A DNA stretch of 64,000 nt, taken from positions 1 to 64,000 of the forward strand of contig DAHXLX010000004.1 of NCBI GenBank assembly GCA_027365775.1, written 5' to 3'. A model generated the notes under the pieces. It made no database searches, was not told where the DNA came from, and worked only from the letters and a program-made list of their open reading frames with translations. The position numbers and the translations under genes are program-made. Position 1 is the first letter of the stretch, and each line of letters opens with the position of its first letter. Positions 1 to 64,000 of this stretch are shown piece after piece. The stretch comes from Candidatus Saccharimonadota bacterium. GTDB lineage: Bacteria; Patescibacteriota; Saccharimonadia; Saccharimonadales; UBA4665.

Positions 1-70
1 AGCCCGACAAAATCATAATAAAATATTCTTGGCTATAGAAGTGTCTAGCTTAATACCGAACAAAAATCAG

Positions 71-157
71 TGGTGCAGGGGGAGGGATTCGAACCCCCGT
101 AGGCGCAAGGCCGTCTGATTTACAGTCAGATACGATTGACCGCTCCGTCACCCCTGC
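71..157 (-). tRNA. tRNA-Tyr (GTA)
   Basis: Reverse complement folds as a tRNA with a long variable arm; anticodon loop CTGTAAA; GGGTTCGAATCCC T-arm; CCA encoded. Confidence 0.95.
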
Positions 158-165
158 GTTGTTAA

Positions 166-241
166 TGGAGCCACGACCGGGGGTCGAACCCGGGACCTCA
201 TCCTTACCATGGATGCGCTCTACCAACTGAGCTATCGCGGC
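166..241 (-). tRNA. tRNA-Thr (GGT)
   Basis: GCCGCGA/TCGTGGC acceptor, loop ATGGTAA (anticodon GGT), GGGTTCGACCCCC T-arm, encoded CCA. Confidence 0.95.
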
Positions 242-301
242 CTTTGTTCCGATTCAATATAGCAAATTATATCTGTTTTTGCTACACTTTTAAGTCATAG
301 T

Positions 302-377
302 GCCGACATAGCTCAGCTGGTAGAGCAGCTGTTTTGTAAACAGCAGGTCGTGGGTTCGAGCCCCTCTGTCGGCTCCA
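302..377 (+). tRNA. tRNA-Thr (TGT)
   Basis: GCCGACA acceptor, loop TTTGTAA (anticodon TGT), GGGTTCGAGCCCC T-arm, encoded CCA. Confidence 0.95.
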
Positions 378-414
378 TTTACATAATTAAGTTGAACTGA
401 TAGGATTATAGTCT

Positions 415-615
415 ATGGCAAAGAAAGGCGACAAGCGCAAAATTATCGGTCTAGTAAGCGAAGAAAGCGGTGAACGGTTATACTACACCACAAAGAACAC
501 CGTGAATACGCCAGATAAACTGTCACTGCGTAAATACAGCCCCAAACTCAGACGACCGGTAATATTCACCGAAACCAAGAAAAACCTCGGCCGGAACGAG
601 GCTCCTAAACGCTAA
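415..615 (+). CDS. rpmG: 50S ribosomal protein L33 (Cys-less variant)
   Basis: Short basic protein with L33-like [35 protein letters not shown]; downstream of tRNA-Thr. Confidence 0.85.
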
Positions 616-617
616 GC

Positions 618-2549
618 TCATATTCCGTAATAATCGAGCAGGGTATTTACCAGTTCGGCGTGACTCCACACCAATGGCGCGACACTTAATGGTTGGCCGG
701 TTTCCGGATCGAATTGCTCGCTAAGAATGCCGCTGTGTAGCTGCCTGGCCATTGCCCAATCGATATATACCTTGGCCGATTCCTTATCGCCACGTCCAAT
801 AAGGTACTGAGCCAGCCATAAAGAACTTACTATCCAAGGATTGCCGGCGTATTTTTGCTTGCTCCTGAAGTAGTTATCATTCTCATATCGCACAACACCC
901 CCAATCGGAACTACCATCGCGATACGATGTTTAACCGCATCCTCCGTCTTTACCATTCTTTCGTCGTCTAGAGTCAAGCCACTGAACATGTACGGACCAT
1001 ACAAAGAAGATATATCTAAAACTTCATCATAAATCAAATTACCGTCGTTATCCATGATATATCCCTTACGGAAGTACCCCTCCGGGTTATAAAGTTTATC
1101 TAGATTATTTCTAATCTTTTCTGCGGCCTGGCTCCAGCTGATTTCATCGTCCGGATGAGCCGTCAATCTGGCTAGTTTAACTGCCGTATCGAGTGCGGCG
1201 ATAACCGTGCAGGTAGTGTAGGTATTGGTTAAGAATTTTTCCTCCCATAAATCATAACTTGCATGAGGCAGCCCGGTCTGCGAATCGACGAAATGACACA
1301 AAAAATGTGCGCATGGCGCTATAAACGTATCATAGAAGCTCTCAATAAATGCCTCGTCTTTACTGGCCTGATAATAAACTCCGATCATATAAATAACACT
1401 AGCTGTTTCATCTTCCTGAATTGCCAGTTCTTTGGCACGGTTATGTACTAACGGATGCCAGGTACTGCCGATCGATCGATCAGGCTGATATTTGTGCATC
1501 ATATAGCCGTCGCGGTGCATGGTATCCCTTGCAAAGCCAAAGAAATTCTTGGCTTCGTTAAACATACCTAACCTGATCAATGGCCAAACCGCGTAGGCAC
1601 CATCTCTCGGCCAGCAATAACAATAATAATCTTTGCCATAGTTGAAAATTGACGAATCGCCACTGGCCAAAATCGAACCACGACTATCACAATGAGCTTT
1701 AATAACCATTAAGCTTTTTGTTATCGCTTTGTGGTGCTCTTCATTGACCTTACCGATTTTGTCTATGGCCGGATTTAGCCAGTTATGCCAATAGTTCCTG
1801 ACATTTATTAATCTGTCGGTATTGTCATAATGCTTAAGGTAAGTATGAACAACTTGGGCGTCTGTCTGGCTGTCTGCAGCCACCACCCAGTAATCCACGC
1901 CATAACTGGAATTTCCTTCCAGCTTACGGGCAAAACGGATAACGCTGTCTACACCACCATGTTCAACCGGATTATCGGACAACTCGCCATCTTCAGCATC
2001 CTTAAAGGTGCCGTCTTTACCTTCGATGTTATAGCTGCCTACCGCATACTGGTCGTAATCACCGCCATCGACGAATTTACCGGCAATTAACAAACAACAA
2101 CGGCCCTTATAGTCGAGTAGGTAGTGGTCATCGGGCACATAAAGGGCGGTATCGGCTCGTCCGGCGCGGGAGATCTGAAACACCTGATGCATGAATAAAC
2201 GCACATCGCGATCTTTGGCTATGGCATTCTTAACCCTGATTCGCCTAACCAGTGCATTATACTCGATATCAACGAAGTCGATTAACTCTAATTCGATACC
2301 GAGCCTGGCTGAACGCATATTAATATCACTGATTAAGGCTCGTTCTTCGAAGTCGACGTTTATTTCCCAACTACCGTCATCAATCCAGGAAAACTGTCCA
2401 TCTACCCAAACACCGATTTTATGTTGGGAACTACGGGCGTTTGTAAGATTATCCAATCCAACATATGGATAATAGAAGTCATGCACTAAGCCAGACTCAT
2501 CAAGTCCTACAAATAACTGTCCGTTACTGAGTACGATCGGTCTTCCCAT
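618..2549 (-). CDS. Glycoside hydrolase family 15 (glucoamylase-like)
   Basis: 643 aa; GH15-like motifs YYCYCWPRDGAYAVWPLIRLG, LPHASYDLWEEKFLTNTYTTCTVIAALD. Confidence 0.85.
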   Translation of the reverse strand: MGRPIVLSNGQLFVGLDESGLVHDFYYPYVGLDNLTNARSSQHKIGVWVDGQFSWIDDGSWEINVDFEERALISDINMRSARLGIELELIDFVDIEYNALVRRIRVKNAIAKDRDVRLFMHQVFQISRAGRADTALYVPDDHYLLDYKGRCCLLIAGKFVDGGDYDQYAVGSYNIEGKDGTFKDAEDGELSDNPVEHGGVDSVIRFARKLEGNSSYGVDYWVVAADSQTDAQVVHTYLKHYDNTDRLINVRNYWHNWLNPAIDKIGKVNEEHHKAITKSLMVIKAHCDSRGSILASGDSSIFNYGKDYYCYCWPRDGAYAVWPLIRLGMFNEAKNFFGFARDTMHRDGYMMHKYQPDRSIGSTWHPLVHNRAKELAIQEDETASVIYMIGVYYQASKDEAFIESFYDTFIAPCAHFLCHFVDSQTGLPHASYDLWEEKFLTNTYTTCTVIAALDTAVKLARLTAHPDDEISWSQAAEKIRNNLDKLYNPEGYFRKGYIMDNDGNLIYDEVLDISSLYGPYMFSGLTLDDERMVKTEDAVKHRIAMVVPIGGVVRYENDNYFRSKQKYAGNPWIVSSLWLAQYLIGRGDKESAKVYIDWAMARQLHSGILSEQFDPETGQPLSVAPLVWSHAELVNTLLDYYGI

Positions 2550-2565
2550 ACCACCCCCTTAGACT

Positions 2566-3771
2566 TTACAAACTAACACCTTTTTCGATCATCCTTGATT
2601 TCAAGTCGTGGTAAACGTTCATAAAATTTATGTAAGCATCATACGGAGTTTCATAAGGACTGAAATAAGCATGGATATCACCGTCATTAAACCATTTTAC
2701 ACACATATAATAAAAATGATCCGATGTTTGCAATTTTCGCCAATCTTCAATCAGCGACCAGTCGTTCAGTTCAAGCAGCGGCTTCTCCAACCCGTAAAGA
2801 CAATTAATTGCTTGTCGCTGCATCGAGTTACCAAGCCATGCACTTAAATCTCGTTCGGTATCGGCCCAGGTAATCGTATTTGGAACGTCAATTTCACCGA
2901 CAGCTTCTATTTGCTCACAGGCTTCGCTTAACTTCAGAAAGTTATGGCTTTCGGTTTTTAACCATTCTTTTGGTAATGCCGATAGGAAACCGAATATACC
3001 CGATTCATGCCATTGGTGTTCGCCGAAAGTTTCGTAGTCCATAAATAAATTAAAGTTTGTGGCATCATTATCCTCACTTAACCAGTGAGCAAATTTGTCA
3101 GCGGTCAGCGGCCACTCCTTCCAGCTATGGTCGCCGAAACGAAAAGCTATATCGTCGCTTAGCCGGTAATTCTTGAGCAGCAACTTGATGTCTTTGGCGC
3201 TTGAGGGTCGATAGACATAATTGGGACTACGCCAGCCAAGTATCGGATCCCAACCCTCGGTGATAACCCCCTGATAACCGGCTTTTTGGGCCCAGACGGC
3301 AACATCGTTATTGTAAGCTAGCTCGGTATTCCTGAATACTTTAGGCTCCTGACCGAATAGTCGTTGGATGATTGAACGGTGCATGTCAACTTGCGTCTCG
3401 AATTCCGCAAGCGAATAAAAGAAAGCTAAACTATGGTGATAAGTTTCGGAAACTATTTCCACTCGTCCGGTATCGGTTAATCGCCTGAAAGATTCAAGCA
3501 CTTCCGGCAGCCAGGCTTCTAGCTGTTCCAGCAAAACGCCGGACATTGACAGGCTAAGCTTGAAATCGGGATATTTGTGCAGCAACTTCAATAGATGATC
3601 GTTGGTTGGCAGATAACTTTTTGCGGCCACTTTGTCCAGTATTTTACGGTTATTCTCATTTGAATTGGCGTCGGCTTCAAAATAATTGTGTGCTTTACCA
3701 GCATCAAAGATCGTGTAGTGTCTTATACGGTATGGTTGATGAACATGAAGGTACAGAACTATAGATTTCAT
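2566..3771 (-). CDS. Glycoside hydrolase family 57 (alpha-amylase-like)
   Basis: N-terminus VLYLHVHQPYR plus FRNTELAYNND and LFMDYETFGEHQW, typical of GH57. Confidence 0.85.
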   Translation of the reverse strand: MKSIVLYLHVHQPYRIRHYTIFDAGKAHNYFEADANSNENNRKILDKVAAKSYLPTNDHLLKLLHKYPDFKLSLSMSGVLLEQLEAWLPEVLESFRRLTDTGRVEIVSETYHHSLAFFYSLAEFETQVDMHRSIIQRLFGQEPKVFRNTELAYNNDVAVWAQKAGYQGVITEGWDPILGWRSPNYVYRPSSAKDIKLLLKNYRLSDDIAFRFGDHSWKEWPLTADKFAHWLSEDNDATNFNLFMDYETFGEHQWHESGIFGFLSALPKEWLKTESHNFLKLSEACEQIEAVGEIDVPNTITWADTERDLSAWLGNSMQRQAINCLYGLEKPLLELNDWSLIEDWRKLQTSDHFYYMCVKWFNDGDIHAYFSPYETPYDAYINFMNVYHDLKSRMIEKGVSL

Positions 3772-4973
3772 GCCGTGACACCCGCCAAATGCCGCTCGTA
3801 CAGTCGTTTGATCTTATTAGCCGATAGTTCCCAGCTCATGCCCGATAATTCATTGTTAAGTTGTTGACAGAGCAAATCACGCAGGCCGTCACCTCGTAAA
3901 TAGCCAACGATTTTGTTAGCCATTTCGTCTATGTCCCAGAAATCCACTTTTAGACAGCTATGAAGTACTTCACTGACGCCGGCCTGCTTGCTGATTAAGG
4001 ACGGTACACCGTAAAACCCGGCTTCTAGCGGAGTTAATCCAAATGGCTCGGATACTGACGGCATAAGGAACAAGTCGGCGATCGCGAACGAATCACGCCA
4101 TTCCTTTCCGCGCTGAAAGCCGGCAAAAACCACGTTGGCACCAATGCCTAGCTCAGCCGAAAGGGCAATCAGCTCGTTATATTGCTCACCACTGCCAACA
4201 ATCAAAAAGACTGTTTTATTCATCTTATCAATAACCGCTTTAGCTGCATATAACAGATTGGTTATTCCTTTTTGGACAGTCAGTCGCCCGATACTGGATA
4301 CGATTTTATAGCCGTTGGTCTTCAACTGCATAAGATAACGATAGGCATTATTGCTATCCAGCGCTTCTAGATGTGAGGTATCGATACTGTTATGCACTAC
4401 TTCGATCTTATCCGCCGGAATACCATAATCACGAATAATTGATTTTTTAGTGTGTTCGCTGACAGCGACGACACTATCGGCTTGCAGCATAGCCGTCTCC
4501 TCTATTTCATGAACCAGAGGATTACCACGATGTCCGCCGGCCCGGTCCGATTCAACTGAATGTACATGTAATATAATCGGACAGTTTCGGTTAGCCTTGA
4601 TCCTGAGCGCCGCTCGGAATGTCAACCAGTCATGGGCATGGACGATGTCAAAGCTCATTTTCTTAGCCATGTCCGACGCTGCTTTTTCATAGAAATAAGC
4701 CTGCGAATAGATATCTTTACATTCTTCATGTCCATCGTGATAGACATATTTATAGCTATCATAGGCAATGCCCGATTTCAGTATCTCCAGAACCCCCTCC
4801 GGTCTAGCGGCCAATACGTTCATAAACTTAATATCGTGTTCAGCCTGGTAGGGCAATATAAATTCCAGATCAACTTCTGTCTTGGCCAACGCCTCACATA
4901 ACTGATAACAGGCGACTCCGAGCCCGCCGCTATTATGCGGAGGCAACTCCCAGCCGAGCATTAACACTTTCAT
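3768..4973 (-). CDS. Glycosyltransferase family 4 (glycogen synthase-like)
   Basis: MKVLMLGWELPPHNSGGLGVACYQL start; SIGRLTVQKG and MPSVSEPFGLTPLEAGFYG motifs; start moved to internal Met of the 5036 ORF. Confidence 0.8.
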   Translation of the reverse strand: MKVLMLGWELPPHNSGGLGVACYQLCEALAKTEVDLEFILPYQAEHDIKFMNVLAARPEGVLEILKSGIAYDSYKYVYHDGHEECKDIYSQAYFYEKAASDMAKKMSFDIVHAHDWLTFRAALRIKANRNCPIILHVHSVESDRAGGHRGNPLVHEIEETAMLQADSVVAVSEHTKKSIIRDYGIPADKIEVVHNSIDTSHLEALDSNNAYRYLMQLKTNGYKIVSSIGRLTVQKGITNLLYAAKAVIDKMNKTVFLIVGSGEQYNELIALSAELGIGANVVFAGFQRGKEWRDSFAIADLFLMPSVSEPFGLTPLEAGFYGVPSLISKQAGVSEVLHSCLKVDFWDIDEMANKIVGYLRGDGLRDLLCQQLNNELSGMSWELSANKIKRLYERHLAGVTA

Positions 4974-5125
4974 TAATCTGTTTTTCTTTAATTTAGTTAG
5001 TTCTTTATCATTGTAAATAATAATTTCAATAAGCACAACCTTTTATGTAATTTTTTTACATTAATTCGGCGAATTTATTTGCTTACGCTTGCTTCAGCAA
5101 ACTCACTCGGTTATAAATTTGTATT

Positions 5126-5770
5126 ATGGACAGAGAATTAAAAAGTCTTGAACTGTTTAACGACCTCAGCCCGGTCGATCAAAGAAATATCATGTTGGCA
5201 GAACAAGCCGGCGCACTAGCGGCGGCACATTTGAGGGAGATACTGCAGAAACATTTGGTTGCCGAATCTATTACCGCCGAACAGTTAGAGCATATGGTCG
5301 CCGCAGAGCAGATAACAGAAGAGAACGCCTGGTTAGAAACCAGACAGTCCGGATATTATAACGACCTAGGTAGTCTCAAGCCGGGATTGTTAGCCTTTGT
5401 TACCATGACCGGAAAAAACCGGGTCGAAGACATACTCAAAATGAGGGGCAATGCCGGTATCGTTACAGTCCGTTTTAGTGAAGTTACAACAGAATCTACA
5501 CCTCCGGATGAACCAAGTTACTGGATGGACTTACCACATGGAGCATTCTCGGCGGCCGACCCTGAATTTCCCGATCGTGAAGATCGGATTCAAGTCTATT
5601 TTTACACCGATTCCAGAGAATACGCCAATACTGTTCATCCCCTAGGCGCTCCGCTGGCATTAGGCAGGTATTGCATCGTGCAAATTTTCGACAGGGCAGG
5701 TGCGTTCTGGCAAAATCCGGCCTATACAGCCGACGGCCGGCATACCAACATTGACTGGTCAGTCGATTAG
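5126..5770 (+). CDS. Hypothetical protein (214 aa)
   Basis: Long ORF; TATAAA box 8 nt upstream of ATG. Confidence 0.6.
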   Translation: MDRELKSLELFNDLSPVDQRNIMLAEQAGALAAAHLREILQKHLVAESITAEQLEHMVAAEQITEENAWLETRQSGYYNDLGSLKPGLLAFVTMTGKNRVEDILKMRGNAGIVTVRFSEVTTESTPPDEPSYWMDLPHGAFSAADPEFPDREDRIQVYFYTDSREYANTVHPLGAPLALGRYCIVQIFDRAGAFWQNPAYTADGRHTNIDWSVD

Positions 5771-5776
5771 TTAATG

Positions 5777-6187
5777 TCAATAGCTAACGCAAAAAGACGA
5801 CACAAACCAAGCAAAATAACTTATGCCCAGTACCAAAACTAACAGGATGATGGTAATTAGCCCGACATTAAATTGTTTAGACTTAAATGCCAGGTACAGC
5901 GCCCAGGCGATGGCGCCAACGCTTATAGCTGAAAAAATAAGTACCGGTATTTGATAAGGATAGCTGGTCGGACAGTTGTTGATATGAGCTCTGGTAAAAC
6001 TTCGAATCGATTTGCTTCCTAACGCACCGGCAGCAATAGCGCCAATACTGCTAACAACCGCAGCAACAACTAACGACCGATATAGCTTAACCGATTTGAT
6101 ATGCAAGATGCCCTTGTATTTAAAAGCTATAAATATCACACACACCAACACGGCCAACGGAAAAATTATCCATATAAACATAAACAC
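5777..6187 (-). CDS. Hypothetical multi-pass membrane protein
   Basis: 136 aa with about four hydrophobic segments. Confidence 0.55.
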   Translation of the reverse strand: MFMFIWIIFPLAVLVCVIFIAFKYKGILHIKSVKLYRSLVVAAVVSSIGAIAAGALGSKSIRSFTRAHINNCPTSYPYQIPVLIFSAISVGAIAWALYLAFKSKQFNVGLITIILLVLVLGISYFAWFVSSFCVSY

Positions 6188-6358
6188 TATTTTACAGTAT
6201 CGGCCCAGAATAAAGTATGCTAGCGATAAGATTAACCCTGCAATTTACTATCGGCCGCTATCAGGATTAGATCGTTTCCAATAGTCATCTAATTAAACTT
6301 TAAATATCAGTAATAGTTGATTGATTAGTATACGACTTAAAACATTAACAGCATATGA

Positions 6359-6883
6359 CTATTGGTTTTGCCGGCGGAACCACCAAACAGCTATTATTCC
6401 TCCGCCAACAACAGCTGTGGACCCGATTGCGGCAATTTTCAGCATCAGCTCTCGCCTACCGGAAACGGAAATGCGTGCAAAATCAAATACATCAACTTCA
6501 CTAGATAATCCGACTGAAATCTCCTTGGACTCATGCGTAACCAAATCGGTTTGAAACCGGCGTGGGACAAGTAAATTGCACGGCGCCATGGCGATAGTCT
6601 CTTCGGCGACGGTGTGTTTTTCATCCAGGAACCGGTTGATGGAAACTTGCCACAGATCTTGGGTGTCGGTGCTATCCTCCGGGTCCGGTTTAGCTATACA
6701 ACGGATAAAGTTATTATGCTCATCTTTAAACGCATACTTCGGTATGGTTTTGGTAACGGCGTATTTAAGCTGCTGATTTTTTTCTGTCTGTTCATGTGCT
6801 AAATGGTTCCATAAAGTCAGATCGGGCTTCACTCCGGCTATATACAGATCATTCAGTTTACCGCGTTGTTGACGTGCTCCCAT
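6359..6883 (-). CDS. Hypothetical protein with C-terminal TM segment
   Basis: 174 aa, C-terminal IAAIGSTAVVGGGIIAVWWFRRQNQ tail-anchor-like. Confidence 0.55.
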   Translation of the reverse strand: MGARQQRGKLNDLYIAGVKPDLTLWNHLAHEQTEKNQQLKYAVTKTIPKYAFKDEHNNFIRCIAKPDPEDSTDTQDLWQVSINRFLDEKHTVAEETIAMAPCNLLVPRRFQTDLVTHESKEISVGLSSEVDVFDFARISVSGRRELMLKIAAIGSTAVVGGGIIAVWWFRRQNQ

Positions 6884-6959
6884 ATTTCGTTAATTAAAAC
6901 AACCTCTTATTTAATTAATTATACCCGATCAATATCAATGTCATGCCTTTAATAATCTG

Positions 6960-7035
6960 TGGCAGGGGAGACAGGACTTGAACCTGCGACCACCGGTTTT
7001 GGAGACCGGTGCTCTACCAACTGAGCTACTCCCCT
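6960..7035 (-). tRNA. tRNA-Trp (CCA)
   Basis: Reverse complement AGGGGAGTAGCTCAGTTGGTAGAGCACCGGTCTCCAAAACCGG...; anticodon CCA; encoded CCA tail. Confidence 0.95.
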
Positions 7036-7116
7036 TTATTATGTCGTAAATTATTCGACGTAAATATAATACCTTAACTCACCAAAAGTGGTAACATAGA
7101 AGTTAAGACATCTGAC

Positions 7117-7761
7117 ATGAGCGAAATAGACAAAAACACCGGTTCGGACGTGTTAGTGACGCCAGGATTGAAGGCGTTTGAGCAGGCGGTGACAGACGTA
7201 AAGGACTACCTGCAGGTCGTCAAACAACCATTAGGCATTTATATCGACTCCATACCTGCATTAGCCGAGTCAAATCCAGGTGCAATTTCTTATTATGCGC
7301 TGGCGGCCCGAAATCCGGTTTATAGTATCGGCTACATAAATGATCTAAGCTCTCGATTAAGCGATGCGTTAGCTAAAGTGTTAGATGCTCAAGAACCAAA
7401 AGTCGATGACCAAATTTATTTTCAAACCGATATATTGCCCACGAGCGTAAATAACGATACTCCAAATACGGCCAGAATCGGCTTGTCGGAACGAATCGGC
7501 AAATATTCGGTCCGACACACTATCGCCCTGAACGATAATCAGTCTTCAGTAAGCGGATACACTAAAGATATAAGGCATAAGGTTGTTGCAGATGTTTACC
7601 CGGATGTATATAGCGCCAGCCGCGGATCGTACCGGCAAAGTCAGATAGTACTGGCCAGTGAAAAAGCAGAACGAGACCTTAAAAAAAGCTTAGCCACGCG
7701 CCAAAAAGAATTGGTCAGATTAATGAGTGGCATGCTAATGGGCAAACTCATCGGTTGGTAG
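7117..7761 (+). CDS. Hypothetical protein (214 aa)
   Basis: Long ORF between tRNA-Trp and the prepilin-like locus. Confidence 0.55.
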   Translation: MSEIDKNTGSDVLVTPGLKAFEQAVTDVKDYLQVVKQPLGIYIDSIPALAESNPGAISYYALAARNPVYSIGYINDLSSRLSDALAKVLDAQEPKVDDQIYFQTDILPTSVNNDTPNTARIGLSERIGKYSVRHTIALNDNQSSVSGYTKDIRHKVVADVYPDVYSASRGSYRQSQIVLASEKAERDLKKSLATRQKELVRLMSGMLMGKLIGW

Positions 7762-7835
7762 CTGGTAATGATCTTCGTTACACTAACCGCCAGCAGCGCT
7801 TTAGCAGTATGATTGTGCTAATGTAGTTAATAATC

Positions 7836-8502
7836 ATGGCTTGTATCCGGCCGTATCGCAAACAACAGAACTACGGTTTCACGATAGATATTAGAAACTC
7901 TTATTGTCTTGGCGATCGCCGGTTTAATTTTATTAATCGTCTTTATCGTCGTACCGACGCTGCAGCGAGACGCCAGGAATTATGAACGCAAACAGGACAT
8001 GGCTCAACTGAGCGCGGCAATAACAAGTTTCAGAGATAACAATGGGGTATACCCTAACCTAATGCGAACCGATGTATTGGCTAACGGCAGAGAAGCAACT
8101 AATATCCTGGAATTGGGTTATTACTCAAGTGGAGGATGCTCGCATGGTAAAATCCATTACACGGATACTGTAAAGTTTAGCTACTACGACGTCGGCGGCG
8201 ATAGGTTGTGGGGCAGTGACGCCGGTCCGGACATTGGCGCTACGGCAGCATATGGTGGCAACCTCAATTGTAACTCCCTCTATTTTCCATCCCCTACTAA
8301 TCTTATAACTCCTAAGGTCATTGCTCCGAACAGGCATGACGTTGCTCCGGATAAAATCAACACCGAGAGTTTCACGATAATTTTTGGCGAAACCTGTAAC
8401 GGCAACAATACGGGAGCCGGTTCGCATGATCCGGCGAGTTTTGCCATATTCTATGTTCTGGAAAACGGATCAAACAATGGCAACCTGGAGTGCCTAGATT
8501 AG
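7836..8502 (+). pseudogene. Type IV prepilin-like gene with a frameshift (tandem GATA duplication at 7883-7890)
   Basis: ATG at 7836 reads MACIRPYRKQQNYGFTI; the +1 frame continues LETLIVLAIAGLILLIVFIVVPTLQRDARNYERKQDMAQLSAAITSFRDNNGVYP. Removing one GATA joins them as GFTILETLIVLAIAG. Confidence 0.75.
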
Positions 8503-8572
8503 CGGTAAACTGCTGTTGAATAAGCGCTAAATGCTTTCCAATTAGCGTAAAATCTGCTATACAAGAGTAATA

Positions 8573-9238
8573 ATGAGTAAAGTAGTGCCGACCAAACCTG
8601 TTTTGTTTATGCTCTATGGACTGCCCGGGTCGGGTAAGAGTTATGTTGCCAGACAGCTATCAAACCACTTGCGTGCGGCGCACGTCCATGGTGATAGAAT
8701 CAAAAGCGAGTTGTTCGAAAACCCTCGTTTTGACCGGCAGGAAAATGCAGTTGTCTCCCAGTTAATGGATTACATGACCGAAGAGTTCTTAAATTCCGGC
8801 ATTAGTGTTATCTATGATACAAATGTTTTGCGGGCCGCCCAAAGGCACATGATGCGTGAAGCAGCTAGGAAAGCTCACGCCCAGCCACTGGTCATATGGA
8901 TCCAAATTGATGTCGAATCAGCATTTGTCCGTACCCAGCAGCGTGATCGGCGTAAGACCGATGACCGCTACTCGCCGTCACTGGATCGCAGTACCTTCGA
9001 CAATATTGCCGCTCATATGCAAAACCCGACAACCGCCGAAGACTATGTCGTTATTAGCGGTAAACACGTTTTCAATACCCAGCTCAGTGCCATCATGAAG
9101 AAACTCCATGACATGAATGTAATTCACATCGACGACGTAAGTTCCGGGGTAGCTAAGCCAGGGTTAATTAATCTTATTCCCGACCCGACCGCCGGCAGAG
9201 TGGACTTGAACCGGCGGCGCAATATAATCATTCGATAG
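8573..9238 (+). CDS. P-loop kinase / zeta-toxin-like AAA ATPase
   Basis: Walker A GLPGSGKSYVARQL at N-terminus; Zeta/AAA_33-like layout. Confidence 0.7.
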   Translation: MSKVVPTKPVLFMLYGLPGSGKSYVARQLSNHLRAAHVHGDRIKSELFENPRFDRQENAVVSQLMDYMTEEFLNSGISVIYDTNVLRAAQRHMMREAARKAHAQPLVIWIQIDVESAFVRTQQRDRRKTDDRYSPSLDRSTFDNIAAHMQNPTTAEDYVVISGKHVFNTQLSAIMKKLHDMNVIHIDDVSSGVAKPGLINLIPDPTAGRVDLNRRRNIIIR

Positions 9239-9267
9239 GTATCACCAAACCACAACATGAAATAAAA

Positions 9268-9972
9268 ATGATAGCTAAAAAATTTGAATTGGCGAACGTC
9301 GGAAGCGTTATGATCATCAAACGACAATCCAGCCGGCACCTGAAACTCAGCATATCGCCCCAAGGCGAAGTCAGAGTATCGATACCTAAATGGGTACCCT
9401 ATCAAGTCGGTTTGGATTTTGCAAATTCTAAACGTTTATGGATAGAACAGAAACGACCGAAATTGACCCCGTTAATCGACAATCAGCCGGTCGGACGAGC
9501 TCATCGGTTAAAGTTTCACCAGGATCACAACGAACAACGGATTAAAACACGTATCAACGGTAACAATATAACTATTACTTTTCCCGACCGGCTGAATTAT
9601 GATCACCCATCGGTACAATGGGCCGCCAGACTAGCCGCCGTTAGAGCCCTGCGCCGACAAGCGGTTAGCTTGCTGCCACAGCGCCTGGACGCCCTATCAA
9701 ACGCTCACTCGCTCACTTATACAGATGTACAAGTTAAACGTATGTCCAGCCGCTGGGGAAGTTGCGACCAGGAAAAACGGATTGTTTTAAACCTATATCT
9801 CATTCAGCTGCCCTGGGAACTGATCGATTACGTAATTCTACACGAATTAACCCACACCCTGCACTTAAATCACGGTGCAGCTTTCTGGGCAAGCTTAGAA
9901 ACCTTTTTACCCCAAGCAAAACAACAAAAAAAGATTATCAGTCAATACCGGCCGGGCATTTTAACCGTGTAA
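9268..9972 (+). CDS. YgjP-like zinc metallopeptidase (M48/DUF45-type)
   Basis: RMSSRWGSCDQEKRIVLNLYLIQLPWELIDYVILHELTHTLHLNHGAAFW. Confidence 0.85.
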   Translation: MIAKKFELANVGSVMIIKRQSSRHLKLSISPQGEVRVSIPKWVPYQVGLDFANSKRLWIEQKRPKLTPLIDNQPVGRAHRLKFHQDHNEQRIKTRINGNNITITFPDRLNYDHPSVQWAARLAAVRALRRQAVSLLPQRLDALSNAHSLTYTDVQVKRMSSRWGSCDQEKRIVLNLYLIQLPWELIDYVILHELTHTLHLNHGAAFWASLETFLPQAKQQKKIISQYRPGILTV

Positions 9973-10024
9973 TCTATCATATCTTGTTAGAACCAGTTAA
10001 TATAAATAGTGAGTCTTTAAAACC

Positions 10025-11173
10025 ATGAAAAATGAAAAAACCGTCACCATGCCAAAAGCTAAATCTTTCGACAGCCTGGCCTACAGTCGACTGACCAGCC
10101 TAATCAACAGTATGGCCGATAGTGTAATCGCCGTCGATAAACATATAAATGTGGTGTTGTTCAACGGCGCAACGTTAAACATCTTGGATAGAAATAACAT
10201 TAGCGAAGGTGAATCGCTGGGTGAGCTATTTAAACCGCTAGACAAGAACAACCAACCGGTGGACATTGTTAAAATGGTCGAAGCAACCAAGCTACCGACG
10301 ACAAACCGAGATCTTAAAATAGCTTACAGCGACGGCAGTATGTCTAACCTGTACTTAAGTATCGCTCCGGTTCACCTCGGTTATGGCAAGAAAGCCCAAG
10401 AAGGTTTTGTGCTGTTAATGCGCGATATTACCAGTGAAAAATCACTGGAAGAAGAGAGAGATGAGTTTATAAGTGTAGTATCTCACGAGCTTCGCACGCC
10501 GATCACAATTGCCGAGGGAAACATCTCCAACGCCCAGCTGATAGTCCAAACCAGCAATAACACTAAACAAGTCATCCAGGCGCTAAAGGAAGCTCACAAT
10601 CAGGTGTTATATTTATCGGATATGATCAACGATCTAGCGACTTTAAGCCGGGCTGAGCGAGGAAAACTGACACTTGAAATCCAGCCGATCAACATTCATG
10701 ACCTGATCACTGAACTGGTCCATAATTATCAGTCGGAAGCCGACAATAAGAACTTAAAGTTAGTAACCGATTTGGATCCGAATTTAGGTCTGCTCAATTC
10801 ATCCAAGCTGTACATTAGAGAAATAATGCAAAATTTTATTACTAATGCTCTTAAGTACACCCAAAGAGGCCATATAACTATCGCCGCCAAACAACAACCC
10901 TCCGGGGTTGAAATTAGCGTGAGCGATACCGGCATCGGTATCAGCAAGTCTGACCAAGAACGGATATTCGATAAATTCTTCCGTTCCGGGGACTATCGTA
11001 CCAGGCAGACCAACGGTACTGGCCTGGGGCTCTACGTTACGATGAAGCTGGCTCGTCTGACCAATTCGTCAATTTCATTTAAAAGTGAACTCAACAAAGG
11101 TTCGACGTTTACGATCTATGCACCAAACTTAAAAGCCGCTATCAAAAATTCTACGTCACCTCAGCATGCATGA
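10025..11173 (+). CDS. PAS-domain sensor histidine kinase
   Basis: H-box VVSHELRTPITIAEG; N-box NFITNALKYTQ; G-box DTGIGISKSDQERIFDKFFR, GTGLGLYV. Confidence 0.9.
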   Translation: MKNEKTVTMPKAKSFDSLAYSRLTSLINSMADSVIAVDKHINVVLFNGATLNILDRNNISEGESLGELFKPLDKNNQPVDIVKMVEATKLPTTNRDLKIAYSDGSMSNLYLSIAPVHLGYGKKAQEGFVLLMRDITSEKSLEEERDEFISVVSHELRTPITIAEGNISNAQLIVQTSNNTKQVIQALKEAHNQVLYLSDMINDLATLSRAERGKLTLEIQPINIHDLITELVHNYQSEADNKNLKLVTDLDPNLGLLNSSKLYIREIMQNFITNALKYTQRGHITIAAKQQPSGVEISVSDTGIGISKSDQERIFDKFFRSGDYRTRQTNGTGLGLYVTMKLARLTNSSISFKSELNKGSTFTIYAPNLKAAIKNSTSPQHA

Positions 11174-12641
11174 CCGGCGGCGCCACGCTTCGACCCTTCC
11201 ACAGGACCGTACCAAATTCATATCGGTACATTGAAACATGAAGCAGGTACAGATCAAACAGACAAGCCAAAGGCCATACCAGATAACCGCCGATTGTTTG
11301 CTTTCGGTACGTAACAGCCGAAACCATGCCGAAGGTTATCGTTAATAATAAAGTGGCAATACCGGCTATAACAACTACTATCCAAGATCCAGCGACCAAC
11401 GCACCGACAAACATGCAGAACGATCCGAGAACAGCGCCGATTTCGAACATACTAACTAATGCAACTAGTTCCGGCTGACGGTGTAACTGTGGATAGCGCA
11501 ATCTGATTGCTGTTTCCAGCTGATCGGAGTATTTCTTCTCGCTGTTGATTCCATCATATTGGAAGAAGCTGTAGCCATCGTGAATGGCTGCGTTTCGGGC
11601 AAAATAACTTTCACAAACAATCCGACGGCTAACTGCTTTGAATCCACCACTACTGATCAGGAAGCTGCGTTTAGCAAGCCAACAGGTGCTGAGCACCGGA
11701 GGACGCCTAAACAGTTTTCTAGGCAGACAGATTTCCCAGCAATATCTGAGCGGCTGAACCAGTTTGTTTAATATACCTGCAGACATGATGTTTTGAGGTA
11801 ATATCGAAGCGACGGTTTTATTCCTCGATACCAGCGAAGACACCAAGAATCTAAGCGATCCTTTTGAGAACCTGGTATCGGCACCGCAGAATAACACAAC
11901 ATCACCGTTAGCCGCCTCTAATAGCTGCTGATATGCCCAGTTTTTAGCCAACCAGCCCTTTTCAACCGGTCGACCGGCGACAAAAACTACTCCGTCGTGC
12001 GCGAACGAACGAATTATTTCCGGTGTTCGTTTGATAGTAGACTGGTCGTCTAGCACCAAAATTTCCAGTTTCGGATAATCGCATTGCAGCAATGAAAGCA
12101 AACATTCATACAAGTCATCGGTTTCGTTTCTGGCCGGAATGGCAACCGATAGTGTCGGTGCGGTCGAATCGAGCAACTTGGTATTAAGATGAATCCGATG
12201 AGTAACTCGTTTATGCCTGATTGTCGACGCCAACAATACGGTTGCCGCAAATACATCAACAACCGACAGTATTATCCATCTCAACTGGTATAAACCGGAT
12301 ATATTGGTCAGCAGCACACCGATTACAGTTACCAGTAACTGCAGCAGCCATAGACGAAGCGCCGTAATTCGCGTGACTCGCTGCAGATGATCAGTCTGTA
12401 TCCGACTGTATGCAATCCGGCAGAGATTGAACAGCTGATATAAAGACAGTACCGCCATCGCTAAGGCCCACAACCGATTAGCGGCATATAAGATTAACGT
12501 CAGCGACGATAAAAGAGTCGCCACAAACAACAGATCGGCACTCAGACGTCGGCTATTCCAGGCACGAGTGTTTATAATAGCTATCTGTATCAAGCCGCAA
12601 ATCAGCAGCACGGCGATAGAGTCATTCATCCTCGGATTCAT
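11151..12641 (-). CDS. Membrane glycosyltransferase family 2
   Basis: TLSVAIPARNETDDLYECLLSLLQCDYPKLEILVLDDQS plus flanking TM segments. Confidence 0.8.
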   Translation of the reverse strand: MNPRMNDSIAVLLICGLIQIAIINTRAWNSRRLSADLLFVATLLSSLTLILYAANRLWALAMAVLSLYQLFNLCRIAYSRIQTDHLQRVTRITALRLWLLQLLVTVIGVLLTNISGLYQLRWIILSVVDVFAATVLLASTIRHKRVTHRIHLNTKLLDSTAPTLSVAIPARNETDDLYECLLSLLQCDYPKLEILVLDDQSTIKRTPEIIRSFAHDGVVFVAGRPVEKGWLAKNWAYQQLLEAANGDVVLFCGADTRFSKGSLRFLVSSLVSRNKTVASILPQNIMSAGILNKLVQPLRYCWEICLPRKLFRRPPVLSTCWLAKRSFLISSGGFKAVSRRIVCESYFARNAAIHDGYSFFQYDGINSEKKYSDQLETAIRLRYPQLHRQPELVALVSMFEIGAVLGSFCMFVGALVAGSWIVVVIAGIATLLLTITFGMVSAVTYRKQTIGGYLVWPLACLFDLYLLHVSMYRYEFGTVLWKGRSVAPPVMHAEVT

Positions 12642-12701
12642 TCTAGCAGAAGTGCAGGCTCTAGACTTAAGTAAACATCTTTGCTAAACTTGACTTGATC
12701 A

Positions 12702-12732
12702 GGCCTACAATATAACTATTGGTAGGCTTTTT
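12702..12732 (+). terminator. Terminator-like hairpin in the secE leader
   Basis: GCCTAC (12703-12708) / GTAGGC (12722-12727) followed by TTTTT. Confidence 0.45.
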
Positions 12733-12764
12733 AAGTTTAAACAAGAGGATGACACAGACTGGAT

Positions 12765-13178
12765 ATGGCCGACAAACTTAAGCCTAAACGTCGATTACGG
12801 CAACCGAAAACAGTAAGGGAACGTGCAGCCAGTAAAACACCACCAAAGCCGAAACGCTCGGGACGCATAAGGAAAGTGATTGCTTGGCCGTTTAAAAAGA
12901 TTGCCTGGCCATTCATGAGGCTAGGCAAGTTTATGTCCAAGTTTAAGCTGTTTCGGTTCATCGGACGGATCTTTAAGTATCTTGGCAAGATTCTGCTGAT
13001 CAATTATATCATCAGCAGCTGGCGGGAACTGAAGCTGGTTAGCTGGCCTAACCGCCGCGAAACCCGCCGTCTGACATTTGCCGTTTTAGCCTTCGCGGTG
13101 GTTTTTGGGGCAGTGATTGCCAGTTTGGATTTCGGGCTAGGTCGTTTGTTTAAGCTAATTTTACTCAGCAAAAAATAG
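12765..13178 (+). CDS. secE: Preprotein translocase subunit SecE with basic N-terminal extension
   Basis: WRELKLVSWPNRRETRRLTFAVLAFAVVFGAVIASLDFGLGRLF; immediately upstream of nusG. Confidence 0.85.
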   Translation: MADKLKPKRRLRQPKTVRERAASKTPPKPKRSGRIRKVIAWPFKKIAWPFMRLGKFMSKFKLFRFIGRIFKYLGKILLINYIISSWRELKLVSWPNRRETRRLTFAVLAFAVVFGAVIASLDFGLGRLFKLILLSKK

Positions 13179-13187
13179 GAGATATTT

Positions 13188-13742
13188 ATGGCAGCTACAA
13201 CCAATAAGCGGTACGACACCAGCAAGCGCTGGTATGCAATACATACCTACAGCGGCTATGAGGAAAAAGTAGCCGAAAGCATCCGCCAGCGGGCCGAAAG
13301 CCTGGACATGGGCGACAAGATATTCGAGGTGCTGGTACCCAAAGAAAAGATGATTGAAATTAAGAACGGCAAACGCCGTATCGTCGAAAAGCGGATATTC
13401 CAAGGTTATGTTTTAGTTCAAATGAAGCTGAGCGAAGATGCCTGGTATATCGTCCGCAACACCCCGAGTGTAACCGGCTTCGTCGGCAGCGGTACCGATC
13501 CAACACCAATCGAAGGTGATGAGATCGAAAAAATCCAAAAACGAATGGGTCTGGAGCAACCGAAGCATAAGATTGATTTTAATATCGGCGAAGTGGTCAA
13601 TATCATTGACGGGCCGTTCAAAGGTTTTGACGGCAGCATAAACGAAATAGATGCACAGAAGGGAAAACTGAAAGTACTGGTTAACATGTTCGGGCGTGAA
13701 ACACCCGTCGAGCTAGACAGTTTGCAGGTAAAACGGGTTTAG
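13188..13742 (+). CDS. nusG: Transcription termination/antitermination protein NusG
   Basis: RWYAIHTYSGYEEKVAESI, FQGYVLVQM, NIIDGPFKGFDGSINEID. Confidence 0.95.
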   Translation: MAATTNKRYDTSKRWYAIHTYSGYEEKVAESIRQRAESLDMGDKIFEVLVPKEKMIEIKNGKRRIVEKRIFQGYVLVQMKLSEDAWYIVRNTPSVTGFVGSGTDPTPIEGDEIEKIQKRMGLEQPKHKIDFNIGEVVNIIDGPFKGFDGSINEIDAQKGKLKVLVNMFGRETPVELDSLQVKRV

Positions 13743-13890
13743 CCGATTAATCCCGTAACTATTGCTATTAACACCTTAGTTTGTTAATATATCAAGCTGT
13801 TACGCATATTACCCGGACAAAAACGGACAAAGCCCAATTCAAGGGCAGCTTCAACCGTTAAACAGTATCCGGTTATCAGGAGAAAATCAA

Positions 13891-14322
13891 ATGGCAGACA
13901 AAGCCGTTAGGGCTAATTTGAAAATGAAGTTAAGGGCCGGCCAGGCTAGCCCGGCGCCACCAGTGGGCAGTACCCTGGGACAATATGGCGTCAATATGAT
14001 GGATTTTATCAATCCATTTAACGAACAGACCAAAGACATGCAGGGCAGTGAACTGACGGTTCATATCGTTATATTTGAAGACCGGACAATGAATTTTTGG
14101 GTTGTTGGCACCCCAACCGATGATCGGATCAGATCAGCTCTTAAGATAGATAAGGGATCAGGTCGCCCGAATAGTGAAAAAATCAGCAAGAAACTATCGC
14201 AAGCCGATTTAACAAAGATCGCCGAAGATAAAGCCAGAGACATGAACACTCAGGATATTGAGTCGGTCAAAAAAATGGTTGCCGGCACGGCGAGAAGCAT
14301 GGGTGTTGAAGTCGAAAAATAG
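13891..14322 (+). CDS. rplK: 50S ribosomal protein L11
   Basis: LRAGQASPAPPVGSTLGQYGVNMMDF. Confidence 0.95.
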   Translation: MADKAVRANLKMKLRAGQASPAPPVGSTLGQYGVNMMDFINPFNEQTKDMQGSELTVHIVIFEDRTMNFWVVGTPTDDRIRSALKIDKGSGRPNSEKISKKLSQADLTKIAEDKARDMNTQDIESVKKMVAGTARSMGVEVEK

Positions 14323-14385
14323 GACATAATTAATCATGTGGGAGGCTGATTAGGCCGCTAAGACCACAGAACTTAAGGAGTTGAC

Positions 14386-15369
14386 ATGGCAGAAGCCAAG
14401 AAAAGTAATATAAAGACCGGCAGCAAGAAGTCCGCGGCAGAAAAAAAGTCGCCTGTTAGTGAAGTTAAAAGCAATCGGACTCATGCCAAGTCAGACACAT
14501 TAGTTAAAGACAAGCTTCAGTCGGAGCCTAAACCAGTTAAAACAATTAAACCGGCCGCCAAAGCGGGTAAGCGAAGCGAAAAATCACTCAAGGCAGCCGA
14601 AGCCAAGCTGGTAAAAGAAGAACGCAAGCTGGTAAAAGAAGATGATCGGCCGCAAGCAAAGCCGGCTGCCAAACCGACGCGATCAAAGCTGGAACGTCGT
14701 TCTAAAGCATACAGGAGCAGCTACTCTCAAATCGACAAAAGCAAGCGATATAGCTTCGAAGAGGCAACCGAGTTAATTGGCAAAACCAGCCCAGTTAAGT
14801 TCGATGCCACGGTTGAATTGCATGTTAGATTAGCCGTTGATCCGAAGCAGGCCGATCAGAATGTAAGAGACAATGTGTTATTGCCGGCTGGATCAGGTAA
14901 GACAATCCGCGTCGCCGCACTCGTTGGTGACGACATGGTTGATACCGCTAAAACTGCCGGCGCCGATTTAGTAGGCGAATCCGACATCATAAAAGAGTTG
15001 GAAGCCGGTAGCTTCAGCTTTGACGTATTAATTGCCACACCTTCTCAAATGCCAAAATTAGGCAAGTACGCAAGGTTGCTGGGCCCGCGCGGTTTGATGC
15101 CTAATCCGAAAAGCGGAACCGTAACTAATGACGTCATTAAAGCGATCAGCGAATCCAAAGCCGGTAAGGTCGAATACCGGGTTGACAGCAGCGGCATCAT
15201 CCATATAGGCATTGGTAAAATAAGCTTCAAACCATCCCGACTGTTAACAAATCTGCAAGCGGTTATGACCAGTATTAACAATAACAAACCGGCAAGTATC
15301 AAAGGGTCGTACGTTATCGGTGCCCATCTGGCAACCACCATGGGGCCGTCCATCAGATTGAGCATTTAG
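14386..15369 (+). CDS. rplA: 50S ribosomal protein L1 with about 110-aa Lys/Ala-rich N-terminal extension
   Basis: L1 core [10 protein letters not shown]...[17 protein letters not shown]...; low-complexity basic N-terminus. Confidence 0.95.
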
Positions 15370-15473
15370 GAAAAAGTATCTGTCCAGGCTAATTGTCAGC
15401 AAGTAGTAGTTTTTACATTTGCTTAATCGACATTTAAATGCGTAAAATAGTTTTAACTAACTGAGGGGAACTC

Positions 15474-16187
15474 TTGTCGGTTTACAGCAATACACAAATA
15501 AAAGCGGCAATCGATGATGGACATATAATTTGCGTGCCGTATAATCCAAAACACATCGCACATGCCAGTCTCGACGTAACACTCGGCAGCTATTTTTATC
15601 GCATTGAGCGCATGAATGAAAGGACGATCTATAATCCTTTCGACAAAGAAGATGTCGAACGATATTTTGACGGCCCGTATAAAGCCACGGCCCATGGTGA
15701 CTGGTGCAAACAAAACGGCTTCCTGCCACTAGCCAACATCCCAATTGATCACCCGGTAATCAGTCTCAAGCCACGCGAACGGATATTGGCCCACACTCAC
15801 GAATTTTTCGGCATTAAACCGCCCGGCGCCTATGAATTAAAATCACGCTCAAGCTGGGGCAGAAACGGTATTGCAGTTTGCTTTGATGCCGGATGGGTAG
15901 ATCCGGGCTATATTAACCGGTTAACTCTGGAAATATATAATTTGAATGATCGCGAAACCGTATTATTACCGGTGGGCGAGAGAATAGCCCAGGCTGTATT
16001 TTTAGAAACCGGTCCGGTTGACGGCGATTATGGTAAAGGCCGGGATAACGGTTTCAGCGGTAAGTATCAGCAAGGTAGTGATCTGGAAACAATTATTAAA
16101 ATCTGGTCACCGGACATGATGCTGCCAAAAGCCTACAAAGATAACCGGACATTACCCTTACCGATCAGTGGTATGGCTTATGACTAG
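15474..16187 (+). CDS. dcd: dCTP deaminase-like protein
   Basis: TTG start; SLDVTLGSYFYRIE, ELKSRSSWGRNGIAVCFDAGWVDPGYI. Confidence 0.85.
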   Translation: MSVYSNTQIKAAIDDGHIICVPYNPKHIAHASLDVTLGSYFYRIERMNERTIYNPFDKEDVERYFDGPYKATAHGDWCKQNGFLPLANIPIDHPVISLKPRERILAHTHEFFGIKPPGAYELKSRSSWGRNGIAVCFDAGWVDPGYINRLTLEIYNLNDRETVLLPVGERIAQAVFLETGPVDGDYGKGRDNGFSGKYQQGSDLETIIKIWSPDMMLPKAYKDNRTLPLPISGMAYD

Positions 16188-18564
16188 AGGCAAGTACATC
16201 GTCATTGAAGGACCGGAGGGGGTTGGCAAGACCACCCAGATACTTGAACTGGCCCGCCGCTTACAAGTTGCCGGATTGCCGGTTCGAACTCTCAGAGAGC
16301 CCGACTCACAGAGCGATCTGACGGCTCGGGCGATCCGTAACCTAACCCAAGACCCTAGATATCCGATGAATACACACACTGAGGTACTGTTATACAATGC
16401 CGCGCGTTCCCAATCACTTCAGGTCATCAAGCATAGTATTGAGCAGGGTATTATTTGTCTAGTTGACCGCAACTACCTGACAACTTTAGCAATTCAGTAT
16501 TACGGTAGAGGCGATGTACCCGATTATGACACCATTAACCGAATTATTGCTTTCGCGGTTAACGGTGTCGAACCGGACCTGACAATCGTACTTGACGCTC
16601 CGGTACCAATCCTGATACAACGGCAGTCTAAGCGCAATCAGGGCGATAGATTCGACAATCTAGATGCTGCATTTCTAGAACGAGTCAGGGCCGGCTATCT
16701 ATGGGAAGCAAACCAGCGACAACTGCCGATAGTTTTTGCCGACACAACGACAGACGTGGTTACCGAAAGAATCTGGAAAATTGTCGCCAAGACTCTTAGC
16801 ATAAGAGAAAAAAACATAGCCACTGAAAGCCAGATTCCATCAATCGCAGAAGTATTGAAATCCGAACCGCCGCTACCGCAGCTAAACGCCGAACCGGCCA
16901 AAACTATTGAACCGGAAGAACGTCCGTTGATTGCTAAAACCGACAGCGGTTATCTTTTTACCGACGCCGGAATTGAGTTCCTGAAGCAGGCAGTAACCGA
17001 TACTGACGGTGACGTATACGCCTTTACCAACTTCCTCCCGCCAGCAACCGTAGCCGCAGCTATGGCCAGACTTAGCCGTCGAGGTGATGATATGCGCATA
17101 ACCCTGTTAGAGGAATTCGCCGGTAAAGCCGGCAAGGACACTAATTTATTAAGACGTATTATTACAGCTTACGGTGATGACTCGGTCCAACAGTTAGCCG
17201 GCGTGCATTTGGTAGTTGAAAACGCATCTAATCTACTGACTAAAAAATTAGAATGGGGCAGGCTGGCCGCATATCTAGAGCAATCGACACGATACATATT
17301 CTTTGATAAAAAAGACAAACGTGGTAAGTATCGCTATTACGTACCGGCAGAACTAGACACTAAAACCGAACAAAACTACACACAGGCGATGAATAAAATA
17401 TTCAGCATTTACTCTAACCTGGTCCATAAGCTGACCGACTATGTGGTATCGATTAGCAACGTTCCGCTATCTGAGCGCGACGCCGCATTCCGCTCGGCAA
17501 CTAAAGCGCAAGCATGCGATGCCATCAGGCCGCTACTACCAGTCGCTACCACTGCGACAGTCGGAATATATGCATCCGGCCAGGCACTGGAGAGTCTAAT
17601 TATGCACTTATTAAGCGACGAACTGGCGGAGGCACGGCGCACCGGTCAGGCGATCTTACAACAAGCCCGAAAAGTCATCCCCATGTTTTTGGAACGAGCA
17701 GATAAGCCCGAGCGGGGCGGAGCAATGATTGCCTATCGGGCCAATACTGCGCGTGCAATGCAGCAGTTAGCCAATAATATCTTAGACTCAAACCTGTCTG
17801 ATAACGGCAGCAAAAGCATAACACTAACTGATGTTTGGCCGAGAAACGAGCTGGACCTGGTCGCAGATATGTTATATGAACACAGCAACATGCCGCTTCA
17901 ATCCATACGCGCAACGGTCAATGAATGGTCATACGAGCAAAAAGAAGAAGTTATCCGTACATACGTCGGCGAACGGCTAAATCGCCGCCAACGACCGGGA
18001 CGAGCCCTGGAAAAAGTCCACTACAGCTGGGACTTGGTTTGTGATTATGGCATTTTCCGCGATTTGCAGCGTCACCGCATGGTCGATGACATGGAATGGC
18101 AAAAATTAAGCCCGCGTTACGGCTATGACATCCCTAAGCTTGTCGAAGATGCTGGGCTAAGCGAGCAATTCGAGTCCTGCTTCGATATAAGCCTGAAATT
18201 ATACAGTGATCTGCAGGCGTCCGGATACATCAATGAATCTCAATATGCTACACTTCTCGGCCACCGTATGCGCTGGAAAGTTACCTATAATGCCCGCGAA
18301 GCGTTCCATCTCCACGAACTTAGAACCGGCCCGCAAGGTCATCCCGGCTACCGCAAACTGGTACAGGAAATGCATGATGTAATATCCAACATCCATCCAC
18401 TGCTAAGCAATGCAATGACGTTCGTAAACCAAGATGAAGACCCCAAATTAACCCGACTTGCCGCCGAACGTTATACCCAGTACAAGCTTGCCCAGCTCGA
18501 TCAAGAAATTAATTCAACGCCCAACGGCAAGAAGGACAGCGACACCACTAAACAGATGGTGTGA
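16180..18564 (+). CDS. Thymidylate kinase fused to ThyX-like (FAD-dependent thymidylate synthase) region
   Basis: N-terminus KYIVIEGPEGVGKTTQ (Tmk P-loop); C-terminal ThyX-like EQSTRYI and FRDLQRHRMVDDMEWQKLSPRYGYDIP. Confidence 0.85.
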   Translation: MTRGKYIVIEGPEGVGKTTQILELARRLQVAGLPVRTLREPDSQSDLTARAIRNLTQDPRYPMNTHTEVLLYNAARSQSLQVIKHSIEQGIICLVDRNYLTTLAIQYYGRGDVPDYDTINRIIAFAVNGVEPDLTIVLDAPVPILIQRQSKRNQGDRFDNLDAAFLERVRAGYLWEANQRQLPIVFADTTTDVVTERIWKIVAKTLSIREKNIATESQIPSIAEVLKSEPPLPQLNAEPAKTIEPEERPLIAKTDSGYLFTDAGIEFLKQAVTDTDGDVYAFTNFLPPATVAAAMARLSRRGDDMRITLLEEFAGKAGKDTNLLRRIITAYGDDSVQQLAGVHLVVENASNLLTKKLEWGRLAAYLEQSTRYIFFDKKDKRGKYRYYVPAELDTKTEQNYTQAMNKIFSIYSNLVHKLTDYVVSISNVPLSERDAAFRSATKAQACDAIRPLLPVATTATVGIYASGQALESLIMHLLSDELAEARRTGQAILQQARKVIPMFLERADKPERGGAMIAYRANTARAMQQLANNILDSNLSDNGSKSITLTDVWPRNELDLVADMLYEHSNMPLQSIRATVNEWSYEQKEEVIRTYVGERLNRRQRPGRALEKVHYSWDLVCDYGIFRDLQRHRMVDDMEWQKLSPRYGYDIPKLVEDAGLSEQFESCFDISLKLYSDLQASGYINESQYATLLGHRMRWKVTYNAREAFHLHELRTGPQGHPGYRKLVQEMHDVISNIHPLLSNAMTFVNQDEDPKLTRLAAERYTQYKLAQLDQEINSTPNGKKDSDTTKQMV

Positions 18565-19153
18565 AATGATAGTTAATCCCGATAATATCTCGTAAAGAGT
18601 CATGCATAATATATTGACAGGTAACATCAGTCGCTTCAGGTTCATGCAATACCTCGTCAGCCAGAACCCGACCGATGAATTGAAATTTGCGCTGACTCTC
18701 AGCGAGAGTTGTACTAAACCGCCGATACTTTTCGCAATCGCTCCAGTCAATACTCGGCACGACCAATAAGCTATACCGATAGCTATCGCTTTGGTCAGCC
18801 ATCATCTTACCAAGATGAACCCGTAACTCGTTATTGACGTGTTGGTAGAACTCATTTATTGCCGGCACATAGATAGTTTCGCTATTATTTTTACTAATAC
18901 CATCAATTGCCCATTTCAAAAACTCAAGAGCAACAAATTTTTCCGCATCTTTATCGAGATCGTGTTGCTTTAGTTGATCGACATAGCACTCCTGCCAATA
19001 CTTATCGTCAAGCTTTATTTTCTTATTGCCGGCATTATTGCCGGCATAATGGTATTTAAAGTCTTCATGACAGGCATCCATCGAACGCTCAACATAACCC
19101 CAGGTACTACCTGCGGTCATAGCGTTGTTTGTTTTTTCCAGAACTACACTCAT
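18548..19153 (-). CDS. Hypothetical protein (201 aa)
   Basis: Long ORF, convergent with and overlapping thyX by 17 nt. Confidence 0.55.
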   Translation of the reverse strand: MSVVLEKTNNAMTAGSTWGYVERSMDACHEDFKYHYAGNNAGNKKIKLDDKYWQECYVDQLKQHDLDKDAEKFVALEFLKWAIDGISKNNSETIYVPAINEFYQHVNNELRVHLGKMMADQSDSYRYSLLVVPSIDWSDCEKYRRFSTTLAESQRKFQFIGRVLADEVLHEPEATDVTCQYIMHDSLRDIIGINYHFTPSV

Positions 19154-19179
19154 TTTAATAAACCGTGGTTAGCTTACTC

Positions 19180-19464
19180 TCAAGCTAAAGATTTGTCAAT
19201 GCCCAGTATTTCAAAGCTAACAGAGTTATGATTTGCTCTGGGTGATGGTTCTGTCAGTGCTACAACCGCTAACGCCCGATTGATGCTCGAAGAATTGATC
19301 GTAGTATCTGCTTCCGGCTTTTGGCCGACTACCCGCCCGGTCGATATGGCATCATCCAGTAGCCAAGAAGTATCGATAACACCGAAATAGGCTCCAGACC
19401 ATTTAACCATTTCCGCATTACTAGCCCTGCCGTTAAGTACGTCTCGGTGTTTTGTAAAATCCAT
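19180..19464 (-). CDS. Hypothetical protein (94 aa)
   Basis: ORF directly downstream (minus strand) of a terminator-like hairpin. Confidence 0.45.
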   Translation of the reverse strand: MDFTKHRDVLNGRASNAEMVKWSGAYFGVIDTSWLLDDAISTGRVVGQKPEADTTINSSSINRALAVVALTEPSPRANHNSVSFEILGIDKSLA

Positions 19465-19483
19465 TTTGTTTCTCCATCAACAT

Positions 19484-19518
19484 TTAAAAAAGGCTTCAAT
19501 TTATTCGGTTGAAGCCTT
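19484..19518 (-). terminator. Intrinsic terminator / attenuator-like hairpin
   Basis: Perfect 10-bp stem AAGGCTTCAA (19490-19499)/TTGAAGCCTT (19509-19518); T-run on the minus strand. Confidence 0.65.
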
Positions 19519-20289
19519 ATTTAATTTGGCTTTGGACTGTACTAATGCGTTATATCCGCGTGGCTCCAACCAATTCGAAGCACAGTCCGCATCTGCCTAG
19601 AATGTACATGTTTCCGTGCTTCTGATTAAAAACCATTTCTTCTTTATACGCCCAGTCAACCCCGGACGTCAATACATTGATTTTGTCATTTTTCATGTCA
19701 TTATATCCATAATCGAATTCTGTGAACTTGCTGATCGTGAGTCTAAACGTGACGTACACCGCAACCGCGGGACAGCTGTAACCGGCGTTTTGCTAATCGT
19801 TGCGTCGGCAGTCATTGGAATCTCAATCACCAATAAAGTCGGTGGCCGGATCAATACCAATAAACCGGATAATATTGGCAAGTAAATCGAACTAAGAAAA
19901 AAAATAAGCAATTAGTAGCGCACGGAGCCGGTAAATAGCAAAGTACCGACAACAAACAACCGAAATTAATATCTGTACCTATGATTCAGGGCTGTCTAAC
20001 TAAGTTGGTGCGTCAGCCGTCTATAGATATAATCCATTGAAAAACTCCGACCGTGAAGGCGGCCGAAATTGCAACAAGTAAAGCCAAAAAGATTCCATTC
20101 CTGAAGGCCATACAACATAATCGACCATTGTCTAACGGTTTCCATCAAGCTATCATCCAAACCGAGTTATTCGGTCTGATATTATCAGCTGATCGGATTT
20201 AGTTAGGCAGTATTAAGAATCACCGCGAGGCACTAACCTCATCACCGATATATAAAGTTGCTATTAAACAAAAACTCTGCTATTCTAAC

Positions 20290-20405
20290 TGTTAAGTTGC
20301 CGAAGACAGCGACGGGCTAAAGCCTTGAAAAAGTCGCCGAGGTGTCGGAAGTTAATCCGGACAAGCTCTTTTAAAGTCTTCGGTAGATTACCGAAGACTT
20401 ATTAA
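20290..20405 (+). promoter_or_regulatory. rplJL leader (L10-leader-like attenuation element)
   Basis: 11-bp perfect stem AAGTCTTCGGT (20374-20384)/ACCGAAGACTT (20390-20400); alternative CCGAAGAC partner at 20300-20307. Confidence 0.6.
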
Positions 20406-20487
20406 TGGCAACTATGAATATTCCGGGGTTCTTACTGGTCGATACCCCGAAAGGTACACGCAGAAAACCTATGAGAAAGGAAATCTA

Positions 20488-21009
20488 ATGCCTTTAACTC
20501 GAGAGAAGAAGCAAGCTGTAGTCGCGGAAGTGAAGCAGTTGCTCGAGGAATCAAAAATGACCGTTATTGCCACCTATAAGGGCACGGCGGTAAAAGACAT
20601 GCAGACACTAAGGCGGCAAGCCAAAGACAACGGCACGACGGTTAAAGTTATCAAGAACCGGCTGGTAATTCAGGCTTTAAAGAACCTGGACAAGCTTAAA
20701 AATATTGATAGCGCGCCACTGGAGGGCATGCTTGCTTACGCTTTTAACCCGGAAGACGAAGTTGCACCGGCCCAAAGTCTGGCTAATTTCGCCAAGTTAA
20801 AGCCGACCTTAAGTTTTGTCGGTGCGATAACCTCTGACGGTAAATGGCTAAGTGCCGAGGGAGTCGGATCCTTAGCTGAACTGCCAAGTAAACCGGTTAT
20901 GATTGCGTCGGTGGTTTCGATACTTGGCTCACCAATCCGAAAAGTGGTTAACGCCGCCGGTTCACAGTTGCCGGGTATTGTTGCCGGCTTGCAGGCAAAA
21001 GTAAATTAA
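20488..21009 (+). CDS. rplJ: 50S ribosomal protein L10
   Basis: LTREKKQAVVAEVKQLLEESKMTVIATYKG; followed by rplL. Confidence 0.95.
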   Translation: MPLTREKKQAVVAEVKQLLEESKMTVIATYKGTAVKDMQTLRRQAKDNGTTVKVIKNRLVIQALKNLDKLKNIDSAPLEGMLAYAFNPEDEVAPAQSLANFAKLKPTLSFVGAITSDGKWLSAEGVGSLAELPSKPVMIASVVSILGSPIRKVVNAAGSQLPGIVAGLQAKVN

Positions 21010-21030
21010 TCTAAATCAAGGAGTTTTAAC

Positions 21031-21414
21031 ATGGCAAATATTGAAAAATTAGCAGAGGAACTGGTTGGTTTGACAGTATTAGAGGTCAACGAACTTAGTA
21101 ATGTCCTGAAAGATAAATATGGAATCGAACCGGCTGCCGCCGCCGTCGCCGTTGCAGCCCCGGCTGCTGCTGGAGGAGAAGTTGCCGCCACCGAATCTGC
21201 CAAGAGCGAATACGATGTAGTGCTTAAAGACGCCGGGGGCCAAAAAGTAGCGGTCATCAAAGCGGTAAAAGATATTACAAACCTCGGACTAGGTGAAGCC
21301 AAAGCATTGGTCGACGGTGCGCCTAAAACAATCTTAGAAAAGGCTAAAACTGCTGACGCCGAAGAGGCTAAGAAAAAACTTGAGGAAGCCGGAGCGACTG
21401 TTGAACTGACTTAG
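21031..21414 (+). CDS. rplL: 50S ribosomal protein L7/L12
   Basis: C-terminal domain [42 protein letters not shown]. Confidence 0.97.
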
Positions 21415-21507
21415 CTTTAAATAATCGACAGCATAAAGCCGTCGACTGTATTTTAGGCGGCATTATGTTGGCTATGTTAACATTTAAACAATAGGCTGAT
21501 ATAAAAC

Positions 21508-22737
21508 ATGGGCGAGAGCTTGTCTAAAACACCAAACGAAGCAATAATACTACCGTTTAAACCGGTGGCCAGTAGCAGAATTATTGAAACGTTATCGTCT
21601 AACTTAAGCCCTTTGGCCGAACGACTGACGATGCCTCAGGACTTAACTGACACTATTACCAAGTTTATTAATGGCCATACGACACTTACCGATGTATCCG
21701 GTTTTACCAGTGACGAACGCAGCAGAGTATTGACCGCAATCAACCCGCAAACCAATAAGTTGGCCGAACGGGCGACACAGAATTTTTTATCAGTTATCGC
21801 TTGCAAGAACATCAGCGGAGATTTAGGATCGTGGAATTTTCTGGCTGATGCCAGCAAGATAGTAGAACGGAATCAGGAGGCAGCTTGGGCAGTGGAATTT
21901 AATAAACTGTTCCAGCTTAATGATCACCCGGGTGTCGAACGTTTGTGCAACATTCTGCGGCAGCATAATGATAACCGTAAACAAGAAATAGCTACTTTTG
22001 TATTAACTTATTTGGCTGTTAACCGGGAAAATCGGATCATTATCGGACGTTTTTTAGCAGGTCGTTCGGTTATGCTAGAAAAATTGCACCGTGATCTTTA
22101 CGGTGTCGCGTTAAACAAAGCTAAACTTGAAGCTACTAAGGCAATGATCCGTTTAGCCGAACAGACCGGACTGCACCGGACCCATCTTGATCGCAGCCTG
22201 GCCCAGATTCAACAAACCGACCATGCCGCTTTGGATCATTTAATTTATGGTGAAACCGAATACGACAATCAGTGTGACGGCATGTACCATCCCGGTAGTC
22301 TAAGGATACGAATTCATTACGGTGGTTCGTCCAAAGACCGGTCAATAAAACAACCGGACCATGTTATAAAAACCGCCCGACACGAACTGTTCCATGCCGC
22401 TTCGGCGCAATCAATACAGCAACATTCATGGCGAATGGGTTTGACAGGAGACAACAATCAAGGCACTGAAGTTAACGAAGCAATGGCCGAGTTTCAAGCC
22501 CAGTATGCCGGCGAATTCCCGGATATGGTCCAGCTGCAAAACGGTAAGCCTGCTTTTATCTGCAATTACAAAACCGAAGTATCTACTCTGTATGAACTGC
22601 AACAAAAGGATCCCGAATCATTCAATACACTTTTCCGAGCAAATTACGGCCAGGTTGACAATGATAGTATATCTCAGGCACTATCCGCCTATTATGACAA
22701 CCTAGCTGAAGCTTATAACTGGCGAACAAATAGCTAA
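21508..22737 (+). CDS. Hypothetical protein with HExxH zincin-like motif
   Basis: 409 aa; HVIKTARHELFHAASAQ. Confidence 0.6.
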   Translation: MGESLSKTPNEAIILPFKPVASSRIIETLSSNLSPLAERLTMPQDLTDTITKFINGHTTLTDVSGFTSDERSRVLTAINPQTNKLAERATQNFLSVIACKNISGDLGSWNFLADASKIVERNQEAAWAVEFNKLFQLNDHPGVERLCNILRQHNDNRKQEIATFVLTYLAVNRENRIIIGRFLAGRSVMLEKLHRDLYGVALNKAKLEATKAMIRLAEQTGLHRTHLDRSLAQIQQTDHAALDHLIYGETEYDNQCDGMYHPGSLRIRIHYGGSSKDRSIKQPDHVIKTARHELFHAASAQSIQQHSWRMGLTGDNNQGTEVNEAMAEFQAQYAGEFPDMVQLQNGKPAFICNYKTEVSTLYELQQKDPESFNTLFRANYGQVDNDSISQALSAYYDNLAEAYNWRTNS

Positions 22738-22786
22738 GTCATTATAATCAACTTAAGACGTTACAGTTTATAATTTATAATGAACT

Positions 22787-22839
22787 TTATCCACAACTTT
22801 CTTTGACTTTATTTTCCATAAATGATAGTTTATGGATAA
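22787..22839. promoter_or_regulatory. Pair of DnaA-box-like sequences
   Basis: TTATCCACA at 22787-22795 (consensus) and inverted TATGGATAA (=TTATCCATA) at 22831-22839 in an AT-rich intergenic region. Confidence 0.4.
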
Positions 22840-22892
22840 CTGTCGCTAGAGAGACTTGAATCGAAACGGGAAAGAAGAGAGAAACGTAAAAA

Positions 22893-23402
22893 ATGCCTGA
22901 CGTACCAGACAAACAGATTAAAAGACTCAGGTCGCTAATTCGCGAAGCGGAAACCAATCTCGCTGCCGCAACCGAGTTATTGGTCAGTTTAGTTGGCGAT
23001 GATGAGAAAGTCGTACCGATTGCCCGCGAAGAAACCCTGGGCAAGGTGATAGAAGGCGTATTTGACGGTCAGAATATGGTTGGCAGCGACGGTAAAACCT
23101 ATCCGGTACCTGCCAATTACGCATCCAAATCCAAACTTGTGCAAGGTGACATACTTAAACTTACTATTTCCGAAGATGGGGCGTTTCTGTACAAACAAAT
23201 CGGCCCGATTCCACGTAAACAAGTGGTTGGTACGCTAAATCTGGAGGGCGGTCATTATTACGTAAACGTTAATAACAAGAACTATCGGGTATTATTAGCC
23301 AGCGTAACTTATTTCAAAGCCAAACCCGGAGATCAGGTTAGTGTTAACATTCCCGAAGATGACAGCAATGCCGAGTGGGCCGCACTAGAAGCCGCTCTCT
23401 AG
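22893..23402 (+). CDS. Hypothetical protein (169 aa)
   Basis: ORF upstream of dnaX; coiled N-terminus and beta-rich C-terminus. Confidence 0.65.
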   Translation: MPDVPDKQIKRLRSLIREAETNLAAATELLVSLVGDDEKVVPIAREETLGKVIEGVFDGQNMVGSDGKTYPVPANYASKSKLVQGDILKLTISEDGAFLYKQIGPIPRKQVVGTLNLEGGHYYVNVNNKNYRVLLASVTYFKAKPGDQVSVNIPEDDSNAEWAALEAAL

Positions 23403-23454
23403 ACCAATTTACAACGCATGCAATATCTCTTGTGAGCTATAATTAAATCAAATT

Positions 23455-24921
23455 ATGGGACAAGCGTTATACCGTAAATACCGGTCAAAAACCCTTGAAG
23501 ATATTGTTGGCCAAGATCATATTACAAAAACCCTGCAACGGGCAGTCAAGACTAACCGGATCAGCCATGCATATTTGTTTACCGGTCCGAGAGGCGTCGG
23601 CAAGACATCGATTGCTAGAATTCTGGCCCACGACATTAACGGATTAGACTATCGAAACGACCAATCGCCAGTCGATATTATCGAAATCGATGCCGCCTCC
23701 AACCGGCGAATCGATGAAATCCGTGATTTAAGAGAGAAAGTCTACATTGCCCCAACCAGCGCAAAGTACAAGGTTTACATTATCGATGAAGTACATATGC
23801 TAACAAAGGAAGCATTTAATGCGTTGCTAAAAACGCTCGAAGAACCACCGGCGCATGTGGTATTTATCTTAGCCACTACCGACGCACACAAACTGCCGGC
23901 TACAATCGTAAGTCGTACGCAACGCTTCCAGTTCAGGCCAATAGCTACCGATAAAGTCTGTACCCACTTGAAGATGATCGCCAAACAGGAATCAATTAAG
24001 ATTAATGATCAAGCACTTCAGCTGATAGCCGAACACGGTCAAGGCAGTTTCCGGGACAGCATCGGATTACTCGATCAAGCCGCAAACTATGAGCAACCGA
24101 TTACCGCCGAAACCATTAACTCATTATTGGGTACGCCCGCAGCAAGTTCGATAGCAGAATTAATCAGTCACCTATCAGTAGGCGACAGTAAAAGCCTAGC
24201 CCAGATTATCAACGGAATGTTTGAACAGGGTTATTCAGCACCAGTAATAGCTTCCCAAATGGCCAAGGTGCTAAGACAACAGCTGATCGATGGAACCGAT
24301 CAACTGCCACACAATGAATTGCTTAGTCTATTGGGCGACCTTATTGACGTTCCAGCTTCACCTGACCCCGAGCGCTTTTTAGAATTAAGTTTGTTTAAAG
24401 CGTTGCCCCGATACGATAGCGGCGCAAAACAACACCCCGGCAAGCCGTCTCCTACCACGACCGGGGTTGTACCTGTACCGGATACACCTAAAGTGTCCAC
24501 GCATAGCATAAGCGAACCAGACCGTAAACCACTAACTAAAGATAAAACTAAAACCGGTCCGATTAGCAACAAGCCCAAAACCGGCGCTTTATTCGATGAA
24601 ACAAAGTGGCCGGCAGTGCTTAATCTGCTAAAATCTAAACACAATACCTTGTACGGCATCATCAGAATGGCCCAACTAGACAACTCCGCTCCGGGCATAA
24701 TACGATTGCAGTTTGCCTTCGCTTTTCATCAAAAGCGGGTTAATGAAGCCAAAAACCGTGATATCCTCTTAAGTGCCATCGAACAATTAACCCATCAAAG
24801 TTTTAGCCTGGACTGTGTCGTAAATACGTCATTACTAACTAAAACCGCAACCGACAGCAATGAAGTCGACCTATCGGCAATAGCAAACGTATTCGGCTTG
24901 GGAGAGACTGCCGAAGACTAA
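23455..24921 (+). CDS. dnaX: DNA polymerase III subunit gamma/tau
   Basis: QALYRKYRSKTLEDIVGQDHITKTL, GPRGVGKTSIARILA, IIDEVHMLTKEAFNALLKTLEEPP. Confidence 0.95.
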   Translation: MGQALYRKYRSKTLEDIVGQDHITKTLQRAVKTNRISHAYLFTGPRGVGKTSIARILAHDINGLDYRNDQSPVDIIEIDAASNRRIDEIRDLREKVYIAPTSAKYKVYIIDEVHMLTKEAFNALLKTLEEPPAHVVFILATTDAHKLPATIVSRTQRFQFRPIATDKVCTHLKMIAKQESIKINDQALQLIAEHGQGSFRDSIGLLDQAANYEQPITAETINSLLGTPAASSIAELISHLSVGDSKSLAQIINGMFEQGYSAPVIASQMAKVLRQQLIDGTDQLPHNELLSLLGDLIDVPASPDPERFLELSLFKALPRYDSGAKQHPGKPSPTTTGVVPVPDTPKVSTHSISEPDRKPLTKDKTKTGPISNKPKTGALFDETKWPAVLNLLKSKHNTLYGIIRMAQLDNSAPGIIRLQFAFAFHQKRVNEAKNRDILLSAIEQLTHQSFSLDCVVNTSLLTKTATDSNEVDLSAIANVFGLGETAED

Positions 24922-25006
24922 CAGGGGATAAACTGTTTATAACCGTTAGGTATGGTTAGGCAGCTTAAGCTATAATGCAATTGAATCGAGAGTAAGAGAA
25001 AAAGCC

Positions 25007-26368
25007 ATGGCCAACAGTACAACACCCTTAAAGGAACCGCCACAGAACATAGACGCCGAAGCCTCGCTGCTCGGATCAATTCTTATCGACAGTGATGCAA
25101 TCGTGAAGATCGCCGACGGAATAAGAGTTGACGATTTCTTTGATCGACGGCACGAGCTAATCTTCCGGGCCATGCTCAGTTTATATGAGCACCATTCACC
25201 GATTGACGTACTAACCTTAGCTAATCATTTAAAAAGCAGTGGCGAGTTGGACAGCGTAGGTGGAGCCGCTTACCTGACAGAACTAACTAATTTCGTACCG
25301 ACGGCTACACATGTCGAACAATATGCCGATATAGTCGCCCAGAAAGCGCTTAGGCGTCGTCTAATAAAAGCGTCGCAGCAAATGGTTTCACTTGGCTTCG
25401 ACGAGACAAAATCGTTGCACGAGTTGATCGAGGAAGCCGAGACCAACCTGTTTGCAGTCAGCGAACAGCATGTCCAACAGTCTGTCGTCAGTTTGGAAAC
25501 TATACTGGCAGAAAGTTTCGAGCGGTTAGATGACTTACATAAAGATAAGCAGAAATTAAGAGGCATTCCTACCGGCTTTAAGGATCTGGATAACTTACTT
25601 GCCGGATTTCAACGTTCGGATTTGTTCGTGCTTGCTGCCCGACCTTCTATGGGCAAGACGGCACTAATGTTGAATTTCGCCCATAACGTGGCGGTAAATA
25701 CTAAAGAACCGGTACTATTTTTCAGCTTGGAAATGAGCAAAGAACAGCTAGTCGATCGTTTATTAAGTATTGAATCCGGAGTTGACGCCTGGGCGCTTAG
25801 GACCGGCAATTTGACCGATACCGACTTCGAAAAAATCGGTGAAGCAATGGGAACCCTAAGCGAAGCACCGATTTACATCGATGACACACCGGGAATAACC
25901 GTCAGCGATTTGCGCACTAAGGCCCGTCGTGAAGCTCATCACCATAAACTGGGATTGGTAATCGTTGATTACTTGCAGCTAATGAGCGGCGGCGGCAGAT
26001 ATAGCGGCAGTGAGATTAACCGAGTACAGGAAATTTCTGAAATTTCCAGAGGTTTAAAAGGAGTTGCCAGAGAATTAAACGTGCCGCTAATCGCAGCTTC
26101 ACAATTGAACCGATCGGTTGAAAACCGCAGCCCCCAGATTCCTCAACTGGCCGACTTAAGAGAATCCGGCTCGATTGAACAGGATGCTGATGTTGTCGCT
26201 TTCATCTACCGGGAAGAGTTTTATAATCCGGAAACCGATCGAAAAAAAATCACCGATGTATTTATTAAAAAGCACCGTAACGGTCCGGTCGGCGGCGTTG
26301 AGCTGTATTTTGATAACGAAAAACAACGTTTCCGTTCGCTTGACACCAAACATAACGATCCGTTTTAA
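25007..26368 (+). CDS. dnaB: Replicative DNA helicase
   Basis: PPQNIDAEASLLGSIL, AARPSMGKTALMLN, VIVDYLQLM, LADLRESGSIEQDADVV. Confidence 0.97.
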   Translation: MANSTTPLKEPPQNIDAEASLLGSILIDSDAIVKIADGIRVDDFFDRRHELIFRAMLSLYEHHSPIDVLTLANHLKSSGELDSVGGAAYLTELTNFVPTATHVEQYADIVAQKALRRRLIKASQQMVSLGFDETKSLHELIEEAETNLFAVSEQHVQQSVVSLETILAESFERLDDLHKDKQKLRGIPTGFKDLDNLLAGFQRSDLFVLAARPSMGKTALMLNFAHNVAVNTKEPVLFFSLEMSKEQLVDRLLSIESGVDAWALRTGNLTDTDFEKIGEAMGTLSEAPIYIDDTPGITVSDLRTKARREAHHHKLGLVIVDYLQLMSGGGRYSGSEINRVQEISEISRGLKGVARELNVPLIAASQLNRSVENRSPQIPQLADLRESGSIEQDADVVAFIYREEFYNPETDRKKITDVFIKKHRNGPVGGVELYFDNEKQRFRSLDTKHNDPF

Positions 26369-26370
26369 GG

Positions 26371-27609
26371 GTGTTATTAATGGCAAACTTCAAACCGCTA
26401 ACCGAGCGAACCCGCCGGTTACCTAGACGAAGCAGACCGCCGGTAGCGGTGAGTGCCGGAATCATGGTATTGGTTTTAGGAATATGGCTGGAACTATGGC
26501 GCTTAACTGCGTTGACCTCCGGTCTGGCAAGTAAGGCAGAGGTCGCCACCAAACACTCCTTATATCTGGATAGTCCATGGTGGAAAAGTCCGGCTTATCT
26601 TTATGGCCCCTACTACAGCTTAGTGCACGCCAGCTACAGAATAAGCCACAATCTGTTTGGTTTGCGATTGTTATCGATAATCATCGGGCTGTTAAGCGCA
26701 ATTCTGGTATATCTGATCGCCAACAACTGGCATGGCTATAAAATCGCTACGTTAAGCACCGTAAGTTACCTGACCGGATTCGGCTTCTTGGCCGTAACCC
26801 GGCAGGGCATACCACTATCCAGCCAGATGTTACTAATAATTGCCCTGCTCAGCGCGATTCTCACCGTCAATAACTGGGATGGCGGCATTGCCCTGTTATA
26901 TTTTATTGTTGTGTCAATTGCCGGGCTGTACATACCTGGGGGTATCTGGATAGTCCTAGTGTCTTGGATTCTGACATTTGCCGATTTAAAGTGGTCTTTT
27001 AAAAGAATCAAACCAAAATATGCTGGCGGCTTGGTCCTTGCCGGCTTAATCATGCTCGCTCCACTAACTTATCGGCTGACAGCTGTTTACAGTAACTCAC
27101 AACTACTGAGCTGGCTTGGCTATGGTCTACACGGCAAACTGTCGGCATTAAAACAATTCGCTACCAACTTTTACTCGGTGCCGCTTAATTTGTTCATACA
27201 CAATATGAATTTAAGCCGGACTTTAAGTCTCGGTCACTTACCGCTACTACCGGCAGCGGAAAGTATTGTTATCGCTATTGGTTTATATTGCTACGCCAGA
27301 AGGCTGAATAACTTCAACTGGCGCTGTGTCAGTGCGTTGATTGTAGTTTGCTGGCTGATGGTCGGATTCGGCGTGTTTTCGGTATTCAGTCTATTGCCGC
27401 TACTCGCCTTGGCGATGGGAGCAGGGCTCACCTACATGCTGAAACAATGGTACGAGATATTTCCGCAAAATCCGATAGCTAGACAAGTCGGTGTCGGCCT
27501 GATGGCAATCGTGATGCTGTTCAGCAGTTTCTATGCCGCCAGAAGCTATTTTGTTGCCTGGGCAAATGACCCCTCAACCGTTAGCCAGTACACATATCAC
27601 CTCGACTAG
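26371..27609 (+). CDS. Multi-pass membrane protein, PMT/ArnT-like glycosyltransferase
   Basis: About ten TM segments with PMT-like layout. Confidence 0.55.
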   Translation: MLLMANFKPLTERTRRLPRRSRPPVAVSAGIMVLVLGIWLELWRLTALTSGLASKAEVATKHSLYLDSPWWKSPAYLYGPYYSLVHASYRISHNLFGLRLLSIIIGLLSAILVYLIANNWHGYKIATLSTVSYLTGFGFLAVTRQGIPLSSQMLLIIALLSAILTVNNWDGGIALLYFIVVSIAGLYIPGGIWIVLVSWILTFADLKWSFKRIKPKYAGGLVLAGLIMLAPLTYRLTAVYSNSQLLSWLGYGLHGKLSALKQFATNFYSVPLNLFIHNMNLSRTLSLGHLPLLPAAESIVIAIGLYCYARRLNNFNWRCVSALIVVCWLMVGFGVFSVFSLLPLLALAMGAGLTYMLKQWYEIFPQNPIARQVGVGLMAIVMLFSSFYAARSYFVAWANDPSTVSQYTYHLD

Positions 27610-27677
27610 AGTTAATGGCAGCTGCTTGCTATACTGAACTAGCAGGACAATTTGACTAACTAACGAGGATTCACAGC

Positions 27678-27971
27678 ATGAGTAAGCTAGATCAGGCAAA
27701 AATGTTAATGCGCGTTAAAAAAATCCAGAAGGAACTGGAGAAACAGATAATACGGATAGAAAAAGGTGATGGTGCCGTGGCGGTAGAGATTAGCGGCGAG
27801 CAAAAAATCAAAAAAATCCATATCAACCCTGATTTTGTTGATCTAGACGATATAACCCAGCTAGAACGTTGGATAGAGGATGCCGTCAAAGAAGCTATTC
27901 AAGAAAGCCAACGCCTGGCTGCGGAGAAAATGCAGCCGATGATGGGCGCCTTAGGCAGCCTCGGCTTATAG
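27678..27971 (+). CDS. YbaB/EbfC family nucleoid-associated protein
   Basis: 97 aa, between dnaX/dnaB and recR; MLMRVKKIQKELEKQ...VAVEISGEQKIKKIHI. Confidence 0.85.
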   Translation: MSKLDQAKMLMRVKKIQKELEKQIIRIEKGDGAVAVEISGEQKIKKIHINPDFVDLDDITQLERWIEDAVKEAIQESQRLAAEKMQPMMGALGSLGL

Positions 27972-27984
27972 TCAATTCAACACA

Positions 27985-28608
27985 ATGAACATTCTACCGC
28001 CGGCGCTAAGCGACTTAATCGAAGCCTTTAATGCACTGCCAGGAGTCGGACCGAGAACGGCCGAACGTTATGCTTATTGGTTTGTGCGTCATGACAGCAG
28101 CGCCGCAGACAAGTTGGCAGCAGCTTTGCAGGGATTGTCATCAAGAATCGCCTACTGCCAGCGCACGTATGCCCTTGTACCGGCAGGGCAAAAATTATCC
28201 GATCTGTACACCGACCCAAGCCGGGACAAGCAAATAGTGGCAGTGGTGGCGGAACCTTTTGATATCGTTGCTATCGAGAAGACCGCTATATTTAAGGGTA
28301 CTTATCATGTTCTGGGCGGTTTAGTATCACCAATTGACGGTATCAGCCCGGAACAACTGCATATTAACGAACTGATCAAACGCATTGACGAGGATAAAGT
28401 GAACGAAATTATTCTGGCTACCAATGCCAGCGTCGAAGGTGAATCAACCGCTCTATACATCCTCCAGCAGCTGGGTGACCGGCCGGTTAAAGTAACCCGA
28501 TTGGCCCGTGGCCTGCCGATCGGTGTCGACCTAGAATATGCAGATCAGATTTCACTGGGAAGAGCGATAGAACATCGTCAGACACTTAATGGCAACGAAG
28601 GGTCATAG
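27985..28608 (+). CDS. recR: Recombination mediator RecR
   Basis: LPPALSDLIEAFNALPGVGPRTAERYAYW; Toprim region; zinc finger degenerate. Confidence 0.9.
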   Translation: MNILPPALSDLIEAFNALPGVGPRTAERYAYWFVRHDSSAADKLAAALQGLSSRIAYCQRTYALVPAGQKLSDLYTDPSRDKQIVAVVAEPFDIVAIEKTAIFKGTYHVLGGLVSPIDGISPEQLHINELIKRIDEDKVNEIILATNASVEGESTALYILQQLGDRPVKVTRLARGLPIGVDLEYADQISLGRAIEHRQTLNGNEGS

Positions 28609-28614
28609 ACAAAA

Positions 28615-29613
28615 GTGTACCCGGAAGCGAAACAAATCCGACAACTAATCGATCAAGCAAAGTCGATCGTCATTATCCAGGCGGACAACCCGGACGGTGA
28701 CAGTCTGGGCAGTTCGCTGGCCCTGGAACAGATATTTGCCGCATTAAATAAGGCAACGACGATGGTCTGCGGAGTTAACCTGCCGGCTTACTTGCATTAT
28801 TTACCCGGCTGGGACAGGGTGGAGGCGGATTTACCGGCACAGTTCGATTTATGCGTCCTCGTTGATACCTCGTCATTATCATTATTGGAAAGCTTAACCA
28901 AGCGATCCGGCCTTGCAGCAATTAGTGCTCGGCCAATGATTATCATCGACCATCATATCAGTGCAGGTAATATTGATTTCGCCAAGATCCGGTTAAACAT
29001 CCCGTCTGCCGCCGCGACTTCAGAGATCATTTATGAACTCAGCCGACAACTATCTTGGGATCTCAATATTACAGCAATGAATTCATTGGCTGCCGCAATA
29101 CTATCCGACACATTAGGCTTAACGGCGGATATAACATCAGCCCGTACGGTCCATATTATCGGTGAGCTGGTAGAGCGCGGCGTATCTTTATCCGCCCTAG
29201 AAAATGCCCGCCGGGATACCATCAGAAAAAGTCCGGAAATCGTCCACTACAAGGGTCAATTGCTGCAAAGAATCGAATACTACCTGGACAACCGCCTGGC
29301 ATTATTGACTATTCCCTGGAATGAAATCGAAAAGTACAGCCCGCAGTATAATCCATCAATGCTGGCCCTGGATGACATGCGCTTAACCACCAATACCATA
29401 TTCGCCGTAGTACTCAAACACTATCTTGACGGTAAGATAACCGGCAAAATACGGACTAACTTCGGTTGCCCGCTGGCTGCCAGATTGGCTGAAACATTCA
29501 ATGGCGGCGGCCATGAATATGCCAGTGGATTTAAGCTGAACGGCCGAGACGTCAATAAACTCAAACAGGAAATAACCGACCGGGTAAGGCAACTACTAAA
29601 TGAAACTATATAA
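28615..29613 (+). CDS. DHH/DHHA1 phosphoesterase (NrnA-like)
   Basis: NPDGDSLGSSLAL, IIDHHISAG, FNGGGHEYASGFKL. Confidence 0.88.
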   Translation: MYPEAKQIRQLIDQAKSIVIIQADNPDGDSLGSSLALEQIFAALNKATTMVCGVNLPAYLHYLPGWDRVEADLPAQFDLCVLVDTSSLSLLESLTKRSGLAAISARPMIIIDHHISAGNIDFAKIRLNIPSAAATSEIIYELSRQLSWDLNITAMNSLAAAILSDTLGLTADITSARTVHIIGELVERGVSLSALENARRDTIRKSPEIVHYKGQLLQRIEYYLDNRLALLTIPWNEIEKYSPQYNPSMLALDDMRLTTNTIFAVVLKHYLDGKITGKIRTNFGCPLAARLAETFNGGGHEYASGFKLNGRDVNKLKQEITDRVRQLLNETI

Positions 29614-30973
29614 TACGCTTTCCAGACAGATTGAAGAACTGAAGCCCATTAATCCGCCGTCGGTCAGCGTCTACACGTGTGGTCCGACTGTCTATGACTA
29701 TCCACATATCGGCAATTGGTTCACATTCATCCGTTACGACTTGCTGATCCGGACGCTCATGCTGTCCGGATTACGCCCAAACTGGGTAATGAACATAACT
29801 GACGTCGGTCATTTGACTTCCGATGCCGACGAAGGAGAAGATAAACTTGCCAAAGGAGCTGCCAGAGAAGGCAAGACCGCTTGGGAGATTGCCGATTACT
29901 ACACCGATTATTTTGTCAAAGGTCTTAAACGATTGAATTTTATTCAGCCAACGAATTTACCCCGGGCCACCGATCACATCAATGATCAGATCAACTTCAT
30001 TATCGAGTTGGAGAAAAAAGGTTACACTTATCGGATAAGTGACGGTATTTATTATGATACCGCCAAATTTGCGCATTACGCCGACTTTGCCCGACTTGAT
30101 CTTGAAGAACTGCAACCGGGCGCCAGGGTAGAGCAAAACCCCGAAAAACATCATCAGTCTGACTTCGCCCTATGGAAATTTTCACCAACGGACAAATCCC
30201 GGGACATGGAATGGGACAGTCCCTGGGGCAAAGGCTTCCCGGGATGGCATATCGAATGTTCGGCCATGTGTTTGAATTATCTGGGCGAAACAGTGGATAT
30301 CCATTGCGGCGGTATAGACCACATCCCGATTCACCACACCAATGAGATTGCCCAATCGCAAGCGGTTACCGGTAAACCACTAGCTCATATTTGGCTTCAT
30401 ACAAACCATATATTGATTGACGATTTGAAAATATCAAAGAGTCTAGGCAACGGAATTACTTTAGAAGACATTGAAAAAGCCGGTTTTAGCTTGGATGCGT
30501 TTAGATTGCTGGTTATAGAGTCCCAATATCGCAGTCAGAGCAAATTCAGTTGGGACAGCCTTCAAGCTGCCAGCAACCGGTTGCTACGTTTTAAAAACTT
30601 TGCCGTTAGAAGATACCAGGCAACGGATGGCCTAACCGAGACTCCGCCTAAACTGATCGAAGCAATGCAAAACGATTTGGACACACCGTCGGCACTGGCA
30701 ATATTGGAGGATTATCTGGACAGAAACGAACACCGCAATCTATCGGCAGCCTCGATTACCGATACCATTAATCTAATCGACAAGCTATTCGGTCTGGACT
30801 TAACGTCAACGCCGGATATATCCGAACACGCAAAGAGCTTAATTAAAGCCCGGATGGATGCCCGTCAAAACCAGGATTGGCCTAGAGCCGATAACCTACG
30901 TGAGCGCTTAGCCAGAGATAACATCGCCGTACGTGATGAGCCGCAAGGATCGGTGTGGTATTACCTGTCCTAG
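29600..30973 (+). CDS. cysS: Cysteinyl-tRNA synthetase
   Basis: VYTCGPTVYDYPHIGNWFTFIRYDLL; WHIECSAMC; KISKSLGN. Confidence 0.96.
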   Translation: MKLYNTLSRQIEELKPINPPSVSVYTCGPTVYDYPHIGNWFTFIRYDLLIRTLMLSGLRPNWVMNITDVGHLTSDADEGEDKLAKGAAREGKTAWEIADYYTDYFVKGLKRLNFIQPTNLPRATDHINDQINFIIELEKKGYTYRISDGIYYDTAKFAHYADFARLDLEELQPGARVEQNPEKHHQSDFALWKFSPTDKSRDMEWDSPWGKGFPGWHIECSAMCLNYLGETVDIHCGGIDHIPIHHTNEIAQSQAVTGKPLAHIWLHTNHILIDDLKISKSLGNGITLEDIEKAGFSLDAFRLLVIESQYRSQSKFSWDSLQAASNRLLRFKNFAVRRYQATDGLTETPPKLIEAMQNDLDTPSALAILEDYLDRNEHRNLSAASITDTINLIDKLFGLDLTSTPDISEHAKSLIKARMDARQNQDWPRADNLRERLARDNIAVRDEPQGSVWYYLS

Positions 30974-32112
30974 GACTTGGTGGCTGCCATACCCGGATCA
31001 TCGGGGATAGAGTCAGGCAATCCTAACCGATTGTTCCGATTGTGCATATATTCGATCACCAACACCCGTACACAACCGGCGATCGGTATCGCCACCAAAC
31101 CACCGAACAGCCCACTGAAGTTTATTCCGATAACGATTGAAGCAAATACCAGCAGGGGTGACATATTGGTTGTATTAGCCTGAATTTTCGGCTGTAGAAA
31201 ATATGCTTCAATCTGCATGTACACAATATAGACGATCAGTATGACAATTGCCGCGGTAAATGAGTGGAATAATGCCACAGCCGTGATAATGATCGCGCCG
31301 ATTGTATGACCAATCATCGGAATTAGTCCAGCCAGAAAGATAACCACCATTAGAGCAATCGGATAGCTAATATGCAGCAAGAATAGAGCCGGTGATATAA
31401 CTACCGCCGCGATAAATGCCATAAGCACCTGCCCGTTAACATATCCTTTTACGACCGCATACATGCTCTTACTGACCTGAGCAACGGTACGCTGATTCCT
31501 GGACGGAATAAGCTCACCATGAATCACTTTCAGCCAATGAGGGCCCTCGACCAGCATCATAAAGGTTAATGCCAGAACGGCTAAGGTTGAAAATATACTA
31601 TTAGCGATGCCGGTAATACTGGAAAAAGCCTTACCGCTCTCACCCTTGGCCCAATGTGAAATCTGCTGCGACAGCGTATCGACATAATTCTGCAGATGAT
31701 GATTTCTAATAAATCTGCCTAAACTGCTGTGCTGCGTATTGGCATTATGAACAAATGACGGAGCCGCCGCGATGAACTTTTCCGTTTGATGCACTAAGGG
31801 TGGAATAATATACGCCGCAAACGCGCCAAGCAAAATAATTACCAATAGAAACGACAAACTGGTCGCAATCGATCGGCTACCGCGCCGCTTGCCGGGTATT
31901 AACCGCGAAATTGCCGCCACCGGCGCATTAAGCGCTACCGCTAGAAAGAAGGCTATAAACAGCAGCAGGATGGCATGACTGACTTTAAGTAGACCGGCAA
32001 TCAGTACCAATGTCACCACCACTACCACAACCACCCTGAAGAGTGTTCGGTTGGATACGGTAATCTCAACCCGGGGGACTGCTTCGTTAGTACCCCTTGC
32101 TGTCTTGAACAT
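30970..32112 (-). CDS. AI-2E family transporter
   Basis: Multi-pass protein; GLIPMIGHTIGAIIITAVAL; start moved to MFKTARG. Confidence 0.8.
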   Translation of the reverse strand: MFKTARGTNEAVPRVEITVSNRTLFRVVVVVVVTLVLIAGLLKVSHAILLLFIAFFLAVALNAPVAAISRLIPGKRRGSRSIATSLSFLLVIILLGAFAAYIIPPLVHQTEKFIAAAPSFVHNANTQHSSLGRFIRNHHLQNYVDTLSQQISHWAKGESGKAFSSITGIANSIFSTLAVLALTFMMLVEGPHWLKVIHGELIPSRNQRTVAQVSKSMYAVVKGYVNGQVLMAFIAAVVISPALFLLHISYPIALMVVIFLAGLIPMIGHTIGAIIITAVALFHSFTAAIVILIVYIVYMQIEAYFLQPKIQANTTNMSPLLVFASIVIGINFSGLFGGLVAIPIAGCVRVLVIEYMHNRNNRLGLPDSIPDDPGMAATKS

Positions 32113-32126
32113 AAACCAATTATCAC

Positions 32127-33269
32127 CTAAGCTCTTCGTTTGTGCAATGCGTCCTGGTAACAATCAATTAGCTGTTGACCGATTATATCTTGATCATATT
32201 GCCGGGCAATTGCCTGACCCCTTTGAGCAAAACGTCTACGTAGGTCATTATGATAGATTAATTGTTTCAGTTTAGCGGCTAAACTGGCACTGTCCCCGGC
32301 TTTGAACAACAACTCCGGGGCAGCTTTTAAGACTGACGCATACCCTGGATTGTCGGCAGCGACCACGGCAGCTCGACCGCTGGCCATGGCTTCTACCAGA
32401 ACGAAACCAAAACTTTCACCGCCAACGCTAGGGAATACAGCAATATCCGTCGAAGCGTAATAGCGTGGTTTGATTGATTCATCGACATAGCCGACAAACC
32501 GCACGTAATCTTTGAGGCCATTGTTATCGACATACAGCTCGAGATCAGTCTTTAAAGGTCCATCTCCGGCAATTGTCAAGCGATAGGCCGGCAGGCCACC
32601 ACTGCTAGATCGTTCGATAAGCGCAATTGCCGCAAGTAGCGTCTGACAACCTTTTCGTTTGACCAGACGTCCCAAAAACAATATTTCAACACGATCCTGG
32701 GCGCGCTTATATGGTTTGGCAGTATAAAATAACCGGAAATCGAAGCAGTTTCCAATAACTAAGGAGTTGCAACGATAAATTTGCTTTGCCATCAAGGCCG
32801 CCGGTTCACTAACGGCCAGCACTGAATCGAATCTACCAATCTGTCGCTTGGTTACCGCTCCAAGTAACACACCGCCATATCTTGACAGTTGGTTATATGG
32901 CGCGATATGGAAAGTGCCGATGAGCGCCGTCAGGTTGTCGGCCGAATCTATTATCCGGCCGGCCAGCATCGGGCTGAAGGGTAGCTGAACATGCAATATA
33001 TCAAAACCGGGAGCCAGAACATCGCTGATTAGTTTTTTCTTTACCGGCAACGGCACCGACAGATTATTGCCATTAAACTTCACCCGAACATTACGGCTTA
33101 AGCTATGAATATTCCGTATATCCTGCCTGTGGCTCTGACCAACAAGATAATGTACGTCATGACCTCGATGTTCCAGCCAACGTCCAACATTTATGACATA
33201 TTGCTGAACACCGTCAGTAGAATCCAGCGTATCATCCAATACCAACCCGACTTTAAGTTGTACGGCCAT
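32127..33269 (-). CDS. Glycosyltransferase family 4
   Basis: LFLGRLVKRKGCQTLLAAI, FPSVGGESFGFVLVEAMASGRAAV. Confidence 0.88.
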   Translation of the reverse strand: MAVQLKVGLVLDDTLDSTDGVQQYVINVGRWLEHRGHDVHYLVGQSHRQDIRNIHSLSRNVRVKFNGNNLSVPLPVKKKLISDVLAPGFDILHVQLPFSPMLAGRIIDSADNLTALIGTFHIAPYNQLSRYGGVLLGAVTKRQIGRFDSVLAVSEPAALMAKQIYRCNSLVIGNCFDFRLFYTAKPYKRAQDRVEILFLGRLVKRKGCQTLLAAIALIERSSSGGLPAYRLTIAGDGPLKTDLELYVDNNGLKDYVRFVGYVDESIKPRYYASTDIAVFPSVGGESFGFVLVEAMASGRAAVVAADNPGYASVLKAAPELLFKAGDSASLAAKLKQLIYHNDLRRRFAQRGQAIARQYDQDIIGQQLIDCYQDALHKRRA

Positions 33270-34389
33270 ATTTCCTTATCGCACGCTGATATAAATCTTC
33301 ATATTCGTCAATGATTTTAGGATAATCATACTGCTGGACGTAATCAACCGCCCAATCTTTCCATAGTTCACGTAATTGCCGATTAACCAGCAATAACTCC
33401 ATTCTCCTGGTGAATTCAGGTACATCGCGTGGATTAATAACCGAAAGTTGACCGAGGCCACTCATAAGCGCGTCATAGCCTTTATTATTGCCGACAATCG
33501 ATACCGCGCCGGTTGCCATGGCCTCAAGCAGAACGATACCGAAACTTTCCCCGTATAGGGCAGGTGAACAAAACAGATCAGCCCTTTGGAGCAGGTTTAG
33601 TTTGGTACGGTCATCAACATAACCCTTAAACACCACGCTCTTTATGCCCAAATTTCGGCTAAGTAATTTTAGTTTTTCCATGTCCGGCCCATGACCGGCA
33701 ATTATCAAAGACAGGTTTTTTAGCCTCTTTTCAAGCAGGGAATATGCTCGAAGCAGATAATTTAAACCTTTTCGACGCTCTAACCGGCCAATAAACAATA
33801 TATTATATTTTCGCTTGGGTTCAGGCCGCGCTAAGGTTAACGGGTGATAGCAATTAAGGTCAATACCGTTAGGGATAATCGTTACCGGGTTATCGGTCAG
33901 GCTCCGGATATAATCCGACGCAGCATCGGATACGGCGGTAAATTCATGTATATATTTAATAATCGATAAGGCGTAGGGAGTCACCACCCGGGCGACAGTC
34001 CGGCTGACCATGGTTTCCGGCACGACGCCGTGAAAGGTTGCAATATTAATTGACCGTGAACGACTCAATATCTGCCGGCTTAAAACCGGCACCCATGGTT
34101 CGTGAAAGTGAATGATATCAAACTTTTCCCTTTCTAATACCTCGTTGATAGCATCCGTATCCACCGTTGCGCTTACCTGAAGCGTAGTATGAGTGGGTGA
34201 ACGGATTTCGGTACCGCCGCCCAGGAAGATTACGTGCTCGGGAGCCAGGGTTACCGAATCCCGTGGTTGTGGCGTCAATATAACCGCATCATGCCCGCGA
34301 TCAACCATTCCCCTGTGCAATTCCTTGATGATTTCAAACACACCGCTGCCGCTGCCGATGTTGTAGGGACAAACGAGTGCAACCTTCAT
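33253..34389 (-). CDS. Glycosyltransferase family 4 (PimA-like layout)
   Basis: VALVCPYNIGSGSGVFEIIKEL; FIGRLERRKGLNYLL; ALYGESFGIVLLEAMATG. Confidence 0.88.
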   Translation of the reverse strand: MKVALVCPYNIGSGSGVFEIIKELHRGMVDRGHDAVILTPQPRDSVTLAPEHVIFLGGGTEIRSPTHTTLQVSATVDTDAINEVLEREKFDIIHFHEPWVPVLSRQILSRSRSINIATFHGVVPETMVSRTVARVVTPYALSIIKYIHEFTAVSDAASDYIRSLTDNPVTIIPNGIDLNCYHPLTLARPEPKRKYNILFIGRLERRKGLNYLLRAYSLLEKRLKNLSLIIAGHGPDMEKLKLLSRNLGIKSVVFKGYVDDRTKLNLLQRADLFCSPALYGESFGIVLLEAMATGAVSIVGNNKGYDALMSGLGQLSVINPRDVPEFTRRMELLLVNRQLRELWKDWAVDYVQQYDYPKIIDEYEDLYQRAIRKYGRTT

Positions 34390-35312
34390 CTTAGAGCTTT
34401 TATGGCCCGTTTAAGCTCAGCCGGAATAAGGGCCGCCGCTTCCTTACGGTCAGCTATTACCGTCGGTGCATGGTTGGTAAGTTTGATGGTCACGCTTTTA
34501 TAATCAGAGAAAATAACTCGCATATGTTGTTCCACTCTGGCGTTATCAAAAAAATGATCGGCTTTAGCAGCTACGTGCCATACCGGCAAATTGATCTGTC
34601 GATCGCAATTGCTAAACAGCAGAAACTCGGTTGTGGTGAACATATATGTACGCACATCATTGCTCTGCCATAACTTTACTTCAACATCCATTAAACGATC
34701 AAAATCCTCCCGGTTGCTGACATTTAGAAACTTACCTTTTGCCATTCGAGCGTATACCTGTTTTAATACTGGAGCAGTTAGTGCGGTATGGCGAAAAACA
34801 AATGCCGGTAGACGACGGGAGAACACCCGAGTACCGTAAAGGTAAAAATAATATCTGGGCTTTGAAAATGTAAAATCGTCATGATCGGCAAAACCCGCCA
34901 AGGAAACCAGCATTTTAACGTTTTTAGTCAGTTCGGGATATCTTTGCAGCATCCTGGTGGCGATAACAAAACCATAACTCATGCCGATCAGAACAATCTT
35001 TTTTCGTCGATACTGCATTTTGACAAACGATGCCAGGTAATCAGCCAAATTATCGATCGTTGGTTGTTTGCCGATTTTATAGAAACTGTCCATACCGCCA
35101 AAACCGGGAAGGTCAGGCATGGTTATCGTGCCAAATTGGTGAAGTTCCTGCATGAGTCCCCACCATCTCTCTAGACTGGAGTGGTGACCGTAAACAAACA
35201 GCAATTCCTGTTTATGGCGTCTATTGGACGGCATATACAGCATCCGGCCTTCGAGACCGTTGATATATAAAGGGATTATATAATTTGTCGGTTTTGCCTT
35301 GGAAACACCCAT
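34386..35312 (-). CDS. Alpha/beta hydrolase
   Basis: VYGHHSSLERWWGLMQEL, PDLPGFG, nucleophile elbow IGMSYG. Confidence 0.8.
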   Translation of the reverse strand: MGVSKAKPTNYIIPLYINGLEGRMLYMPSNRRHKQELLFVYGHHSSLERWWGLMQELHQFGTITMPDLPGFGGMDSFYKIGKQPTIDNLADYLASFVKMQYRRKKIVLIGMSYGFVIATRMLQRYPELTKNVKMLVSLAGFADHDDFTFSKPRYYFYLYGTRVFSRRLPAFVFRHTALTAPVLKQVYARMAKGKFLNVSNREDFDRLMDVEVKLWQSNDVRTYMFTTTEFLLFSNCDRQINLPVWHVAAKADHFFDNARVEQHMRVIFSDYKSVTIKLTNHAPTVIADRKEAAALIPAELKRAIKALR

Positions 35313-35372
35313 AAATTAATACGCTAACTATTTCGACTTACTTTATCCGATAATCTACGACAGGGCAAGCTG

Positions 35373-35618
35373 ATGCTTGTACTGCAAGCGGCAAATGCAT
35401 ATAGTCCTCGAAATTATTCCTACTCACCAAAAAACGATGCTATGGGTCATATTGTCAACGAGATAGATGAATTATTCGACTCAACTAAATTCTGTCGACA
35501 GAACATACATGCTATGGACGAAAGTTCGCTTGACGGTACTGTCACTATTACCAACAAATTGGAACATGCTAACAACCATATAAGAGCCGCATTGCAGACA
35601 AACCAGCTGCCGGCATAA
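35373..35618 (+). CDS. Hypothetical protein (81 aa)
   Basis: ORF only. Confidence 0.35.
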   Translation: MLVLQAANAYSPRNYSYSPKNDAMGHIVNEIDELFDSTKFCRQNIHAMDESSLDGTVTITNKLEHANNHIRAALQTNQLPA

Positions 35619-35785
35619 GCCTATCTTCGCTGTTTAAGCAATAAGCTGAAAAAAGATATGGCATTCTGCTAGCAAACAATGTTAATTATTTAGTTCCAGC
35701 ATGTCCATTGAAGTTTCTATAATATTACCGACCTAAGACGATCAACTAACTCCGCTTAATCCGATACCGGACGTTGGCCTCACCC

Positions 35786-36052
35786 CTAAAGATGGCGGTG
35801 CGATCGATGCTGTACGGCATTCAATATACCCGACAATATCAAAGCGCCAATGAATGTCCAGACGATGCCGGCCCATGTAAAATTCAGAAAAGTCCCGGTT
35901 GTACCATAGACGAATGCTGATAAAAACCCGCCGATTATTGCTCCAACTATTCCGATAGCAATACTGCCGATAAATCCTTCATGACGGCCGGTTAATGCTG
36001 CCGCCAGCCAACCGACTACACCACCGATTAATAATGCAATAATTAAAACCAT
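35786..36052 (-). CDS. GlsB/YeaQ/YmgE-family (transglycosylase-associated) membrane protein
   Basis: IALLIGGVVGWLAAALTGRHEGFIGSIAIGIVGAIIGGFL; SD GAGGAG before ATG 36052. Confidence 0.85.
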   Translation of the reverse strand: MVLIIALLIGGVVGWLAAALTGRHEGFIGSIAIGIVGAIIGGFLSAFVYGTTGTFLNFTWAGIVWTFIGALILSGILNAVQHRSHRHL

Positions 36053-36293
36053 ACTCTTCTCCTCAACTTTCTTATTACTTGTTTGCTGTCGGCACAACCC
36101 CACAGCCGGTTTTACTCAAGTCAACTGCAATCGCCAGTTTGACGATTTTTGAACTCATGCTCTCGTGTTTGTGGTACTGTAGCGTCTTTTGGAATTCTTT
36201 GTTGGCTGTTTTATCACAGCGCCTTACTCCAGCTACCCACCCCTTTGACTACTGTTGTATCTAAGCAGTTATTCTAATCCGCTTGATGTTACT

Positions 36294-36512
36294 TCAAATG
36301 TAACTGATCCAGGTATTGCGATGGCTATGCTGGCCGCCACGACGTTTAGCTTCAATCGACTGATTAACGGCACCTTTCCTTCCAGCAACACTAGTCCGTA
36401 GCGGGTCATTAGCGAAGTCCCCCCCACTCATCTTGCCGCTTTTACTGGCAATTGCACGTTGTGTATCTTCATCCATACTGGCGAACCCTCTATTGCCTCT
36501 TGCCATATCCAA
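36294..36512 (-). CDS. KGG-domain stress-induced protein
   Basis: GNRGFASMDEDTQRAIASKSGKMSGG. Confidence 0.75.
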   Translation of the reverse strand: MDMARGNRGFASMDEDTQRAIASKSGKMSGGDFANDPLRTSVAGRKGAVNQSIEAKRRGGQHSHRNTWISYI

Positions 36513-36790
36513 ACTCCTCTCGTTAAGTTTGCTATTAGATAATAATCCTTATGCCAGATTGGATCAGTTAGCACTCTTGCACCGAGTCTGTGAAGTCATG
36601 GGCAGTAAAAACAAAAATATTTTATACGCACCGCATAGAAAACCATCGATTAATTGAACAATCGTCTCTCGCTCCATCAGCCAGGGTCGGTGCTCGGGTT
36701 TGCGAATGATAATCAGACTCCCATCCATGTATACTGAGAGACATCCATCCGCTCCTTAATCACTAAAAGCAATAGTTGCCTGCATTGCAG

Positions 36791-36958
36791 TTATTGACGG
36801 ATCCGGCAGCAGTCAGTAGAGCCGATATCTGTTAAGTCTGCCTGTGCAGCGTGCTCGTTCGGTTGCGGTTCTTTGGATAAACCACTAAATGGGTTATGGC
36901 CGGCATTGGCCAAATCGGTAACTGAACTTGCCGGAGCTACTAATAAAACTACAGCCAT
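36791..36958 (-). CDS. Possible small secreted protein (55 aa)
   Basis: MAVVLLVAPASSVTDLANAGHNPFSGLSKEPQPNEHAAQADLTDIGSTDCCRIRQ; signal-peptide-like start; below the ORF track cutoff. Confidence 0.3.
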   Translation of the reverse strand: MAVVLLVAPASSVTDLANAGHNPFSGLSKEPQPNEHAAQADLTDIGSTDCCRIRQ

Positions 36959-37078
36959 GGACAATATATATCGTCATAACTAAAGTGCAGTCGCTATCGC
37001 TGACTTATCGTGTCTTAGATTAATTGTAATCAGCTAATATCTCAGCTACTAGCCGTTCAAGTTATAATGATTCAAGTC

Positions 37079-37423
37079 ATGCAATCCACAAACTTAGATA
37101 TGTTTGTTAAAGCCGTCTACGGCATCAATCCGCGCTATACCGATATCTTCGGCAACGGCTTACCGGGCATGGCCGGTTCAGCCATTGCCATACAAGGAGC
37201 TAACACATCGGCCACCGACGTAGTCCGTCGGTTAAAAAACGATACAGCGGCACTGATCAAAGCCTTCAATCAGAAATCGGCTAACGACATATTTGCATAT
37301 TCAAGCAGAATTGAAGGACATCTACTCTTATTACAAACTCTGGGCGTCATCACAAATCAGCTATGCAAAACACTGCTTGAAGATCTTGACCGACTAAGTC
37401 ATGAATACAAGTTAAAGCCATAG
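37079..37423 (+). CDS. Hypothetical protein
   Basis: ORF 37067-37423; start moved to second ATG because TATAATG overlaps the first. Confidence 0.5.
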   Translation: MQSTNLDMFVKAVYGINPRYTDIFGNGLPGMAGSAIAIQGANTSATDVVRRLKNDTAALIKAFNQKSANDIFAYSSRIEGHLLLLQTLGVITNQLCKTLLEDLDRLSHEYKLKP

Positions 37424-37491
37424 CGATAATTAATCTGACCGCTTCATAAAAAGCTGTAATCTTTATCGGATATGCCTATAATCTTTAAATA

Positions 37492-38700
37492 ATGGCTTAT
37501 CGTCGTCAAATAGGTAACAGGAGAAAAAAATCCAAAATCTGGTTATTTGGATCCATTTTATCGGTGTTTGTGTTGGCCGGACTAGCTACTTATGAACTAC
37601 AACATCATCACGTGATCAAACCACCGGTTATGCATAAAATTGGCTTGTTGCAGAACAGTAATATGACAACTGAGGCCCAAGGCAAATACTTATTCAGCGG
37701 AACGATAGTTTTGTCTCGCGACGTGGCAAGGTATGCCGGCAGCGACTATAACCAGCCCTTTAGCAATATGTACACTTTAGGCAACTATGATGCACATATC
37801 GGAGTGTTAGAGTGTCCAATAACTAATAACTACGATAGTTTTCAAAATGAAGTTCAGAATTTGGTATTTAATTGCCAGCCGGCGTGGGTACCGACACTCA
37901 AAAAATACTTCCCGGTATTGGATTTGTCCAGTGATCATTTAAACGATGAGGGAACGCAGGGAATTATTGAAACTTTTCAGACTCTAAAACAAGCCGGGAT
38001 TCAAACAATTGGAACATACAACCCGGCCAGCTTGAATGACGACTGCAAAGCAATCGTGCTGCCAATTAGCTTAATTCATAAAAACGGCAAATCCTCACCG
38101 GCATCATTACCGATTGCGATGTGTTCATACAACTACAAGGAACTGTTCGCACCTACAACCGGCCAACTCCAAAGCATCCAGAAGTGGTCTAAAATCATGC
38201 CGGTAATCGCTCTGTTTAATCATGGGCTCGAGTACCAGCTAACCGCTAACAGTCAAACCGTAGCCATCGCTCACCAAATGATAAATTACGGCGCAGATTT
38301 CGTGATCGGTAACGGTACTCACTGGGTGCAGAATACCGAAATCTATAAAGGCAAGTTAATCGTCTATTCGATGGGCAATTTCATATTCGATCAAATCCAA
38401 TACAACGGCCGAATAGCACTGAACCTCTCAGTGACCATGACTGTAAAATATAATCAAAACGTCGAACGCTGGATCGGTCTAGCCAATATTTGCCTGACGC
38501 ATCCGGAAAACTGTCTGAATATAGCCGAACAGGACAAACTTTCCAAAATACAGCCGATCTACCAATTTAATGCAGTCGGCAGTTACGGCGGCGATGCACG
38601 CGTTGCAACCCTAGCCGATTCGCAGCAACAAGCAGACATAGATAAAATCGCCAATTGGCAATCAACTGCACAGTATCTGGCTCATCATAAGAACTATTAG
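37492..38700 (+). CDS. CapA-family (poly-gamma-glutamate synthesis-like) phosphoesterase
   Basis: N-terminal TM; DFVIGNGTHWVQNTEIYKGKLIVYSMGNFIFDQ. Confidence 0.8.
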   Translation: MAYRRQIGNRRKKSKIWLFGSILSVFVLAGLATYELQHHHVIKPPVMHKIGLLQNSNMTTEAQGKYLFSGTIVLSRDVARYAGSDYNQPFSNMYTLGNYDAHIGVLECPITNNYDSFQNEVQNLVFNCQPAWVPTLKKYFPVLDLSSDHLNDEGTQGIIETFQTLKQAGIQTIGTYNPASLNDDCKAIVLPISLIHKNGKSSPASLPIAMCSYNYKELFAPTTGQLQSIQKWSKIMPVIALFNHGLEYQLTANSQTVAIAHQMINYGADFVIGNGTHWVQNTEIYKGKLIVYSMGNFIFDQIQYNGRIALNLSVTMTVKYNQNVERWIGLANICLTHPENCLNIAEQDKLSKIQPIYQFNAVGSYGGDARVATLADSQQQADIDKIANWQSTAQYLAHHKNY

Positions 38701-38971
38701 CTTCGACCACAAGACAAAATTGCAGTTATTTAGTATTAGCTGCTGAAACCGACCCGAAGCATCCACACAACATAGGCTCTATATCTAGCTAAGTCAGATA
38801 CTAAAATACAATCAGCATCAAACTTGTGCCTTATTGCTAGCTCTGCTTCAGTCAGTCATGCTTTCCGGCTCCCGGTAAGACTAACCGCCTAACCTAGTCA
38901 TGCCAATATGCTTTGAACCAAATGAATCAAACAGATGACTGAAAACTCAATACATTAATAGCCTAGCCGGA

Positions 38972-39595
38972 CTAACTATTTTGGATCGAAACGTCACGAT
39001 ACATATAGCGTTTTAACGAAACTAAACCAAGACGTGATTTATAAGCCTCGTAGGCATCATCCAAATGATCTATAGGAGTATCGGCGTTTTCTTTGAGAAA
39101 CATTCTCGTTAGTCGATAGTTAATTGTTTCCCTGAGACAATCTTTAACTTTCGTGGCTCTTGCAGACGGTGCGTAACCGGCAAGGTCAAAATGGCATTTT
39201 TGAGCCACGAACGAACCAATTAACTGCATCCGTTTGACATTTATTTTTGCGGTTATGCCGATTACACTGTCTGCTTCAAGCTGCTGCAGGATCGGTGTAG
39301 AGTTGGTCCAGTTGCTGACGGCTGATGTTGAAGTATCTTCCACCTCGATCTGACTATGAGGAAAACCCGCACCGACCAGGTAATCAGCCATGAGTTGAGC
39401 TTCGCTAGCACCATAAACATCACCACGCACAGGACCGCGGCCACTACAGATTACTTTTTCAAGCGAATGTAGTGAAAGTAACTCAGCTGCCTTTTCAGCG
39501 TTAAGACGAGTCCCTGTCGACATACGGTAAATACCGTCAACAGTTCCCAGGCCAGCACCATGGATCAATCCAACTTCAGCGGTTATCTTATTCAT
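38972..39595 (-). CDS. YdcF/DUF218-like protein
   Basis: EKVICSGRGPVRGDVYGASEAQLMADYLVGAGFPHSQIEVEDTSTSAVSN. Confidence 0.7.
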   Translation of the reverse strand: MNKITAEVGLIHGAGLGTVDGIYRMSTGTRLNAEKAAELLSLHSLEKVICSGRGPVRGDVYGASEAQLMADYLVGAGFPHSQIEVEDTSTSAVSNWTNSTPILQQLEADSVIGITAKINVKRMQLIGSFVAQKCHFDLAGYAPSARATKVKDCLRETINYRLTRMFLKENADTPIDHLDDAYEAYKSRLGLVSLKRYMYRDVSIQNS

Positions 39596-39639
39596 GAAAT
39601 AGTGTTATAGCATATTTTAATTATTATGTAAAGTTCTAC

Positions 39640-39714
39640 TGGCTAGGGCGGAGGGATTCGAACCCCCGAATGCCAGGACCAAAACCTGGTGCCTTACCAC
39701 TTGGCGACGCCCTA
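39640..39714 (-). tRNA. tRNA-Gln (TTG)
   Basis: Reverse complement TAGGGCGTCGCCAAGTGGTAAGGCACCAGGTTTTGGTCCTGG...; anticodon TTG; encoded CCA. Confidence 0.95.
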
Positions 39715-39768
39715 TTAAACTAATAATTATGCTTAGCGATTATACAAAACCCTGTCTAGATATAAAAA

Positions 39769-42045
39769 TCATGATCGTTTTAAAGCTGCCGTATTATGTC
39801 CGACAACAGCTTGAACCGGCGGACCAGCGGTCAACGGGCTGGAATACAGCTTTCTAGAACTACTAATGGCCTTGCGGGCAATAACGCCGCTGCCTTTATC
39901 GGCTATCAACATGGTTTTACCGGCAATCGGATCGCGACTGGTTTCTGTTTGTCGGATATAGAACCAGTATGGTGACAGACTGGTCAAGTCACGCCTGGCT
40001 ACTGCCGGTTCAAACAAATGCGTTAGCCTATCGATATCTTTTGGTGCATTCAGTCGAAAACACACTATATTGCCAATATTGGCCAGCAGGATATTTGAAT
40101 CTTTTGCTTGTTGGCTGGCGGTAGTCTGTTCGGCCAGCGTGATACTAATGCCATACTTCCTAGATTCGCTGACTAATTGGCTTAGGGTATGCGAAGCAAA
40201 CGATTGGAACTCATCAATGTACAGATAAAATTGTTTCCGGGATTTCTCATCAATTAACGAACGTCGCCATACTGCCAATTGCAATTTAGCAAGAATGACC
40301 ATTCCAAGCAGGGAAGACGTATCCTCGCCAATTGCGCCCTTGGATAAATTACAGATTAAGGTTTGTCGCCGTTTCAGTATATCATCAAAATCTATCGTAG
40401 TGTGCTGTTGACCAATTATTCTTCTGGTAACAACTGAGCGTTGAAACCGTCCCAGCTTGGCCGTAACACCAGCGATCATTTTAACCCGCTGGTAACTACC
40501 GGCTTTATTAAATTCACCATACCAGAAATCGCGTAGACTTTCGTCATCAATCTTTGAAACTACGGCCGCCCGAAACATGTCGTTTGTCAGCAGTTTATGC
40601 AACGTAAACAGGTTGGCCCCGGTCACATAAAAGGCACTGTGTATCGTATTGCGCAATATGTACTCGATCCGATGTCCGCCGCTGTCATCATCGGAAAACA
40701 CTTTTCGAAAGATTGATATGATTGCTTCAGTTACAAAATCTTTAGCCATTTCAAGCTCCGCGCCACTTAAGCCGTTAGGCAGTTCTAGCAAGTTAAGGCC
40801 GACCGGATGTTCAATGTCCGCTGGGTCCAAATAGATTACTTCGTCTATCCGATCTGCGGGTACATAACGCAACAGATCGCTTGCCAAATCACCATGCGGA
40901 TCGATCACCGCCAGACCGTGGTGGGCCAGTAAATCCTGAACGAGCATATATTTGAGCATGGTCGTTTTACCCATGCCGGTAGCACCGATTATCATCATAT
41001 GCCGTTTGCGTGAGGATACGTCCAGCCCGATCGGCTTCAACTGTCCATTATGATCATTCATGCCTACTACGATGTCGAAGACGGTTTGCTGGCGGACTGC
41101 CGGCAGTGCCACATTGACAGTATTGGCCTTATAAAGATCATGGTCAGAAATTCCCGCGGACGGAAAATAATAGATGCTGGATAATTCTTCGGCACTGGCG
41201 ATTACCGGATGACGATGACGACGTTCCAGGAAGCTGTCAATCCGGAAACTGGCCGGCCATCTTTTGGCCATACCGCCAACACTCATCGTCGAACAATTTG
41301 ACAGTTCCAGTTCGCGTACACGCTTAGCGCCGTCAGCGATAACGAGGGAACGAATGGTCACGGCAAACAATGATTGCGTCTCACGTTGCTGTACTACTTT
41401 ACGGCTTAGCGCTTGCCGACGCTGGCTTTCGACATCGAATACCGCGTAACCGATAGACTTGATGATCAATTTAATTAACCTGATTGGCAGATCTTTAACC
41501 AGTTTAGTGGCGAGCGGCAGCGGATCGATCAGATATGGACTAATGATCATTTGGAAGGCCACAGTCTCATTTTTATCCAGTCCATGCATACCAGCCAACA
41601 GATACGATAATCGCGGTCTGTTATTGCTTAAGCGTTTTAAACGCCAGCGGTGGACTTTAACCAGCGACCGGCTGTTCAATGTATACCCCGAAGTGTTTCG
41701 CACTTTAACAATTTCCAGCTCCGGCCAGGAGGCTAATAAATAGTTCCTGACCGTCTGGCTAAGCTCGGTCGGACAGTTAATTAAAAACCGGATGCCTCGT
41801 TCACCTTGGGCGGTTATTTCCAGCGCGATTGAAGGCTTTAACGCTAACCATCGGTTTCGATGATAAGCTACCAGCAAATTGTGTACTATTTCAAAAAAGT
41901 TCAGCTCGTTATCGCTGACGAGACCGAGTGGCGGCAAAGTAACCAAATATGTTACCCGTTTATCTTTTCGGTGGCTTAAACCTCGCAATGCATGAAGTGC
42001 AACAACTACCAAGCACCCCAGGACCAGTAGTAACAGCTTATCCAT
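39769..42045 (-). CDS. Type IV secretion-like DNA-binding ATPase (VirD4/TraD/HerA superfamily)
   Basis: RHMMIIGATGMGKTTMLKYMLVQD, GLAVIDPHGDLASDLL, FYLYIDEFQSFAS; N-terminal TM. Confidence 0.85.
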   Translation of the reverse strand: MDKLLLLVLGCLVVVALHALRGLSHRKDKRVTYLVTLPPLGLVSDNELNFFEIVHNLLVAYHRNRWLALKPSIALEITAQGERGIRFLINCPTELSQTVRNYLLASWPELEIVKVRNTSGYTLNSRSLVKVHRWRLKRLSNNRPRLSYLLAGMHGLDKNETVAFQMIISPYLIDPLPLATKLVKDLPIRLIKLIIKSIGYAVFDVESQRRQALSRKVVQQRETQSLFAVTIRSLVIADGAKRVRELELSNCSTMSVGGMAKRWPASFRIDSFLERRHRHPVIASAEELSSIYYFPSAGISDHDLYKANTVNVALPAVRQQTVFDIVVGMNDHNGQLKPIGLDVSSRKRHMMIIGATGMGKTTMLKYMLVQDLLAHHGLAVIDPHGDLASDLLRYVPADRIDEVIYLDPADIEHPVGLNLLELPNGLSGAELEMAKDFVTEAIISIFRKVFSDDDSGGHRIEYILRNTIHSAFYVTGANLFTLHKLLTNDMFRAAVVSKIDDESLRDFWYGEFNKAGSYQRVKMIAGVTAKLGRFQRSVVTRRIIGQQHTTIDFDDILKRRQTLICNLSKGAIGEDTSSLLGMVILAKLQLAVWRRSLIDEKSRKQFYLYIDEFQSFASHTLSQLVSESRKYGISITLAEQTTASQQAKDSNILLANIGNIVCFRLNAPKDIDRLTHLFEPAVARRDLTSLSPYWFYIRQTETSRDPIAGKTMLIADKGSGVIARKAISSSRKLYSSPLTAGPPVQAVVGHNTAALKRS

Positions 42046-42106
42046 GCACTACTCCATGCTATACATGTATCATAGTCCGAAAAATATTAGCCACCAACTT
42101 AATAGT

Positions 42107-43093
42107 TCAAGCTCGGATCAGGTGGAATCTTTTAACCAATGCCAGCGCTATTAAACCGATAATTAAAGGAGTCCAGTAGGATAATGCCCGGTAAGCTAAA
42201 ACAGCAGCCAGCGCCAGCGATGCGCTGGCTGCGTGAACGGCTAATAGGCCGGCGACCAAACTGGCTTCAACACCACCTAGGCCTCCAGGCGTCGGTATGG
42301 TCGAGCCAATAAACACACTGAACGAGTAAATAACAAAAGATGAAGCATATGTTAAATTGATCCCATAGGCTTTGAGACTGAACCAGAACGCGAATGCGGT
42401 GATTAATGATAAACCGGAAGCGCTTACAAAAGCAATTGCCAGCCGGGGTAAACGTTGTCTATATTGCTTAATAGCCAGTACCAGCTCATGTTTCAGATTG
42501 TGCAACTTTGCTATATGATTGCTTAATAAGTAGGCAGCGACGATACCGAAAATCACCAATAAAACTCCGCCCGCAAACAACCAAGAGCTGTGAAAGGTAT
42601 AGACACGTTTTTCTTTACTGCTAAGCCCGAAAATCAGCAGCAACACTAACAGCATACTTGAATTTGCGGCTACGCCGATAAGATTATTCATTGTCACTAC
42701 CAGTCCGGCTTTTACCCGTGTGTGTTGATTTCGTCTTAAATAAATATAGTTGAAACCCATGGCTCCGATACCGGAAGGTAACATCACATGAAACGGATCA
42801 CTTGCGAACTGAATTAATGACGTCTTAAAGTATTTAAGTTTAGCAAACGCCAAACTTTTATAACTAACCGCCGACAAGAAGAAAGTCAGCAGGAAAACTG
42901 ATGCGGCGATAATAACATAGCCCCATTGCCTGGGCACTTCCTGCCGGTTGTTCAGACCGAATACATGTATTTGCGGTAACACAAAATAAAACAGCACTAA
43001 GCCTACCAGAATGACCGAAACTGTAGCTTTGACTCTCTTTGACCGCCAGGACAATGAATAGTCGTCTTTTTTGTTTTCAGGCGGTTGCTGCAT
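42107..43093 (-). CDS. LPG synthase-TM-like flippase family membrane protein
   Basis: About eight TM segments; IPTPGGLGGVEASLVAGL motif. Confidence 0.8.
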   Translation of the reverse strand: MQQPPENKKDDYSLSWRSKRVKATVSVILVGLVLFYFVLPQIHVFGLNNRQEVPRQWGYVIIAASVFLLTFFLSAVSYKSLAFAKLKYFKTSLIQFASDPFHVMLPSGIGAMGFNYIYLRRNQHTRVKAGLVVTMNNLIGVAANSSMLLVLLLIFGLSSKEKRVYTFHSSWLFAGGVLLVIFGIVAAYLLSNHIAKLHNLKHELVLAIKQYRQRLPRLAIAFVSASGLSLITAFAFWFSLKAYGINLTYASSFVIYSFSVFIGSTIPTPGGLGGVEASLVAGLLAVHAASASLALAAVLAYRALSYWTPLIIGLIALALVKRFHLIRA

Positions 43094-43162
43094 ATGTCCT
43101 TGATTATCCCATGCCAGAATTCCAACACCAAACCGGCCAAGAGACTAGTATAATGCAATGTT

Positions 43163-44287
43163 ATGGCAATTAAGAAAAAACAAGACTTTGAAGGCGAGCG
43201 GGCGCTGGCCGAAGTATTATTTAACAGTATCGGCGATGGCGCCGTCACGACAGATGAATATGGACGTATAACCCGAATTAATCCTGCGGCGCAAGCGATT
43301 ATCGGCTATAGCGAAAAAGAAGCCATCGGGCAATGGCTGCCAAGGATATTCGAAGCCTATGACGACAACAATGAGCCGATATCGTTGATCGAAAGACCGG
43401 TAACCAGGGCTTTCGTATCCGGCAATGTTATTTCGGAGCGGACCATATACAAGCATAAAAGCGGCAAGCTGGTACCGATTGCGATGACCATCTCGCCGAT
43501 CATGGTCAAAAATGTGCCCATCGGTTGCATTGAAATATTCCGCGATATTACCCAGGAATATGAAGTCGACAAAATGAAGAGCGATTTTATATCCCTCGCC
43601 TCACACCAATTAAGAACACCTTTGTCGGCAATCAAGACGTATGCTCATATGCTTCTCGATGGCTTTATGGGGCAACTGACCAAACCGCAGATCAAATCCC
43701 TTAAGACTATCGTTTCAGCCTCCAACCGGATGAATGAAACTATCAGTACACTGCTTAATATTACCCGGATCGAAAGCGGTAGCGTAGTCGTCACCAAGAA
43801 ACCAGTATCGGTTGCTAGTGTCATCGAAGAAGTGGTGAACGAACACCGCTTAACCGCCAACGATAAGAATATAAGCTGTCGTATTGATCGTCCGAAAGAC
43901 AGCATCAAAATTATTTCTGACGGTGTCGTACTAAAAGAAATATTCAGCAACTTGGTCAGTAACGCCATCAAATACACGCCAGTAGGCGGCAATGTAACCA
44001 TTGCTCTTAAAACGACCGGCAGTCTGGTTGTCGTCTCGATCAAAGATACGGGCGTAGGTATACCAGAAGAATCAAGAGACAATGTATTCACGAAATTTTT
44101 CCGGGCGGATAATGTAATCCGGCAGGAAACATCCGGAATCGGTTTGGGGTTATATCTGGTCAAAGGATTGATCAATGAATTGGGCGGCGATGTCTGGTTT
44201 GACAGTAAAGTCAATGAAGGTTCGATATTTTATGTGTCTCTACCGCTTCTACCGCACACAATCAATACTCATACAGTTAAGAAATAG
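43163..44287 (+). CDS. PAS sensor histidine kinase
   Basis: PAS region; ASHQLRTPLSAIKTYAHMLLDG; NAIKYTPVGG; DTGVGIPEE; GIGLGLYLVK. Confidence 0.92.
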   Translation: MAIKKKQDFEGERALAEVLFNSIGDGAVTTDEYGRITRINPAAQAIIGYSEKEAIGQWLPRIFEAYDDNNEPISLIERPVTRAFVSGNVISERTIYKHKSGKLVPIAMTISPIMVKNVPIGCIEIFRDITQEYEVDKMKSDFISLASHQLRTPLSAIKTYAHMLLDGFMGQLTKPQIKSLKTIVSASNRMNETISTLLNITRIESGSVVVTKKPVSVASVIEEVVNEHRLTANDKNISCRIDRPKDSIKIISDGVVLKEIFSNLVSNAIKYTPVGGNVTIALKTTGSLVVVSIKDTGVGIPEESRDNVFTKFFRADNVIRQETSGIGLGLYLVKGLINELGGDVWFDSKVNEGSIFYVSLPLLPHTINTHTVKK

Positions 44288-44347
44288 ATATCAATTGTAA
44301 AAATTTGTGGCATAATGTTCACTGAAAAGAGGTAGACTTAAATATAT

Positions 44348-44740
44348 ATGGCAGACATACTAGTAGTAGAAGACGATAAAGACTTAAATGCAGCCTATAA
44401 AGTCATCCTGGAAAACGAAAAGCACCGGGTAAAAACCGCTTTTAACGGCCAGGAAGCACTTGAAGTACTGCAGCATTATACACCGGATCTTATATTACTT
44501 GATCTGTTGATGCCGATTATGGGTGGACTGGAATTGCTGGAGAAATATGATTTGAAGAAACATTCGAAAGCTAAAGTATTGATTTTCACTAACATGGAAA
44601 ACTCGCCGGAAGTAACCAAGGCCTATAATCTGGGAGCTACCAGATGCATTATAAAATCTTGGACAGCACCACAGAACTTATCAAAAGTTGTCAACGATAC
44701 GCTTAAGCTAAAAAACAGCCAACTCAGGCTATCGAGTTAG
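44348..44740 (+). CDS. Single-domain response regulator
   Basis: ILVVEDDKDLNAAY, DLILLDLLMPIMGG, IFTNMEN, IIKSW. Confidence 0.92.
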   Translation: MADILVVEDDKDLNAAYKVILENEKHRVKTAFNGQEALEVLQHYTPDLILLDLLMPIMGGLELLEKYDLKKHSKAKVLIFTNMENSPEVTKAYNLGATRCIIKSWTAPQNLSKVVNDTLKLKNSQLRLSS

Positions 44741-45425
44741 TGCCGGCCGGTGCCAGTTCGGCAATATACTGATCGTTTAAGATAGACTGTAGATTTTTCA
44801 AATTCACGGTGTAGGGTTGATTCTTGCCATAATTTATTACGCCGATAGTCTTTAATTTATTGAGTTCGGTAGCGGCAGTTTCCCGGGTCAATCCAGTTAG
44901 ATTGGCAAAGTCCTGATGGGTTAAGTGCAAGCGTATTTCCCAGACATAGTCGCTGATTCGTTTGCCCTGGGTAACCGACAAATAGTGAAGGGTATACATC
45001 AGTTTTTCATTAGCCCGTGAATGCTGTAACGCATTTAGCTGCATCGATAAACCCAACTGACTGTCGACGTAGCGATCCAATTCGGCTATCACCATATCGG
45101 GGTGCGAAAGTACAAACGACACGAATTCTGTTCTGGGTATCAGATAAACGCTACATACAGGCGTAAACGCTTCATAGTAATATATCGCGCTCGGCACCTT
45201 ATCATAGATCCAAGTGCCGGGAAAACTGTCATGTTCAGTAAAAAAACCAACTGGCTTCTCGTCGCCGTGGATACTAAGGTTATATGCCTTGACGACTCCT
45301 TCTTTAATCACAAACGTACTGCGTGGCGCTTCACCCTGAAAAATAATAATTTCGCCCTTAGTGTAAGTCCGTGTCGGGTAATCCTTTACAAAACCGGTCA
45401 GGATTTGCTTATACTTTTCCGTCAT
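44724..45425 (-). CDS. Crp/Fnr-family transcriptional regulator
   Basis: cNMP-binding-like fold plus HTH LTHQDFANLTGLTRETAATELNKLKTIGVI. Confidence 0.88.
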   Translation of the reverse strand: MTEKYKQILTGFVKDYPTRTYTKGEIIIFQGEAPRSTFVIKEGVVKAYNLSIHGDEKPVGFFTEHDSFPGTWIYDKVPSAIYYYEAFTPVCSVYLIPRTEFVSFVLSHPDMVIAELDRYVDSQLGLSMQLNALQHSRANEKLMYTLHYLSVTQGKRISDYVWEIRLHLTHQDFANLTGLTRETAATELNKLKTIGVINYGKNQPYTVNLKNLQSILNDQYIAELAPAGTNSIA

Positions 45426-45741
45426 TCTAAAATTAGTCTACTCTTAACCTAAGCCTTTCGCCACAGTTAGCTGACTATTTTTTAGGCTGGCTGACAAGTT
45501 TCTCATAGAATTTCTTTAATCGACGTTGATGATATTTCTCGTACTTAAGCACCAAGTCTGATAAATCCGCTGCCATATTTTCTACGGTTAATCTGATTCA
45601 ACCGCCTCCTTTCTCCCGATTAAAAAATAGTATGTATGTTTTACAGCCTATTTTAATTGATTACAAGCTTAGTGTCCGTCAAATAAATGTATTTTAGCTG
45701 TAAACTAGATGACAAATATTCAGTTATAGTTATAGCTAACA

Positions 45742-46617
45742 ATGTCCAAGAAAACACTGAGGGCTTCAGCCGCAATATTACTGCTAATTATCATATTGGC
45801 ACTGTTCGCATATTACATTAATAGCCATCCGGCGATAATCGCCGCCCTTAAACATATCCGACCCTGGTTGTTGGTCGTATTACTCGGCTGTTACTTGTTG
45901 ATGCTTGCCTGGTGGATGGGAATATATAACGCAACACTTGATCTATGCGCCAAACCGCTTAAGCTTAAAGAAAACTTTTTGTTAACCACTTATTCCACCT
46001 TAGCCAATTTTTTTTTGCCATTGCAGAGCGGGCCCGGAATCAGAGCAGCATACTTAAAACGCAAACACAAAGTGCCAATATCCAGTTATCTGCTTTCCAG
46101 CCTCATTTACTACGCTGTTTATGCGGTAATTAGTGCCGGTTTTCTGTTTATCGGCAGCAGGTATTGGTGGTTGGCATTCCCGGCAATAATAACCGCCGCA
46201 ATTATCAGCTTGACGGTAATAAAATTTGCAAAAAAACGGTTCCAAAAAAAGAATCCTAAGTTGGATCTAAATTTAAGTCGAAAAGTTCTAACCAGATTAA
46301 TCCTGTTGACAATCGGACAAGTTGCTACCCAGGCATTGATCTACGGCTTGGAGCTGCATAGTCTCGGATTTCACACCTCACTCCGTAGAGTGCTAAGTTA
46401 TACCGGTGCCGCTAATTTTGCCCTTTTCGTCGCCCTAACACCTGGAGCAATTGGCTTCCGTGAAGCATTCCTGGAATTCTCTCGCCGCCTGCATCACTAT
46501 TCGACCAATGCCATTCTTAGCGCCAATCTGATCGATCGCGGTGTGTTTGTGTTCTTCTTAGGTCTGCTGTTCTTAGTCACACTGGCAACTCATGCCCATG
46601 ACCGGCTGAAAGTTTAA
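45742..46617 (+). CDS. LPG synthase-TM-like flippase family membrane protein (paralog)
   Basis: Multi-pass; NFFLPLQSGPGIRAAYLKRKHKVPISSY; TPGAIGFREAF. Confidence 0.75.
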   Translation: MSKKTLRASAAILLLIIILALFAYYINSHPAIIAALKHIRPWLLVVLLGCYLLMLAWWMGIYNATLDLCAKPLKLKENFLLTTYSTLANFFLPLQSGPGIRAAYLKRKHKVPISSYLLSSLIYYAVYAVISAGFLFIGSRYWWLAFPAIITAAIISLTVIKFAKKRFQKKNPKLDLNLSRKVLTRLILLTIGQVATQALIYGLELHSLGFHTSLRRVLSYTGAANFALFVALTPGAIGFREAFLEFSRRLHHYSTNAILSANLIDRGVFVFFLGLLFLVTLATHAHDRLKV

Positions 46618-46660
46618 AAACGCCTATGCTTGCAATTTATTCGAACTTTCCTATACTGCT

Positions 46661-46948
46661 ATGTTGTTTATGTATGAACACGGAGCCGATTTGGAAGCAA
46701 AATCTAATCTCGAAGTAGTGACCACTTATCCTATAGGCAGGCAAATAGCACAACTGCTTTCTTATACCAGTATCGGTCCGGCTTATGACAACCCGAAACA
46801 GCCGGAAAGGTGGCAGTCAGCAGAAGTATTGCAGACAACCGCGGCTTTAATCCGTTTAATCAATGGATTGGGTTACCAAATAGTTCCACGCCCGACAGAA
46901 ACAGCACTGGACGATACGCCAGAGCCACCTTCAACATATATCGGTTAA
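46661..46948 (+). CDS. Hypothetical protein (95 aa)
   Basis: ORF only. Confidence 0.4.
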   Translation: MLFMYEHGADLEAKSNLEVVTTYPIGRQIAQLLSYTSIGPAYDNPKQPERWQSAEVLQTTAALIRLINGLGYQIVPRPTETALDDTPEPPSTYIG

Positions 46949-46991
46949 AGATATCAGCTTTTTTTCAACCAGTTCGTTATACTGTTCATCA

Positions 46992-47669
46992 ATGCGAGTA
47001 TTATTCGTAGAAGATGAAGAAAAGATAGCCAAAGCCGTCAAACGCGGTCTGGAAATCAAGGGTTATGCCGTTGATACCGTAGCCGATGCCGATTCAGGAT
47101 TAAGCTACGCCGTTGACCCTGATTATGACATCATCATATTGGACCGGATGCTACCCGGCAGTATGGACGGCATCGAAGTTGCCAAAAAAGCCAGAGAAGA
47201 AGGTCAAAAAGCACCGATTATTATCCTGACTGCTCGCGGCAGTATAGACGATCGGGTGGAAGGATTGAACTCCGGTGCCGACGATTATTTGATCAAACCC
47301 TTTTCTTTTTCCGAACTGGTAGCCAGGATGCAAGCTTTAATGCGTCGACCACCGATTGCTACCGGAACAGTTTTGGAATACGCCGACTTAAAACTCGACC
47401 CGGCCAAATACGAAGTCCAGCGTGATACCACGCCGATTAAGTTATCGAACAAAGAATTCGCCTTGCTGGAATACTTTATACGGCATGCCGAACAAGTATT
47501 GACCAAGGACATGATCATCAATCATGTCTGGAATGAAGACGCTATCGTCATGCCGAACACGGTCGAAGTATACATCGGCTATCTGAGAGCTAAAATTGAC
47601 CGGCCTTTCCCGAACAAACCGCAGCTAATCAATACCGTCCGGGGTTTTGGCTACAAGCTCAGCCACTAA
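46992..47669 (+). CDS. OmpR/PhoB-family response regulator
   Basis: MRVLFVEDEEKIAKAVKRGLE, DIIILDRMLPG, C-terminal winged helix. Confidence 0.95.
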   Translation: MRVLFVEDEEKIAKAVKRGLEIKGYAVDTVADADSGLSYAVDPDYDIIILDRMLPGSMDGIEVAKKAREEGQKAPIIILTARGSIDDRVEGLNSGADDYLIKPFSFSELVARMQALMRRPPIATGTVLEYADLKLDPAKYEVQRDTTPIKLSNKEFALLEYFIRHAEQVLTKDMIINHVWNEDAIVMPNTVEVYIGYLRAKIDRPFPNKPQLINTVRGFGYKLSH

Positions 47670-47694
47670 AGTGGCATAATCATTTACATTAGCC

Positions 47695-48696
47695 ATGTTT
47701 AGAAATGCTACTTTCAAGCTAACAATATCTTATCTGTGCGTTGTAATGGTAATCAGCCTGATATTCAGTGCTGTTGTCTATCGGGTCGGCTCCGATAACC
47801 TGGCGTACGGACTCAACCGTGAATCGCGCTTGCTGTCTAGTGAATTTCCGATCTTTAATGGCACCCAATACGCCCAACCCAGCCCTGCCACATTAAACAG
47901 TGGCCGGCAACGCCTGCTTGACCAATTGATACTTACCAATTTGCTGGTACTGATCGGTGCCGGATTCATCAGCTATTTCCTGGCGAGGGAAACACTTAAA
48001 CCGATCGAGGATGCCCATGACCAGCAGCAGCGGTTTACGGCCGACGTCTCACACGAGCTAAGAACGCCGTTAACCGCACTGAAAATGGAATCGGAAGTCG
48101 CCCTAATCGACGATAAAATGAACACTGCTGAACTCAGACAGGTTATCACCAGTAACATTGAAGAGGCTGCCAAACTGGATACCTTGATCAACAACCTGCT
48201 TAAACTCACCAGATTGGAAGCCGGCGAGTTTCAGCAGCAGTTCGCTGTCGTCAATCTAAACCAGGTACTTGATGAAGCAGCTGCCGAGATAGCCCCCCAA
48301 GCCAATCGGCGTGGTATCGAGTTAAGGTTGATCAACAAAGGCAACGTTAGCGTTAACGGTGATCGCGACAGTTTACTCCAGCTGGCGGTAATTTTTCTCG
48401 ACAATGCGGTTAAGTACAGCACCAAGGAAACCGTCGTCAAAGCTTACGTAACTGAGAAAAACAACCTGCCGCAACTGATCGTCGAAGATCAGGGCCCGGG
48501 TATTGCCCCGGCTGACCTGGAACATATTTTCGACCGTTTTTACCGAGCCGACAACGGCCGTTCCGGCAGTAGCGGTTTCGGACTCGGTCTGTCGATTGCG
48601 AAACTGATTGCCGACATCCACCACGCCGATATCACTATTTCCAGCCAGTTAAAAAAAGGCACCAAAGCAATTGTCAGCTTCGGCGTTAAAGGATAA
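47695..48696 (+). CDS. Sensor histidine kinase (paired with the OmpR-type regulator)
   Basis: DVSHELRTPLTALKMESEVAL; DNAVKYS; DQGPGIAP; GFGLGLSIAK. Confidence 0.93.
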   Translation: MFRNATFKLTISYLCVVMVISLIFSAVVYRVGSDNLAYGLNRESRLLSSEFPIFNGTQYAQPSPATLNSGRQRLLDQLILTNLLVLIGAGFISYFLARETLKPIEDAHDQQQRFTADVSHELRTPLTALKMESEVALIDDKMNTAELRQVITSNIEEAAKLDTLINNLLKLTRLEAGEFQQQFAVVNLNQVLDEAAAEIAPQANRRGIELRLINKGNVSVNGDRDSLLQLAVIFLDNAVKYSTKETVVKAYVTEKNNLPQLIVEDQGPGIAPADLEHIFDRFYRADNGRSGSSGFGLGLSIAKLIADIHHADITISSQLKKGTKAIVSFGVKG

Positions 48697-49307
48697 TAGA
48701 CGACTGCCACTCAAATTGTTAGCCGGTTATGTTTTTGATGGCATAGCAACAAAGCCACTACTGAAGGAGAGTGCACATACTCAGCATATAAAAACTACAT
48801 AAAGGCATAGAGCTAGCGAAACAAGCCTAAGTCTCGACTGTCAGAGCTTGACATATGTTTGATGCTCGTCGTCGTCACCGCGGTCCAGCGTTATTATGAT
48901 TAATGGGCATAGCTTGTTTGTTAGGCTTCGCCGGGTTACTAATCATCATCACGGCAGTCTGGTTTGGCGTATCCTGCTACATTAATTAATAGCTGTGGCC
49001 GTGGAGGAGTGCACTACAAAATTGATGGTAAAGCCATGTCTTCGTTTCGGCATAATAACGTAACTGAACCTTGTCAAGCTAATATCTATAAACTAGAGTG
49101 TTTAAGTAGTAATATAGTTTTATTTTTGCCGTAAGCTCTGTAGCTGAGCGGGAAGGCATAAGATATTCCAACCCGAAGATAAGTAACTATCGATGGCAAA
49201 CCTTTTTGTTAAAAACTACCAGTTTCCCGAGCGTAATTTGCACTATACTGGTTAGATAGCAGGCGAACAGTGCTCAGTTTGTCGTAGTAAGCATCAAGGA
49301 TGCGGTC

Positions 49308-49661
49308 TTGAGCTTACCAATCACTCGATGGCGAGACCACAACCAAAAAACCAAAGGTTTGATGTCTGTGGGCACTAACGTCGATCGTCCCCAACAAGAT
49401 CTCCTCCACAGCTGGTCGGCTATATGGCTATGGTGCCTACCTATTCTCGGATTAATTATCGCCGATAGCTTGTACTGCTATCAGCGGCTTTCATTCTCTA
49501 TAGCCGGAACAGTAATCATTGTTGCATCGTTTTGGATCAGCGCGGCTTGTTACGCAAATGGCCGAGACTGTAACCGTCTCCACTGTAAGATTGACTATGC
49601 CCTTCCATTGCTTGGATTGGCGGGCTTGGCTAACTTTATACAGGCAGTGTCATTCGCTTAG
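49308..49661 (+). CDS. Small Cys-containing membrane protein
   Basis: 117 aa; ISAACYANGRDCNRLHCKIDYALPLLGLAGLANF; start uncertain (TTG 49308 or internal ATG). Confidence 0.5.
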   Translation: MSLPITRWRDHNQKTKGLMSVGTNVDRPQQDLLHSWSAIWLWCLPILGLIIADSLYCYQRLSFSIAGTVIIVASFWISAACYANGRDCNRLHCKIDYALPLLGLAGLANFIQAVSFA

Positions 49662-50017
49662 TCTGCCAATACGAACATATTTGCGATAGTCATAGCCTTA
49701 AGTTTTTTAGCTGAGTACCTATATAACAGAGCACATTAAAATAGGGGGCAGCGCTAGAACGATTGGTTTGAACAAACGAAAACAGCCCAAACTCCATATC
49801 GCTGCGCCTTAGGTTGAACAAACGGTTAAAGCTCTTGGCAGTAGGAGGCCTATCATCAGCACAGAATTACCAGGCTGGACGCATTAGCTGAAGACGAAAA
49901 ACTTTAAATAGCTAAGCCTATATTGGCATCTACTGGGCTTGAGAGTAAAAAGTATATTGCCGGTTCCTATTTTATACTAAGCTTAGATTAGCATAAGCAA
50001 AATTCTGCTTTGGTCAA

Positions 50018-50866
50018 TTATCGAAAGCCAATTGCCAACGACATAACAAGCATGACTATCAGTGACGATAAAAACGATCGTTTGGCCCAGTCCTCAATTC
50101 TGCTGCTAAACAGACCTCTAAGATTAAGCGCCAACCAAAAAATTGACACCAAGCCCATGACTATTAAATACACGATGCTAACCGGTGCATAACGGTAGAG
50201 AAGCATCGCAAGTAAGGCAAATGCCACCGTATAAAATAGCATCCAATAAGCGGTGGCACGCTTGCCGATAGTTATCGGCATAGAAGGTATACCGGCCGAG
50301 CGGTAGTCGGCATCACGATAGATGGCAATCGCATAGAAATGCGGCATCTGCCATACCAGCATCATCAAACCGATAACAAGCGCCGCTGCATCGATCCGGC
50401 CGCTATAGGCAACATAACCACCGACGATTGGCGTGGCTCCGGAAACGCTGCCAATAAGTGTCGAGTGATAAGTCCGCCGTTTGGAAATCGTGTAAGCAGT
50501 CGTATACACGCTAAAGCCCAGCAAACCGATCAGCATCGTTAAAACATTGTCCATGATCAATAACATCAACGTCCCGATTAATACTAAACCCGCCGCCATA
50601 ATAGCTCCATTGATTAAGGGTACAGCTCCGGTTACCGAAGGCCGGTTCTTAGTCCGCTCCATTTTAAGGTCGATGTCCCGGTCATATAGGTTGTTGACAA
50701 TGCAAGCGGCGGCAACTATAAACGTAAATCCGATAATCACGCCCGAAAACGAACTAAGCTTAATATCCAACTTACTGGCCAGCAGATAGCCGGCTATCGT
50801 AGTCAGCAGATTGGCGTAAACAATGCCCGGTTTGCATAACCGGTAATAGGATTTAGCCTGGCTCAT
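50018..50866 (-). CDS. cyoE: Protoheme IX farnesyltransferase (heme O synthase)
   Basis: NNLYDRDIDLKMERTKNRPSVTGAV; end of cyo operon. Confidence 0.93.
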   Translation of the reverse strand: MSQAKSYYRLCKPGIVYANLLTTIAGYLLASKLDIKLSSFSGVIIGFTFIVAAACIVNNLYDRDIDLKMERTKNRPSVTGAVPLINGAIMAAGLVLIGTLMLLIMDNVLTMLIGLLGFSVYTTAYTISKRRTYHSTLIGSVSGATPIVGGYVAYSGRIDAAALVIGLMMLVWQMPHFYAIAIYRDADYRSAGIPSMPITIGKRATAYWMLFYTVAFALLAMLLYRYAPVSIVYLIVMGLVSIFWLALNLRGLFSSRIEDWAKRSFLSSLIVMLVMSLAIGFR

Positions 50867-51255
50867 AGATTGTTCTGGTTATTCATGTATTGGACCATTT
50901 GCTTGGTGTTCATCATCCGACCATTCAAGCTATTCATAATCCAGATCGATCCGGCAACCAGAATAAAAACGATCAGCATCATCGTCAGCATAACCATTAG
51001 TTTAAGTCTGGGACTAAATTCACGACCGACATGTAAAAAATATATTAATTGGACCGCAAATTGGGCTAAAGCCAGCGTTGCCAACAACGCCACCATGATC
51101 GGCTTATCCAGCAAGCCGTAGCGTGCCAGCAGGTAAGCCGTCATCGTCAAGATGATCGATGAACCAAAACCAATGACATAGCCTTTTAGGGTGGCCTGTT
51201 CCGGCTGATGCCGCGACACCAACACGTCCACATCGTCCGCTCTAAGACTACTCAT
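50863..51255 (-). CDS. cyoD: Cytochrome bo3 quinol oxidase subunit IV
   Basis: Three-TM subunit IV; operon position between cyoC and cyoE. Confidence 0.88.
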   Translation of the reverse strand: MSSLRADDVDVLVSRHQPEQATLKGYVIGFGSSIILTMTAYLLARYGLLDKPIMVALLATLALAQFAVQLIYFLHVGREFSPRLKLMVMLTMMLIVFILVAGSIWIMNSLNGRMMNTKQMVQYMNNQNNL

Positions 51256-51875
51256 ACTTTAATTACCCCAAACAAATACACAATTGTAAAGATAAATATC
51301 CAAACTACATCCAGAAAATGCCAGAACAAGCTTAGCATCCGGATCCGCTTCAGTGTACCATCAGTAATACCGCGTTTGATGACAAAGGCGACCATTACCG
51401 CCATCCAAAGCAACCCGATGGTTATATGTAGGCCATGCGTGCCTACCAACGTAAAATATGAACTGAGAAATCCGCTCCGTCGCCAACTATCGCCCATAGC
51501 CACAAACTTGTGAAATTCATTTATTTCCAGTGCCAGGAATGTCGCACCAAGCAGAAATGTAACCGCAAACCAGAACACAACACGGTTTTTGTGCCGCTGC
51601 TGGGCGCTGAGAACCGCCAGTCCGCAGGTGAAGCTGCTGGTTAACAACGCCAGCGTTTCCGCCAGCACGTAAGGTAGACTGAACAAGTCGGCGGCGGTCG
51701 GCCCGCCGAAAGTATTGTGCCTTAATACCGCAAAAGTTGCGAACAGGCTGGCAAACAGCACGCAGTCGGTCATCAGATAAACCCAGAAACCGAAAATCGT
51801 TTTGGACTCTTTGTCGTACTTGGCTATCAGCTTGTTTGTCCGGGCCAGTCTTAAGGCGGGGCTTATTTCGCTCAT
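51252..51875 (-). CDS. cyoC: Cytochrome bo3 quinol oxidase subunit III
   Basis: FGFWVYLMTDCVLFASLFATF; TLVGTHGLHITIGLLWM; LFWHFLDVVWIFIFTIVYL. Confidence 0.94.
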   Translation of the reverse strand: MSEISPALRLARTNKLIAKYDKESKTIFGFWVYLMTDCVLFASLFATFAVLRHNTFGGPTAADLFSLPYVLAETLALLTSSFTCGLAVLSAQQRHKNRVVFWFAVTFLLGATFLALEINEFHKFVAMGDSWRRSGFLSSYFTLVGTHGLHITIGLLWMAVMVAFVIKRGITDGTLKRIRMLSLFWHFLDVVWIFIFTIVYLFGVIKV

Positions 51876-53860
51876 CGACTTAATCCTCCCGAATAAAGTT
51901 TGTCCAACCGCTCAATCTCCTCAGCTTTAATAATCCGCTCGGTATGCTCGTCCATCGACCTTACGATCAGGCTAACGACTGAAGTCAGTAACCCGATCAC
52001 CGCCAACCACCAGATATGCCAGACGACAGCAAACCCGAACGCCAATGCACCGGCGGCAATAATCATCGCCAGCGGCGTATTCTTCGGAATTTCAATGTCC
52101 TCATACGGCCGGGTATCCTTTAAGTTGTGCCGTTTGGCAACCCAAAAAGCGTCACGTTCAGTCACATGCGGCGTCTTTGCAAAATTATAAAAAGGTACCG
52201 GTGACGGTGTTGACCACTCCAGGCTGCGACCGTCCCAGGGGTCACCGCTCAGATCGAGATTGTTCCGTCGGCTAAAGTAGCTATAAACCAACTGTAAGAT
52301 TTGGACGCCGACGCCAATTCCGATAACCGCCGCGCCGATCGCTGAGACGATAAACAGCTGCTGCCAGCCTAAACCGGCAGCATAATGGTCAAGCCGCCTT
52401 GTCGCACCCATGAAACCGAGAATATACAGTGGAATAAATGACAACAAAAAACCAATCAGCCAACACCAGAAGGCAATCCGACCCAAGCGTTCGTTAAGTC
52501 TGAAACCAAATATTTTCGGAAACCAATAGGTTATCGCGGCAAAGTCGGCAAACAAGACACCGCCGACGATCATCATATGAAAATGGGCGATCAGGAACAG
52601 ACTGTTATGTAATTGGAAATCGATCGGCGGCACCGCCATCATTACGCCAGCCATACCGCCAATCGTAAACAGCACCACAAAACCGATAAACCATAACATC
52701 GGCGACTCAAGCCTGATTTTCCCACGATACATCGTAAACAACCAGTTGAATATCTTCACACCAGTCGGAATGGCGATGATCATCGTCATGATGCCGAAAA
52801 ACGCGTTGACATCTGAACCGGCACCCATAGTAAAGAAGTGATGCAGCCAGACAATAAACGACAACAACACGATCGCCATGATCGCCCAAACCATCGACGT
52901 ATAACCAAACAGCCGTTTCCTGGAGAAAGTGGCGACGACTTCCGAATACACCCCGAACGCCGGCAGAACCAATATGTAAACTTCCGGATGGCCCCATGCC
53001 CAAATAAGATTGACGTACATCATCATATTTCCACCGCCGCCGGCAGTAAAGAAATGGGTCCCGATATCACGATCGAGCGCCAATAGAGTCAGACAAACGG
53101 TCAGGATAGGGAAGGCAAACGCGATTAAAAGTGTCGAACCGAGTACGCTCCAACAGAACATCGGCATCTTCATCAGATTCATACCTTTAACGCGCATCTT
53201 AAGTATCGTTACCAGGAAATTTATCCCTGACAGTAAGCTGCCGACTCCGGCTATCTCCAAACTCCAGATCCAGTAATCCACCCCCACGGTCGGGCTATAG
53301 CGCAGTTCGCTAAGCGGCGGATAAGCCAGCCAGCCGGTAGCGGCAAAGTCACCCAAAATCAGTGACAGGTTAACCAGTACCATGCCGGAGAAAAACAACC
53401 AGAAACTGGTAGCATTAAGAAAAGGAAAGGCTACATCCCGGGCACCGATCTGTAGCGGTACGATAAGATTGAACAGGCCGAACATCAGACCCATGGCCAC
53501 AAAGAAGATCATGATCGTACCGTGGGCGGTAACGATCTGCTGGAAATGACTTGAGCTTAAAATCCCCATACTATGTCCGACCGATATCGATTGCTGAGTT
53601 TTAATCAGCGCCACGTCGGCGGCGCCTCTAAGCAGCATTGCTACGGCAACGATAATATACATTACGCCGATCTTTTTCGGATCCTGGGTGGTCAGCCATT
53701 CTTTATACAGCCATTTCCAGCGCTTGGTAACGGTTAAAAAGACGGCCAAGCCTATCGGCACCGAGATCATCAATAAGGCACCGAACCATTGGATCGCGTT
53801 TGGCGGTAACGCCTGTAAATTAAGTTTGCCTAACCAAAAATTAGCAAAGACATGCATCAT
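51872..53860 (-). CDS. cyoB: Cytochrome bo3 quinol oxidase subunit I
   Basis: TAHGTIMIFF, WAWGHPEVYILVLPAFGVYSE, WLHHFFTMGAGSDVNAFFG. Confidence 0.97.
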   Translation of the reverse strand: MMHVFANFWLGKLNLQALPPNAIQWFGALLMISVPIGLAVFLTVTKRWKWLYKEWLTTQDPKKIGVMYIIVAVAMLLRGAADVALIKTQQSISVGHSMGILSSSHFQQIVTAHGTIMIFFVAMGLMFGLFNLIVPLQIGARDVAFPFLNATSFWLFFSGMVLVNLSLILGDFAATGWLAYPPLSELRYSPTVGVDYWIWSLEIAGVGSLLSGINFLVTILKMRVKGMNLMKMPMFCWSVLGSTLLIAFAFPILTVCLTLLALDRDIGTHFFTAGGGGNMMMYVNLIWAWGHPEVYILVLPAFGVYSEVVATFSRKRLFGYTSMVWAIMAIVLLSFIVWLHHFFTMGAGSDVNAFFGIMTMIIAIPTGVKIFNWLFTMYRGKIRLESPMLWFIGFVVLFTIGGMAGVMMAVPPIDFQLHNSLFLIAHFHMMIVGGVLFADFAAITYWFPKIFGFRLNERLGRIAFWCWLIGFLLSFIPLYILGFMGATRRLDHYAAGLGWQQLFIVSAIGAAVIGIGVGVQILQLVYSYFSRRNNLDLSGDPWDGRSLEWSTPSPVPFYNFAKTPHVTERDAFWVAKRHNLKDTRPYEDIEIPKNTPLAMIIAAGALAFGFAVVWHIWWLAVIGLLTSVVSLIVRSMDEHTERIIKAEEIERLDKLYSGGLSR

Positions 53861-54738
53861 CTATTCATACCTTTACCGGCTGGAAACATATATTTGGTTA
53901 TCGTGCGATAAAACAAATTCGGCTCGGGCGACGAGTAGTATTGCGGCTTAACATACATACTCGGTTTGGCAAGACGGTTATAAGCCGCTAGGTTTAGTTT
54001 GGGCGAAATGTATTTTGTTTTATTAACCCACAAGTTAAACTGACCGCTTGATGACGCATGAACATTGAACATCATGCTGGCAAATCCAATACCACTAATA
54101 TTCGCTGACCACCCCTTGTAATCACCGGGCTGATCAGCCATTACAAACAATTGTGTCTGCATCCCGGGCATGTCATAAATCTGGCCAGACAACTGCGGTA
54201 TCCAGAACGAGTTCATCACCGTATCCGAAGTCAGATAAAAATGAACCGGCGTATTAACCGGTATGCGCAGATCATTAACGCTGGCTATTCCTTTTGTCGG
54301 ATAAATGAACAGCCACTTCCAGTCGAGGGCGATTACTTCAACCGGTAACGTCCGATTGCGTGAGGGTATCGGTTTGTACGGATTAAGTGCATAACTGGCG
54401 TTCCATGTTATAACCGACAAAACCGCAATGATAATTGACGGGATCAGCCACCATAATCCTTCAAGCTTGCGGTTACCGGACACATCCGGCGTATATTGCT
54501 TTGGCGAGTGATTACTGTCACGGTATTTCCAGACAATATATCCCAGCATAATGAATACCGGCACAACCACGATGCACATGATCAATACCACCGCCACCAG
54601 CAATCTGAATTCCTTGTCGGCAATTATACCTTTAGGCTGGAGTATGGGAATGTTAACCGTCGACAAGTAACCAATACTGATAACCGCTGCGGCCACCAGC
54701 ACGATTATCCAAAACCACCACTTTTTAGGTTTGCCCAT
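53857..54738 (-). CDS. cyoA: Cytochrome bo3 quinol oxidase subunit II
   Basis: FWIPQLSGQIYDMPGMQTQLFVMADQPGDYKGWSANISGIGFASMMF; no CuA Cys/His ligands. Confidence 0.95.
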   Translation of the reverse strand: MGKPKKWWFWIIVLVAAAVISIGYLSTVNIPILQPKGIIADKEFRLLVAVVLIMCIVVVPVFIMLGYIVWKYRDSNHSPKQYTPDVSGNRKLEGLWWLIPSIIIAVLSVITWNASYALNPYKPIPSRNRTLPVEVIALDWKWLFIYPTKGIASVNDLRIPVNTPVHFYLTSDTVMNSFWIPQLSGQIYDMPGMQTQLFVMADQPGDYKGWSANISGIGFASMMFNVHASSSGQFNLWVNKTKYISPKLNLAAYNRLAKPSMYVKPQYYSSPEPNLFYRTITKYMFPAGKGMNR

Positions 54739-54877
54739 TTGTATTTCAACCCTTTATACTATCTTATCATAACGATTAAGCTAAACATATCGACCGCAGT
54801 AACACCCAACGCTAAACAGGGTGTGATGGTTATAGCTACAAGGATTGTTATGGGTCTGTTAAGATCAAGCGATTAAT

Positions 54878-55915
54878 CTAGCCTAATCCTAACAGCATGT
54901 CGACTGCATCATGCTGCTCGTTGTTTGCTTGAGGTACGGTTGCAAAAATGACTAGGAATGAATCTTCGACACTCTTCAGCTCCAGCGAATATCCAACAAG
55001 TCTGTTCAAGCTGCCGTTTTGTTTGAGCTTAAATTTTTGGCAACCTCTTTGCTCTGAGCCAACGTCAATGAGTGACGTACCGTAACTGGCGACAGTACCT
55101 GAAGAGCCGCCATGTTCAGCGGCCTTTTTAATTTGATCGAAACGGGTAACAACCCATTCGGCGATACTGGCTTGAGTCATTACTCTCGGGTTATGATTAT
55201 TGCCTTCAATAGGGGTAAGATTAAGTAGCAAAAACCGCTTGCCGGTCTGCTTGTCAGTATGAGTCAGAACGGCACTCGATAGTTTTTCCGGCTTGAATTC
55301 AAGCTTCAAGATGTTTTGAGCGAATGGCGCTTTTCCAATACCCTCAATGCTATTTATTACTTCAGTCTCTAGTTCGCCGGTTAGTGCTGTTGCCGTTAAA
55401 GGCAGCCGGTCGGTTTTGCTGTACTTGTCCATGAACTCGGCAACAAAACCTGATTCGTCAGTCTCTATCAACTGCCGCAACTTTATTGCGGTATCGATCC
55501 TGGCAGCTTTATTAGTCAAATCCGAAAGCCGTTTCTCATGTTCGGCAAAAGTCGCACCTGGCTTGCATTGTCGAGCCGGATCACGCGGTGCAAGGAACGG
55601 ACAGGCACTGCAGCCAAGCTCCCGGCGTATGACTTCAGCCTTTTGTGCACTTGCTAAAGCCTTGACGATAAATTGATGTGATTCGGTATCCGGGACTCTT
55701 GCTAACTTCGCTAGCAACTGATTGTTGGGAACGTCTAGTTCGCGAATGTGCCTGATCGCTTCATCGCCAATCAGGCCTAACTCTGTAAGATTAAATAATG
55801 TCATATCACCGATTAAGTGCACGGTCTGACCATCGTCATCTACGACGTTCTCTTCGGCAATGATGTCGTTGGGGAATGCTTGAACGAAATTATCAGCTTC
55901 AACACACAGACTCAT
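54878..55915 (-). CDS. Hypothetical protein with Cys cluster
   Basis: 345 aa; RRELGCSACPFLAPRDPARQCKPG (CxxC...C). Confidence 0.6.
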   Translation of the reverse strand: MSLCVEADNFVQAFPNDIIAEENVVDDDGQTVHLIGDMTLFNLTELGLIGDEAIRHIRELDVPNNQLLAKLARVPDTESHQFIVKALASAQKAEVIRRELGCSACPFLAPRDPARQCKPGATFAEHEKRLSDLTNKAARIDTAIKLRQLIETDESGFVAEFMDKYSKTDRLPLTATALTGELETEVINSIEGIGKAPFAQNILKLEFKPEKLSSAVLTHTDKQTGKRFLLLNLTPIEGNNHNPRVMTQASIAEWVVTRFDQIKKAAEHGGSSGTVASYGTSLIDVGSEQRGCQKFKLKQNGSLNRLVGYSLELKSVEDSFLVIFATVPQANNEQHDAVDMLLGLG

Positions 55916-55970
55916 GTGATTACTATATCACGTTTTGGTAAATATGTCCAGCATGATATATACTGTAATC

Positions 55971-56312
55971 ATGTCTAGAAAAGAGTTTGACGATGGCTTG
56001 CATATTAACTTTTCTGATATTTGTGGTTTGGGTTTGGAAAATAACCAGAATAAAGATCCTAACGATAAACTGACAATCGTTAACCAAACACCGGTTAATA
56101 TCCCTAAAGATTTAAACGAACTGTCCGGCAGTCTGCTCGAATTGAATAACAATTGTCCGCTTTATCAGCCTATGGTCGACCGGTCAGATGTTGATCGGTA
56201 TACAGAATGGGTAAAAAAAATACAGCTAAACGTCTCTCAGAGTGAACTGTTAAAAGAATTCGAGCCGTTTCTGCCGGAAGACCCCGAACAAAATCGAAAC
56301 ACATCTGATTAA
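55971..56312 (+). CDS. Hypothetical protein
   Basis: MSRKEFDDGLHINFSDICGL; TATACT box 6 nt upstream of this ATG; divergent from the 54878 gene. Confidence 0.5.
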   Translation: MSRKEFDDGLHINFSDICGLGLENNQNKDPNDKLTIVNQTPVNIPKDLNELSGSLLELNNNCPLYQPMVDRSDVDRYTEWVKKIQLNVSQSELLKEFEPFLPEDPEQNRNTSD

Positions 56313-56365
56313 TCGATTCGCTGACGGTTTTTTTAAAACTTGTCCCAAATCAACTAAGCTTTACA

Positions 56366-58030
56366 TTAAAAATGGTCGCGGATATGGGTATAGCTGAATT
56401 CCCATGTGGCATCAGCCTTCTTGTGTGGATTGAATATATCCTTCGGGTCCATAATCTGTTTGATTTGTCTAAACAATGCAACGATATCTTTACCGAACTG
56501 CTGCTCAAGCCATGGGCCGCGCACCAGGCCGTCGTTATGTTCACCAGATAACGAACCCTTATAGCTGAGCACCAGATCATTGACCTCTTTCATGGCCGGC
56601 AACAGCGTGTCGCGCTCCTTTTTGTTTTCAAGCCTCATGAGCGGGATTATATGAAAGTTGCCGTCGCCCATATGTCCGGCAATAGTCGCAAATAAATGAT
56701 ACTTTTTAATAATTTTTCTCAGCCGCGGCAAAAATTCCACCATATATTGGGGATTGACTATCAGATCATCAATGAACGGCGCCGTATGCTTATCCTTAAC
56801 TTTGCTTCTAAGTAAATTAAAACTCTGCCGCCGCATCACCCAGAACTTCTCACTTTTACCCTCGGTGGCATCTTCTTCGAATCCATTGATCTCGTAGCGG
56901 GCTTTTTTAGATTTAAGTTCCCGGTGTAACAATCTGATCTTGGACCTGACCTCTTCGACTGTCTCACCATTAAATTCAACCATCAGGACCAGTTTTGGCA
57001 TACCCCGGAGCAACTGCCAGCCGTCGGGAATTAGATTAAATAACAGTTTAATAAACCGTTTCCAGCCCAGCAACTTTAAAAAGCTCGGCATGAACCGAAT
57101 CGATAACCACAAAGTCTGGTCGTCAAAACTTTCGAACGTCGCCGGCTTATGGACCAAAACCGCCGGTATAAGTTCGCCTAAATCGTCAATGTCACGCAGA
57201 AATAGTACCAACAACCCGGAATGGGGCTTGGCTGGAACCAATCTGAAGGTGATATCGGTCACGAATCCTAACGTACCTTCGCTGCCGACAATGAGTTTTG
57301 TCAGGTCAAAAATACCGGTTTCCCGGTCCCAGACTTCCCAGAGTGTATAACCCATCGAATTTTTGCTGACATTCGGCTTAGCTTGTTTAATTTTGTCGTA
57401 ATTCTGCTCGCACAGTTCATAAATCCGGCGGTACACTTCGCCCTCAAAATCATCTTGAGACATCTTTTGGTCTAATTCGTGTTTGTGGAGCGGCTTTACC
57501 GTCCGCTCGACTCCGTCAGCGAACACCAGCTTCAGCTCGTTTATAAAATCCTTGGTTTTGCCGTATTCCAACGACTTTTCGCCACCCGAGTTATTGGCCA
57601 CCATGCCACCGATACTGGCCAGATCCCGGGAAGCCGGAAAACTAGGCATCAGTGAGCCGTGCCTGAGCGTCCGTGGTTCAAAATCACGGTAAAGGACTCC
57701 TGGTTGTGCCTGTCCCGATGTCCGGGTAATTAGTTCAATTTCGGTAAAATGTTTCCGGAAATCAACAATAATTGAATCATTTATTGCGCCACCCGCCATA
57801 TCGGTACCGGCGGAGCGGGCGGTCAACGATAAATTCGGCATCGAGTCTTTATGCTCGGATACCAGGCGGACCAATCTTTCGACGTCGGCCGAGTCTTTCG
57901 GGTACACGACAATTTCCGGTTTAATCTCAAACAGGGAGGCGTCATGGCTGTAGGCTTCAATAGTTTTAGCTGAATCATCTAGCTCGCCGGTAAAACCGGA
58001 ATCAATTATCAGCTGTTTTAATTTGTCCAT
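56366..58030 (-). CDS. FAD-binding oxidase (GlcD / D-lactate dehydrogenase-like)
   Basis: VVYPKDSADVERLVRL, SLTARSAGTDMAGGAINDSIIVD, GSEGTLGFVTDITFRLVP, SGEHNDGLVRG. Confidence 0.88.
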   Translation of the reverse strand: MDKLKQLIIDSGFTGELDDSAKTIEAYSHDASLFEIKPEIVVYPKDSADVERLVRLVSEHKDSMPNLSLTARSAGTDMAGGAINDSIIVDFRKHFTEIELITRTSGQAQPGVLYRDFEPRTLRHGSLMPSFPASRDLASIGGMVANNSGGEKSLEYGKTKDFINELKLVFADGVERTVKPLHKHELDQKMSQDDFEGEVYRRIYELCEQNYDKIKQAKPNVSKNSMGYTLWEVWDRETGIFDLTKLIVGSEGTLGFVTDITFRLVPAKPHSGLLVLFLRDIDDLGELIPAVLVHKPATFESFDDQTLWLSIRFMPSFLKLLGWKRFIKLLFNLIPDGWQLLRGMPKLVLMVEFNGETVEEVRSKIRLLHRELKSKKARYEINGFEEDATEGKSEKFWVMRRQSFNLLRSKVKDKHTAPFIDDLIVNPQYMVEFLPRLRKIIKKYHLFATIAGHMGDGNFHIIPLMRLENKKERDTLLPAMKEVNDLVLSYKGSLSGEHNDGLVRGPWLEQQFGKDIVALFRQIKQIMDPKDIFNPHKKADATWEFSYTHIRDHF

Positions 58031-58139
58031 CTTAAATAAGCTTAAGCCTAATCAGCCATTTAAAGCAAGGCTTGCAATAAAAACAATATATTTGCTAACT
58101 TTTATTGCATCAAACTAAAAATTAGCTTATGTTTTAGAA

Positions 58140-58877
58140 GTGAAATATAAGTCAAATCAACAAGTCGGCTTCACCGGTGTCGAAACGTTAATAGTCATTG
58201 TCATAGCGATATTTGTCGGTATTGCTGGTTACTTTGTATACAAGAATTATCACAAGCCCATTACAGTCAAACAGTCGGCTTCAGTGGCTAGCGTTAACTC
58301 GAAGCCCAATCCGTATGCTGATTGGAAAACATATTGTCCAAGTCTGGGCAGTTTGTGTGTCGATTACCCGATGAGCTGGATCATATCACAAGCTACGAGT
58401 CCGGGTGTGCAAAGTATAAGCATTACTAGCCCAAGCAAAGATACCGCGGTTGTGTATTATCCTGAGGGTTCGATTTCCGGCTCAGGCAGTAAGGCCATGG
58501 TAAACATTGTCGCGGTCGGCCAAACTGCTGTTACCAGCCTTGAGGTAGTTTCAGAAATTACCCATTGGCTTAATCCGATTAACGGCGTCGCTTACACAGC
58601 CGGAGTATTTCTCGAGCCGTCGGCTAACAATACCACGCCGAACAATCAGCCCATAGCACCAGGCGTATCATATACCAGCAATGACGAACCAAACACCTAT
58701 GGATTCGAATATCCAGCATCAAGCCAATACACGGATGAACTCTATATAGTAGATAACCCTAGTAAAAACATAGGCGTAAACTCGTTTACAACTACCCAAG
58801 ATGCGCAGCTCTGGTTGAATAGCCCGGAGGTCAAAACAGCCACCAGAATTATAGACAGCGTTAAAGCAAAAGCATAA
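58140..58877 (+). CDS. Prepilin-like / single-TM surface protein
   Basis: GTG start; QVGFTGVETLIVIVIAIFVGIAGYFVYK resembles a type IV prepilin signal (G|FTxxE). Confidence 0.6.
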   Translation: MKYKSNQQVGFTGVETLIVIVIAIFVGIAGYFVYKNYHKPITVKQSASVASVNSKPNPYADWKTYCPSLGSLCVDYPMSWIISQATSPGVQSISITSPSKDTAVVYYPEGSISGSGSKAMVNIVAVGQTAVTSLEVVSEITHWLNPINGVAYTAGVFLEPSANNTTPNNQPIAPGVSYTSNDEPNTYGFEYPASSQYTDELYIVDNPSKNIGVNSFTTTQDAQLWLNSPEVKTATRIIDSVKAKA

Positions 58878-58949
58878 CTCCATTAATGAAGCATGGTTAA
58901 ACTTAAGCTTTTTGCATAATAATTTTTATCAATCTATAATTTAGTTGTT

Positions 58950-60158
58950 ATGGCAAAAGACAAAGTACTAATCGTCGGCGGAGGTTTCGCCGGCGTAAAA
59001 GCAGCATTGGAGCTGGAAGCTGACGACCGTTTTGAAATTACATTATTATCCAGCGAAGACACTTTCCGTTATTATCCGACGTTGTATCATGTCGCAACCG
59101 GCGGGCGGCGGGCTAATGCTATCATCCCCTTAAGAAGCATCTTCGAAGGCAAGAACGTTAAACTTCACCAGGGCAAAGCCGAAAAACTTGATCGTCAGGA
59201 AAAAACAATCACCACCACGGCCGCAGAAGTATACAGCTATGACGTATTGATTATGGCTTTGGGCGAGGTCACCAATTATTTCAATATACCCGGCCTCAAA
59301 GACTTATCTTACGGAGTTAAAAGCATCGAGGATATCGAACGGTTTAAAGCACATTTGCACGAACAACTAGTGAGTGACCACAAGCCGGACTTGAACTATG
59401 TTATCGTCGGCGGCGGGCCGACCGGAGTCGAGTTGGCCGGTGCATTGCCTGATTACATGCATAAGTTAATGCAATTGCACAATATCAAAGATCGCCAGAT
59501 CCATATTGATCTCGTTGAAGCGTCGCCCAGACTATTATCACGACTACCGAAAGACGTGTCGCGAGTTGTGCAACGACGTCTGGAGCATAAAGGGATTAAA
59601 CTATTTCTCGGACAAGCCGTTCAGGGAGAAACCGCCAACGAGCTCATGGTCAATGGTAAGCCGATTCAAAGCCATACCGTAGTTTGGACTGCCGGTATGG
59701 CCAACAATCCCTTCTATTCAAACAACGGCTTCATTATTACGCCCAATCATAAAGTCGCGACTGACATCTTTCTACAGGCCGAAAACAACATATTCGTTCT
59801 GGGCGATAATGCCAATACTCCGTTTAGCGGTATGGCGCAAACAGCAGTTCTGGACGGCGAATTTGTTGCCGCTAATCTTAAACGTCGTAAAGATGGCAAA
59901 ATGATGAAAAGTTATCGGGCGCATCTGCCGACAACCGTCATTCCGGTCGGCGAAGGTTGGGCCGCGGTAGTCCGTCGTCACTTGCGAATATACGGATTAT
60001 TAGGCTGGTCTTTAAGGCAAATGGCCGATACCGTTGCTTTTCACAATTACGAACCATGGATCCAGGCCGGCCGGCAATGGCTAACATATTACGGCAGTGA
60101 AGAAACCTGCCAGACTTGCCTTGAGTCCTTAGCTGTCCGACATGCGCCGACCGATTAA
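58950..60158 (+). CDS. ndh: Type II NADH dehydrogenase (NDH-2)
   Basis: KVLIVGGGFAGVKAALELE, YVIVGGGPTGVELAGAL, NIFVLGDNANTPFSGMAQTAVLDG. Confidence 0.9.
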   Translation: MAKDKVLIVGGGFAGVKAALELEADDRFEITLLSSEDTFRYYPTLYHVATGGRRANAIIPLRSIFEGKNVKLHQGKAEKLDRQEKTITTTAAEVYSYDVLIMALGEVTNYFNIPGLKDLSYGVKSIEDIERFKAHLHEQLVSDHKPDLNYVIVGGGPTGVELAGALPDYMHKLMQLHNIKDRQIHIDLVEASPRLLSRLPKDVSRVVQRRLEHKGIKLFLGQAVQGETANELMVNGKPIQSHTVVWTAGMANNPFYSNNGFIITPNHKVATDIFLQAENNIFVLGDNANTPFSGMAQTAVLDGEFVAANLKRRKDGKMMKSYRAHLPTTVIPVGEGWAAVVRRHLRIYGLLGWSLRQMADTVAFHNYEPWIQAGRQWLTYYGSEETCQTCLESLAVRHAPTD

Positions 60159-60178
60159 ATAGCATACAATATTAATAT

Positions 60179-63100
60179 ATGATCAAGCTGTCTGCGGCAT
60201 ACCGTGCCGCCTATAGTATGCTAAATGATGACCAGCGTAGAGCGGTGGATAAGATAGACGGACCGGTTCTGATAATCGCCGGGCCCGGTACCGGTAAAAC
60301 CCAGTTACTGACTACCAGAATCGGACGGATACTGGAAGTAACCGATAGCGCACCAGAGAATATTCTCTGTCTAACATTTAGCGATTCAGCGGCGGCTACA
60401 ATGCAGGAACGGTTATCATCATTGATTGGTCCGCTGGCTTACGACGTTACCATTTCCACTTATCACAGTTTTGGCAGCCAGCTAATCCAGACTTATCCCG
60501 ATCTGTTTAATCTCAGCCAGGCTATCCAACCGGTCGATGATTTGACTCTCGATCAACTATTAAGAAAAGTCATCGACAGCCTTGAATATACCAATCCACT
60601 CAAAGCCGACTTATTCATCAACAGCATAAAAACACTGATCAGCGGTTATAAACGAGCCTTGATTACACCGGACACACTGGAACAAGTCTGTCGGGCTAAC
60701 CTGGACTTCATCAACCAGGCATCAAATATAGTTAATAATTATCTCCATCCAGGCGAGAGAATAAGTAAAGCACAGCTTAAGCTATATAAACATATCCTAA
60801 ACGACAGCCGGAAACTGCAACCGGCAATCGAATTATCGCCCATCACACAGCTAGCGACACTGTTTAATGATGAGCTGGCGGCGGCGATCGACGAAGCAGA
60901 GTCCAACGCTAAAATGACCGCCTTGAGCAAATGGAAGGCCATCTGGCTGGAAAATAACCAGACGGGGCTATACCGTATCAGCAGCGAACGAACCAATAAC
61001 CGGCAACTGGCCATGGCGCAAATTTATCGTCACTACAACGAACTGCTCGCCAGTAACAATCTTTACGATTACGACGATATGATCTTGAACGCCATCAACG
61101 GGCTAATTGCCAACCCGGATATCAAGCTAACGCTTCAAGAAAGATACCAATATATCCTGCTCGACGAGTTTCAGGACACCAACGAAGCCCAATTGAAACT
61201 GGTCGAACTTCTGGTAGACAACCCGATTAACGAAGGTCGGCCCAATATATTGGCGGTCGGAGATGACGATCAGGCAATATACAGCTTCCAGGGCGCACAT
61301 TATTCGCACATGCGCCGCTTCTATTCAACTTATCGAAGCGTGGAATTAATCAGCCTGAGAATCAATTACCGCTCGACGCCCGGCATCGTCGGTCTAAGTT
61401 CCAACATCCGCCGGCAAATTAGCGAAAGCCTTGATCTGGTTGTGAAACACCAGCTTAGCCAGGCCTCAATCAACAACGAGCAGATCATAAGAGTTGAATT
61501 GCCGTTGGATCTAAAACAACTATCCTGGGTCGCCAGCTATGTTAACAATTTAATCGCCAACGGTCACCAGGCGGAAGATATTGCCATATTGGCCCCGAAA
61601 CACCGGCTGCTAGTTGATCTCATACCCTATCTGCATACGTTCGATATCCCGCTAAGCTATGAACAGAAAGACAATATTCTAGACGATGAACTGATTGTCC
61701 AGTTAATTAACTGCGCCCGGCTGGTATTGGCGTTATCCAAGATGGATGAAGCGGACGCCGACTGTCTCTGGCCGATCGTCCTCAGCGGCGCCTACTGGCA
61801 GTTGCCGGTTAGTTTACTGTGGCAATTGTCCTGGCGGGTCAAAGACAACCGCACCAACTGGACAGAATCAATCTTAAGCCAGCCAAAAACCAGGCCGATC
61901 GGCTTATTCTTTATCAGATTGTCCCAGCTAACAACGTCCACATCTTTCGAAGAAATGCTTAATTATCTCAGCGGCAATATGCCGCTGGACATCAACGAAC
62001 CCGGTCTAAAACAATATACCAGTCCGTTTTTGCACCAATACGTAAGTAAACTTGAGCTCCAGGACAAAACCTTGCCCGCGACGGCGTGGCGCCTACTCGG
62101 ACATCTGTCGATCTTACGCTCAAGGGTTAAGGCGGCCAATGAAAACGGTGTAAGCCTTGAAGGCCTGATTGAATTCATCGACGCATACAAACAGGCCAAG
62201 CTTAAAATAGTTGACACCAGTCCGTTTATCGAACAATCAAGCGCCGTCAGATTGATGACCGCATATTCGGCCAAAGGCCAGGAATTCAAAACCGTAATTT
62301 TGATCGATCTGGTAGATGAACAATGGGGTTCAAGCAGTCGCGGCCAGAGCGCAAAGATAGCTTTGCCGCAAAACTTAAGACATGTCCGTATCGACCGCAG
62401 CAATGACGACGATAAACTTAGACTGCTATTTGTGGCATTGTCGCGGGCAAGGGAACGATTGGTACTGGCTAGCTATACCAACGACGTCAGCGGCAACAGC
62501 GTCGCGCAACTGCGCTATTTTGACGAACGATACACTGACAATAAACTTCAATCGCCTCTACTGCCCGAGGGATCGATAATCGAGCAACCCGACAGTGCCT
62601 TAATCTCGGACTTAGCGTCAAGCACCAATTGGTTCAATTTACATTTGGACCGTTTCGATCCTGATCGTCAAGCATTATTAAAGAACCGTCTTGACTTGTT
62701 TAAACTTAGCGCGACTAAACTAAATGCTTATAGCTATATCGGCAAAGGCGGGCCAATCCAATTCTATCTCGATTATATTCTTCAGTTTCCGTCGGCAACC
62801 ACACTTAGTAGTCATTTCGGAGTCTGCATCCACGAGGCACTGGACTGGCAATTCAAACAAACTATTAACAGCGGCCATATTGCGGCAATCGATGACGTAA
62901 TCAAGGAGTTTGAAAACCAATTTAAAAAAAGACTTATGTCTAACAACGATTATGAGCACTATTTAAACCGGGGAATCAGATGCCTGAGGTCTTATTTCGA
63001 ACAAACCGACATCGTTAACCGGGCCGACGACTTAAGCGAGGAACAATTCGATGTTAGCTATAATGGCATGCGGCTTGTGGGAAATATTGACCGGCTAATT

Positions 63101-63499
63101 ATTGACAAAGCCGCCAGATCAATCAAAATCATTGACTTTAAAACCGGCAAAAGCTATGCCAAATGGAATCATGATATTAAGTCGTTTCACCATGCAAGGC
63201 AAATGTATTTTTACAAGTTACTGGTGGAAAATGATCGGCGGTTTAAAAATTACCAGGTAACCAGTGCTGCCATCCAGTTCGTCGAACCGGATGTCGACGA
63301 CAATAGTATCAAAAGTCTTTCACTAAGCTTTGAACAAGCTGAATGCGCTAAATTAAATAACTATTTAACAGTAGTCTGGGATAATATAATGCGTTTGGAC
63401 TTTCCGGACTGTAGCGGTTATACCGACACACTAAAAGGAATCCGTAATTTCGAAGCCGACATAATCAAAAACAGTAAAACTGCATTAACCGCAAATTAA
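60179..63499 (+). CDS. UvrD/Rep-like helicase with C-terminal PD-(D/E)XK nuclease domain
   Basis: LNDDQRRAVDKIDGPVLIIAGPGTGKTQLLT, LLDEFQDTNEAQLKL, VGDDDQAIYSFQGA; C-terminal RLVGNIDRLIIDKAARSIKIIDFKTGKSYAKWN...QMYFYKLL. Confidence 0.92.
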   Translation: MIKLSAAYRAAYSMLNDDQRRAVDKIDGPVLIIAGPGTGKTQLLTTRIGRILEVTDSAPENILCLTFSDSAAATMQERLSSLIGPLAYDVTISTYHSFGSQLIQTYPDLFNLSQAIQPVDDLTLDQLLRKVIDSLEYTNPLKADLFINSIKTLISGYKRALITPDTLEQVCRANLDFINQASNIVNNYLHPGERISKAQLKLYKHILNDSRKLQPAIELSPITQLATLFNDELAAAIDEAESNAKMTALSKWKAIWLENNQTGLYRISSERTNNRQLAMAQIYRHYNELLASNNLYDYDDMILNAINGLIANPDIKLTLQERYQYILLDEFQDTNEAQLKLVELLVDNPINEGRPNILAVGDDDQAIYSFQGAHYSHMRRFYSTYRSVELISLRINYRSTPGIVGLSSNIRRQISESLDLVVKHQLSQASINNEQIIRVELPLDLKQLSWVASYVNNLIANGHQAEDIAILAPKHRLLVDLIPYLHTFDIPLSYEQKDNILDDELIVQLINCARLVLALSKMDEADADCLWPIVLSGAYWQLPVSLLWQLSWRVKDNRTNWTESILSQPKTRPIGLFFIRLSQLTTSTSFEEMLNYLSGNMPLDINEPGLKQYTSPFLHQYVSKLELQDKTLPATAWRLLGHLSILRSRVKAANENGVSLEGLIEFIDAYKQAKLKIVDTSPFIEQSSAVRLMTAYSAKGQEFKTVILIDLVDEQWGSSSRGQSAKIALPQNLRHVRIDRSNDDDKLRLLFVALSRARERLVLASYTNDVSGNSVAQLRYFDERYTDNKLQSPLLPEGSIIEQPDSALISDLASSTNWFNLHLDRFDPDRQALLKNRLDLFKLSATKLNAYSYIGKGGPIQFYLDYILQFPSATTLSSHFGVCIHEALDWQFKQTINSGHIAAIDDVIKEFENQFKKRLMSNNDYEHYLNRGIRCLRSYFEQTDIVNRADDLSEEQFDVSYNGMRLVGNIDRLIIDKAARSIKIIDFKTGKSYAKWNHDIKSFHHARQMYFYKLLVENDRRFKNYQVTSAAIQFVEPDVDDNSIKSLSLSFEQAECAKLNNYLTVVWDNIMRLDFPDCSGYTDTLKGIRNFEADIIKNSKTALTAN

Positions 63500-63501
63500 A
63501 A

Positions 63502-63524
63502 CTGCTCCCGTTTAATGAGAGCAG
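63502..63524. terminator. Hairpin between convergent helicase and aquaporin genes
   Basis: CTGCTC (63502-63507)/GAGCAG (63519-63524). Confidence 0.4.
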
Positions 63525-63545
63525 CTTAATTATATAGTTTTAGTT

Positions 63546-64000
63546 TTAGCGGCGTCGACGGTTAGTGGTGGACCGTCTAGTCGTTGTCTTTCTAGTTGTT
63601 GTCTTCTTGGCGCCGGAAGTACGCGCAGAAGATCGACTGGAACGAGCCGTTGTAGCGGCCGGTACCACCGCTTCAGCAACAACCAGCGTTTCGTCAGCTA
63701 CCAATTCATCGTTGGTCGCAAACAATAATGCATACAGGTTGACACCGATAACCGCACCCAATACCGGACCGAGCAGGTAGGTGCCCCAACCCATCGAGCC
63801 CCAAATGTTCCATGCCCGAATGCTTAATGCGACAGCCGGATTGGCAATTCCCAAACCGGCACCAGCGGCAACCATTATTGCCAAGGCGTATGATCCGCCT
63901 AAAAGCAACGAGCGGTTAGTGTGCTGCAGGCGACGGTAATAAACCGCACCCCATGCCAAGGCCAGTATTAACGTACCGACCGCCTCAGCGAAAAGTACAC
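63546..64000 (-). CDS. MIP/aquaporin family protein (C-terminal half; runs off window)
   Basis: Frame stays open to window edge (VLFAEAVGTLILALAWG); second-half NPA motif GIANPAVALSIRAW; GPVLGAVIGVNLYALLF. Confidence 0.8.
   Translation of the reverse strand, partial: VLFAEAVGTLILALAWGAVYYRRLQHTNRSLLLGGSYALAIMVAAGAGLGIANPAVALSIRAWNIWGSMGWGTYLLGPVLGAVIGVNLYALLFATNDELVADETLVVAEAVVPAATTARSSRSSARTSGAKKTTTRKTTTRRSTTNRRRR

Follow-up and report, generated by a model that had tools for sequence, protein, structure and literature searches.

The window analysed here, a 64,000-nucleotide stretch of DNA from a Candidatus Saccharimonadota bacterium, contains a single open reading frame that joins an N-terminal thymidylate kinase (Tmk) to two diverged ThyX-like halves, D1 and D2, between which the residues of the ThyX active site are divided. 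We regard it as probable that the product is a bifunctional dTTP-synthesis enzyme, in which a two-part ThyX with a split active site is tethered to a Tmk. Sequence comparison establishes the domain make-up, the division of residues, the conservation and synteny of the gene and, in many genomes, its position as the sole source of Tmk. The features referred to below are as follows (ThyX residues in M. tuberculosis numbering):

15474..16187, plus strand: dcd-like dCTP deaminase gene, directly upstream, with an 8-bp overlap with the fusion gene.
16180..18564, plus strand: tmk-thyX-thyX' fusion gene, 794 aa plus stop, with full-length fused homologues.
16204..16773, plus strand: thymidylate kinase domain (type A), residues 9-198, from PF02223, TIGR00041 and Foldseek.
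16210..16233, plus strand: kinase P-loop GPEGVGKT, read from the sequence; the P-loop is also kept in decayed relatives.
16813..16929, plus strand: linker, residues 212-250, mostly disordered by prediction (AlphaFold2 pLDDT <50).
16930..17784, plus strand: first ThyX half D1, residues 251-535, putative dUMP side; Thy1 match 17041-17682, 2.9e-18.
17248..17295, plus strand: D1 substrate loop LEWGRLAAYLEQSTRY; E-x-S-x-R-Y retained, first R and H of RHR gone.
17812..18519, plus strand: second ThyX half D2, residues 545-780, putative FAD side; Thy1 match 17863-18399, 5.0e-16.
18061..18126, plus strand: D2 motif DLQRHRMVDDMEWQKLSPRYGY; RHR retained, loop 3 residues longer.
18289..18342, plus strand: D2 motif NAREAFHLHELRTGPQGH; equivalents of N188, R190, H194 and R199, where D1 mostly has S/Q/S/H.

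The fusion frame opens with an ATG at 16180, an in-frame GTG also being present at 16168, and this start codon overlaps with the 3' end of the preceding dcd-like gene (ATGACTAG). The latter matches Pfam DCD at 3.1e-31 and scores 91 bits against TIGR02274, slightly below the cut-off of 92.8. Downstream, the interval from the fusion gene to rplJ contains two small ORFs on the minus strand, of 201 and 94 aa (18548-19464).

The preliminary description of this DNA, made from the letters alone, had proposed an N-terminal Tmk followed by two ThyX-like segments. Pfam and NCBIfam profiles bear this out, and the motifs quoted are present. The protein matches Thymidylate_kin (PF02223) at 2.2e-26 (93 bits, cut-off 27), and its kinase half exceeds the TIGR00041 dTMP kinase equivalog cut-off (104.3 bits versus 83.25). 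The P-loop is accompanied by a DR motif in the form DRN, with Asn in place of the aromatic residue, and by a LID arginine in DRF; by Foldseek, the kinase domain aligns to solved Tmk structures with TMt values of 0.84-0.91. Pfam Thy1 is matched at 2.4e-34 over two separate stretches. An HMM alignment to a single ThyX domain had been named as the outcome that would speak against the proposal; the profile search of the genome gave two separate Thy1 matches in the fusion, at 63.8 and 56.4 bits against a cut-off of 24.8. The TIGR02170 thyX equivalog cut-off is not reached (50.3 bits versus 87.9), this model having 211 positions, that is, the single-domain form of ThyX. The 50 matches listed for a Foldseek search with the full-length model were all Tmk, so that this search is uninformative on ThyX. 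The AlphaFold2 model of the window protein (pLDDT 87.5, pTM 0.68) has disordered linker segments at 212-221 and 227-244 with pLDDT <50. As modelled, the tether would be long and flexible, suggesting proximity of the two enzymes rather than a fixed tunnel.

To follow the active site, 104 D1, 106 D2 and 18 single ThyX domains were aligned, with M. tuberculosis (Mtb) ThyX numbering taken from a PDB alignment. Residues that are invariant in single ThyX sort into two sets, one per half, and the split is near exceptionless in more than 100 homologues. D1 retains E103, S105, R107, Y108, R172 and E207, and carries W-G for R95-H96, S for N188, Q for R190 and mostly H for R199. D2 retains E74, R95, H96, R97, N188, R190, H194 and R199; its sharpest losses are R172, replaced by Q, and E207, mostly replaced by G. 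Thus R95 and H96 are W and G in D1 (86% and 91%) and R and H in D2 (99% and 96%), R172 is R in 97% of D1 and Q in 97% of D2, and E207 is E in 100% of D1 and G in 77% of D2. In the window protein the dUMP-binding set of D1 corresponds to E367, S369, R371, Y372 and R450, and the FAD/uracil set of D2 to RHR 631-633, N704, R706, H710 and R715. A decayed ThyX half was considered for this protein and rejected, all assigned residues being present.

Neither half contains RHRx7S within one domain, its pieces being divided between them. The complementary half-sites suggested in the preliminary description are therefore real features of the alignment, and the division extends to R172, E207, N188, R190, H194 and R199. 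Its reading that the Ser of RHRx7S is replaced by Gln in D2 does not survive alignment of the homologues, which have 3 extra residues between RHR and S-P-R-Y. Since this insertion precedes an S/T-P-R-Y that remains, the Gln at the "RHRx7" position is not equivalent to the loop Ser, which is Thr in 76% and Ser in 16% of D2 domains. Across D1 and D2 together, the only assigned active-site residue not found is the equivalent of T. maritima H53, D1 having Asp and D2 Pro at this place; to judge from the title of PDB entry 4kas, crystals of an H53D mutant of the T. maritima enzyme were obtained with FAD and dUMP.

According to a review, RHR and R199 of subunit A, S105, R107 and Y108 of subunit C, and S71 and R190 of subunit B come together in one Mtb ThyX active site (PMC6514825); R172 binds the dUMP phosphate (PMC9571937). 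The residue sets of the two halves match these published roles, which assigns the subunit C role to D1 and the subunit A role to D2; by the same match, a homodimer should form two active sites, not four. The residues of subunit B are divided, S71 being retained in D1 and occupied by a near-invariant Arg in D2, with R190 retained in D2, so that by sequence the subunit B role is not cleanly assigned to either half.

For the proposed enzyme we infer both activities, the oligomeric state and the number of sites. The ThyX halves would have arisen by duplication and then shared out the active site, D1 acting as the dUMP-holding and D2 as the FAD- and uracil-holding subunit. By analogy with the tetrameric enzymes, two fused chains may pair to give a pseudo-tetramer in which two sites are live and two dead, and whose two-fold symmetry would suit a dimeric kinase. 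The first step, from dUMP to dTMP, would fall to the C-terminal two-part ThyX and the second, phosphorylation of dTMP to dTDP, to the kinase tethered at the N-terminus, both steps lying downstream of the dCTP deaminase encoded in the same operon.

The fusion is conserved across Saccharimonadales, in most of the group, and is not a local oddity. Dozens of genomes encode full-length fused relatives with about 50-72% identity, which takes the arrangement far outside what chance would produce; the named relatives are Candidatus Saccharibacteria. Of 393 genomes of the order, 309 match the fusion protein, many of them full-length and fused; matches in family f2 are mostly weak. Tandem Thy1 frames of about 450-620 aa were often found in a set of 380 genomes from the whole phylum; among the matches listed, frames of 737-814 aa occur only in Saccharimonadales. 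The gene often lies at rplA-dcd-X-rplJ: among 140 related ThyX ORFs, dcd is upstream on the same strand in 96, rplA upstream in 51 and rplJ downstream in 50, many loci being too short to show either of the last two. An assembly artefact was rejected on the basis of this conserved synteny and the presence of the fusion in dozens of genomes. The preliminary description was right that the kinase fusion exists and judged it the unusual part; it missed how widely the arrangement extends through the order with shared synteny, and also the repeated exchange of kinases and the decay of ThyX beside another thymidylate synthase.

Among genomes of at least 90% completeness, many yielded no Tmk other than the fused one (for example G457, G472, G492, G508, G523, G446, G452 and G464); of the indirect signs that the kinase half is functional, this is the strongest. 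In the window's own genome (715 kb, 70% complete) no other Tmk, no other ThyX and no ThyA were found; at this completeness the assembly could simply lack a ThyA or a further Tmk. Unfused neighbouring tmk-thyX pairs also occur within Saccharimonadales, at L131 (15-bp gap), L130 (overlap) and L126. Separately, a second, divergent clade of stand-alone Tmk (L003 771-1397, L004 2538-3191, L005 2532-3182, L089, L097, L103 and L109) is found, in most cases, some 800 bp ahead of the fused gene, in the interval from rplA to dcd. The fusion of genome G406 is split into two open frames within D1 (L094 3067-4059 and 4108-5373), a break that may be either real or a sequencing error. Genome G081 encodes a fusion with intact ThyX and ESS for the DR motif (L046 253-2586) and has three Tmk matches; this sequence suggests that its fused kinase may be impaired.

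The N-terminal kinases of the fusions are of two types, type A, found in the window and TIGR00041-like, and type B, whose best match is PRK07933. In the kinase tree, these form separate groups, type B grouping with stand-alone kinases that adjoin thyX in other Patescibacteria. In trees of the ThyX part alone they interleave: the starred branches force at least five changes, 0 of 200 bootstrap trees put A or B in one clade, and the AU test rejects a single clade of type A (p 0.016). L137 (type A) and L048 (type B) are 73% identical over ThyX and 25% over the kinase. This difference and the interleaving on the ThyX trees indicate several in-frame exchanges of the kinase half at one and the same position, whether through separate fusions with an unfused neighbour or through recombination of one fused gene with another.

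The ThyX half has a different history. In thirteen Tmk-ThyX proteins most catalytic residues of ThyX are gone and the kinase P-loop is retained, and Pfam Thy1 fails to detect most of these decayed copies. Another thymidylate synthase, counted as ThyA or a separate intact two-part ThyX, is present in 12 of the 13 genomes with a decayed fusion versus 4 of 58 with an intact one (Fisher p 1.7e-9, the rows not being independent). By our reading of the trees, decay involves at least four lineages. Where another thymidylate synthase is present, the ThyX half usually decays and the kinase stays. The exception is G459, a genome that yielded no other synthase and whose fused ThyX has decayed. Between species of family f181, identity is about 30% over the remnant and about 60-70% over the kinase. 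One remnant still models as a ThyX fold (pLDDT 80, TMt about 0.6-0.68 to solved ThyX), from an alignment that included intact relatives. In G449, which has ThyA, no remnant is left, and dcd and rplJ flank a kinase gene on its own. A required scaffold role for the decayed remnant was considered and is weakened by L196, where the remnant is absent. A strongly diverged fused copy in G479 (L124 2854-5142) has a degenerate ThyX and DG for the kinase DR motif; this genome also carries an intact unfused two-part ThyX elsewhere (L123).

Other readings of the protein must be set against this history. A tandem of two complete ThyX units that simply doubles the dose would agree with both halves scoring above the Thy1 cut-off, but D1 is without R95, H96, N188 and R190 and mostly without H194 and R199, D2 is without R172 and E207, and the losses are near-universal and complementary, which makes this hardly credible. 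It is scarcely more probable that the kinase half acts on another nucleoside or nucleotide: DRN for the usual DR plus aromatic residue, REPD for REPG and a second, separate Tmk in some relatives point that way, but the equivalog cut-off is exceeded, the best fold matches are Tmk, and many near-complete genomes, in which a dTMP kinase should be essential, show no other Tmk. The ThyX region might instead be a pseudo-enzyme serving only as scaffold or regulator of the kinase, as the 13 relatives that keep a long ThyX-like region on the kinase without its residues, and the one decayed region that models as ThyX, could imply. We consider this improbable, because the window protein has every assigned residue with no ThyA found, decay accompanies another synthase, the decayed part diverges far more quickly than the kinase, as in f181, and G449 has lost the region entirely at the same locus.

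Why the two enzymes are joined is a separate question, and here we are more tentative. The tether of dTMP synthase to dTMP kinase may itself be selected, for local dTMP transfer or coupling, with distant kinases repeatedly installed in the same fusion and locus while the split-site ThyX stayed; we put this forward as a possibility, short of an expectation. Neutral operon compaction, in which neighbours merged in a small genome and the tether brings no gain, is likewise conceivable without being favoured, and is compatible with a bifunctional enzyme. The adjoining tmk and thyX genes of many unfused Patescibacteria and of unfused Saccharimonadales, the remnant-free kinase at L196 and the predicted disorder of the linker agree with compaction; the repeated replacement of a kinase half that is nonetheless still fused, and the retention of the fusion across many families, argue against it.

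The proposed bifunctional enzyme can be placed among known systems as follows. Canonical ThyX/FDTS (T. maritima TM0449, M. tuberculosis ThyX; PF02511) belongs to the same family and has the same active-site residues once the halves are pooled, but is one domain of about 230 aa forming a homotetramer with four identical sites, whereas the fusion has two diverged halves per chain. Tmk (TIGR00041; P. aeruginosa, S. aureus) shares the P-loop, LID and fold of the N-terminal 200 residues, but is normally a stand-alone dimeric protein, whereas here it is tethered and carries the DRN motif. The suspicion that a two-part ThyX family is wider in CPR bacteria proved well founded, since the tandem Thy1 frames of the 380 genomes are widespread in Patescibacteria. 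Unfused two-part ThyX proteins there (L036, L038, L041, L145 and L146) have the same tandem and largely the same split, but no kinase in the chain, several having tmk as the next gene; their D2 additionally loses R107 and Y108. The Tunturiibacter jumbo phage Tunturi_5 encodes an unfused two-part ThyX, annotated thymidylate synthase (L206 3046-4602; PP885688.1), with partly the same split and a D2 that deviates at some positions, so the tandem is not confined to Patescibacteria. The phage gene adjoins dCMP deaminase and lies near dUTPase; its D1 keeps E-S-R-Y-R-E and its D2 keeps RHR, other D2 residues differing. DHFR-TS of protozoa and plants is a fusion of coupled thymidylate-pathway enzymes; unlike the present case, it joins ThyA and DHFR, which are unrelated enzymes, at a different step. 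No PDB entry for the two-part ThyX was found by sequence search, and no description of the fusion, the two-part ThyX or the split site was found in open-access full text.

The residue division suggests that the dUMP-holding and FAD-holding roles lie on separate domains of one chain and could be mutated one at a time, which would open the inter-subunit mechanism of ThyX to direct tests that are out of reach with a homotetramer. Recurrent replacement of the kinase, together with decay of ThyX beside another synthase, provides a natural experiment on why enzymes fuse, and the fusion is the usual form in a large, mostly uncultivated group of bacteria with reduced genomes.
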